Below, piece after piece: positions 1-41,453 of a stretch of DNA of 41,453 bases. The first letter of the stretch is position 1. Every line of letters starts with the position of its first letter. The position numbers and the translations under genes were made by a program. The DNA is from Clostridiales bacterium. Its GTDB lineage: Bacteria; Bacillota; Clostridia; Saccharofermentanales; Saccharofermentanaceae. The DNA lies in contig JAFZPJ010000008.1 in assembly GCA_017550385.1 (NCBI GenBank), forward strand, positions 1-41,453. Reading direction: 5' to 3'. Below the pieces are notes generated by a model. It saw only the letters and a program-made list of their open reading frames with translations. It searched no databases and had not been told where the DNA came from.

Positions 1-657
1 GAATCCGAAAGAAGCCTCGATATCTTCATTCTTAAGGTCGCCGTCGATCGTCTTAGGGCAGCCGATAACCTGGATACCTGTATTATTTGCAGCCATGTAC
101 TCAGCAAGAGTAGCTGCGTTTGTGTTGGAATCGTCGCCGCCGATGATTACGATAGCTGTAAGACCGTTCTCCTTGGCAAAATTTGCAACAGTCTGGAACT
201 GCTCAACAGTCTCGAGCTTTGTTCTGCCGGAACCGATGATGTCAAATCCGCCTGTATTTCTATATGCATCGATGAACTTGTCATCGAACTCTACATAATC
301 ATTCTTAAGAAGTCCGTCAGGACCTTTCTTGAATCCCAGGAGCTTGTTCTCAGGATTTGTAGCTTTCAAAGCATCATAAAGGCCTGAGATAACGTTGTGT
401 CCGCCCGGAGCCTGTCCGCCTGAGAGGATAACGCCTACGACCTGCTTCTTTGCTTCTGATGTGTTAGCGCCCTTTACGAATGTGATCTCGGGCTTACCGT
501 ATGTATTAGGGAAAAGTGCCTGGATCTTCTCCTGATCTGCAACAGACTGTGTAGCAGCGCCTTCCTGTACGCTGATCTCAGCGATACCGTTTCTGAGCAT
601 GCCCGGAAGCTTGGGTGAATACTCATATCTTGCCTTCTGAAGTGGTGAAATATCCAT
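1..657 (-). CDS. pfp: Pyrophosphate-dependent 6-phosphofructokinase, N-terminal part (cut by window edge)
   Basis: Only the first 219 residues are in the window; the gene runs off the left edge. It should phosphorylate fructose 6-phosphate with PPi, a reversible glycolytic step in the cytoplasm. Visible motifs are the glycine-rich loop [11 protein letters not shown] (residues 79-88), [10 protein letters not shown] (173-182) and [10 protein letters not shown] (199-208). In PFKs the second Asp of GGDD and the Lys of PKTIDGD mark PPi rather than ATP use (family knowledge). The long N-terminal extension before the loop fits the long, plant-beta-like PFP class. The ATG at 657 follows an AAGGAG Shine-Dalgarno sequence, and a good promoter lies just upstream. 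This reverse-strand frame is open to the window edge. Confident call; exact subfamily inferred. Confidence 0.93.
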
Positions 658-690
658 ATTCGTACTCCTTTGTAGAAAATTGACCTATAA

Positions 691-719
691 ATAATAAATA
701 ATTTGGTCTCAAATGTAAA
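691..719 (-). promoter_or_regulatory. Sigma-A promoter of pfp
   Basis: On the minus strand TTTACA (719-714) and TATTAT (696-691) are separated by exactly 17 bp, each hexamer 5/6 to consensus. Transcription would start near 684, giving a leader of about 27 nt with an AAGGAG Shine-Dalgarno before the ATG at 657. The preceding NUDIX gene ends at 745 with no obvious terminator between, so some read-through is possible. Confidence 0.75.
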
Positions 720-744
720 TGCTACTATATTTGATAATTAGCGG

Positions 745-1311
745 TCATTCCCTCGACCACATATAGCAATAAGCCTGTGTTCTGGCTGCAAAATTGGTAT
801 CTTCCAGCATCTCACGGACCTGCTCTTTGGTATACCAAGCTGCTGATATCTCTTCTTCATCTGAGGTACTGGGCGTGAATTCGCCTGTTGCAGTACCAAT
901 GACACAACAGCTCCTCTCATTTGTGATACCTACGCCTGAATAACTTGAAGGAAGGATCTGCTCGATATTCTCAAGCTTTAGACCGGTCTCTTCCCAAAGT
1001 TCTCTTGCTGCAGCTGTCTCAGGGGTCTCACCGGGATCGATGAGTCCTGCCGGGAAATTAACTGCAACATCTCCGACTGCCATCCTGAACTCATGATTGA
1101 GCAGTATCTTTGAGTGATCCGGAGAGTGGATGATGAGAACTACGGCATCGCACTTATCCGAACGGATATCTTCGATCCCTTTAATGTCACCATTGCGGGA
1201 GATCATCTCATACACTTTCTCATTTCCCAATGCAGTCTTATATCTGGCGTTGTAGTAGTGAATGAACTTACCGCTGTACTTCTTCTCTATACTCTCAAAT
1301 TCCATTTTCAC
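745..1311 (-). CDS. NUDIX hydrolase, ADP-ribose pyrophosphatase-like
   Basis: A 188-residue cytoplasmic NUDIX hydrolase, expected to cleave a nucleoside diphosphate linked to another group; ADP-ribose or a similar nucleotide sugar is the likely class of substrate. The Nudix box (GX5EX7REUXEEXGU) is complete: it starts at GLIDPGETPE and ends with REL-W-EE-TGL. The GTG at 1311 overlaps the stop of the flavin reductase-like gene (GTGA), so it is translationally coupled; an ATG two codons in (1305) is an alternative. It is the last gene of the four-gene minus operon starting at 4366. Its pairing with an alkylation-repair gene two genes upstream may point to nucleotide or damage housekeeping, but that is inference. 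The substrate cannot be told from sequence alone. Confidence 0.88.
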   Translation of the reverse strand: MKMEFESIEKKYSGKFIHYYNARYKTALGNEKVYEMISRNGDIKGIEDIRSDKCDAVVLIIHSPDHSKILLNHEFRMAVGDVAVNFPAGLIDPGETPETAAARELWEETGLKLENIEQILPSSYSGVGITNERSCCVIGTATGEFTPSTSDEEEISAAWYTKEQVREMLEDTNFAARTQAYCYMWSRE

Positions 1312-1925
1312 TTACCCATTCTCTTTTTTATTATGTCGGGAGAAGCTACTGAATAACCGAAGAAACCCATTTTCTCACCCAACAGGAAATACTCCCCGTG
1401 GTTATACGCCACAAGTCTTGCATTGTCCAGACACAATCTTCCGTTCTCGTCCAGAAGATATGAATCAGCGGTGACAGCCTCAATCTGACCGATAAACATA
1501 TCGTGAGAGCCGAGTTCCTGTACTGCCTTGACAGTGCAGGATATCGATACGGGAGCTTCCTTGATTGCATAAGCATACTTCATGCCTTCAGCCTTCACGG
1601 GTGTTATCGAACATGCTTTGAACTTGTCCTCGTCCGCTCCGGATCTCACTCCGCAGTAATCGCATGCCTTGCAAAGCGATTTGGATACAAGGTTTACCAC
1701 GAATTCTCCGGTCTCGGATATAAGCTTATGCGAATGCCTGGACTTCCTTATGCTGACAGACACCATTGGCGGTTCGGAATTGACCGTTCCTGCCCATGCT
1801 ACCGTCATTATATTCGGTCTCTCCCCTTCCTTCTCAGGATCCTTACCTGCACATGAGACCATTACAACAGGTACGGGATTAAGGATCGTAGATACCCCTA
1901 TGCTTGTCTTATCGTGTTTAGCCAA
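1308..1925 (-). CDS. Flavin reductase-like FMN-binding protein
   Basis: A 205-residue protein of the flavin reductase-like (split-barrel FMN-binding) family, expected to bind FMN and act as an NAD(P)H:flavin oxidoreductase or small flavoprotein. Family features are the N-terminal NPVPVVMVS strand, the NIMTVAWAGTVNSEPP segment, KSRHSH, the GEFVVNL strand and the C-terminal LVAYNHGEYFLLG. A CxxC (CKACDYCG) near residue 85 is common in clostridial members. The start is TTG at 1925, supported by AAGGAGG 6 nt upstream; the preceding gene's TGA ends at 1927. Downstream the stop overlaps the NUDIX start. Electron partner and physiological substrate are unknown. Confidence 0.85.
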   Translation of the reverse strand: MAKHDKTSIGVSTILNPVPVVMVSCAGKDPEKEGERPNIMTVAWAGTVNSEPPMVSVSIRKSRHSHKLISETGEFVVNLVSKSLCKACDYCGVRSGADEDKFKACSITPVKAEGMKYAYAIKEAPVSISCTVKAVQELGSHDMFIGQIEAVTADSYLLDENGRLCLDNARLVAYNHGEYFLLGEKMGFFGYSVASPDIIKKRMGK

Positions 1926-1926
1926 A

Positions 1927-3003
1927 TCAAGCCTCCTTGGAAATAAGCGGTGTTACTGCGAAGAACGACTCATGGAGCAGCAGGTAATCCTTTATATCAA
2001 GGCCTGCGGAATATCCTACGAGATTGCCGTCCTTGCCTATTACCCTGTGGCAGGGCACCACTATTGATATCGGGTTGTCGGAACATGCTGCTCCGACTGC
2101 CCTTGTAACTTTTCGCGCCTCGAAGCGGTTGCCGTCGCACAGCTTCAGCGCAATGTCTTCGTAGCTCGCGGTAGTACCGTAAGGAATGGAGCAAAGCTGT
2201 TTCCAGACCTTGAGCTGGAACTCCGTGCCTCTCATAAATCTGTATCTTAGATCAAATGTCGCTCTCTTGTTGGCAAAATACTCCGAGAGTTCCACATAAG
2301 CCTTGGCAAGCTCGGCAGGCAGGCTTACGAGCTGTTCTTCGTCCATATCGTAGAGGCCGCCTTCGGAAGCTTTGATGCACCCTCCCTTACCAAGAAGTCC
2401 GAGACTGCCGGCAACATTGAGAATAAACGGATCTTCAATGCGCGTACCCGGATGAAGGAGCCTTATCTCATCAATGTAGTCCTTACCGCCGGTGATAATG
2501 GCAATTCCACGCTCAAAAGGAACAAAGCAGACATTGTACTCTGTATAACATGCGGCCGTCAGCGCAAAGAGGCCTGCATCTTCAAAACCCGTGTCAGTCC
2601 TGATCTCATCCCTTAATACCGCTTCCTGCATGAAACCGTGAGATGAGAGCAATTCTTCGGTTACGGCATCATCAGCCCTACATACAGCTATTACCTTATT
2701 GTAATATTCGGTAAGGAAACAATACTTCAGCGCGGCTTCCATGATCTCGGATTTGATGTCCATATCGGCATCTTCCGTATAAACGAACTCGAGCTGTACC
2801 GTGCTCATCTTCCTGTCACGGCGGAAAAGCTTTACGACAGCGCGGATATTCTCATCCTGTGCGATCAGAACATCAGTCATACGGCTGGCTACAAAGCCTC
2901 TGATATCGGCTTCAACTACAGCGAGCGTACCCGACATAAGGCCGCAGGCACGAAGCTCTGAACTGTCACCTATCTTGATCTTACGAAGATTAATTCCCGC
3001 CAT
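1927..3003 (-). CDS. GNAT-like N-terminal domain fused to O6-methylguanine-DNA methyltransferase (Ogt type)
   Basis: A 358-residue protein. The C-terminal part is a suicide DNA repair methyltransferase that moves alkyl groups from O6-alkylguanine to its own Cys: it shows GTEFQLKVWKQL, IPYGTTASYEDIA and the active-site PCHRVIG with acceptor Cys318. The middle (about 165-265) resembles the Ogt N-terminal subdomain, including EYFANKRATFDL. The first ~150 residues look like a degenerate GNAT acetyltransferase fold (substrate-range strands, then an SHGFMQE-like C-terminal segment); this is tentative. The ATG at 3003 lies in the 3' end of the lipoprotein gene (14-bp overlap) behind a GGAGG sequence. 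The longer upstream frame is shadow of that gene. Ogt call strong, N-terminal fold uncertain. Confidence 0.86.
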   Translation of the reverse strand: MAGINLRKIKIGDSSELRACGLMSGTLAVVEADIRGFVASRMTDVLIAQDENIRAVVKLFRRDRKMSTVQLEFVYTEDADMDIKSEIMEAALKYCFLTEYYNKVIAVCRADDAVTEELLSSHGFMQEAVLRDEIRTDTGFEDAGLFALTAACYTEYNVCFVPFERGIAIITGGKDYIDEIRLLHPGTRIEDPFILNVAGSLGLLGKGGCIKASEGGLYDMDEEQLVSLPAELAKAYVELSEYFANKRATFDLRYRFMRGTEFQLKVWKQLCSIPYGTTASYEDIALKLCDGNRFEARKVTRAVGAACSDNPISIVVPCHRVIGKDGNLVGYSAGLDIKDYLLLHESFFAVTPLISKEA

Positions 3004-4366
3004 AGCAAGCCTCCGGATCAAAATCCGCATCAAGGGTGAAGAATTCGGCAAGATACTCGAACGAATTCCTGTACAAAGGGTTATCGTAACCAGCAGGACA
3101 ATAGACCGCATTGTCCATGATCTGGCTGTATATATATGCTTCATTACCGAAAAGCTCATCCGTACAGACTTCGTCCCAAAGGCCCTGGTCTCGTATCACG
3201 GGCAGATATCCTGACATATCTTCAGTCCTGTATATCAGAAGCTGTGCGTCAACATCATATGTAATAAACTCCGCGAACTCAGCCGCGAATTCCTTATCCG
3301 TGCTGTCCTCAGCGATACACAGACTGTATGGCTCAAGATAAGGAACTCCGGGATTTGCAGTATCGGCACAAGGCAACCTCAGGATGTAGAGCTTGCCCGG
3401 GAAGTATTCGGACCAGATACCGATATTATCGGAAGTCTCAAGCCATACCGCAGCATTGCGCGCGTAAACAGGATCCGCACCGCTTGCATCCGTATTGGAT
3501 GCAAGGCCGCCTTCATACAGACCACCAATATATTCGATATCAGACATAAGCACTTCGGAAGCGTCCGCACTGTCATTCTCATACTCTTCACACATCATAA
3601 AGGAATATGCTTTATCACCGTCAAAACTGCCGGAGATATACGGAGCTAGTTTATAAGCTGAAGCAAACGGAACCACACTCCCCCCTTCATTCTCGGAAGC
3701 TATGTCTTCGAGATAAGTCTGAAGCTCAGTATTTGTAAACTTTGAAGATAAGATTCCTGATTCAGGAATATAGTCACTGTTACCGAGAAGGATCACGGCC
3801 GAAGAATAGTGCGGTATTCCGTAAAAAACACCGCCTTCAGATGCAGACAAAAGTGCATCCATATAGATCTTCGACATATCGATATACTCGGAGTCGGAGA
3901 TATAATCATTGAGCGCTGTGCAATAACCGCCGGAATAGACCGAAGAACAATCCTGTGCAAGGAAAACATCGGGAACGCTGCCATTATCATCCCAGGACTT
4001 GATCGTGACCAGATCCGCACCCTTGGAAGGCACTTCGCTGTTAGTAATAACGAAATCCGTTGAAATACCGTCCAATGAAGCAAGATCGATATCTGCGCCG
4101 GAATACATATCATCCCAGGTTCCGCTGCGTTTCATGTAGAACATGGCGGAAAGGTATCTGACTGTATCATCAGAATATGGAAGTGCAACTGACAGTGTCT
4201 TGATTGACTTTGTCTCCCCTTCCGTTGTCTCTGTCTCCTGTGCAGGAGCAGATGCTTCCGGTTCACCCGGGAGTTCGGGGAAGACATTCTCTTCGCGCTT
4301 GCAGGCGGAAACGCAGAATGCCAGGCACAAAAATGCTGCTGTCAGAGCCGTTCTCTTAGAATACAC
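2990..4366 (-). CDS. Extracellular solute-binding lipoprotein (ABC family 1-like)
   Basis: A 458-residue exported protein with a lipoprotein signal peptide: Lys-Arg n-region, hydrophobic stretch and lipobox VSAC, giving a lipidated Cys22, followed by a Glu/Thr-rich linker to about residue 52. The mature part resembles ABC sugar-binding proteins (a VPDVFLAQD strand, YGIPHYSSAVILLGN and the late PGVPYLEPYSLCIAEDS segment). No permease or ATPase genes are adjacent, so it is an orphan binding protein or has been repurposed; ligand unknown. The start is GTG at 4366 behind AGGAGG. It heads the operon with ogt, the flavin reductase-like gene and NUDIX, overlapping ogt by 14 bp. Confidence 0.78.
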   Translation of the reverse strand: MYSKRTALTAAFLCLAFCVSACKREENVFPELPGEPEASAPAQETETTEGETKSIKTLSVALPYSDDTVRYLSAMFYMKRSGTWDDMYSGADIDLASLDGISTDFVITNSEVPSKGADLVTIKSWDDNGSVPDVFLAQDCSSVYSGGYCTALNDYISDSEYIDMSKIYMDALLSASEGGVFYGIPHYSSAVILLGNSDYIPESGILSSKFTNTELQTYLEDIASENEGGSVVPFASAYKLAPYISGSFDGDKAYSFMMCEEYENDSADASEVLMSDIEYIGGLYEGGLASNTDASGADPVYARNAAVWLETSDNIGIWSEYFPGKLYILRLPCADTANPGVPYLEPYSLCIAEDSTDKEFAAEFAEFITYDVDAQLLIYRTEDMSGYLPVIRDQGLWDEVCTDELFGNEAYIYSQIMDNAVYCPAGYDNPLYRNSFEYLAEFFTLDADFDPEACYGGN

Positions 4367-4391
4367 TTAGCCGTTTACCTCCTGCCATTTC

Positions 4392-4400
4392 ATTATATCA
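4392..4400 (-). promoter_or_regulatory. Extended -10 promoter of the lipoprotein-ogt operon
   Basis: The minus strand reads TGATATAAT (4400-4392), a perfect -10 hexamer with the extended TG motif. A partial -35 (TTGCCC) sits about 15 bp further upstream. The start would fall near 4385, leaving a short leader that holds AGGAGG before the GTG at 4366. It is divergent from the tRNA promoter at 4430. Confidence 0.65.
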
Positions 4401-4429
4401 TTACTTGTCTTCGGGCAACCCCTTCTGAC

Positions 4430-4458
4430 TTGACATTAAAGCCTCTAATGAGTATATT
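4430..4458 (+). promoter_or_regulatory. Consensus promoter of tRNA-Thr
   Basis: TTGACA at 4430-4435, a 17-bp spacer and TATATT at 4453-4458: near-perfect sigma-A promoter, as expected for a stable RNA gene. The tRNA begins 10 nt downstream of the -10. Confidence 0.88.
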
Positions 4459-4468
4459 TTTATGGCAC

Positions 4469-4543
4469 GCCAATGTGGCTCAGGGGTAGAGCAATTCACT
4501 CGTAATGAATAGGTCGTGGGTTCGATTCCCACCATTGGCTCCA
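4469..4543 (+). tRNA. tRNA-Thr (anticodon CGT)
   Basis: Full cloverleaf. The acceptor GCCAATG pairs with CATTGGC, the D arm GCTC pairs with GAGC, the anticodon stem ATTCA pairs with TGAAT around loop CTCGTAA (anticodon CGT at 4501-4503), and the T arm GTGGG pairs with CCCAC around TTCGATT. The discriminator is T4540 and the CCA at 4541-4543 is genome-encoded. It reads ACG threonine codons. A single-gene transcription unit with its own promoter, followed by a long hairpin. Confidence 0.97.
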
Positions 4544-4548
4544 ACAAC

Positions 4549-4630
4549 AAGAAAGCACCCGCTGTAACATACGGACAGTCCTCGGAGCTTCGCTCCTGCG
4601 GAACTAGTTACAGCAGGTGCTTTCTTATTG
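4549..4630 (+). terminator. Long hairpin between tRNA-Thr and the HAD gene, probable intrinsic terminator
   Basis: Arms 4549-4568 and 4607-4626 pair over 20 bp with a single mismatch. The 38-nt loop contains nested pairing: AGTCC with GGAACT (one bulged A), and GGAGC-TTC-GCTCC. The outer arms are A-rich on the left and T-rich on the right, ending in TTTCTTATT, the form of an A-tract/U-tract intrinsic terminator. It ends only 7 nt before the AGAAGGAG Shine-Dalgarno of the HAD gene, so it may also limit or couple HAD expression to tRNA read-through. Confidence 0.6.
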
Positions 4631-4643
4631 CAGAAGGAGTTAT

Positions 4644-5342
4644 ATGACAGGTTTAGTCTTTGATATCGATGATACGCTTTATTGCAGGCAGGATATGCTG
4701 GTAAAGGCAGCGGAAACCGTGCTCGGAACTACTGTTACCGACCCGCTGTATTTCATCAAGATATTCTATGACAAGAGCGACATCAACATGAGAGATCTCG
4801 AATCCGGCAAGATAACGACCAGAGAGATCAACGGCTGGCGCTACGAAGAGACCTTCAAGGCTCTGGCACTGCCCTTCCGAAGCGGTGACGGCGTACTGTC
4901 TGCCGATGCCTATCTTGAGCTGCAGAGCCATATGTGCCTCAGCGAAGATATGATCGAAGCACTTGATTCGTTTGCTTCTAATCCTGACATCAAACTTGCA
5001 GTCCTTACTGCCGGAGAATCAGAGCATCAGCGTCACAAGATCGATATGCTCGGGCTGGACAGATGGTTCAACAGTGAAGATATAATCGTCTCCGGCGAGA
5101 CAGGTTTCTCGAAGCCTGATGTCAGATTATGCCGCATAGTCGAAGAGAAGCTGGGCCTTAAGCCTGACGAACTGTGGATGATCGGCGACTCTTACAAACA
5201 CGATATCACAGGAGCAATAGACAGCGGCTGGCATACCATATGGATCAACAGAAGATCTTTGCCTCATCCGGACAGACTTCCCGACTTTGAAGTCACATCC
5301 GACAAAGAGCTTACATCACTTCTAAGATCCAAATTTACATAA
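4644..5342 (+). CDS. HAD-superfamily hydrolase (subfamily IA-like phosphatase)
   Basis: A 232-residue cytoplasmic HAD hydrolase, probably a small-molecule phosphatase. Four HAD motifs are present: DIDDTLY (nucleophile and acid Asp near residue 7), LTAGES (motif II Thr), SKPDVRL (motif III Lys) and IGDSYKHDITGA (motif IV acids). A helical cap lies between motifs I and II (about 20-110), as in subfamily I members such as PGP or YjjG-like enzymes. The ATG at 4644 follows AGAAGGAG by 5 nt; the upstream in-frame codons lie in the hairpin and are not used. No clear promoter of its own is seen, so it may be read from the tRNA promoter. Substrate unknown. Confidence 0.88.
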   Translation: MTGLVFDIDDTLYCRQDMLVKAAETVLGTTVTDPLYFIKIFYDKSDINMRDLESGKITTREINGWRYEETFKALALPFRSGDGVLSADAYLELQSHMCLSEDMIEALDSFASNPDIKLAVLTAGESEHQRHKIDMLGLDRWFNSEDIIVSGETGFSKPDVRLCRIVEEKLGLKPDELWMIGDSYKHDITGAIDSGWHTIWINRRSLPHPDRLPDFEVTSDKELTSLLRSKFT

Positions 5343-5373
5343 ACAAAAGGGCTGCGGCACATAACCGCAGCCC
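5341..5373 (-). terminator. Intrinsic terminator of the purine operon
   Basis: The stem GGGCTGCGG (5349-5357) pairs with CCGCAGCCC (5365-5373) around a 7-nt loop. Read on the minus strand it is followed by TTTTGTTT, so it best serves purH. It lies between convergent purH and HAD genes and may also slow HAD transcripts, though the plus-strand tail AATTCGTTA is weak. Confidence 0.82.
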
Positions 5374-5396
5374 AATTCGTTAGTTTCGTCAGTGTA

Positions 5397-6575
5397 TCAG
5401 TGGTGGAACAGTCTGATTCCGGTGAACGCCATCGCCATGTTGTACTTGTTGCAAGTCATGATGACATGGTCGTCACGGATGGATCCGCCGGGTTCAGCGA
5501 TGTACTTAACGCCGCTCTTGTAAGCGCGCTCGATGTTATCGCCGAACGGGAAGAATGCATCAGAGCCGAGTGCTACGTCAGTATTCTTAGCGAGCCACTC
5601 CTTCTTCTCTTCTCTTGTAAGAGGCTCCGGCTTCTCCTTGAACAGAGTCTGCCATACGCCGTCGCGGAGTACATCTTCGTACTCGTCAGACATGTATACG
5701 TCGATCGTGTTGTCTCTGTCGGGACGGCCAATACCGTCTACGAACTTAAGGCCCATGACCTTCGGGTTCTGTCTCATCCACCAGTTATCAGCCTTTGAAC
5801 CTGCAAGTCTTGTGCAGTGGATCCTTGACTGCTGACCTGCTCCGATACCGATAGCCTGTCCGTCCTTAACATAGCAGACGGAATTACTCTGAGTGTACTT
5901 GAGAGTGATCAGAGAGATGAGAAGGTCGATCTTCTTATCGTCAGGGATGTCCTTGTTGTCTGTAACGATATTAGCGAGCAGATCGTTGTTGATAGCGAGC
6001 TCGTTTCTTCCCTGCTCAAATGTGATGCCGAATACCTGCTTTGTCTCGATGGGCTCGGGGACATAATCAGGATCGATCTTGATTACATTGTATGTGCCCT
6101 TTCTCTTAGACTTGAGGATCTCGAGAGCATCGTCAGTATAACCGGGAGCGATGATACCGTCTGATACCTCTCTCTTGAGCATTGTGGCTGTGATAGCGTC
6201 ACATGTATCGGACAGAGCAACGAAATCACCATAAGAAGACATTCTGTCTGCGCCTCTTGCTCTTGCGTAAGCGCAAGCGATGGGAGAAAGCTCGCCCAAG
6301 TCGTCTACGAAGTAGATCTTTGCTTCTGTCTCGGACAGCGGCTTACCTACTGCAGCGCCTGCAGGAGATACGTGCTTGAATGAAGTTGCAGACGGAAGTC
6401 CCGTAGCAATCTTAAGTTCTCTTACAAGCTGCCAGCCGTTAAAAGCATCAAGAAGGTTGATGTATCCCGGCCTGCCGTTCAATACTTCAATTGGAAGGTC
6501 TGCTCCGTTAGCCATGAAGACTCTGGAAGGCTTCTGGTTGGGGTTGCAGCCGTACTTAAGGGCCATCTCGTTCAT
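5397..6575 (-). CDS. purH: Stand-alone AICAR formyltransferase (PurH C-terminal domain only)
   Basis: A 392-residue enzyme that moves a formyl group from 10-formyl-THF to AICAR, giving FAICAR, the penultimate step of IMP synthesis. It matches the AICAR transformylase half of PurH: the catalytic Lys-His pair is in TSFKHVSPAGAA (about residues 65-76). Other matches are YGDFVALSD, LKYTQSNSVCYVKDGQ and GIGAGQQSRIHCTR, ending in SIRDDHVI and MAFTGIRLF. The N-terminal IMP cyclohydrolase (MGS-like) domain of ordinary ~510-530-residue PurH is absent, and the next gene upstream supplies it as PurO. The ATG at 6575 follows GGAGG. Last gene of the operon, ended by the hairpin at 5349-5373. Confidence 0.95.
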   Translation of the reverse strand: MNEMALKYGCNPNQKPSRVFMANGADLPIEVLNGRPGYINLLDAFNGWQLVRELKIATGLPSATSFKHVSPAGAAVGKPLSETEAKIYFVDDLGELSPIACAYARARGADRMSSYGDFVALSDTCDAITATMLKREVSDGIIAPGYTDDALEILKSKRKGTYNVIKIDPDYVPEPIETKQVFGITFEQGRNELAINNDLLANIVTDNKDIPDDKKIDLLISLITLKYTQSNSVCYVKDGQAIGIGAGQQSRIHCTRLAGSKADNWWMRQNPKVMGLKFVDGIGRPDRDNTIDVYMSDEYEDVLRDGVWQTLFKEKPEPLTREEKKEWLAKNTDVALGSDAFFPFGDNIERAYKSGVKYIAEPGGSIRDDHVIMTCNKYNMAMAFTGIRLFHH

Positions 6576-6601
6576 ATTATTTAATCCTCCGCGGTAATTA
6601 A

Positions 6602-7315
6602 TTATACGTTCTTGTTTACGATTCTCGTGTCAGCCTCGCCCGTAGCGATGTCGATGAATCTTACAAAGAGAGATACCTTGTTGTCCTCGTTCAGGGACTC
6701 CCAGACGTTAGCTGTGAATGTATCGATATCGCCTGAGATAGCAACCTTCTCCGGCTCGCCTTCGAATGAAGGAAGCGGGTTGCCGTCACCCATGTAAGTG
6801 TGCAGGAATCTGCCGACGCCTGCCTTGGGGTTGGAATATGTGAATGTGTGGCGCTCGCAGGAAGAAGGATCACCGTCTGCACTCTTCAGGATGGACATCG
6901 CAAAGTTGTATGTGCCGCCTTCAACATGCATGATTCCGGATATTCTGGGGGTATAGTTAGGAGCATCATCCTCAAACTCCCTGCATCTCAGGGACTGCTC
7001 GAAAGTCATCTGCTTATCCATACCCTCATAGATAGTATCTGTCTGGTCACCATTGGTAACGATAGTCTTATTACCGAGTACTCTTACGGGAGAATAGATG
7101 ATGAGGTGCGGATCCGTGAGCTTGGAAGGATCAAAAGCCTCAGTCTTGATGCCGTCCTCTGTTGCCGTGAACACGCGGTTACGGGAGTTAACGCTCCTGC
7201 CCATGATGAAGTAAGCTGTTACAGCCTTGCTTCCGTCCTCTGATCTTCCGATCACGATTCCTCTTCCGGGATATGAATTCTCCTTAAGAAGCTTACCCAA
7301 ATCTGCTGTTTCCAT
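6602..7315 (-). CDS. purO: IMP cyclohydrolase, archaeal PurO type
   Basis: A 237-residue enzyme expected to close FAICAR to IMP, the last step of purine synthesis. It resembles the archaeal PurO (IMP_cyclohyd) family rather than the PurH N-terminal domain: an N-terminal NSYPGRGIVIGRS segment, AYFIMGRSVNSRNRVF with the family Arg-rich turn, LIIYSPVR, NGDQTD, and a later TPRISGIM-type strand. Its place directly before the stand-alone AICAR transformylase gene, which lacks this activity, strongly supports the role. The ATG at 7315 follows GGAGG. Recognised from recalled family motifs, not a search; the context makes the call likely. Confidence 0.85.
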   Translation of the reverse strand: METADLGKLLKENSYPGRGIVIGRSEDGSKAVTAYFIMGRSVNSRNRVFTATEDGIKTEAFDPSKLTDPHLIIYSPVRVLGNKTIVTNGDQTDTIYEGMDKQMTFEQSLRCREFEDDAPNYTPRISGIMHVEGGTYNFAMSILKSADGDPSSCERHTFTYSNPKAGVGRFLHTYMGDGNPLPSFEGEPEKVAISGDIDTFTANVWESLNEDNKVSLFVRFIDIATGEADTRIVNKNV

Positions 7316-7334
7316 TGACGGATCCTCCTGTATT

Positions 7335-7958
7335 TTATTCTCTTACGTATGCAATGTTGTTGTTGATCTCCACCTTGCCGTCAGCTATGAGCCTTATAGC
7401 CTTGGGAAGGATCTCCCACTCGCATTCCTTCATGATGCGCTTCTGCAGGATCTCGGGAGTATCATCGGGCAGGACATCCACTGACTTCTGCAGCAGTATC
7501 GGACCCTCATCATAATTCTCGTTCACGAAATGCACCGTGGCACCGCTGACCTTTACGCCTCTGGCGAGTGCTGCCCTGTGGGGCTTGATGCCGTACATAC
7601 CTGCGCCGCAAAAAGACGGAATGAGCGCGGGATGGATATTGATAATGCGGTTGGAATACTCGCTGACGATCTTCGGTCCGAGGAGTGAGAGATATCCTGC
7701 AAGGACCACCAGTTCGGCACCGGAAGCCTTAACCTCCTCTACGACCTTCTGATCCCATTCAGCCTTGTCTGCAAAATCAGCAGAACGGAGTACGACAGAC
7801 TTTATGCCGTTATCCGCAGCGCGTGTAAGCGCATAAGCGTCGGGAGAAGACGACAGAACAAGGACTATCTCGATATCCTGAAGGATGCCTGTCTTCGTAT
7901 TATCTATGATCGCCTGAAGGTTAGTACCGCCTCCGGAGACAAATACTGCGATCTTCAT
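7335..7958 (-). CDS. purN: Phosphoribosylglycinamide formyltransferase
   Basis: A 207-residue GAR transformylase using 10-formyl-THF, third step of purine synthesis. Visible motifs are VSGGGTNLQAII at the N-terminus (phosphate-binding), LAGYLSLLGP, the active-site segment RIINIHPALIPSF (catalytic Asn-His), HRAALARGVKVSGATVHFV and the catalytic Asp in NENYDEGPIL. Length is normal for the family. ATG at 7958 behind AGGAG; 12-nt gap from purF and 19 nt to purO, so it is a single operon. Confidence 0.96.
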   Translation of the reverse strand: MKIAVFVSGGGTNLQAIIDNTKTGILQDIEIVLVLSSSPDAYALTRAADNGIKSVVLRSADFADKAEWDQKVVEEVKASGAELVVLAGYLSLLGPKIVSEYSNRIINIHPALIPSFCGAGMYGIKPHRAALARGVKVSGATVHFVNENYDEGPILLQKSVDVLPDDTPEILQKRIMKECEWEILPKAIRLIADGKVEINNNIAYVRE

Positions 7959-7970
7959 CCGTTACTCCTA

Positions 7971-9356
7971 TTAAAACTCAGTATCTTCAGGTCTACCTGC
8001 AACAAAGTTGCCGTCGAAACAAGCTGCGCACACATCGCACTCGATCGTGTTGAGACATTCCTTGAGCTTTTCCAGACTGATGTATCCGAGAGAATCTGCG
8101 CCGATCATCTGTCTGATGTCATCAACAGACTTGGTAGCGGCAGGAAGTTCCGTCTCGGAAGAAGCGTTTGCTCCGTAGAAGCAGCCGAACTTTACCGGAG
8201 GAGATGCGAGTCTTACGTGAACTTCCTTAGCACCGTTCTCTCTGAGGAAGCTGATGATGTGCTTTGTTGTGGTACCTCTTACGAGGGAGTCATCAACGAT
8301 CGCGATCCTCTTGTCCTTGATGGCTGTCTTAAGAGCAGCGAACTTCATCTTGACCGCGAGTTCACGCTGTGTCTGCGTGCTCTTGATGAATGTTCTGCCG
8401 ACGTAGCGGTTCTTGAGAAGACCTGCACCGTAAGGAACGCCGAGGCCTGCCGCAAAACCTTCAGCAGCTGCGTTGCCCGAGTCAGGCGCACCGATTACGA
8501 GGTCGACATCACAGGGGTGAAGCTCAGCCAAAGCCTTACCTGCTCTGTATCTGGAATCAAATACACTCATACCGTCGATGACGGAATCAGGTCTTGCAAT
8601 ATATACATACTCAAAGATGCACACCTTGCCGTCCTGTCTGTTCGTGGGACTCTCTTTGTAGAATGTAGACTTTACGCCCTCCGAAGAGATAGAGATGATC
8701 TCGCCCGGCTCGATGTCTCTTATGAATTCAGCGCCGATAGCATCGAGCGCACAATTCTCGGAAGACAGGAAATATGTATCGCCGATCTTACCGAGAACGA
8801 GCGGTCTGATTCCGTAAGGATCTCTTACGCCAATGAGCTTGTTGTCAGTCATGAAGATCATGGAATATACACCATGGATCTCTTTCATCGTCTCGAGGAT
8901 AGCCTGCTCGCACTCGTCAGTCTTGATGCGGTTCCTGGAGAACAGTGAGAGGATGAGCTCCGCATCGATGTTCGTCTGGAAGATCGCACCCTGGTTAACG
9001 AGCTCTTCCTTGATGGCGGAAGCATTCATTACGACAGAGTCGCATGTAAGTCCGATGTTGCCTACTCTGGACTTGATGATGATAGGCTGGATTGCTTCGG
9101 TGCCTGACTCTCTGGGCGAACCGCCTCTCGCGTGACCGATGGCGGAGAATCCTGTAAGAGCCGAGATCGTAACTTCATCGAATACATCGGTTACCAGACC
9201 GGGATTCTTGTGGATCAGGAATGAACCGCCGTTGTTTACCGCAATACCTGCGGACTCCTGTCCTCTGTGCTGGAGTGAGAAGATTCCGTAGTAACAGGAT
9301 CTTGTCACATCCTCTGTGTTGCCCTTGATGTTGAAAGCACCGAAAATACCGCTCAT
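7971..9356 (-). CDS. purF: Amidophosphoribosyltransferase PurF with degenerate glutaminase site
   Basis: A 461-residue PurF making phosphoribosylamine from PRPP, first step of purine synthesis. The phosphoribosyltransferase half is intact: ARPDS (254-258), LKNRYVGRTFI (314-324) and PRPP loop IAIVDDSLVRGTTTKH (351-366). Cys246, Cys392 and the C443-x-x-C446 pair sit like the [4Fe-4S] ligands of the B. subtilis enzyme. The glutaminase half keeps its fold (SLQHRGQESAG, 27-37) but not its chemistry. The protein begins MSGIFG, so the catalytic Cys2 is Ser; the HxRYSTxG loop is HARGGSPRESG (75-85); and the oxyanion HNG is CDS (105-107). It may use free ammonia. ATG 9356 behind AAGGAG. No propeptide. 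Confidence 0.93.
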   Translation of the reverse strand: MSGIFGAFNIKGNTEDVTRSCYYGIFSLQHRGQESAGIAVNNGGSFLIHKNPGLVTDVFDEVTISALTGFSAIGHARGGSPRESGTEAIQPIIIKSRVGNIGLTCDSVVMNASAIKEELVNQGAIFQTNIDAELILSLFSRNRIKTDECEQAILETMKEIHGVYSMIFMTDNKLIGVRDPYGIRPLVLGKIGDTYFLSSENCALDAIGAEFIRDIEPGEIISISSEGVKSTFYKESPTNRQDGKVCIFEYVYIARPDSVIDGMSVFDSRYRAGKALAELHPCDVDLVIGAPDSGNAAAEGFAAGLGVPYGAGLLKNRYVGRTFIKSTQTQRELAVKMKFAALKTAIKDKRIAIVDDSLVRGTTTKHIISFLRENGAKEVHVRLASPPVKFGCFYGANASSETELPAATKSVDDIRQMIGADSLGYISLEKLKECLNTIECDVCAACFDGNFVAGRPEDTEF

Positions 9357-9377
9357 TTGAGTCTTGCTCCTTAACCT

Positions 9378-9881
9378 TTAGATATTTGCTATTTTCTCCT
9401 TCAGAGCCGCATCCTTGGCGTCTACTGAAGATTTGAGTTCTTCTTTGTACTCAGTGAGCTTAGTTCTCAGCTCACCGTCTCTTATCGCGATCATCTGGCA
9501 AGCCAGGATAGCCGCATTTGCCGCACCGTCGATCGCAACCGTGGCAACCGGAATGCCCGTAGGCATCTGGACAGTAGCATAAAGCGCGTCAACTCCGTTA
9601 AGAGCGCCGCCCTTACAAGGTACACCGATAACCGGTAGTGCCGTGTGCGCTGCAAGAACACCTGCGAGGTGAGCCGCAAGACCTGCAGCAGCGATTATCA
9701 CATCATATCCGTTGCTCTCAGCCTCACTTGCCAGCTTGGCAGCGCGTTCGGGAGTCCTGTGGGCAGAAGCCACAGCGGCATCATAAGCCACATCAAACTT
9801 CGAGAGCATCTTAAAACATTTTTCCATTACGGGGAAATCGGAATCCGAACCCATTACAACAAGAACTTTACCGTTAGACAT
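9378..9881 (-). CDS. purE: N5-carboxyaminoimidazole ribonucleotide mutase
   Basis: A 167-residue PurE converting N5-CAIR to CAIR in purine synthesis (class I mutase, or AIR carboxylase if class II). Motifs are VVMGSDSDFPVM (N-terminal phosphate and substrate loop), ASAHRTPE with the catalytic His, IAAAGLAAHLAGVLAAHT and the C-terminal QMPTGIPVATVAIDGAANAA. No purK is adjacent, so the class cannot be settled from this window. ATG at 9881 behind an AAAGG-like Shine-Dalgarno sequence; the gene follows capA by 20 nt and precedes purF by 21 nt. Confidence 0.94.
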   Translation of the reverse strand: MSNGKVLVVMGSDSDFPVMEKCFKMLSKFDVAYDAAVASAHRTPERAAKLASEAESNGYDVIIAAAGLAAHLAGVLAAHTALPVIGVPCKGGALNGVDALYATVQMPTGIPVATVAIDGAANAAILACQMIAIRDGELRTKLTEYKEELKSSVDAKDAALKEKIANI

Positions 9882-9901
9882 AACATCAGCCTTTCACAAA
9901 A

Positions 9902-11011
9902 TTATTCGTCCTCATTGGACCAGCCGAGCTTAGAAAGAACGCGATAGTACTCTTCGGTTCCCCATTCATACGGTGCCGGACAGAAGTCATTACCCGGTCT
10001 CGTCGAGGTCTGAGAATAAGGAATTACGCTCAGTTTATAGTCTACGCAATATTGGCCTTCACTGTCCATTATAAATGTGCATTGAATTATACAAGAATCG
10101 GGGTCGCTCAATATGTTATTTCCACCAAAACAAAAATTGGACAGGCTGTAGCATATGTATTTGCCGTTGTATTCCTCTATGGGCTGAAGTCTGTGCGGAT
10201 GGGTTCCAATGACAATATCGGCGCCGTAATCTATGAGTCCGTAAGCGAGTGTGATCTGGTCATTATTTGGGGTGTACATCTTCTCTACTCCCCAATGGCA
10301 AGAAGCTATGATTATGTTCGCGCCCATCTCCTTGAGCTCGTCGATGCAGGCCTTGCCCTGATCCAGCGTTCCGCTGTTGCCTAAGCCGAACATGCCGATC
10401 TTGATTCCGTCCGGAGTCTCGTATATCGCCACGTTGTCGGCATCGCTCCAGATAATGCCGTACTCATCGAGATTTTCCCTGGTATCTTCCAGACCCTCGA
10501 GCTTATAATCCTTCGTGTGGTTATTTGCTATGTTTACTGCCTCGATACCTGCTATCTGGAGCATCTCCAGAGCTTCAGGCTTCATCTTGAATACAAATTC
10601 CTTCTGGGCATAGCTCGTAAGATCAGTGACGGCATTCTCAAGATTGCCCAGAGTCAGATCGTCAGCAAGGAAGATATCCTTACAGTTCTGGAAGCAGTAT
10701 TCGTAATCGTCACCTACGACCACGTTGAATCCGGAAGAACTGCTGGATCTGGAATCTTCAGTCAGGGTAAGATCGCCAACAAAAGACACTGTTACCGACT
10801 TTGGTTCTGAAGCTGCTATCTCTTCAGCCGGAGGCAGCGGAGTCGGCGTGGGGGTAGGAGTCGGAGACGGCAATGTCGTCTCACCCACTGTATCCAGGAT
10901 CATCGTAGTCTGGGCCGTATCGGGAGTGAATCCCTCTTCAGACGAAGAACAGGCGGATATGCCAAGCACAGCCGCCACGATCAAGACCGGGATAAAAGGA
11001 TAAGATTTCAT
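9902..11011 (-). CDS. CapA/PgsA-family metallophosphatase-like lipoprotein
   Basis: A 369-residue exported lipoprotein: hydrophobic signal with lipobox GISAC (Cys21), then a Thr/Pro-rich spacer (PTPTPTPTPLPP, about 49-61) that would hold the domain off the membrane. The rest is the CapA fold: FVGDLTLTEDSR, LGNLENAVT, VNIANNHTKDY, IIIASCHWGVEKMYTP and VIGTHPHRLQPIE, all with the expected acid/His positions of a calcineurin-like metallophosphoesterase. CapA proteins act in poly-gamma-glutamate capsule work, but no capBC genes are nearby and the substrate is unknown. It precedes purE by 20 nt and shares the only promoter seen for the purine genes. The ATG has no Shine-Dalgarno sequence. Confidence 0.87.
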   Translation of the reverse strand: MKSYPFIPVLIVAAVLGISACSSSEEGFTPDTAQTTMILDTVGETTLPSPTPTPTPTPLPPAEEIAASEPKSVTVSFVGDLTLTEDSRSSSSSGFNVVVGDDYEYCFQNCKDIFLADDLTLGNLENAVTDLTSYAQKEFVFKMKPEALEMLQIAGIEAVNIANNHTKDYKLEGLEDTRENLDEYGIIWSDADNVAIYETPDGIKIGMFGLGNSGTLDQGKACIDELKEMGANIIIASCHWGVEKMYTPNNDQITLAYGLIDYGADIVIGTHPHRLQPIEEYNGKYICYSLSNFCFGGNNILSDPDSCIIQCTFIMDSEGQYCVDYKLSVIPYSQTSTRPGNDFCPAPYEWGTEEYYRVLSKLGWSNEDE

Positions 11012-11017
11012 AGAGTC

Positions 11018-11026
11018 ATTATATCA
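11018..11026 (-). promoter_or_regulatory. Extended -10 promoter of capA-pur operon; probable leaderless start
   Basis: The minus strand reads TGATATAAT (11026-11018) with a perfect -10 and extended TG. GACTCT (6 nt) then separates it from the capA ATG at 11011. The transcript would begin at or next to the ATG. The -35 region is poor, as is usual for extended -10 promoters. No Shine-Dalgarno sequence is present. No purine riboswitch or attenuator-like structure is visible. Confidence 0.68.
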
Positions 11027-11110
11027 ATCTTTGGCAAAATCAATCCCGCATCTCCATTATTTTATTAAAAAAGACGAACCTTCTCTTCTTCAAAGCAAAA
11101 TGCCCTCCGA

Positions 11111-11119
11111 TGTGATAAA
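11111..11119 (+). promoter_or_regulatory. Possible extended -10 promoter of queA-tgt
   Basis: TGTGATAAA at 11111-11119 has the extended TG and a 4/6 -10 hexamer; the same 9-mer lies upstream of birA (37913-37921). The -35 region is not convincing. It would give a leader of about 27 nt with AAGGA before the queA ATG at 11152. Confidence 0.4.
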
Positions 11120-11151
11120 CTCTTTCGGATAACAAAAAGAAGAAGGACATC

Positions 11152-12189
11152 ATGAAGACTGAAGATTTTTACTACGATCTGCCCGAGGAACTGATCGCCC
11201 AGGTACCGATTAAGGACCGCACGGCCTCAAGGCTCCTCATATTGGACAAGAAGACCGGCAAGACGATCGACAAGCACTTCTACGATATCAAGGATTACCT
11301 CAGAAAAGGCGATGTTCTCGTCATTAACAACACGCGCGTGATCCCCGCCAGGCTCTTGGGCGTCAGGACTGACACACAGAGCCCTGTTGAGCTCCTTCTT
11401 CTCAAGAGGATCGATGATAACCACTGGGAGACACTTGCAAGGCCAGGCAAGAAAGTCCGCGAAGGCAGAAGGATGACCTTCATCCCCGGTGAGCTCGAAG
11501 CCGAGTGCGAACAGGTCTTGGAAGGCGGCAACCGCATCATACGCTTTGATTTCGAGGGCGTATGGGAAGAAGTGCTGGATAAAGCGGGAACGGTGCCGCT
11601 CCCTCCTTACATACACGAGAAGCTCGACGACCCCGAGCGCTATCAGACTGTCTACAGTAAGGACCCGGGTTCTGCCGCAGCTCCTACTGCAGGTCTGCAC
11701 TTCACCAAAGAGCTCCTTGAAGAGCTTCGCGGCATGGGAGTCGAGATCGCCGAGCTCACGCTCCATGTCGGTCTCGGAACTTTCAGACCGGTAAAGGCCG
11801 ATAACATCGAAGAACACGAGATGCATTCCGAATGGTACGACTTCCCTAAGGAAGCCTCCGACATCATCCGCAAGGCAAAAGCCGAAGGCAGAAGGATCAT
11901 ATCCGTCGGCACGACGTCTACCCGTACGCTCGAGTCCGTTGCCGCCATCGACCCGGAGATGAACCCTCACTCGGGATACACGAACATCTTCATCTACCCC
12001 GGATATGAGTTCAAATGCATCGATTCGCTCATCACTAATTTCCATCTTCCGGAATCGACACTTATAATGCTGGTATCCGCTCTTGCCGGAAGAGATAACG
12101 TTCTTAATGCATATAAGCACGCCGTCGAGGAGAGATACAGATTCTTCTCTTTCGGTGACGCGATGTTCATAACAGATCTGGAGGATTAA
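11152..12189 (+). CDS. queA: S-adenosylmethionine:tRNA ribosyltransferase-isomerase
   Basis: A 345-residue QueA that transfers and isomerises the ribosyl of SAM onto preQ1 at tRNA position 34, making epoxyqueuosine. Hallmarks are [13 protein letters not shown] and the RTASRLLIL start, then [16 protein letters not shown], the [10 protein letters not shown] loop, [21 protein letters not shown] and FIYPGYEF plus [16 protein letters not shown] near the C-terminus. Length is normal. ATG at 11152 has AAGGA upstream. The stop is directly followed by the tgt ATG at 12190, a typical queA-tgt pair. Confidence 0.97.
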
Positions 12190-13870
<1,681 letters not shown>

Positions 13871-13874
<4 letters not shown>

Positions 13875-14773
13875 AGGAAGCTTCTCTCCATCTTTACGAT
13901 TATTCCGGTGTAGTTGTCCTGACGCTTATTCTTCTTTGCCCTTACGGCATACTTGAGCCTCTCGGCGGAGGTCCTGGCACTAAGTGCTGGCGATACGTAT
14001 TTGGAGATCCTTCCGAGATTAACGGTGTCCGTTACGCCGTCGGATGTTACAAGGATGACGTCCTCCTCGAACAGTCTGATCGGGCTGCTGGTCCTGATGA
14101 TCTTGCATTCATGATTGCCCATGAAGTCCGTAAGTGCTCTCGCTCTGTTATTTGTGTAGGCATCGTGGGTCGTAATGCCGCCTTCTGCCATCTTCTTAAC
14201 GAGATAGGACACATAGTTCTGTCGCTGGTTAAGAAGCGTCGTCTTATCGCCGCGCATAAGTATGATGTTGCTGTCGCCTGAAGAATAGAAGTTCATGAAA
14301 TTATCCTTGATGTGGATCATGACGATCGTGGCGCCGCTGCTGAGCTTGTATTTCTCGTATATCTCATCGGAAATCTGCCTCAGGATCCCCGCCACTTCGT
14401 TCGTGTCCTCAAAATTGAACGGATAAGACTCCTTGAGCCTGGTGATTATATAGCTAGATACGTCCTCACCGTTGGCAAGGCCTCCCATTCCGTCAGACAC
14501 GGCGGCTATGAGACCGTTATCCGGCATCTCTGTCATCGGCGATATATAGAAAGAATCCTCCTGCGCATCGCGCTTGCCCCGTTCGATGAAGTAAGCCACA
14601 TCGCAGATAAGGTAATCGTCATTCTTATCGGCTATCTTCTTTTTGTATTTGAACACATTGATCACTATCGCCAGCATGATGTAAGCAAAAGCGCCCAGCG
14701 CGATAAAAAACAGTACGCCTCCGACCTGCATGAGCTCGACGATCCTGTCGGAAAGGAGGGTAAAATCAAGCAT
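13871..14773 (-). CDS. Membrane-anchored PP2C-family Ser/Thr phosphatase
   Basis: A 300-residue protein with one N-terminal transmembrane helix (about 17-40: GGVLFFIALGAFAYIML) and a cytoplasmic PP2C domain. Metal-binding motifs are present: ERGKRDAQEDSF, AAVSDGMGGLANGE, SGATIVM, GDSNIILM, ILVTSDGVTD and a terminal RQDNYTGIIV. It should dephosphorylate Ser/Thr phosphoproteins, the counterpart of a PASTA-type or other Hanks kinase, although no kinase gene is in the window. ATG at 14773 behind AAGGAGGAG, overlapping the DUF624-like gene by 8 bp; its own stop overlaps the degenerate PP2C-like gene, so all three are coupled. Confidence 0.88.
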
Positions 14774-15674
14774 CGGACTCCTCCTTCCCTTCCTGCATAT
14801 AGCGTTCTATAAGGCTGTCGGCATATGCGGTGTTGAGATAGTGCACGACGGAAGACAGTACAAACAGATACAGGAAAAGGCATACGCCCACAGACACTAT
14901 CTCCGAACTCATGATAAGAGCGAACGGGATCACCGCGAGCACGATGATGTTAAGCAGTGCCATGCCAATGCTCGGAAACAGTCTCAGGAGCATCATAAAG
15001 AGAGCGTTCTTATAGATCTTAAACAGTCCGAGATCACTGGTTACCATTATGCGGTAGACAATGCTCTGCATGAGCGAGAATACAACGAGTATTACGGCAA
15101 AGAGCGCCGCCAGAGGTATCAGGCCCAGCCCCAGATAGAAGCTTACGGCCAGAAGACAGATGAATGTAACCGCAATTGAGATGAACGTGGCAGGCACGGA
15201 CTGCTTGAGGTTATCCTTTACGCCTGCAAGGAACACTTTGACCGAAGACTCGCTTCCGGTACGTGCCATACTGCCGTAAACCTTGGCAAGACCGGCCTGA
15301 ACAGGTCCAACACAGACAAGAAGGCTAGATACCAGGAGCATGACGCAGAATATCATCATCAAGCTGTATATGCTCAATGCAGCTTCCTGACCGGCTATGT
15401 CGTTGGAACGGTTTGTCTGACCATGTATGCCAAGAGATACCAGAGTATCAACGAAAGTCTCCGGCATGAATGAAGCATTCATCTTAGGAAGGATATATGC
15501 TGCCAGCAGGAAGGCCGCTGCCATAGCAGGGATATTGAAAATAACAAAAACCACATTGCAGCACATGAGCTTTACAAGATTGGTGCCCAGGCCTCCGATG
15601 ACCGCAGTTACGCCTCCGCGGTCTGAACCCGCGAGAACGTTCCTGTCTTCCTGCCTGTCTTCCGTAACGCTCAT
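14766..15674 (-). CDS. YesL/DUF624-like multi-pass membrane protein
   Basis: A 302-residue integral membrane protein with about six hydrophobic segments (near 35-60, 105-130, 165-187, 188-208, 235-258, 262-285). The GPVQAGLAKVYGSMAR segment followed by KDNLKQS resembles the YesL/DUF624 family (GPAxAGL ... FKENFKQS), whose biochemical role is not known. The N-terminal ~30 residues are polar and charged. It sits 4 nt after the trmFO stop with a weak GGGAA ribosome site, suggesting coupling, and overlaps the PP2C gene by 8 bp. Possibly a membrane target or partner of the phosphatase, which is inference. Confidence 0.7.
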   Translation of the reverse strand: MSVTEDRQEDRNVLAGSDRGGVTAVIGGLGTNLVKLMCCNVVFVIFNIPAMAAAFLLAAYILPKMNASFMPETFVDTLVSLGIHGQTNRSNDIAGQEAALSIYSLMMIFCVMLLVSSLLVCVGPVQAGLAKVYGSMARTGSESSVKVFLAGVKDNLKQSVPATFISIAVTFICLLAVSFYLGLGLIPLAALFAVILVVFSLMQSIVYRIMVTSDLGLFKIYKNALFMMLLRLFPSIGMALLNIIVLAVIPFALIMSSEIVSVGVCLFLYLFVLSSVVHYLNTAYADSLIERYMQEGKEESDA

Positions 15675-15678
15675 TTCC

Positions 15679-17028
15679 CTACTGCCCGTGAAGTTTTCTG
15701 ATCTCCTCTATTGTAACCGCAAAACGGTCGATTTGCTCAAGTGCCCTTACGGCAATGGCAGAATTCTTATCCTTCTTTGCCGTCTTGCCGCGGAATTTTC
15801 CGGGAATGGGATTAACCAGACCGAAGTTCGCATTCATCGGCACGAACTTCTTAACATTCGGATCGGACACATACAAAGCCATGGAACCTATAACGGTATC
15901 TGCATCAGGCATCATCGGACATTCGATGCCAAGCGCTTCGACCGCAGCATAGAATCCGGCCAGAAGTCCAGAAGCAGTAGATTCTATATAACCTTCAACT
16001 CCTGTTATCTGTCCTGCAAAATGAATAGACGGGAACTGTCTCAGGCTGTATCTGGGCGTCAGATTTGCAGGCGAGTTGATATAAGTATTGCGGTGCATAA
16101 CGCCCATCCTGTAATATTCCGCATTCTCAAGACCCGGGATCATGCCGAAGACTCTCTTCTGCTCACCGAACTTAAGCCTGGTCTGGAATCCTACAAGGTT
16201 ATACATGGTCTTCGCCCTGTTGTCCTGTCTGAGCTGAAGGCAGGCATACGGCTCTTCGCCGGTAGCGGGATCGATCAATCCTACGGGCTTGAGAGGACCA
16301 TACCTCATGGTATCTTCTCCTCTTGAAGCCATGGTCTCGATCGGCATGCACCCCTCGAAAACGACTTCCTTGTCGAAATTCTTAACATCCGCCCTCTCTG
16401 CAGTAACCAGAGCATTTCTGAAAGCAATGTATTCTTCTTTATTCATCGGGCAGTTGATGTAATCATCTCCGCCCTTGCCGTATCTCGAGGCTCTGAAAGC
16501 CTTGGTCATATCAATGGAATCAAGAGTTACTATCGGTGCTGCCGCATCGAAGAAATGAAGGTCCGAACCGGTAAGAGTCCTGATGTCATCATAGAGGTCA
16601 CCGTCAGTAAGAGGGCCCGTGGCAACTACCACGATACCTTCGCGAGGTATCTTCGTAACTTCTTCGGATACGACCGTGATGAGCGGATCATTCTTGATCC
16701 TATCGGTTATGTAAGATGAGAATTCGTCTCTGTCTACTGCGAGTGCGCCGCCTGCAGGCACTGCTGCCCTGTCAGCGGATTCCATGATGAGTGATCCGAG
16801 TCTTCTTAATTCTTCCTTCAGAAGTCCGATAGCATTCTCAAGAGCTGCTGCCCTTAAGGAGTTGCTGCATACCAGTTCCGCGTAACCGTCGCTGTGATGT
16901 GCCGGAGACTTGCGCGCCGGCTTCATCTCATAGAGCTTGACCTTAACGCCGAGCGAAGCGATCATGTGTGCTGCTTCACAACCGGCGAGACCTGCTCCTA
17001 TGACTGTTACTTCACAGGATTCACTCAT
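15679..17028 (-). CDS. trmFO: Folate/FAD-dependent tRNA m5U54 methyltransferase
   Basis: A 449-residue flavoprotein that methylates U54 in the T loop of tRNA with methylene-THF and FADH2. Motifs are [14 protein letters not shown] (FAD dinucleotide-binding), [15 protein letters not shown] with the conserved Cys, [10 protein letters not shown], the substrate Cys region [28 protein letters not shown] and [22 protein letters not shown] near the C-terminus. The true start is ATG 17028, overlapping the last 8 bp of topA; the frame stays open upstream only inside topA. dprA-topA-trmFO is a common Firmicutes order. Confidence 0.96.
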
Positions 17029-19171
17029 CCTTGTCAGAACCCGAAGACTTCTTCTTTCTTGCGTTAGACGGGCAGTCCTTATTTGAACACTTCGGATATG
17101 CCTTTTTGCCATAGTGCTTCAGCACCATGAACGAACCGCATTCGGGACAGGTCTTGCCATCGATCGGAAGGTTCCAGGAGATAAAGTCACAATCGGGATT
17201 TGAACCCTTCTTATCGCATGTATAGAAGAGCTTTCCGCGGTACTTCTTGGAATGATGCGCGAGAAGCCCTGATCCGCACTGGGGGCACTTGCCCTTTGCC
17301 TGTATCTCGATGTTCTTTGTAAAGTCGCACTGAGGGAAGTTAGAGCATGCTACGAACTTACCGTATCTGCCTTCCTTGTAGACGAGCTCGCTGCCGCACT
17401 TGGGGCACTTCTCACCCGTCTTCTCTGGAACGATCTCGATCTTCTCTATGGAATTCTGTGCACTCTTCACCTGTTCGGCAAATTCGGGATAGAAATCACT
17501 TAAGACCTTCTCCCACTTAACGCTTCCTTCTTCTACCTTATCGAGATTGCTCTCCATGTCAGCGGTAAAGCTGACGTCTACTATCTCAGAGAAGTTCTCC
17601 GAGAGCATATTTGTTACGAGCTTGCCGAGTTCGGTGATCAGGAGTGATCTGCCGTCCTTCTCGATATACTGTCTGTCCAGGATCGTTGAGATGGTGGGCG
17701 CATATGTTGAAGGCCTGCCGATACCGTATTCCTCGAGAGCCTTGATAAGAGTTGCTTCCGTAAAATGCTGCGGCGGAGTGGTGAACTTCTGGATGCCGGT
17801 TACATCGAGATTCTTGAGTTCGATGCCTTCCTCAAGAGCAGGAAGTCTTGCCTTGGAATTATCCTCATCATCTTCCTTCTTATCTTCTGCAACGTCTGCA
17901 TAGAGAACAAGGAAACCCTTGAATGTGATAGTCTCGCCGGATGTCCTGAAGATATGCTCACCGCACGAAGCCTCTACAGAGAGAGTATCGAGCTTTGCAG
18001 GAGCCATCTGAGTTGCAAGGAATCTGTCCCAGATAAGGGAATAGAGCTTGAACTGATCAGATGAGAGCGAAGCTCTGATCGAAGCGGGATCCATGTCAAA
18101 ATGCGTGGGTCTGATCGCCTCGTGAGCATCCTGTGCGGAATTCTTGTTCTTATACTTTCTTCTGTATCCGGAAAGATACTCTTTGCCGAAGCGGTCGACT
18201 ATGAGCTTCTTTGCAGCCTCATAAGCCTCATCCGAGATCCTTACGGAGTCTGTTCTGATGTAGGATACGAGAGCTGTCTGTCCTGCCCCCTTGATATCGA
18301 TACCTTCATAGAGCTGCTGGGCAACGGACATCGTCTTCTTCGATGAGAATCCGAGTCTTCTTGAAGCCTCCTGCTGCAGAGTGGAAGTAGTAAACGGAGG
18401 ATAAGGATTACGCTCTCTTGAGCCGTGCTTAACGGAAGTGAGCATAAAAGGCTTGCCCTTTGTATCGTTTAAGACTTTGTTGGCATCTTCCTCGCAGGTA
18501 AGCTTAACGTGTGATGTCTTGCCCGCCTTGTTTATGCCGTAGTAGCTCATGAGGAACTTGTCAGATGCCTTGCCAGGAGTAACGAGTGCCTTTACAAGCC
18601 AGTACTCTTCGGGTTTGAACGCATCGATCTCGGCATCCCTGTCCATGACGATCTTTGTTGCAACAGACTGGACTCTTCCGGCTGACAGACCCTTACGGAT
18701 CTTCTTCCAGAGAAGAGGGCTTAACTCATAACCTACAAGACGGTCAAGGATCCTTCGTGCCTGCTGAGCATCGGCAAGGTTCATGTCGATGGCGCGCGGG
18801 CTGCTGATAGCTTCCTGTACTGCCTTCTTTGTGATCTCATTGAAAGTGATCCTGCAGTTTGAATCAGGATCGATCTTAAGGACTTTGGCAAGATGCCATG
18901 CGATCGCTTCTCCCTCGCGGTCAGGGTCCGTCGCGAGCAGCACTTCATCACAACCGGCTGCAAGAGTCTTGAGTTCTCTTACGACCTTCTCTTTTCCCTT
19001 CATTGTGATGTATATAGGCTTGAAATCATTCTTAACGTCAACACCGAGGTTGCCGGAAGGCAGATCTCTGATATGACCGAGCGAAGCCGTTATCTGAAAG
19101 TCGGGTCCCAGGTATCTTCCGATAGTCTTGGACTTTGCCGGAGACTCAACGATTACTAACTTTTTTCCCAT
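17021..19171 (-). CDS. topA: DNA topoisomerase I
   Basis: A 716-residue type IA topoisomerase that relaxes negative supercoils. The Toprim domain has [18 protein letters not shown] and [15 protein letters not shown] (80-94). The gate shows SAGRVQSVA (163-171), and the active-site Tyr304 is in [23 protein letters not shown] follows later. Three C-terminal zinc ribbons (starting CPKCGSE, CPQCGSG, CPECGSF) and a basic tail complete it. The ATG at 19171 has AAAGGA upstream, and the gene has its own consensus promoter at 19205-19233, so it can be transcribed apart from comM-dprA. Its TGA overlaps the trmFO start. Confidence 0.98.
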
Positions 19172-19204
19172 GCTTTGAATCCTTTAAAATTTTAGTCGCA
19201 TATA

Positions 19205-19233
19205 TATATAATTCATCATTAACAAATTGTCAA
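19205..19233 (-). promoter_or_regulatory. Consensus promoter of topA-trmFO operon
   Basis: On the minus strand TTGACA (19233-19228), a 17-bp spacer and TATATA (19210-19205). The -35 overlaps the last codons of dprA (stop at 19219-19221). AT-rich alternating TA steps (19201-19210) may make it supercoiling-sensitive, which would suit topA autoregulation; that point is inference. Confidence 0.82.
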
Positions 19234-20460
19234 AGAAAACTTTCCGCACTGATCAGTGATCCATCCCTCAAGCTTCATATCAACAAGCAGCTGCGATATC
19301 CGGTAGAACGGGAGAGCCAGCGCCCTGCACAATTCATCAATGTTTTTGGGGCCTGAAGACAGTTCGTCACTTATGAGCAGCTTCCATTGCGCGTCACCCA
19401 CCTCTTCAGGAAACATCTCCGCTTGCTTGCGCAGATCATCGATATCCGCCTTTGCTTTCTGCTCAAAAGCCTCTTTTTCGCTAATTGATTCATACAGACC
19501 TTCAAAGAAATACGGATCCCCTATCCTTTTGAAGATCTGAGCCTGTGATATGCTGTCTATAACGCTGTCCGGCGATATCAGGACGTTCCCGCCGTCTTCA
19601 AGCAGCTTCATCCCGCCTTTGGCATTCTCAAAATAGATACTGTTCGGGAGTACGAATACTTCCTTTCCCTGAGCAGCCGTAAACGATGCGGTATGCAGCG
19701 TCCCTGACACCTCTCCCGCCTCCATGATGAGCGTGCAGTCTCCCAGGCCCGCTATAAGGCGGTTTCTGGCAGGGAAATACTGTTTCAGGACATTCTGTCC
19801 GGGCGGCATCTCCGAGATAACAAGGCCATCACATACTATCTGCTCATAGATATCTCTGTTCTCGCGCGGGTAGATCCGTTCAGGACCGCCGGGAACTACG
19901 GCCACGGTGCTGCCTTTATGCCTTACAGCTGCAGAATGCGCCGCCCTGTCAACTCCCGATGCCATTCCCGATACGACGACTATTCCCTTGTTGCTCAATT
20001 CAGTAGCAAAACTCTCAGTCGCGAACAGCGCATACTTGCTCGCCTCCCTTGAACCGACTATAGCCACGGCACCATTAAGCACCAGGTTCCTGAGGATCTC
20101 TTTCCTGCCTCTGCAATAGATCACTTTGGGCATACCGCTCAGACCGCGCCAGTTATACGGGTAAAACTCGCTGTCAAGGACGGATATGACGAATATATTG
20201 TTCTTCTTCGCTATCTCACGGTATTCATCAGCTGTCTTAAGGACCAGATCCCAGCTGTTTATCACTCCGTCCAGCTTCCTGCACGTACTCTCACTTAATT
20301 CAAACCTGTCCATCTCTTTGATGCGGTCAAGATCCGCAAGTTCCCTGTAGTTTTTTATCTTATGAAGGTTCTCGAGTTCATTTATGGCCTTGAAGTCCAG
20401 CTTCGTTACCATCCTTATCGCCGAATACCTGTAATCCGATGCATAGTCTTTTATAAACAT
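19219..20460 (-). CDS. dprA: DNA processing protein DprA
   Basis: A 413-residue DprA/Smf protein that loads RecA on incoming single-stranded DNA during transformation. The Rossmann domain is clear: IVGSREASKYAL, VVSGMASGVDRAAH, STVAVVPGGPERIYPRENRDI, GLVISEMPPG, YFPARNRLIAGL and GEVSGTLHTASFTAAQGKEVFVLPN in order. A C-terminal winged-helix segment (about 335-413) has the DprA-type DELCRALALP helix. The ATG at 20460 is preceded by AGGTGG at good spacing; a GTG four codons upstream (20472) overlaps the comM stop and is less likely. Downstream of comM in one operon, so it would share the comM promoter. Confidence 0.95.
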   Translation of the reverse strand: MFIKDYASDYRYSAIRMVTKLDFKAINELENLHKIKNYRELADLDRIKEMDRFELSESTCRKLDGVINSWDLVLKTADEYREIAKKNNIFVISVLDSEFYPYNWRGLSGMPKVIYCRGRKEILRNLVLNGAVAIVGSREASKYALFATESFATELSNKGIVVVSGMASGVDRAAHSAAVRHKGSTVAVVPGGPERIYPRENRDIYEQIVCDGLVISEMPPGQNVLKQYFPARNRLIAGLGDCTLIMEAGEVSGTLHTASFTAAQGKEVFVLPNSIYFENAKGGMKLLEDGGNVLISPDSVIDSISQAQIFKRIGDPYFFEGLYESISEKEAFEQKAKADIDDLRKQAEMFPEEVGDAQWKLLISDELSSGPKNIDELCRALALPFYRISQLLVDMKLEGWITDQCGKFSLTIC

Positions 20461-20468
20461 ATCCCACC

Positions 20469-21989
20469 TCACTCAAACAGCTTAGTTCTGTATATTGCCG
20501 CTTCCGATACATCCCTCTCTCCGACATCTTCACGTCCGTCAAGGTCCGCGATCGTCCTTGCCACCCTTAATACGCCGGTAAATCCTCTGGCAGAGAAGAA
20601 ACCCTTCTCCGAGAGTTCCGATGCATATTGAGCAACCTTCTGCGGGATCCTCATTGCCTCAGCCGGATTCTCCGCTCTTACGGTCGCATTGAGCAATCTG
20701 TTCCCGAGTTTCCTGTATCTGTCATGCTGTCTTTCCCAGCATTCTGCTACGGCATTCCTGATCCTGACCGTCTCATCGCTTATGTTGTTCTCACATATCG
20801 ATGCCATATCCGCCCCGGAGATCGAAGTCATCTCACTTACGATGTCTATCCTGTCGAGAAGCGGACCGGACAGCTTGCCCATATATCTTTTACGCGCACC
20901 CGGCGTGCACCTGCACTTCCGCCCCGGCTCCAAGTACAATCCGCACTTACATGGGTTTGCCGTGCCGGCGAAAATAAACCTCGCAGGATACACGAACGTC
21001 TTGCCGCTTTTGGTAAGCCTTATCTCCCTGTCCTCGAGCGGCTGTCTTAAAGCCTCGAGAACCTCCGGCTTGTACTCGCACAGTTCATCCGCGAGGAGCA
21101 CGCCGTGATCTGCAAGAGCAAGTTCTCCCGGCGCAAGATTACTGGAATTGCCCAGAAGGCCGCTTACCGATATCGCGGGGCCTGCGTATCTGCAAGGCCG
21201 AGTATCAGTGGGTTCTGCACCGTCGCCTTCGACGGCTTCAGCGAGTGCATAGACTTCAGGTATTTCTTCCGGGTACAGCGGCGGGATAAGGCCCGTAAGT
21301 ATCCTTCCCGCCATCGTCTTGCCTGACCCCGGACTTCCGACCAGAAGGATATTGTGGAACCCCGCAGCACTTAATATGATCGCGCGTTTGGCTTTCTCCT
21401 GACCTTTGAGAAGCGAGATATCGACCGGATCTTCGCCCTGCGAACCGCAAGCAAATGCAAGTACCCTCTCACAGTATCCTTTCAAGCCGAAGACCGACCT
21501 CGCCTCAGAAAGGCTCGATACCAGCGCCCCGCGATACCCCGCGACAGCAGCGCTCCGTTCTTCCTCCTCCGGTATTATCTTGATATCAAAGCCTTCCTGC
21601 CTCATGCACACGAGCCTCTTAACACACCCCGGAGTCGCCTTGATCTCCCCTTTGAGAGAGAGTTCGCCTTCTGCATACACTCTCTTTCCCGGCGGTTCGG
21701 GAAGCTGGCTGGAAGCAAACAGTATGCCGAGTGCTATCGGCAGATCGAACCCGGAACCCGATTTCTTCATGTATGCCGGGCTGATACTGACCGTAACGTG
21801 GCCCTTCGGCATCTTGAATCCCGAGACAGCCAGAGCCGAATGAAGCCTTCCCTGAGCCTCCCTGATCGAAGAATCACAAAGACCGAGCACAGAGAATGTC
21901 GGAATTCCTGGAGTTACTGAGACTTCTATCTCTGACAGCACCGCACCGGTTCCGTCGTTAAAACATGAATATACTTTTGAAACTTGCAT
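20469..21989 (-). CDS. comM: ComM/YifB-family AAA+ (Mg-chelatase-like) helicase
   Basis: A 506-residue ComM homologue. In naturally transformable bacteria ComM is a hexameric helicase that promotes branch migration during integration. The N-terminal Lon-S16-like domain (1-170) includes GLCDSSIREAQGRLHSAL and SPAYMKKSGSGFDLPIALGIL. Walker A is VGSPGSGKT (217-225), and a Walker B-like VLLADELCEY comes later with RQPLEDRE and a zinc-type CKCGLYLEPGRKCRC region. The ATG at 21989 follows a near-perfect AAGGAGGTGA Shine-Dalgarno. The reading frame extends to 22478 but only as antisense of ychF. Regulated by the repeat-type promoter upstream (22011-22068). Confidence 0.95.
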   Translation of the reverse strand: MQVSKVYSCFNDGTGAVLSEIEVSVTPGIPTFSVLGLCDSSIREAQGRLHSALAVSGFKMPKGHVTVSISPAYMKKSGSGFDLPIALGILFASSQLPEPPGKRVYAEGELSLKGEIKATPGCVKRLVCMRQEGFDIKIIPEEEERSAAVAGYRGALVSSLSEARSVFGLKGYCERVLAFACGSQGEDPVDISLLKGQEKAKRAIILSAAGFHNILLVGSPGSGKTMAGRILTGLIPPLYPEEIPEVYALAEAVEGDGAEPTDTRPCRYAGPAISVSGLLGNSSNLAPGELALADHGVLLADELCEYKPEVLEALRQPLEDREIRLTKSGKTFVYPARFIFAGTANPCKCGLYLEPGRKCRCTPGARKRYMGKLSGPLLDRIDIVSEMTSISGADMASICENNISDETVRIRNAVAECWERQHDRYRKLGNRLLNATVRAENPAEAMRIPQKVAQYASELSEKGFFSARGFTGVLRVARTIADLDGREDVGERDVSEAAIYRTKLFE

Positions 21990-22010
21990 CAAAATCACCT
22001 CCTTATCAAA

Positions 22011-22068
22011 AGCATACAGAGAAAAAAGGCCGAAAAACCCGACAAAAACCGACAAAAACCGACAAAAT
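22011..22068 (-). promoter_or_regulatory. Candidate competence promoter upstream of comM-dprA (three 10-bp repeats plus TATGCT)
   Basis: Read on the minus strand: three tandem units ending GTCGG (TTTTTGTCGG, first unit ATTTTGTCGG) at 22068-22039, then GTTTTT (22038-22033), a 16-bp spacer and TATGCT (22016-22011). The 10-bp period would put bound proteins on one face of the helix next to a poor -35, the layout of an activator-dependent promoter. A start near 22004 leaves a short leader with AAGGAGGTGA. The same layout precedes comEA at 39666-39724. No such element is known to me; function is inference. Confidence 0.6.
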
Positions 22069-22088
22069 CCCGGCGATAAGTGTATAAT
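22059..22088 (+). promoter_or_regulatory. Promoter of ychF, overlapping the comM repeats
   Basis: TATAAT at 22083-22088 is a perfect -10. The best -35, CCGACA (22059-22064, 18-bp spacing, 4/6), is part of the last 10-bp repeat of the comM element. The leader of about 36 nt carries AGAGG before the ATG at 22131. Binding at the repeats would be expected to affect ychF too. Confidence 0.6.
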
Positions 22089-22130
22089 GCAATAGCTTAA
22101 AAACAGTAAACAAAAAGAGGTATTAATAAA

Positions 22131-23222
22131 ATGAAACTCGGTATCGTAGGTCTCCCCAACGTTGGCAAGAGCACACTCTTCAATGCGATAACAAAAGCAG
22201 GCGCAGAATCGGCTAACTATCCCTTCTGCACGATCGAACCGAATGTAGGCGTTGTATCCGTTCCGGATGAGAGACTCGATAAGCTGGCCGAGATGTACAA
22301 CCCTGAGAAGTACACCCCTGCGGTAGTTGAGTTCGTTGATATCGCCGGTCTGGTCAAGGGCGCGAGCAAGGGTGAAGGTCTGGGCAACAAGTTCCTTTCC
22401 AACATCCGCGAGTGCGATGCCATTGTCCATGTTGTAAGGTGTTTCGATGATCCCGACGTAGTACACGTAAACGGTCATGCAGACCCCAAGTCTGATATCG
22501 AGACTATCGACATCGAGCTGATCCTGTCTGACCTGGAGATAATGGAGAAGAGGATCGACCGCACCAAGAAGCTCATGAAGGGCGGCGATAAGACATATGC
22601 TGCAGAACTTGCATGCTTCGAGAAGATCTATAACTGCCTGGCCGAAGAGAAGGCTGCAAGAACGATAGAATTCACGGAAGATGAGCTCGAGTACACGAGA
22701 GATCTTCAGCTGATCTCCATGAAGCCTGTCCTCTACTGCGCAAACATCGCTGAAGATGACATCAAGAATCCTGACATTCCCTATGTTCAGGTCGTTAAGG
22801 ATATCGCTTCCAAAGAGAATGCCGCAGTAGTCGTTATCTCGGCAAAGATCGAAGATGAACTCGGGCAGCTCGATCCCGATGACCGCCAGATGTTCCTGGA
22901 TGACCTCGGCATCGAGAGTGCAGGCCTCGATAAGATGATCCAGGCTTCCTATAAGCTCTTAGGTCTCATCTCGTACCTTACGGCAGGCCCCAAGGAAGTG
23001 CGTGCATGGACGATCACCAACGGCACCAAGGCTCCTCAGGCGGCAGGAAAGATCCATTCTGATTTCGAGAGAGGATTTATTAGAGCCGAAGTCGTATCCT
23101 ACGATGACCTCATGGCTTGCGGTTCTTATAACGCTGCCAAAGAGAAGGGGCTCGTCAGATCAGAAGGCAAGGAATATGTCATGAAGGACGGCGACGTCGT
23201 CCTCTTCAGATTCAACGTCTGA
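22131..23222 (+). CDS. ychF: Redox-regulated ATPase YchF (Obg family)
   Basis: A 363-residue P-loop protein of the YchF/OLA1 group, a ribosome-associated ATPase. G1 is [15 protein letters not shown], switch region [12 protein letters not shown]3 [21 protein letters not shown]. The coiled-coil arm lies around 130-200. The C-terminal TGS-like domain has [39 protein letters not shown] and [14 protein letters not shown]. Full family length. Monocistronic, divergent from comM; ends 2 bp from the stop of the convergent DUF308 gene. Confidence 0.97.
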
Positions 23223-23224
23223 TA

Positions 23225-23773
23225 TCATTTCCCCTTAGCGCTCAAGATCATTGATTCAACTCCGCTCGCTATGAACGTGATGCCGGATAATACTATTATG
23301 CCCCTTGTTCCGCTGAACGGGTCGATGATGCATGCGATGCCTGCAGCGAATATCCCCAGGGACAGCACCAGCATGATCCACCAGTAAAAACTCTTGAACC
23401 GCGGTACCAGAGTAGCTTCGCGGATCTTGACTACACCGTCTATAAGGAAGAACACGCCTACAGTGAGTGCGAGTATATTAAGAACAAACTCAGGCTTGAT
23501 GAGGAAGACCAGACCTAAGATCATGATTATCACCGAATATACCAGGACTATCTCTGCCCCGACAGACTTTCCGTATCCTGCCGCTCTGAATTCCTTAATG
23601 GAGATAATGTAATCGACGGCGCCCGTTATTCCAAGGACCAGGAGTATGAGGGCGAACAGTATGCCTATCACATTGGATACCGCATCAGGGAATACGATAA
23701 ACACGATACCCGCGAGTATCGTAAAAAAGCCTTTGATATACGAAGGGATCCCCGTCGTGTCTATCCTTCTCAT
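23225..23773 (-). CDS. DUF308/HdeD-like membrane protein
   Basis: A 182-residue protein with about six closely packed hydrophobic segments, as in the DUF308 (HdeD-like) family: GFFTILAGIVFIVFP, IGILFALILLVLGITG, a long AEIVLVYSVIIMILGLVFLI, ILALTVGVFFLIDGVVKI, and two C-terminal segments around IMLVLSLGIFAAGIACI and VLSGITFIASGVE. Role unknown; HdeD is tied to acid stress in E. coli. The ATG at 23773 overlaps the TGA of the SanA-like gene (TGATG). Last gene of the long operon beginning at 33375, ending 2 bp from convergent ychF with no terminator seen. Confidence 0.83.
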   Translation of the reverse strand: MRRIDTTGIPSYIKGFFTILAGIVFIVFPDAVSNVIGILFALILLVLGITGAVDYIISIKEFRAAGYGKSVGAEIVLVYSVIIMILGLVFLIKPEFVLNILALTVGVFFLIDGVVKIREATLVPRFKSFYWWIMLVLSLGIFAAGIACIIDPFSGTRGIIVLSGITFIASGVESMILSAKGK

Positions 23774-24483
23774 CAATAGTAATCCGCCCGGGTAATGCTG
23801 CCGTCGCCCGTGATCTCATAGACATTTCCGCAAGGCACGGTAGCCGTCCTGCACAATGTCTGGACCAGATCCTTTACCATCGCCACACTCTCACGCAGGT
23901 AATTATGCGGCGCTATCACATATCCCGAATTTACCGCTTTTACACCGACTGCGTCAATCCCCAGTCCGCAGGCAATGTATGTTGAACGGTAGATGTGATA
24001 TCCCTGAGTGACTACTACTGCCGACCTTACGCCGTAGTAGTAATACGCCCTGTACATGGTCTCGTATGTGGAATAACCGTAGACATCCAGGAAAATATCT
24101 TCAGGATCTACTCCGGCGCCGATGCAGTATTCATACATCGCCTCTACTTCGTCATATTCTTCCGCATCATTCTTATCGCCGCTGAGAAGTATCTTGTCTG
24201 CCACGCCCTCGTTATACAGGCAGACTGCCGTAGCGAGCCTGTCCTTAAGGAACGAACTGGGCGACTTGTCCTTGTGTACTGCACAGCCCAGAACGATAAT
24301 GCAGTCATACTTTCTCTCAGGTTCGTAAGACTCGATGGAATGTATCCTGCCGCTGACGGAAAGGATCACGATAAGATCCGCCGCCACGACGACGGCAATA
24401 ACTGCGGCGATTACTGCAACAGCTATCTTAATTACCGTCTTCGGGATCTTCAGACTCTTCTTTGTCTTTGAATCTTTGCTCAA
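23773..24483 (-). CDS. SanA/YdcF-family (DUF218) membrane protein
   Basis: A 236-residue protein with a basic N-terminus, one transmembrane helix (about 18-42) and an extracytoplasmic DUF218 domain. Family motifs are YDCIIVLGCAV, FLKDRLATAVCLYNEG, ILLSGD, DEVEAMYEYC, STYETMYRAYYY, VVVTQGYHIYRSTYIACGLG with conserved His, and RESVAMVKDL. SanA relatives are linked to envelope integrity and vancomycin sensitivity; activity unknown. The start is TTG at 24483 (no other plausible start in frame), 56 bp inside the previous gene, with AGAGGA about 9 nt upstream. It is coupled to DUF308. Confidence 0.82.
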   Translation of the reverse strand: MSKDSKTKKSLKIPKTVIKIAVAVIAAVIAVVVAADLIVILSVSGRIHSIESYEPERKYDCIIVLGCAVHKDKSPSSFLKDRLATAVCLYNEGVADKILLSGDKNDAEEYDEVEAMYEYCIGAGVDPEDIFLDVYGYSTYETMYRAYYYYGVRSAVVVTQGYHIYRSTYIACGLGIDAVGVKAVNSGYVIAPHNYLRESVAMVKDLVQTLCRTATVPCGNVYEITGDGSITRADYY

Positions 24484-24835
24484 ACTCTTCTTCCTCTCTT
24501 GCTACCTGTTCGGAAGATCTGACCTTGCCATCATTAATGTCCTTCTGAATGCTGTCCAGCTGCATGACGATACGGTAGAGCAGATAAGTGGAAAAGCCAA
24601 ATACTGTCGTTACCATGATCTCTGCTATGATGATGAACTCGGTAGGCAGTCCCTCCAGTGTAAGAGACAGCACCAGAAACAGTATCAGTGCAGACAGATA
24701 TACTCCTGCCGATGCCCTGTAATAGTTCTTAGCATGACTTGCGGACAACTTGCTCTTTCCGAGCAGAAAGAATAAAAATACGCCCGCGCCCAATGCCAAG
24801 AAGACCGCAGATATTATTACTGCCGTAAGATTCAT
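24428..24835 (-). CDS. Small membrane protein with acidic tail, unknown
   Basis: A 135-residue protein I do not recognise. It has three hydrophobic segments (about 4-26, 42-61, 67-88) and a C-terminal tail of about 45 residues very rich in Glu, Asp and Lys, probably helical and cytoplasmic (VAREEEEFEQRFKDKEE). The ATG at 24835 overlaps the coaE stop by 4 bp. The 3' end overlaps the SanA-like gene by 56 bp, unusually long for this window. Conserved placement between coaE and sanA would argue for an envelope function, but that is inference. Confidence 0.72.
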   Translation of the reverse strand: MNLTAVIISAVFLALGAGVFLFFLLGKSKLSASHAKNYYRASAGVYLSALILFLVLSLTLEGLPTEFIIIAEIMVTTVFGFSTYLLYRIVMQLDSIQKDINDGKVRSSEQVAREEEEFEQRFKDKEESEDPEDGN

Positions 24836-25437
24836 ATCCTTATGCCTCTTGCGTGGAGCTGTTCCCGGATGAGCTTATCGACCTTCTCGTTCAGCGCATC
24901 AAGATCCCAGGAATTATCGATTGAATAATCGCCGAGTTCGCAGTACTCGTCATCAGACATCTGCATTGCGATCCGGCGCTTTGCTTCTTCATGATCAAGT
25001 CCCCTCTTGGCGAGCCTTGCCAGTCTGACTTCCTCGTCACATGTTACGACCCAGATCTGATTGCACATCTGTGTGAACTTGGATACGGGGATCGGAACAT
25101 CGAGCACTATGCACTTTGTTCCTTTCTCACGCTCCTTCTCCGCACGCGCTTCCATCTCCTCGAAAACAAACGCATGTATAAGGGAACTTAGCAGATCGAG
25201 CTTGGCCTTATCATTAAAGACCAGCGTCGACATATACTTCCTGTTCATGGCTCCGGAAGAAGTTACGGCGCGGGGACCGAAGACCTCGGTGATCTTGGGC
25301 ATGGCCCTGCCACCTGCTTCCGTTACGTCTCTGGATATCTCGTCAGCATCGAGGACAAGGAGACCCCTGTCTCTCAAGATTCCGCTGACCGTACTCTTGC
25401 CGCTTCCTATTCCGCCAGTGATTCCGAGTATGAACAT
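24832..25437 (-). CDS. coaE: Dephospho-CoA kinase
   Basis: A 201-residue CoaE that phosphorylates dephospho-CoA to CoA, the last step of the pathway. P-loop ILGITGGIGSGKSTVS at the N-terminus, then LDADEISRDVTEAGG, the lid-side LVFNDKAKLDLLSSLIHAFV, IVLDVPIPVSKF, and WVVTCDEEVRLARLAKRGLDHEEAKRRI with conserved Arg residues. Size normal. ATG 25437 comes one base after the polA stop, and a GAGGG sequence lies in the polA 3' end; the gene then overlaps the next membrane protein by 4 bp. A polA-coaE pair is common in Firmicutes. Confidence 0.96.
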   Translation of the reverse strand: MFILGITGGIGSGKSTVSGILRDRGLLVLDADEISRDVTEAGGRAMPKITEVFGPRAVTSSGAMNRKYMSTLVFNDKAKLDLLSSLIHAFVFEEMEARAEKEREKGTKCIVLDVPIPVSKFTQMCNQIWVVTCDEEVRLARLAKRGLDHEEAKRRIAMQMSDDEYCELGDYSIDNSWDLDALNEKVDKLIREQLHARGIRI

Positions 25438-25438
25438 A

Positions 25439-28138
25439 TTATTTTGCCCTCAGCCAGTCCTTTCCTGTATGCACGTCGGCTACGAGAGGAACTTTGAACT
25501 CAGCCGCAGCCTCCATCTCGCGCTTAAGTATCTCGGATGCCTTCTCTGCATCCTTCTCATCACATTCAACTATCAATTCGTCATGCACCTGCATAACGAG
25601 AAGACTGTCGGGCAATTCTTCTCTAAGAGCTCTGTATGCCCTGTTCATCGCGATCTTGATAACATCGGCAGCAGTACCCTGAATAGGTGTATTCATTGCA
25701 GCCCTGAGTCCGAAGTTCCTAAGGTTTCTGTTCTGACTCTTGAGTTCGGTGAGATTCCTTCTCCTGCCGTAGTATGTCTCGGCATAGCCCTTTGACATAC
25801 CGTCTTCTTTGAGCCTGTCCAGATAATTCATGATGCCCGGGAACTGGTTGCCGTACTCTTTGATGAGATTACCTGCATCCTTGATCCCGATATCCAGATC
25901 GTTCGACAGACCGTAATCCGAGATACCGTAGATGATACTGAAGTTAACAGTCTTCGCCTGCGCTCTCATCTTCGGAGTTACATCCGCTTCGTCCACACCG
26001 AATACCTTGGCGGCAGTCCTTCTGTGGATGTCTTCGCCCTTCATGAACGCATCGCACATGATAGGGTCTTCTGACAGTGCCGCAAGGAGCCTGAGCTCGA
26101 TCTGCGAGTAGTCGGCATCGACAAGGATACGTCCTTCAGGCGCAGTAAAAGCTTCGCGAAGCCTCGATCCTTCAACGCTCCTTACCGGAATGTTCTGAAG
26201 GTTCGGTTCGCTTGACGACAGCCTGCCTGTATTGGTCATTGCCTGAGTGAATCTCGTATGGATCCTGCCGTCATCTGCAATGGCCTTAACAAGGCCTACC
26301 GCATATGTGGAATCGAGCTTGCTGAGTTCTCTGTATTCGATGATGTACTTGATGACCGGGTGCATGTACTTGAGCCTGTTGAGCTCGTCTATGTCAGTAG
26401 AATACACACCTGTCTTATTCTTCTTTCCATGAGGCAGCGCAAGTTTGTCATCTGCAAACAGCACGTCTGCAAGCTGCTTCGGAGAATTGATATTGAATTC
26501 GAATCCCGAGAGGTCGTAGATCCTCGCACATGTGTCTTCGAGCCTTCTCGAATACTCTTCGTGAAGCCTGTTAAGCCTCTCCCAAGATACATTCATGCCG
26601 CAGCGCTCGATGGAATCAAGCGTTATTACCAGCGGGAACTCGATGTCGTAGAGAAGCTTTCTGACCTGCTCCTCCTTATCGATATCTCTCTTGAGGACCT
26701 TCGCGATGATCATATTCGCATACAGCTTGAGCGCAGCCGTGATAACCGCCTTGCCTTCGTCCTCGCCAAGGTCGTCGAACAGCGACAGCTGTCTTGCTTC
26801 CTGCTGCTCTTCGATCGGATATGCAAGAGACGTTACGCTCACGTACAGCCTCTCAAAATCCGCCTTGCCCTCGATCTTGTTGCAGACATAACCTGCTATC
26901 ATCGTATCGAAAACAGATTTAACGGACCTTAATGCTCTCGGGCAGACCTTCGAAGCATCCTTGTAGCCGTAAGAAGCTATGAATGTCTCATCATCTTTAT
27001 CGAACAGAGCACATGCATCCTGGACAGACATCTGATAGAAAACAGATGCATCAAAGTCGAGCAGAAGCACATATGATCTTGAGTTAACGCTTACAAAACC
27101 GATGCCGGCATTAAGAGCATCGGGATCAGCTCCGGCCGGGACCGAAGAAGGGATCTCCTGCTTAATGACAGGGCCGTCTGATATGAGTTTCTCGAGCTTT
27201 GCCTGAAGATCTGATACAAAGGGATCTTCCGTCGTTGATGCCACGGTGGGCTTTACATTCTCGAGGTCAAGCTTCTTTGTCAGCTGCTTCAGTGCCAGCT
27301 GCGACAGTCTGTCAGCGAGAGCCTGGTTGTCAGAGATCTGACCTGTGTAACCGGTCTTATCCACACCGTAAGGCACAGGGGCATCTCTAACAATGGTGCA
27401 GAGCTTAAGGTTCATATCGAGAAGCTCTTTGGATTCAGATATCTTCGTCTTAAGTGCAGGCGACAGTTCATCTGCATGCTCATATACTCCGTCAGTAGTC
27501 TCATACTGGGCAATGAGCTTGAAAGCCGTCTTCTCACCTACTTTGTCCACACCCGTGATGTTGTCGGAATTATCTCCCATCAGCGCCTTGACGTGAACAA
27601 AGAGCTCCGGCTTAACGCCATAGGTAGTCTCGAACCTCTCGCGGTCAAACAGCAGTCTCGGTTCCTTGCCTTTGCCTGACTGCGGCATTACGACCGAGAC
27701 CTTATCGGAGATAAGCTGGAAGTCATCGTGGTCTCCGCTGAAGATGAAGACATCCATGCCGGCTTCCTCACCCTGCTTGGAGAGCGTACCGATGAGGTCA
27801 TCTGCCTCATATCCCGACAGTTCCATCCTCGGCATACCGAGAAGGTCGCAGAGTTCCTTTACTACAGGCATCTGCGCTGCAAGATCGTCGGGCATGCCGT
27901 GGCGGTTTGCCTTATACTCCGCACTCATCTTGTGACGGAATGTAGGTTCTCTTCTGTCAAAGAGAATGCACAGATGATCGGGCTCATATTCCTTCATAAC
28001 TCCGAGAACGGAGTTGAAGAAACCGTTAACCGCTCCTGTCGGTGTACCGTCAGGAGCCGTCATAGGAGCTCTCCCTATGACAGCATAGTAAGCGCGGTTG
28101 ATTATCGAGTTGCCGTCAACGAGTAATAGCCTTCCCAT
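25439..28138 (-). CDS. polA: DNA polymerase I
   Basis: An 899-residue family A polymerase for Okazaki-fragment processing and repair. Domains: a 5'-3' flap nuclease (about 1-290, with FDRREPTFRHKMSAEYKANR, GYEADDLIGTL, FSGDHDDFQLI and GDNSDNI), a central 3'-5' exonuclease-like domain (about 310-500), and the polymerase (about 520-899). Motif A is DADYSQIELR, the O helix RAQAKTVNFSIIYGI and motif C MQVHDELIVE. The central domain lacks the DxE metal site of proofreading enzymes, so proofreading is probably absent as in Taq and Bst polymerases. ATG 28138 is one base after the activase stop. Confidence 0.97.
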   Translation of the reverse strand: MGRLLLVDGNSIINRAYYAVIGRAPMTAPDGTPTGAVNGFFNSVLGVMKEYEPDHLCILFDRREPTFRHKMSAEYKANRHGMPDDLAAQMPVVKELCDLLGMPRMELSGYEADDLIGTLSKQGEEAGMDVFIFSGDHDDFQLISDKVSVVMPQSGKGKEPRLLFDRERFETTYGVKPELFVHVKALMGDNSDNITGVDKVGEKTAFKLIAQYETTDGVYEHADELSPALKTKISESKELLDMNLKLCTIVRDAPVPYGVDKTGYTGQISDNQALADRLSQLALKQLTKKLDLENVKPTVASTTEDPFVSDLQAKLEKLISDGPVIKQEIPSSVPAGADPDALNAGIGFVSVNSRSYVLLLDFDASVFYQMSVQDACALFDKDDETFIASYGYKDASKVCPRALRSVKSVFDTMIAGYVCNKIEGKADFERLYVSVTSLAYPIEEQQEARQLSLFDDLGEDEGKAVITAALKLYANMIIAKVLKRDIDKEEQVRKLLYDIEFPLVITLDSIERCGMNVSWERLNRLHEEYSRRLEDTCARIYDLSGFEFNINSPKQLADVLFADDKLALPHGKKNKTGVYSTDIDELNRLKYMHPVIKYIIEYRELSKLDSTYAVGLVKAIADDGRIHTRFTQAMTNTGRLSSSEPNLQNIPVRSVEGSRLREAFTAPEGRILVDADYSQIELRLLAALSEDPIMCDAFMKGEDIHRRTAAKVFGVDEADVTPKMRAQAKTVNFSIIYGISDYGLSNDLDIGIKDAGNLIKEYGNQFPGIMNYLDRLKEDGMSKGYAETYYGRRRNLTELKSQNRNLRNFGLRAAMNTPIQGTAADVIKIAMNRAYRALREELPDSLLVMQVHDELIVECDEKDAEKASEILKREMEAAAEFKVPLVADVHTGKDWLRAK

Positions 28139-28139
28139 A

Positions 28140-31100
28140 TCAGTTTTCTCCGGCCATATTGCCTTCCTTCTCGATCTCCATGTTCCTGACAGTATGTGCA
28201 GTGGAGATCATGAGCTTGATCCTGTTGAGCTGGTTTGCTTCAGATGCACCCGGATCGTAGTCGATCGGGATAATGTTGGAGTTGGGATACTGACGTCTCA
28301 ATTCCTTGATCATACCCTTACCCGTTACGTGGTTAGGCAGACAAGCAAACGGCTGCGCGCAGATGATATTAGGAACTCCGTCTTGAATGAGCTCGATCAT
28401 CTCAGCCGTGAGGAACCATCCCTCGCCGCAAGAGTTACCGCAGGACAAGACTGAAGAGGATTTCTCCGCAAGTTCCTGTATCCTCTCGGTAAGCATGAAC
28501 TTTCCGCCGGTCTTCCTGAACTCCTTGTTGATAGGATTCCTCAGGAGTTCCATGAACCTGATACCCTGAGTCATCAGATATGCGGTCTGCTTGCTCCTTC
28601 CGAGATTCTGCGCCTGCCAGATCGGGTTATAAGCACAGTATAAGAAGAAGTCGAGAACGCCCGGGAGAACACCTTCGCAGCCTTCTGCCTCGATAACGTC
28701 GATAGCGTTGTTATTCGCATCAGGCTGGAACTTGACGAGGATCTCTCCGACGAGACCTACACGCGGCTTTCTGGGAATATCCTTAAGAGGCAGCTTATCG
28801 AACTTCTCTACTGCAAACTTGATAAATGCCTTGTATCTCTTGATCTCCGGCGGATTGTCGAAATCAACGCCGATAGACTCGAGGACTTCTCTGATAGCCT
28901 GCTGCTCTTCTTCAGTCTTGGAGTAATAGCTGCCCGGCATCATGATGTCATATCTCTCGGTAAGATCATCTGATAAGCCCTTGGGGTTCAGCATCTTTCT
29001 TCCGATCCTGTTAATGTATGAATACAGCGCATTGGCAGCTCCGGGAACCGTCTCATAAGGTCTGGTCCTGAGAAGAAGCGTCGTGAGCATGTCACCGAGG
29101 GATAGTGCCTTGATCGCATCGAGCAGGAAGCCTGCAGTATATTCGAATCCCTCGTTCTTCTCGAATCTCTGTGCAGAGATGGTGATGACGGGGATCTGAG
29201 GATAACCTGCCTCCTTCAGAGCCTTCCTTAGGAATGCAACATAGTTGGTAGCACGGCATCCACCGCCTGTCTGAGTGATCGCCAGAGTAGTATTATCCGG
29301 ATCGAGTTCACCCTTCAATACGGCATTGATCATCTGACCTACGACGATGATCGTCGGGAAGCATGCATCATTGTTTACATACTTCAGTCCGCACTCGATA
29401 TCTTCTCGCGTTGCCTGCTTGAGGAGCTTGAGCTTATATCCGTGCTTATGGAACACTGCCTCGACGAACTCGAACTGGATAGGAGCCATCTGAGGAGCGA
29501 GGATCGTGTGGTTCTTCTTGTTCTCCTTGGTGAACTCTACTCTGTGAAGAGCATAAGGAGCATCGTCTTCCTTCGGAGCTTCTGCCTTCGGCTCGGTCTG
29601 CTCCAGTTCAGATCTCTCGTTCATAGCCACAACGAGAGATCTCATCCTGATCCTCGCTGCACCGAGGTTGGATACTTCGTCGATCTTAAGGAGCGTATAG
29701 AGCTTGCCTGAAGATTCGAGGATCTCCTGCACCTGATCCGAAGTTACGGCATCAAGACCGCAGCCGAAGCTCGTAAGCTGAACGAGTTCGAGGTCAGGTC
29801 TTGTGATAACGAATGCGGCAGCCTCATAGAGCCTCGTGTGATACATCCACTGGTCAATGACTCTGATAGGTCTCATGAGCATTCCGGCTCTAGCCACGGA
29901 GTCTTCAGTGAGGACAGCAAGCCCTAGCGAATTGATCATCTCGGGGATACCGTGATTGATCTCGGGATCGATGTGATAAGGTCTGCCTGCCAGGACTACA
30001 CCCTTGAGACCCTTCTCCTTCATCTCCTTAAGGACTCTGTCACCTTCAGATCTGATATCTTCCTTGTACTTGCCGTACTCGGCAGCGCCTGCTTCAACTG
30101 CAGCCTTGGCTTCTTCGTAAGATACTGCCGTATAGTCGAAGCACTTAACGAGATTCCTTGTCACAGCCTCAAGGTTATCCAGAGGCATAAAGGGATTAAT
30201 GTAATTGATATCGAGCTCTCTTAAGTTCTCCACATTGTTGCGGATGACCTCAGGATATGAGCATACGATCGGACAGTTATAGTGGTTGTTCGAACCGCTG
30301 TTCTCGACATTCTCGTAAGGAACATCAGGATAGAATATCGTCTTGATGCCGCGCGAGATAAGGTTCTCGATATGTCCGTGCGCCAGTTTTGCAGGATAGC
30401 ATACCGACTCCGAAGGGATCGTCTCCATGCCGCTCTCATAGAGTTTGTGAGAAGACCTTGCCGATACCAATACCCTGAAACCGAGCTTCGTGAGGACCGT
30501 AAACCAAAACGGATAGTTCTCATACTGGTTAAGTACTCTCGGAATACCGATCTCGCCTCTCGGAGCATCTTCGAGCTTCAAAGGCTTATAGTCGAATGTT
30601 CTCTTGTACTTGTAATCGAATATGTTCGGGAGCTTCTCCTTGTCCTTGACGGTCTCCCTGTCGAGCGCGATGTCCTCGCCCCTCTCGCATCTGTTGCCGG
30701 ACACGAATCTCTGTCCGTTCGAGAACTTGGCGATCGTAATGCGGCAGTGGTTCGTACAGCCGGGGCACTGAGCATTCTCAGTCTCCATGGAGAAAGAATC
30801 GAGCTCGTCTTTACCTAATACCGCAGAGCTTCCGTCATCACCGTTCTTGGCGCGCTTTCTTGCGATCAAAGCCGCACCGAATGCGCCCATGAGACCCGCA
30901 ACATTAGGTCTGATCACATCACGGTGGGATACGAGCTCAAAGCAACGAAGGATAGCGTCGTTAAGGAACGTACCGCCCTGAACGACTACGTTCTTTCCGA
31001 GCTGCTCCGTATCTCTGATCTTGATAACTTTGTAGAGTGCATTACGTACAACGGAATAAGACAGACCTGCGGAGATATCGCCTACGGAAGCGCCTTCCTT

Positions 31101-32582
31101 CTGCGCCTGCTTAACCTTTGAATTCATGAATACCGTACATCTCGTGCCGAGGTCTACAGGCTTCTTCGAAGACAGGGCAGCCGCCGCGAACTCGGGAGTC
31201 GTAAGGTTAAGTGTCTCGGCAAATGTCTGAATGAACGAACCGCATCCCGAAGAGCATGCTTCGTTGAGCATGATGGAATCGATGACGCCGTTCCTGATCT
31301 TCATGCACTTCATGTCCTGACCGCCGATATCGATGATGAAGTCGACGTCCGGACAGAAGAACTTGGCAGACTGGAAGTGCGCCATAGTCTCGATCTCGCC
31401 CTCATCTATGCCCAGCGCCGCCTTGATGATGTTCTCGCCGTAACCTGTTACGCAGGAATATGCGATGTGGCAGTCAGCAGGCATCTTGGAGTAGATGTCC
31501 TTCATGATGGTAACCGCACTCATGACAGGGTTACCCTTGTTGGATGCGTAGTATGTGTATACCAGGTCGCCCTTGGCATTGATGAGGACAGCCTTTGTCG
31601 TTGTGGAACCTGCATCGATACCGAGATAGAGCGCGCCCTTCTGATCTTCGATATCAAGTACCGGAATCTTATCCTTCTCATGTCTCTCGTCGAAAGCCTT
31701 CTTGTCAGCCTCATCCGTAAAGATAGGATCGATCCTGATGATATCCGGAACGAATCCTTCCCTGTTCTTGAGCTTTACGCAGAGGTCAGAGAGCTTGGCG
31801 GGAGCCGTACCGTCAGCGGAAAGCGCAGCACCAAGACCGACATAGATCTGAGCATCATCAGGCATCCAGAAGGAGTCTACCTTCTCGGCAAGAGTTCTCT
31901 CGAAAGCGTTGCGCAGCTCTGAATTGAAGAACAGCGGGCCTCCGAGGAAAGCGACGTTGCCCTTGATGGGACGGCCGCATGCAAGGCCTGAGATCGTCTG
32001 GTTTACTACCGACTGGTATATCGAAGCGGCAAGGTCCTCCTTGGCAGCACCCTCGTTGATAAGGGGCTGAAGGTCGGATTTCGCGAAAACGCCGCACCTT
32101 GAAGCGATCGTGTAGAGCGATCTGTAATCCTTTGCAAAGTTATTGAGACCGTCGGCATCTGTCTGGAGAAGTGAAGCCATCTGGTCGATAAAAGCACCCG
32201 TACCGCCGGCACATGTTCCGTTCATTCTCTGTTCGAGGACCGGATGCATGTAAGTGATCTTCGCATCTTCACCGCCGAGCTCGATGATAACATCAGTCTC
32301 GGGATGGTATTTCTTGATGGCAACCGTCTCTGCCATTACTTCCTGCGTGAACTTGAGGCCGAGCCAGTTTGCTACCGAGAGTCCGCCCGAACCCGTGATG
32401 ACAACGTCGACATATATTCCGGGGAACTTCTCATTGACCTCTTCGAACAGATCGTTAAGAAGGCCTGAGACATCAGAATGATGACGTCTGTAGTCTTTGT
32501 AGATGATCTCCTCACCGTCAAGGATCACGACCTTGATCGTCGTGGATCCGATATCAAGTCCCATGCGATAGAACTTATCCAT
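28140..32582 (-). CDS. Giant 2-hydroxyacyl-CoA dehydratase activase-related protein (two ASKHA domains plus D-component-like region)
   Basis: A 1480-residue protein. Two BcrAD/BadFG/HgdC ASKHA ATPase domains: the first (about 6-265) with GLDIGSTTIKVV, ELGGEDAKI and NGTCAGGTGAF, keeping the two Cys (about 124 and 163) that hold the HgdC [4Fe-4S] cluster; the second (about 318-580) with YLGIDAGSTTTKAV, IDIGGQDMKC and NEACSSGCGSF. A Cys-rich segment (CPGCTNHC, about 605-612) follows, then a DUF2229-like region and a C-terminal part like the dehydratase D component (CFPTIIVVGQM, QTGGGCRATNY, SCGNSCGEGWF). Such single-chain proteins are common in Clostridia; substrate unknown. ATG 32582 with GGAGG, 1 bp after the upstream stop. 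Confidence 0.9.
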   Translation of the reverse strand: MDKFYRMGLDIGSTTIKVVILDGEEIIYKDYRRHHSDVSGLLNDLFEEVNEKFPGIYVDVVITGSGGLSVANWLGLKFTQEVMAETVAIKKYHPETDVIIELGGEDAKITYMHPVLEQRMNGTCAGGTGAFIDQMASLLQTDADGLNNFAKDYRSLYTIASRCGVFAKSDLQPLINEGAAKEDLAASIYQSVVNQTISGLACGRPIKGNVAFLGGPLFFNSELRNAFERTLAEKVDSFWMPDDAQIYVGLGAALSADGTAPAKLSDLCVKLKNREGFVPDIIRIDPIFTDEADKKAFDERHEKDKIPVLDIEDQKGALYLGIDAGSTTTKAVLINAKGDLVYTYYASNKGNPVMSAVTIMKDIYSKMPADCHIAYSCVTGYGENIIKAALGIDEGEIETMAHFQSAKFFCPDVDFIIDIGGQDMKCMKIRNGVIDSIMLNEACSSGCGSFIQTFAETLNLTTPEFAAAALSSKKPVDLGTRCTVFMNSKVKQAQKEGASVGDISAGLSYSVVRNALYKVIKIRDTEQLGKNVVVQGGTFLNDAILRCFELVSHRDVIRPNVAGLMGAFGAALIARKRAKNGDDGSSAVLGKDELDSFSMETENAQCPGCTNHCRITIAKFSNGQRFVSGNRCERGEDIALDRETVKDKEKLPNIFDYKYKRTFDYKPLKLEDAPRGEIGIPRVLNQYENYPFWFTVLTKLGFRVLVSARSSHKLYESGMETIPSESVCYPAKLAHGHIENLISRGIKTIFYPDVPYENVENSGSNNHYNCPIVCSYPEVIRNNVENLRELDINYINPFMPLDNLEAVTRNLVKCFDYTAVSYEEAKAAVEAGAAEYGKYKEDIRSEGDRVLKEMKEKGLKGVVLAGRPYHIDPEINHGIPEMINSLGLAVLTEDSVARAGMLMRPIRVIDQWMYHTRLYEAAAFVITRPDLELVQLTSFGCGLDAVTSDQVQEILESSGKLYTLLKIDEVSNLGAARIRMRSLVVAMNERSELEQTEPKAEAPKEDDAPYALHRVEFTKENKKNHTILAPQMAPIQFEFVEAVFHKHGYKLKLLKQATREDIECGLKYVNNDACFPTIIVVGQMINAVLKGELDPDNTTLAITQTGGGCRATNYVAFLRKALKEAGYPQIPVITISAQRFEKNEGFEYTAGFLLDAIKALSLGDMLTTLLLRTRPYETVPGAANALYSYINRIGRKMLNPKGLSDDLTERYDIMMPGSYYSKTEEEQQAIREVLESIGVDFDNPPEIKRYKAFIKFAVEKFDKLPLKDIPRKPRVGLVGEILVKFQPDANNNAIDVIEAEGCEGVLPGVLDFFLYCAYNPIWQAQNLGRSKQTAYLMTQGIRFMELLRNPINKEFRKTGGKFMLTERIQELAEKSSSVLSCGNSCGEGWFLTAEMIELIQDGVPNIICAQPFACLPNHVTGKGMIKELRRQYPNSNIIPIDYDPGASEANQLNRIKLMISTAHTVRNMEIEKEGNMAGEN

Positions 32583-32583
32583 T

Positions 32584-33375
32584 TCATATCCTCCAGGTAG
32601 AGTTATTTTTGTTCTTGCCGGCCTTCGGTGTGCCCTTCGGCTGATTCTTGCCGCCCTGCACCTGACCGTCACCGTCCGGACGGTATCCGCCGGAACGCTT
32701 TGAAGAAGATTTCTTCGAATATGAAGACTTCTTCCTTGCAGGGATCGTACCGAAGAGCTTGAAGGACTTGTCCTTCAGATCCTTGAGCCAGTCCATCTGC
32801 TGCACCCTAAGGCTCTCCCTGAAATCCCTGTTTGACAGAGAATCCTTGAATTCGCCGTCAAGGCATATCCTCAACAGTTCATCAGGAACGCCCCTGCCAA
32901 GATCAAACGGCTTACCAAAGCAGTCAGAGACTTTAAGCCTGAGCGGCTCAAGCACCATGCTCACATTCTTCTCATATACCTCTTCCTCGCACTTGATGCC
33001 AAGCGTGAGCATCAGGCCTGCAAAGTTGAGGTTTACATACGGAAGATTGCCGGAGAAGATCAGATGAAGGCAGATGAGCTTCATATATGATTCAAGGTTA
33101 ATGCATTCCTGATCACATATGAGCGATACCTGATCCTCTGTAACCATCGAGGATATATCAGATCTCTCACTGTCAAATCCGTTCGACCACAGGAAATACA
33201 GTTCACGGTACACTTCACGCTTGAACTGCTCGAAATCCCTTGTCAGAGGTTCAGCAAGGACCCTCTTACCAAGATTGAAGACATACTGCATGTAAGACAC
33301 TTCAAGGTAACTGGGGACCGAGAAATACTTAAAATATGCTGCAACGTCACGCGCATTGAAGTAATAACTACGCAA
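32584..33375 (-). CDS. Unknown protein with basic Ser/Lys/Gly-rich tail
   Basis: A 263-residue protein I do not recognise. Residues 1-205 look globular and alpha-helical with no membrane segment or signal peptide (YLEVSYMQYVFNLGKRVLAE, ESYMKLICLHLIFSGNLPYV). Residues about 215-263 are a low-complexity, strongly basic tail (KKSSYSKKSSSKRSGGYR, then Gly/Gln/Lys-rich), likely disordered and perhaps binding nucleic acid or an acidic surface. The start is TTG at 33375, supported by AGGAG 7 nt upstream. It heads the operon and its stop is one base before the activase ATG, so it may help or regulate the activase. Confidence 0.78.
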   Translation of the reverse strand: MRSYYFNARDVAAYFKYFSVPSYLEVSYMQYVFNLGKRVLAEPLTRDFEQFKREVYRELYFLWSNGFDSERSDISSMVTEDQVSLICDQECINLESYMKLICLHLIFSGNLPYVNLNFAGLMLTLGIKCEEEVYEKNVSMVLEPLRLKVSDCFGKPFDLGRGVPDELLRICLDGEFKDSLSNRDFRESLRVQQMDWLKDLKDKSFKLFGTIPARKKSSYSKKSSSKRSGGYRPDGDGQVQGGKNQPKGTPKAGKNKNNSTWRI

Positions 33376-33410
33376 ATGTAATCTCCTGTTATGCCAATTA
33401 ATCAGACTGA

Positions 33411-33419
33411 ATTATAACA
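33411..33419 (-). promoter_or_regulatory. Extended -10 promoter of the activase-polA operon
   Basis: The minus strand reads TGTTATAAT (33419-33411): perfect -10 with extended TG; -35 weak. A start near 33404 leaves a leader of about 29 nt with AGGAG before the TTG at 33375. The rest of 33376-33494 is AT-rich and holds the upstream region of the divergent pepV-like gene, where I see no clear promoter. Confidence 0.62.
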
Positions 33420-33494
33420 TAGACCGCGCGTTTTCTTTTAATAATTTATATTTTATGCTTTAATACAAACGAATTTGATATCGGGAGTGTTTTT

Positions 33495-34793
33495 ATGTCA
33501 CTTGATTCCTTTGAAATGAAGTTCCTGTCTGACCTTATAGCCATCCGAAGCGTAGGCGGAGATCCCGAGGGTAACCTTCCTTACGGCAGAGCGCCTTACA
33601 GCGCACTGGAGTTCTTTCTGGACACTGCAAAGGAATGCGGCATGAGGACAGGGATTATAGATAACCGCGTTGGATATGCGGAGATAGGCCCTGAGACATC
33701 AGATAAGCTGGTCGGCATAGTATGCCACCTTGATGTCGTCCCGGAAGGAACAGGCTGGAATACCAACCCCTTCACCCTTACACTGACCGAAGACGGCTAC
33801 CTCTGTGGCAGAGGCATAACAGACGATAAAGGACCCGCGGCAGCATCTTTCTTCGCCATGAGAAGGCTCCTTGCTTCAGGTACAGAACTCAAGACAAGGA
33901 TCAGGCTCATACTCGGTACTGACGAAGAGCGCACATGCTCCTGCGTCGAATGCTATGCAGACAAGGGCGAGATCCCCGCTTTCGCGATCACGCCCGATGC
34001 CGAATTCCCTGTTATCTACGCAGAGAAAGGCATCCTGAACGTAAAGGTATATTCTGACTCGCCTTCACAGATCACGGCTTTTGCAGGCCACGCTACCAAC
34101 ATGGTGCCCGCATCGGCTGAAGCTGAGACAGGCGGTAAAAGATTCGAGGCATCCGGTGTTCCCGCACACGCTTCAAGGCCCGAGCTTGGCGTCAACGCCA
34201 TTTTCGAGCTGGTGAAGAGCCTGGGCAAAGATGAACTCGGCCTGTCCCCCGTGCTTTCTTACATAAGGAACGAACTGGCAGAGAGGCCTGCAAGTGAATA
34301 CACGGGATGCTCTGTAACGGACGATTCCGGCGAGATCACCGGAAACCCGTCCGTCTTAAGGGCAGGTGCGGACGGCGAGTCGATAACGATAGATATCAGA
34401 TATCCCGTTACGGCTTCGAAGGACGATATCCTGGCGCATTTCGCAGAAGAAGCGGCCGCATACGGTCTTAAGGTATCCGAGACAAACCACATGGCTCCTC
34501 TATACAAGGAGAAGGCTACTCCTGAGATCAAGATGCTTACAGCCGTATGGGACAAGTATATGGACCGTTACGACGGCTTTAAGGATGAGTTCAAAGGAAT
34601 GTACAAAGAGCCCCTGGCGATCGGCGGCGGTACATACGCACGTCATATGCCTAACACCATCGCATTCGGAATGCAGGCACCCTGGCAGCAGGATCAGTGC
34701 CATCAGGCCAATGAGAGAAGAAAGCTTGCTGATTTTGAGACGGATATAGATATCCTTACAGAAGCGATAACGGGACTTACAGAACTCGTCTGA
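33495..34793 (+). CDS. M20-family dipeptidase, PepV-like
   Basis: A 432-residue cytoplasmic di-zinc dipeptidase of the PepV/Sapep group that cleaves dipeptides, often with broad N-terminal specificity. Metal and catalytic motifs are GIVCHLDVVPEG (zinc His/Asp), GRGITDDKGPAAAS (bridging Asp and turn), LGTDEERTCSC (general base Glu), TPDAEFPVIYAEKG and a late GGGTYARHMPNTIAFG with the last zinc His. The lid domain lies around 180-330 with the VPAHASRPELGVNAI segment. ATG 33495 behind GGGAG. The 3' end overlaps the convergent NlpC/P60 gene by 17 bp. Confidence 0.93.
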   Translation: MSLDSFEMKFLSDLIAIRSVGGDPEGNLPYGRAPYSALEFFLDTAKECGMRTGIIDNRVGYAEIGPETSDKLVGIVCHLDVVPEGTGWNTNPFTLTLTEDGYLCGRGITDDKGPAAASFFAMRRLLASGTELKTRIRLILGTDEERTCSCVECYADKGEIPAFAITPDAEFPVIYAEKGILNVKVYSDSPSQITAFAGHATNMVPASAEAETGGKRFEASGVPAHASRPELGVNAIFELVKSLGKDELGLSPVLSYIRNELAERPASEYTGCSVTDDSGEITGNPSVLRAGADGESITIDIRYPVTASKDDILAHFAEEAAAYGLKVSETNHMAPLYKEKATPEIKMLTAVWDKYMDRYDGFKDEFKGMYKEPLAIGGGTYARHMPNTIAFGMQAPWQQDQCHQANERRKLADFETDIDILTEAITGLTELV

Positions 34794-36021
34794 TAGTTGC
34801 GATTCCCGTCATGGCGGAAAATGTCGATGAGACTACCTTACCCTTGGATGAAGATGCGTGGATAACCGTATCTCCGCCGATATAGATGCCGGAGTGATCG
34901 ATCCTTCCGTCACCGTCATAATCAAAGCATACGATATCACCTACAGCTATATCAGCTGCGGATACCTCTGTACCGAGCTGTGACTGCGAGTGTGCACTGT
35001 GAGGCAGATAGATACCGTAGAAATTAAGGAAGCAGTACTTAACGAAGCCTGAGCAGTCGAATCCGCTCGGCGAGCTTCCTGCATATACATAGGGAACTCC
35101 GATGTAGCTGCTGCAATACGAAGGGAAATCCGAAGCTCCGGCACCCGGATCCGAAGCAGGCTGCGAAGGTGCTTCCGTAACTTCAGGAACAGGAGTCGGC
35201 GTAGGAAGGCTCTCAAGACAGAGGCTGGCCTTAACATAGCTGCCGGAATCGGTCTTGTACCAGCCGTTATCCGTTTGGGCAACAACATTGATAGGCGTGC
35301 CCGTCGAAAGCGTCGTGACCTTAGTATAAGTGATGCCCGGACCCGTACGGGTATTGAGGCTGCAGCTTGCATATACCGTCATGGAACATTCTGTCTCTGT
35401 AAAAGAAGCAGCCTCCGGTGCAGGTTCATTCTGAACGGGAGCCTGAGTCTCCTGAGGCTGTTCGGGCTGAGCAGGTGTCTCTTGAACGGGCTCAGCCGCA
35501 TTCTCTTCTGCCTGTACTTCCTCATCTTCGGGAATGACGACTTCTTCGGCCTCGCCGACTGATGCATTCTCGATATAACCCTGAGTACCGTCCTCGGTCC
35601 TGATCAGTGACCAGTCAGAACCAAAAGACAATCTTACGACGATCTGACCTGCTGACAAGGTGCCGATGAGCTCAGAATCCGCTGAAGCGGCCTTGAGTAT
35701 CATGGTGTCGTCTTTAATGATCGAGTAAGACTTGCCGTCATAGGAGTAGCCGTCGGTATTGATAACGGTATCCTCATTCAGGGTAAGCGTGTAATCGTTG
35801 ATATCAACATAGTTATTCGATCCGCCGGTAAGCGACTCGTCATAAGCATATTCTTTTACGGTGAGTTCCATGGAAGGACTTTGAAGATCGACCCTGTCAG
35901 AAGCGCCGAGATCAGCGGCATTGATCGAACAAACGGCAATGAGCACGCCCATACCGAAGGAGACCCCTCTGATAAGACGTCTGTTAGATGCCAAAATTAC
36001 TTTAAGCCCATTTAAACCCAT
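34777..36021 (-). CDS. Secreted SH3-NlpC/P60 peptidoglycan hydrolase
   Basis: A 414-residue exported cell-wall hydrolase. Layout: signal peptide or anchor (about 15-36, Arg-rich n-region), a first SH3-like domain (about 98-155), a Pro/Glu/Gln-rich spacer (160-206), a bacterial SH3b domain (about 212-268, NTRTGPGITYTKV), a Pro/Thr spacer (272-294) and an NlpC/P60 domain (300-414) with catalytic Cys323 in GFDCSGFVKY, His376 in DHSGIYIG and His388. It should cut D-Glu/meso-DAP type bonds in peptide stems. The ATG at 36021 has no Shine-Dalgarno but a -10 exactly 6 nt before it. 17 bp overlap with pepV. Confidence 0.92.
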   Translation of the reverse strand: MGLNGLKVILASNRRLIRGVSFGMGVLIAVCSINAADLGASDRVDLQSPSMELTVKEYAYDESLTGGSNNYVDINDYTLTLNEDTVINTDGYSYDGKSYSIIKDDTMILKAASADSELIGTLSAGQIVVRLSFGSDWSLIRTEDGTQGYIENASVGEAEEVVIPEDEEVQAEENAAEPVQETPAQPEQPQETQAPVQNEPAPEAASFTETECSMTVYASCSLNTRTGPGITYTKVTTLSTGTPINVVAQTDNGWYKTDSGSYVKASLCLESLPTPTPVPEVTEAPSQPASDPGAGASDFPSYCSSYIGVPYVYAGSSPSGFDCSGFVKYCFLNFYGIYLPHSAHSQSQLGTEVSAADIAVGDIVCFDYDGDGRIDHSGIYIGGDTVIHASSSKGKVVSSTFSAMTGIATIRRVL

Positions 36022-36027
36022 ACCCGG

Positions 36028-36036
36028 ATTTTATCA
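36028..36036 (-). promoter_or_regulatory. Extended -10 promoter of the NlpC/P60 gene; probable leaderless start
   Basis: The minus strand reads TGATAAAAT (36036-36028), then CCGGGT (6 nt) and the ATG at 36021. No Shine-Dalgarno sequence lies between, and the expected transcription start coincides with the ATG. The -35 region is not recognisable. Confidence 0.6.
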
Positions 36037-36098
36037 AACGGGAAATGGCAAATTAAGCAAAACCGCGGAAAACAGGGCTTTTGTAACCCAAATGTAAA

Positions 36099-37874
36099 TT
36101 ACCTGTGCTTGTCTGTTCCTTCGAAACTGTTATACAGATCGATTATCTGAGGTCTGAGCTTGAGGAAGACATCAACGAGCTTAGGATCAAAATGAGTGCC
36201 TGCCTCTTCCTCGATCAGTTTGAAGCATTGGTCGTAAGGCATGGGCTTCTTGTATGCACGCTCGCTGGCAAGAGCATCAAATACGTCGGCAAGAGCCATT
36301 ATCCTTGCCTCAAGAGGTATGTTCTTACCCTTGAGTCCGTCAGGATATCCCTTGCCGTTGTATTTCTCGTGATGGTAGTGCGCAACGTTGACTGCTACTG
36401 CAACGAATTCCTTATCGTCAACTTCTTTGAGGACCTTTTCCACGATAACCGCTCCGACTTCGGCATGACCTTTCATCTTCGCATACTCTTCATCGGTAAG
36501 TCCGGCTTCTTTTCTCAGGATATAGTCATCAACTGCGATCTTACCGAGATCGTGGAGAACGGCAGCCTGCTTGACCGCATACCAGTAATTCTCGGACTTA
36601 TCGCCGTAAGCAGGCATTGTCTGCAGTGTATCGACAAACAGCGAGACGCAGGATGATGTCCTGTTGATGTGACCGCCTGTAGAGTTGTCACGTGATTCGA
36701 TCATTGACGCCATACCGAGGATAGTCGATTCCTGAAGGCTCTTCATCTTCTGGAGTGATTTGTTTACCTCATTATTGGATCTTGCTATCTCACGCCTTGC
36801 CTTATGGATGAGATTGTCATTACGCAGATGGTCCTCATAATGCTGGGTCCTGTCCTCCATCTCGACGAGGTAGCCGAGCACGTGGTGCGATGAACCAAAG
36901 TGGATATAGCTGAGCTCACAGTCGAGGTATCTCCTCTCCTCGGGGTTCCTGTCGTTAAGGCCCAGTCTCTTAAGTGAATTGCGCTCGTGGATATCAAAAG
37001 GTGCCGCCTTCTCCTTGACCCAGGAGACAATAGACTTAAGCGCATAGTTCTCAGGTTCTATGGGCTTATCGATCTTAGCATCCTTGATCTCGGGGAACAA
37101 CTTCTCGGCAGCGACATTGCTTCCTATGTAATTCATGTTACGGTCGAAGACGATATAACCGTATGGGCTCAGTTCTTCCATCTTCTCCTGAACGCTCAAT
37201 GTAACATCATAGAGCATCGATCTGGTGCTGAAATACACCAGTCCGATGGAACAGACCATATAGAAGAACGGAACCATCTCATATCTGCTTACAAAGACCT
37301 TCTCTAGGAAGTAGACAAGGAATCCGGCAAGGAAAACGCCCACATATGTAAACATGGTCTTGAAAGAAGCCTTCTTCTTGCCGATGAAAGCGAGTACCGT
37401 GAAGAATCCCGACAGGGCAAGCTCGATACCTACGACAATGAATCTCGCATAGTAGAAATTAGCCGGTGTAAACATAAAATCAGCCACACCGTCGGGATAT
37501 ATCAGAAGTCTGATGTTATCGTAGAAGAACGGATATCTTCCTGTCATTGCAATAGCAAAGAAAAGAATGACATTGACCGCCGATATGGAATACACGAACC
37601 ATTGGGGGAGCGTTGACTTGGAGAACTCCGCCAGGATGAACATTACCATCATCGGCAGGAATATTCCGCCTATATATGACAGTGCATTGGCAAGGAGTGC
37701 CTCACCGATACCCGTCGAAGAAGCAAGGAAAAAATACCCGACGTTGCTGATGAGCAGCAGCAACGAGAGCACGACCTGAAGATAATTGTTGTTACGCCTC
37801 GAGTTATTGAGCAATACGAACGTACTGCCAAAACTCAGAAGAACAACCACCCCGAGCAATATCTTATAGACCAT
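36099..37874 (-). CDS. 7TM-PAS-HD-GYP protein, probable cyclic di-GMP phosphodiesterase
   Basis: A 591-residue membrane sensor-effector. Residues 1-220 hold about seven transmembrane helices of the histidine-kinase N-terminal 7TM type; 230-345 a PAS domain (SPYGYIVFDRNMNYIGSN); 345-385 a coiled helix; 385-585 an HD-GYP domain. The HD pair is at 441-442 (AVLHDLGKI), with HINRTS, GHAEVGA, AHYHHEKYNGKGYPDGL (GYP at 509-511) and ALADVFDALAS. HD-GYP enzymes hydrolyse cyclic di-GMP or cGAMP. Start ATG 37874 without Shine-Dalgarno, with a -10 6 nt upstream. Divergent from birA; input signal unknown. Confidence 0.93.
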   Translation of the reverse strand: MVYKILLGVVVLLSFGSTFVLLNNSRRNNNYLQVVLSLLLLISNVGYFFLASSTGIGEALLANALSYIGGIFLPMMVMFILAEFSKSTLPQWFVYSISAVNVILFFAIAMTGRYPFFYDNIRLLIYPDGVADFMFTPANFYYARFIVVGIELALSGFFTVLAFIGKKKASFKTMFTYVGVFLAGFLVYFLEKVFVSRYEMVPFFYMVCSIGLVYFSTRSMLYDVTLSVQEKMEELSPYGYIVFDRNMNYIGSNVAAEKLFPEIKDAKIDKPIEPENYALKSIVSWVKEKAAPFDIHERNSLKRLGLNDRNPEERRYLDCELSYIHFGSSHHVLGYLVEMEDRTQHYEDHLRNDNLIHKARREIARSNNEVNKSLQKMKSLQESTILGMASMIESRDNSTGGHINRTSSCVSLFVDTLQTMPAYGDKSENYWYAVKQAAVLHDLGKIAVDDYILRKEAGLTDEEYAKMKGHAEVGAVIVEKVLKEVDDKEFVAVAVNVAHYHHEKYNGKGYPDGLKGKNIPLEARIMALADVFDALASERAYKKPMPYDQCFKLIEEEAGTHFDPKLVDVFLKLRPQIIDLYNSFEGTDKHR

Positions 37875-37880
37875 GGCTAT

Positions 37881-37886
37881 ATTTTA
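37881..37886 (-). promoter_or_regulatory. Candidate -10 of the HD-GYP gene; probable leaderless start
   Basis: The minus strand reads TAAAAT (37886-37881), then ATAGCC (6 nt) and the ATG at 37874. No Shine-Dalgarno. There is no extended TG here and the -35 is weak, so this is the least certain of the four leaderless candidates. Confidence 0.45.
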
Positions 37887-37892
37887 CTACAT

Positions 37893-37921
37893 TTGACGGA
37901 CAAAAACGGCTCTGTGATAAA
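37893..37921 (+). promoter_or_regulatory. Promoter of birA
   Basis: TTGACG (37893-37898, 5/6), a 17-bp spacer and GATAAA (37916-37921, 4/6) with an extended TG (TGTGATAAA). Leader of about 28 nt with AGGTG before the ATG at 37956. I see no inverted repeat that would be an obvious BirA operator. Confidence 0.6.
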
Positions 37922-37955
37922 ATATTGCAAAATATGTGACAAACAGGTGCGTTTT

Positions 37956-38954
37956 ATGACGAGAGATAAAGTCCTAGCCATGATCTTAAGGAGCGACGGT
38001 TATGTGTCCGGAGAGTCCGTCAGCCGCGAGCTCGGCATCACCAGGGCTGCCGTAAATGCCGCCGTAAAGCAGATCAAAGAGCTCGGATATGACATCGAAT
38101 CCTCCACCAGGAAGGGATACAGGCTCTTATCCTCCCCCGGCCTCATGAATCAGGGCGAGATCCTTGCAAGGCTCCCGGAAGGAAGAGCCGGAGATATCAC
38201 CGTCCTCGATACAGTCGATTCCACCAACACGATGCTTAAGGAAATGGCAAGACAAGGCGCACCTGCGGGATCAGTCGTAATCGCAGACGCACAGACAGGC
38301 GGCAAAGGAAGACGCGGAAGAAGCTTCCTGTCCCCTTCCGGCACCGGCATCTACCTGTCGTATCTCATGATCCCCAAGGGCGGCCGCGAGATAATAAGCG
38401 AAGTGACCGCCTGGACCGCAGTTGCCGTAAGAGAAGCCGTCCGTGAAGTGTGCGGAGTAGAATGCGGTATTAAATGGGTTAATGACCCTCTCATCAACAA
38501 CCACAAGATCTGCGGAATCCTCACGGAGCTCTCCGTCGTGGCCGAGAGCGGAGATATAGATAACGTAATCATCGGCATCGGCATTAACGTCAACCAGAAG
38601 AAGGAAGATTTTCCCGAAGAGCTCAGAGAGATCGCTACTTCCATATCTGCAGAGAGCTCTGGGAAGGTTTTCTCTAGAGCAGAGCTTGCCGCCTGCCTCA
38701 TCGGAAAGCTCGATGAGCTCGTATCTGCCTGGCCGGACGGCAAGCGCAGATACCTCGAGCAGTACCGTGAAGCATGCATTACCACCGGATCAAGAGTAGC
38801 GGTATTCAACCTGGCGGACGATACACCCAGAACAGGTCTCGCATTAGGCATAAACGATGATTTCTCACTTCAGGTCCGCTTTGACGACACCGGTGAAGAA
38901 GAATCCGTCAGGAGCGGAGAAGTCAGTGTCAGAGGGCTCTACGGCTACACCTGA
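37956..38954 (+). CDS. birA: Biotin-[acetyl-CoA carboxylase] ligase / biotin repressor
   Basis: A 332-residue bifunctional BirA. An N-terminal winged helix-turn-helix (1-60, SGESVSRELGITRAAVNAAV, then STRKGYRLL wing) suggests it also represses biotin genes. The ligase core has DSTNTML, GKGRRGRSFLSP (biotinyl-AMP loop), IKWVNDPLINNHKICGILTE and IIGIGINVN; a small SH3-like C-terminal domain follows (GLALGINDDFSLQVRF). It biotinylates acetyl-CoA or other carboxylases. The ATG at 37956 follows AGGTG; the upstream frame from 37893 is promoter. Its TGA abuts the comEA stop, together forming TGATCA. Confidence 0.95.
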   Translation: MTRDKVLAMILRSDGYVSGESVSRELGITRAAVNAAVKQIKELGYDIESSTRKGYRLLSSPGLMNQGEILARLPEGRAGDITVLDTVDSTNTMLKEMARQGAPAGSVVIADAQTGGKGRRGRSFLSPSGTGIYLSYLMIPKGGREIISEVTAWTAVAVREAVREVCGVECGIKWVNDPLINNHKICGILTELSVVAESGDIDNVIIGIGINVNQKKEDFPEELREIATSISAESSGKVFSRAELAACLIGKLDELVSAWPDGKRRYLEQYREACITTGSRVAVFNLADDTPRTGLALGINDDFSLQVRFDDTGEEESVRSGEVSVRGLYGYT

Positions 38955-39659
38955 TCAGACCGTGATATATGCTTTTATCTTATCGAACTTGGCGTCTCCT
39001 ATCCCGGAGACGTTCTTTATCTCTTCTATGGCGGCAAACGGCGCCGTCTCCCTGTAATCGATTATAGCCTGCGCATAGACTTCTCCGATCCCCGGAAGCG
39101 ACATAAGCTCATCCTTGCCTGCCGTATTGATGTTGACCAGAGAAGCCGCCTCAGCCTGGCTTCCGGCTCCTTCTCCCCATACATACTCATCATCTTCCCT
39201 GATTATGTCTTCCTGCACCTCGAAAACATCCTCCGACACCGATCCTTCCGCCTGCTCGCAGTCAGGAATGAATACAGATACGTTGGACTCGATCTTATAG
39301 ACCAGATTGATCTTGGTGACATCGGCATTCTCCGTTAATCCCCCGGCGCACTCCACCACATCATTAAGTATCACGCCTTCGGGGAGCTCATATACCCCCG
39401 GCAGGACGACCGCACCGCATATGTATACCTGCACCGTTGCAGGCTCTGAAGCTCCTTCAGTCCAAGATGTCTCACAGGCCGTGTCAGTCTCTTGAGCAGA
39501 CACTTCTGACGGCATGATGATGCTCTCGCCTTTTACCGTCTTGATGAAGGTACCGCCGGTGCCGTTGACCAGCAGCTTATACGCAAGGCTCAAAACCGCG
39601 ATCAGGATAAATGCCGCCGGATATATGAATGTCTTAAGTTTTTCCTTCTTGTTCTTCAT
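38955..39659 (-). CDS. comEA: ComEA-type competence DNA receptor
   Basis: A 234-residue membrane-anchored DNA-binding protein used in natural transformation. Short basic N-terminus (MKNKKEKLK), one transmembrane helix (10-30), an extracellular SLBB domain (about 75-133, VQVYICGAVVLPGVYELPEG), an acidic linker, and a C-terminal helix-hairpin-helix pair (174-234, LVNINTAGKDELMSLPGIG and VSGIGDAKFDKIKAY) that binds double-stranded DNA. The ATG at 39659 has no Shine-Dalgarno; the TTG further upstream (39701) lies inside the promoter repeats. No comEC follows. Transcribed from the repeat-type promoter shared with comM. Confidence 0.95.
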   Translation of the reverse strand: MKNKKEKLKTFIYPAAFILIAVLSLAYKLLVNGTGGTFIKTVKGESIIMPSEVSAQETDTACETSWTEGASEPATVQVYICGAVVLPGVYELPEGVILNDVVECAGGLTENADVTKINLVYKIESNVSVFIPDCEQAEGSVSEDVFEVQEDIIREDDEYVWGEGAGSQAEAASLVNINTAGKDELMSLPGIGEVYAQAIIDYRETAPFAAIEEIKNVSGIGDAKFDKIKAYITV

Positions 39660-39665
39660 GAACAA

Positions 39666-39724
39666 AGCATAGCACGCAAACAGGGGCTGAAAACCCGACA
39701 AATTCCGACAAAAACCGACAAAAA
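39666..39724 (-). promoter_or_regulatory. Candidate competence promoter of comEA (three 10-bp repeats plus TATGCT), leaderless
   Basis: Read on the minus strand: three tandem units TTTTTGTCGG, TTTTTGTCGG, AATTTGTCGG (39724-39695), GTTTTC (39694-39689), 17-bp spacer and TATGCT (39671-39666) with an extended TGC before it, then 6 nt to the ATG. The first unit shares its T-run with the rsfS terminator tail. Same architecture as comM (22011-22068). Activator identity unknown. Confidence 0.6.
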
Positions 39725-39743
39725 AGCGGCCCAGAAGGGCCGC
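39720..39743 (-). terminator. Intrinsic terminator of the purD-nadD-rsfS unit
   Basis: Minus-strand hairpin GCGGCCC-TTCT-GGGCCGC (39743-39726) followed by six T (39725-39720). It lies 26 bp downstream of the rsfS stop, between rsfS and comEA. Confidence 0.9.
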
Positions 39744-39769
39744 TCGTGATCAGAACATATTACCAGTCT

Positions 39770-40111
39770 TTACTGGGCTTCCTTGCTCTTAGTCTCCCAA
39801 AGCTTCTCGATGTTGTAGTTGGCTCTCTCCTCAGGATGGAAGATATGTACTACGACGTCCTTATAGTCTACGAGGATCCAGCGGTCTCCGGATCTTCCCT
39901 CAACATGGTCCGCCATGATGCCGTCATCTCTCTTAAGTACGAACTCGACCTCGTCTGCAAGTGCTTTGATCTGTGTGGTGGAATTACCGCTGCATATTAC
40001 GAAATAATCAGCAAGAGTCGTCTTGCCCGTTACATCTATTGTCTCGATATCGATTCCCTTCTTTGAATCGAGTATCTCTACGATCTTCTCAGCCAGTTCT
40101 TTGCTTTCCAT
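39770..40111 (-). CDS. rsfS: Ribosomal silencing factor RsfS
   Basis: A 113-residue RsfS/IojAP/YbeB protein that binds ribosomal protein uL14 and blocks 30S-50S joining when nutrients are poor. Family features are IDVTGKTTLADYFVICSGNSTTQ (split here as VTGKTTLADYFVI and CSGNSTTQIKALAD), HVEGRSGDRWILVDYKDVVVHIF and the RANYNIEKLW end. The ATG at 40111 is preceded by AAAGGAG at good spacing; a TTG eight codons upstream is less likely because the Shine-Dalgarno lies inside it. 33 nt after nadD-yqeK, ended by the hairpin at 39726-39743. rsfS beside nadD and yqeK is typical of Firmicutes. Confidence 0.96.
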   Translation of the reverse strand: MESKELAEKIVEILDSKKGIDIETIDVTGKTTLADYFVICSGNSTTQIKALADEVEFVLKRDDGIMADHVEGRSGDRWILVDYKDVVVHIFHPEERANYNIEKLWETKSKEAQ

Positions 40112-40144
40112 TAAGTTCTCCTTTGGGTTTTCCAAAATTATACA

Positions 40145-41365
40145 TTAAATCCCGAGCTCACGCATCAGATCCTGAGTCAGAGGATGTATGTCTCTTCCCT
40201 GCTTTATGAATTTATCGCGCACCGCACTTACTGTCATGCGCATAGCTTCGTCCAAGTCCTTTTCGGCGGCGATCCTTATGTCCGTAAGGTCCGTATATGT
40301 CCTGGCGGGTTCGATCTTATCTGCGACATATACGATCTTCTCGAGGACCGTCATGCCGCCCTTGCCCGTCGTGTGATAGCAGATGGCATCTAATATCTCT
40401 TTGTCTGCGATACACATGTTTGTCTTGGCAAACGTTGCACCCGCAGGCGAATGCAGGATCTTCTTCTCTGTGAAGGTGTCCCCCGCGTATTCTCCGGCAA
40501 GGCGTCTCTGTTCGTCGATATCGAGTTCCTTGGCACAGTCGTGTATCGCACCCGCGATGAGCGCCTTGTCCTTATCCGCGCCGTGCACCTCCGCGAGATG
40601 TGCAGAAAGGATTCCTACGTTAAGCGTGTGAAGGAGTCTCTTCTCTCCCAGATAGTGATACATCAGGACAGCGAAGTCGAAGAACTGTTTCTTCGCATCA
40701 TCGCTGCAGCCTTCAAGCTTAGTGTTCGCTGTATAGAGCGCATGTGTCTTGATGAACTCGCGGACAGGCTCGGGGCACAGATCGAAATCATCTTCTCTTA
40801 CGATCCCCGAAGATGAGCACTCGACGCCGTCCAGCCTGAACGACTCGATATTGCCGCCTAAGTTCTTCCTGATGAATCTTGCGCACGCTTCGATATCGGT
40901 ATCATCACCCGGCCTTGCTGCAACGAGAAGCGTGACGTAATCAAGGATCTCTCCGGGCTTGTACCACTGCTCGAAGGTCGCGAGAGTATCAGAACCCATG
41001 AGCCAGTAGAAATCATGATCCTCAGAAGCTTTCTTGGACTTCACGCCGTTATCTTCGAGGAACTTACGGATATATTTGGGATCTGTTAGTGCCTTCAATG
41101 TCAGCACTGTATAAGATACGCCTTCTATCCCGAACTCGACGTCGCTGGTGTAAACGTTCTTAAGCCCCGATGCTTCGACCGTATCCTTGACCATGTAGTA
41201 GCGGTAAGGTGCGGGAAGTATCGACGTGTATCTCTTGAAGGAATTGCATACGGAAGGAACTACGATGACACAATCTACCATGCCGCTCTTAAGAGCGCTC
41301 CTGATCATCGCGAGATGACCGTTGTGGAAAGGGTCGAAAGAGCCTCCGTATACTCCTATCCTCAT
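40145..41365 (-). CDS. nadD: NadD-YqeK fusion: nicotinate-nucleotide adenylyltransferase plus HD-domain Ap4A hydrolase
   Basis: A 406-residue two-domain protein. Residues 1-210 are NadD, which makes deamido-NAD from NaMN and ATP: GVYGGSFDPFHNGHLAM with the HxGH motif, WLMGSDTLATFEQW, LLVAARPG and the SSSGIVRE end motif. Residues 220-406 are a YqeK-type HD domain: RLLHTLNVG (His246), AGAIHDCAKEL (His275-Asp276), HSPAGATFAK, ICYHTTGKGGMTVLEKIVYVAD. YqeK hydrolyses Ap4A symmetrically (established in B. subtilis). In B. subtilis the two are separate adjacent genes; here no stop separates them. ATG 41365 is 2 nt after the purD stop. Confidence 0.95.
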   Translation of the reverse strand: MRIGVYGGSFDPFHNGHLAMIRSALKSGMVDCVIVVPSVCNSFKRYTSILPAPYRYYMVKDTVEASGLKNVYTSDVEFGIEGVSYTVLTLKALTDPKYIRKFLEDNGVKSKKASEDHDFYWLMGSDTLATFEQWYKPGEILDYVTLLVAARPGDDTDIEACARFIRKNLGGNIESFRLDGVECSSSGIVREDDFDLCPEPVREFIKTHALYTANTKLEGCSDDAKKQFFDFAVLMYHYLGEKRLLHTLNVGILSAHLAEVHGADKDKALIAGAIHDCAKELDIDEQRRLAGEYAGDTFTEKKILHSPAGATFAKTNMCIADKEILDAICYHTTGKGGMTVLEKIVYVADKIEPARTYTDLTDIRIAAEKDLDEAMRMTVSAVRDKFIKQGRDIHPLTQDLMRELGI

Positions 41366-41367
41366 CG

Positions 41368-41453
41368 TCAGGCCTTGAGTGTCCTTCCTATGTCGTGACG
41401 GAAATGCATGTCCTTGAAGGAGATCTTCGCGACGCCTTCGTAAGCGCCGTCGA
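41368..41453 (-). CDS. purD: Phosphoribosylamine-glycine ligase, C-terminal end (cut by window edge)
   Basis: Only the last 27 residues and the TGA are inside the window. They read as DGAYEGVAKISFKDMHFRHD followed by IGRTLKA, matching the usual PurD ending (AY..v..I.f....yR.DIG..a). PurD joins glycine to phosphoribosylamine, second step of purine synthesis, so a purine gene outside the main capA-pur operon heads this nadD-rsfS unit. Short overlap, so the call rests mainly on the FRHDIG motif. Confidence 0.7.
   Translation of the reverse strand, partial: DGAYEGVAKISFKDMHFRHDIGRTLKA

Follow-up and report, generated by a model that had tools for sequence, protein, structure and literature searches.

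Tandem 0A-type boxes upstream of competence genes, and a receiver-less Spo0A-like protein as their probable activator, in a bacterial order without SpoIVA

The closest described system to the one reported here is that of Spo0A and its 0A boxes. At abrB the Spo0A boxes stand in tandem at 10-bp steps, and at sigma-A promoters such as spoIIG they adjoin the −35 element; both arrangements recur in the arrays described below. In Bacillus subtilis, Spo0A acts on competence largely through other regulators. To our knowledge, the control of competence in Clostridia is largely open, com genes being widespread there with no established counterpart of ComK or SigX. The accessible part of PMC3485338 names competence among the Spo0A-regulated processes. 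It also gives the 0A core as TGTCGAA, of which the protein contacts G2, C4 and G5, with an affinity about tenfold lower when these bases are changed, and states that the isolated DNA-binding domain binds without phosphorylation. According to a title cited in the accessible part of PMC12090719, activation of spoIIG requires a contact of Spo0A with sigma.

The window considered here is the whole stretch of DNA analysed, 41,453 nucleotides long, which is contig C19 of a 1.85-Mb assembly (61 contigs, 84.6% complete). An initial annotation had proposed that two competence units in it, comM-dprA and comEA, have a common upstream layout. Re-reading of the sequence confirmed this, with the coordinates and spacers as claimed: on the minus strand, each is preceded by three head-to-tail 10-bp units, followed for comM by GTTTTT, a 16-nt spacer and TATGCT, and for comEA by GTTTTC, a 17-nt spacer and TATGCT. 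The gene identities are likewise upheld by the domain matches given in this list:

19219..20472, minus strand: dprA (DNA_processg_A, 211.4 bits), downstream of comM on the same strand
20469..21989, minus strand: comM (Mg_chelatase, 208.8 bits), start codon picked by eye after AAGGAGGTG
22011..22016, minus strand: TATGCT, inferred −10 of comM, 23 nt past the last TTGTCG core
22033..22038, minus strand: GTTTTT at the −35 position of comM, 16 nt from the −10, a poor match to TTGACA
22039..22068, minus strand: comM-dprA array of three 0A-like 10-bp units, ATTTTGTCGG at 22059-22068 and TTTTTGTCGG at 22049-22058 and 22039-22048
38955..39659, minus strand: comEA (SLBB, 45 bits; HHH_3, 67.8 bits), start codon picked by eye
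39666..39671, minus strand: TATGCT, inferred −10 of comEA, 24 nt past the last core, with the ATG 6 nt further on
39689..39694, minus strand: GTTTTC at the −35 position of comEA, 17 nt from the −10
39695..39724, minus strand: comEA array of three 0A-like 10-bp units, at 39715-39724, 39705-39714 and 39695-39704 (AATTTGTCGG)

With its ATG so close behind TATGCT, the comEA mRNA is possibly leaderless. A two-unit pattern allowing up to three mismatches has four matches in the window, all within the comM and comEA arrays, and none in 100 dinucleotide shuffles of the window. A slightly looser two-unit pattern (up to three mismatches) gave 18 matches in the whole genome, which make up seven array places plus one stray three-mismatch match; a reversed control pattern gave 4. 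All seven arrays are upstream of a gene start and are oriented toward that gene:

Place 1: comM-dprA
Place 2: comEA
Place 3: recA (RecA, 471.5 bits)
Place 4: a row of TadE/G-like pilin genes, so named by position and pattern
Place 5: a 250-aa PD-(D/E)XK-like gene, before recJ (recJ assigned by eye)
Place 6: a 197-aa gene, then a second PD-(D/E)XK-like gene
Place 7: a 27-aa hydrophobic peptide

The names TadE/G, TadZ and PD-(D/E)XK are based on position, pattern and weak profile matches; at E ≤ 0.01, Pfam gave no match for the pilin-like and nuclease-like proteins except for one to PF21111 (38.8 bits, cut-off 27). This match is in a TadE-like protein of the presumably array-controlled pilin row (L019:7297-8292, on contig C2 of the same assembly), which has a C-terminal CDI_toxin_EC869-like restriction-endonuclease-fold domain and is thus a pilin-like protein with a nuclease-like domain. 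The 197-aa protein of place 6 (L022:7465-8058) has no Pfam match, and a gene for a WYL-domain regulator (L022:5145-6335) is found downstream of the nuclease-like gene that follows it. The recA gene has a separate TTGACA-N17-TACAAT promoter and a GAAC-N4-GTTC box, which we take to be a LexA box. No clear array is found at comEC of this genome; what stands there is weakly related, with two units at a 9-bp step (12/18, p=0.11).

A ten-base word repeated beside competence genes could suggest that TTTTTGTCGG is the DNA uptake sequence of a competent bacterium. DNA uptake sequences are found as hundreds of scattered copies. Here, a count of single copies, confined to the 41-kb window, gave 7 of TTTGTCGG, 6 of these being within the two arrays, and arrays occur at seven places in 1.85 Mb, placed at promoters and in a fixed register. 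An uptake sequence is ruled out by these counts, and we give the idea practically no weight. CRISPR repeats and iterons were also ruled out, the arrays being short, intergenic and promoter-placed.

Arrays are also present in relatives, the genomes compared being largely metagenome assemblies. A three-unit pattern (up to three mismatches) matches 19 of 59 genomes, and the reversed pattern none. All 19 belong to the window's genus, represented by 35 genomes (its own included), with no match in the 24 genomes of other genera. Of the other 18 positive genomes, 10 supplied the 60 array sites that were retrieved. The genes behind them are the same set as in the window's genome, together with comEC (PF03772, 100.1 bits), a Tad-type ATPase operon (TadA/CpaF-type ATPase; PF00437, 187.9 bits; TIGR03819, 273.6 bits, under its cut-off) and an HNH-like gene assigned by eye. 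One assembly, G006, has seven perfect arrays.

Upstream three-unit scores of at least 14/18, a threshold chosen after the scores were seen, were found for 14 of 27 comM genes (two genomes counted twice, one further locus unscorable) and 20 of 48 comEC genes (two further loci unscorable), against 1 of 54 control ORFs of the same loci. The single control is ychF of G030, which is divergent from comM and has the intergenic region in common with it. Compared with 200 shuffles, 20 of the 48 comEC upstream regions have p=0.005, which is the floor. Scores are below 14 in 13 of 27 comM and 28 of 48 comEC upstream regions; arrays are absent or weak at comM or comEC in about half of the relatives examined.

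A collection was scanned with WTTGTCG-N3-WTTGTCG-N3-WTTGTCG, and at least 115 stretches were found. Among the scan matches listed, a gene like those of our reference set lies downstream in 40 of 80 loci; of the other 40, a good part are titled as other phyla, and these look like chance or simple repeats. Titles among the matches listed include Saccharofermentans sp., Mageeibacillus sp. and unclassified rumen Clostridia. It is worth adding that Ruminococcus flavefaciens YL228, outside the 59 relatives, has three TTGTCG units in an array upstream of comEA, 24 nt ahead of a TATCCT (L290). This genome has four Spo0A_C matches, one of them in a 125-aa open frame only, and the combination suggests that the link between array, Spo0A and competence may be older and wider.

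The proposal that the element is the operator of a competence regulon, common to separate units, is supported by the further copies at recA, at the pilin-like genes and, in relatives, at comEC and the Tad-type operon. These were the kind of copies that the initial annotation had suggested searching for in the genome and its relatives, and the outcomes that it had named as speaking against its reading did not occur. The element also extends past the uptake genes to nuclease-like genes and tiny membrane peptides, and comEC of the window's genome is without a clear array.

The position of the arrays relative to the promoter provides clues as to their function. Arrays of the window's genome, fetched arrays and listed scan arrays with at least 16/18 core matches were pooled, giving 147 distinct arrays, of which 96 precede a reference-set gene and 51 do not; because this set was partly drawn from genes behind arrays, 96/147 is no independent test. 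The register was taken as the number of nucleotides that separate the last TTGTCG core and the highest-scoring −10 hexamer within 14-45 nt, using our own weights. It is 23/24 nt in 73 of the 96 arrays, 33/34 nt in 11, and elsewhere in 12, so that 84/96 are found in two peaks one DNA turn apart. When the downstream letters were shuffled 300 times, the mean was 5.8 at each register, with maxima of 13 and 15. Fifty arrays before other genes, part of them tiny-peptide genes, were also scored (8 at 23/24 and 3 at 33/34 nt), which shows that this register is not confined to the reference gene set. The −35 position is mostly G(G/T)TTTT- or GTAAAA-like, instead of TTGACA. At recA of the window's genome, where the −35 is a consensus one, the array is in the upstream register, one turn further. 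The recA arrays of three congeners (L127, L134, L142) are in neither register and lie more than 200 nt before recA.

The 10-bp helical phasing and the contact with a poor −35, both proposed from the two sites of the window, are thus borne out by the registers (73/96 and 11/96). An array that abuts the −35 at a fixed helical register (84/96) is placed as for a class II-type activator, and the good −10, the poor −35 and the two registers one turn apart together have the geometry of an activator. Canonical Spo0A both represses and activates, and a last box abutting the −35 could block polymerase, so one could suppose that a Spo0A-like protein binds the arrays and represses the competence genes, to be released by another signal. 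The activation layout argues against this, as does recA of the window's genome, where the array is shifted upstream and does not cover the consensus promoter, and we regard repression as improbable.

Competence genes of Firmicutes are controlled by ComK and ComX/SigX, and sigma factors are not known to read promoters through a triple 10-bp array that can shift by a full turn. Another sigma factor, sigma-H, controls competence genes in Lactobacillus sakei (PMC3364868, in its accessible part). It is very improbable that the arrays are the ComK box, the CIN box of ComX/SigX or the promoter element of another sigma factor. On inspection, their sequence fits neither AAAA-N5-TTTT nor the CIN box, in agreement with the initial annotation.

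The element had been taken for an undescribed type of operator. This view is not supported: the arrays share their core, TGTCG, with the Spo0A (0A) box, and boxes like TTGTCGAA stand in tandem in several sister species. Units in the window's genome read TGTCGG and retain 5 of the 7 core bases of TGTCGAA, the final AA being lost, with GG there. The contacted bases G2, C4 and G5 are retained in 20 of these 21 units; the exception is unit 3 at recA, where G5 is replaced by T. In units 1-3 of the 96 arrays, G2 is invariant, C4 is found in 95, 87 and 94, and G5 in 94, 96 and 92, though this shows little beyond selection, the arrays having been selected by their TGTCG core. The position after the core is G in 78, 72 and 71 of the 96 arrays, and A, T or C otherwise. 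The comM upstream region was inspected in 30 genomes without the strict motif, 26 of which have comM. In several congeners among them, tandem TTGTCGAA-like boxes are found upstream of comM, mostly at 10-bp steps, and a genome of another family has a row as well:

G030, comM boxes: TTGTCGAAA-TTGTCGAAAA-TTGTCGAAAA-TTGTCGAAAA
G001, comM boxes: TTGTCGAAAT-TTGTCGGCAA-TTGTCGTAAA-TTGTCGCAAC
G012, G014, G017 and G019, comM boxes: looser rows, with some units degenerate or steps of 9/11 bp
G042, from another family: 0A-like boxes in a row at comM

The kinship of the boxes directs attention to Spo0A-like proteins. The window's genome has one match to Spo0A_C (PF08769), a 178-aa protein (C55:4173-4706) that we call the orphan. 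It scores 25.2 bits in the genome search (cut-off 25) and 24.6 as a single protein, just under. A profile of 17 orphan proteins matches the Spo0A DNA-binding domains 1lq1 (E 1.5e-15) and 1fc3 (E 2.5e-15); the borderline PF08769 match and the family profile match to PDB 1lq1 together identify a Spo0A_C DNA-binding domain. Two arginines of the recognition helix, R141 and R144, do not vary among the 17 orphans, and E140 is D in two of them; all three residues are invariant when six orphans are aligned with five receiver-bearing canonical-type Spo0A proteins. A full receiver precedes the DNA-binding domain in the canonical proteins of this alignment; in its place, the orphans have a short N-terminal module with an invariant Y..D.R (Y49, D52, R54). 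No receiver domain was recognised in the orphan of the window's genome, where Spo0A_C is the only match at E ≤ 1 and fewer than 90 residues precede it. The protein is therefore Spo0A-like, and not a canonical Spo0A.

Homologues of the orphan are found in 53 of the 59 genomes, and four of the other six have a PF08769 match over the cut-off, giving 57/59. In G006 and G022, neither an orphan homologue nor Spo0A_C was found. At the protein level, ligA was not found in these two genomes, and it adjoins the orphan gene in G000 and G070 (by eye), so we read the absence of the orphan as an assembly gap. DNA of the orphan neighbourhood was not found in these two assemblies either, except that the HU part matches at 65% in G006; this DNA search is weak for the distant G022. 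In a search of 14 named genomes, four had no Spo0A_C match (G063, which is G006, and G064, G065 and G066). One of them, UBA3638 (G064), has an array and no orphan; its ligA is just 36% identical, which suggests that the 3.8-kb contig with the motif may be misbinned. This contig (L218, DFKT01000096.1, from a Lachnospiraceae-named assembly) has an array and a gene close to those of G006.

SpoIVA, the sole sporulation marker used, is found in none of the 59 genomes, with a positive B. subtilis control, and by this single marker the orphan is not a Spo0A that governs sporulation. ComEC is found in 56 of the 59; members of its family are also found in 10 of 14 control genomes, so that ComEC by itself is no proof of competence. 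The genomes so keep com genes and a Spo0A remnant, without the sporulation marker SpoIVA.

If the arrays are a competence operator, they could nevertheless be bound by another regulator, with the Spo0A_C orphan serving something else. The G006 assembly, with the most perfect arrays, is without the orphan; no array was seen by eye before the orphan gene itself; and binding of the orphan to the arrays is predicted from sequence. We nevertheless find another regulator unlikely. Several sister species have tandem 0A-like boxes, the contacted bases are retained in all but one of the units of the window's genome, no Spo0A_C protein besides the orphan was found in that 85% complete genome, in a group where SpoIVA was not found, and G006 is without ligA too.

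We therefore consider it probable, on sequence grounds, that a trimmed Spo0A activates a competence regulon linked to a Tad pilus, through 0A-type arrays at the −35, in this order without SpoIVA. The arrays would be tandem 0A-type boxes that have drifted in this sub-lineage from TTGTCGAA to TTGTCGG. The orphan would bind them as a row of subunits on one face of the DNA, and the last subunit would recruit RNA polymerase from the −35 position, the promoters being of sigma-A type, good in their −10 and poor in their −35; at recA of the window's genome, with its consensus −35, the array would act from one turn further upstream. The set so activated would comprise comM-dprA, comEA, recA and the pilin-like genes and, in relatives, comEC and the Tad-type operon. 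As the protein is receiver-less, it would not be switched by the classical phosphorelay; our guess is that either its level or its N-terminal module controls it.

Some of the genes behind the arrays have further features in common. An ATG with an open frame is found within 12 nt of the −10 for 35 of the 96 arrays, and the gap is exactly 6 nt for 33. This 6-nt gap is found for 10 of 12 comEA, 2 of 2 comEC and 21 of 31 nuclease-like genes, and the mRNAs of these genes are probably leaderless. The nuclease-like genes form a multiplied orphan family with a PD-(D/E)XK-like pattern, S136, E139, D170 and E185 being invariant in 13 sequences. The family is found behind 31 of the 96 arrays, with several paralogues in some genomes, many with their own array. 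Its members include L020:5085-5837 and L022:6304-7119 in the window's genome, and L220, L212, L213, L228, L240, L244, L256, L257, L277, L285 and others. A profile of the family (A2) has weak matches to Bax1 (E 0.00095) and T7 endonuclease I (E 0.036-0.06). Tiny hydrophobic peptides of 27-29 aa are also found behind arrays (L021:5603-5683, L131:660-746 and L242:4093-4176). The L131 peptide matches Hol_Tox (PF16935, 27.5 bits, cut-off 23.3), the L242 peptide has a weak match to Ldr_toxin (17.8 bits, cut-off 27), and the L021 peptide has no domain match over a cut-off. A competence-linked small membrane toxin is possible.

A broader reading, which we favour with less assurance, is that the order has lost sporulation and has kept Spo0A, the master regulator of that process, in a receiver-less form, which directly switches on a complete DNA-uptake programme, so that competence and not the spore is now decided. 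This programme would consist of a Tad-type pilus, ComEA, ComEC, DprA, ComM, RecA, the PD-(D/E)XK-like family and tiny membrane peptides, many of them made from leaderless mRNAs; all of it would be switched on from arrays of at least three 0A-type boxes. If this is true, it reveals the fate of Spo0A after the loss of sporulation. The finding supplies an operator, a candidate regulator and a list of genes, and makes natural transformation directly testable in a group of rumen and gut bacteria, including a strain with a named genome (KHP2).

Among the literature matches listed, no description of such a regulon was found in titles or abstracts, in a search that mostly left out subscription journals. 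In Micrococcus luteus (Actinobacteria), which has a Tad/Flp pilus competence, Tad-type pilus genes are associated with com genes; here, unlike in that system, the joint control is array-based and in Clostridia, with uptake predicted from the genes. In the non-sporulating L. sakei, sigma-H activates competence genes, according to the accessible part of PMC3364868. That system resembles the one proposed here in that a Firmicute that does not sporulate retains a regulator of sporulation initiation and ties it to competence genes, and differs in that the regulator is a sigma factor, not an operator-binding activator, with another DNA element. As in B. subtilis, a Spo0A protein would be tied to genetic competence; unlike in B. 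subtilis, arrays are found directly at comM, comEA and recA and, in relatives, at comEC and pilus genes. Finally, the likeness to Spo0A and the 0A box of Bacillus and Clostridioides is in the homologous DNA-binding domain (1lq1, see above) and the TGTCG core, whereas the present protein has no recognisable receiver, its genomes have no SpoIVA, and its boxes, three or more in a row, have drifted to TTGTCGG and have competence genes as neighbours.
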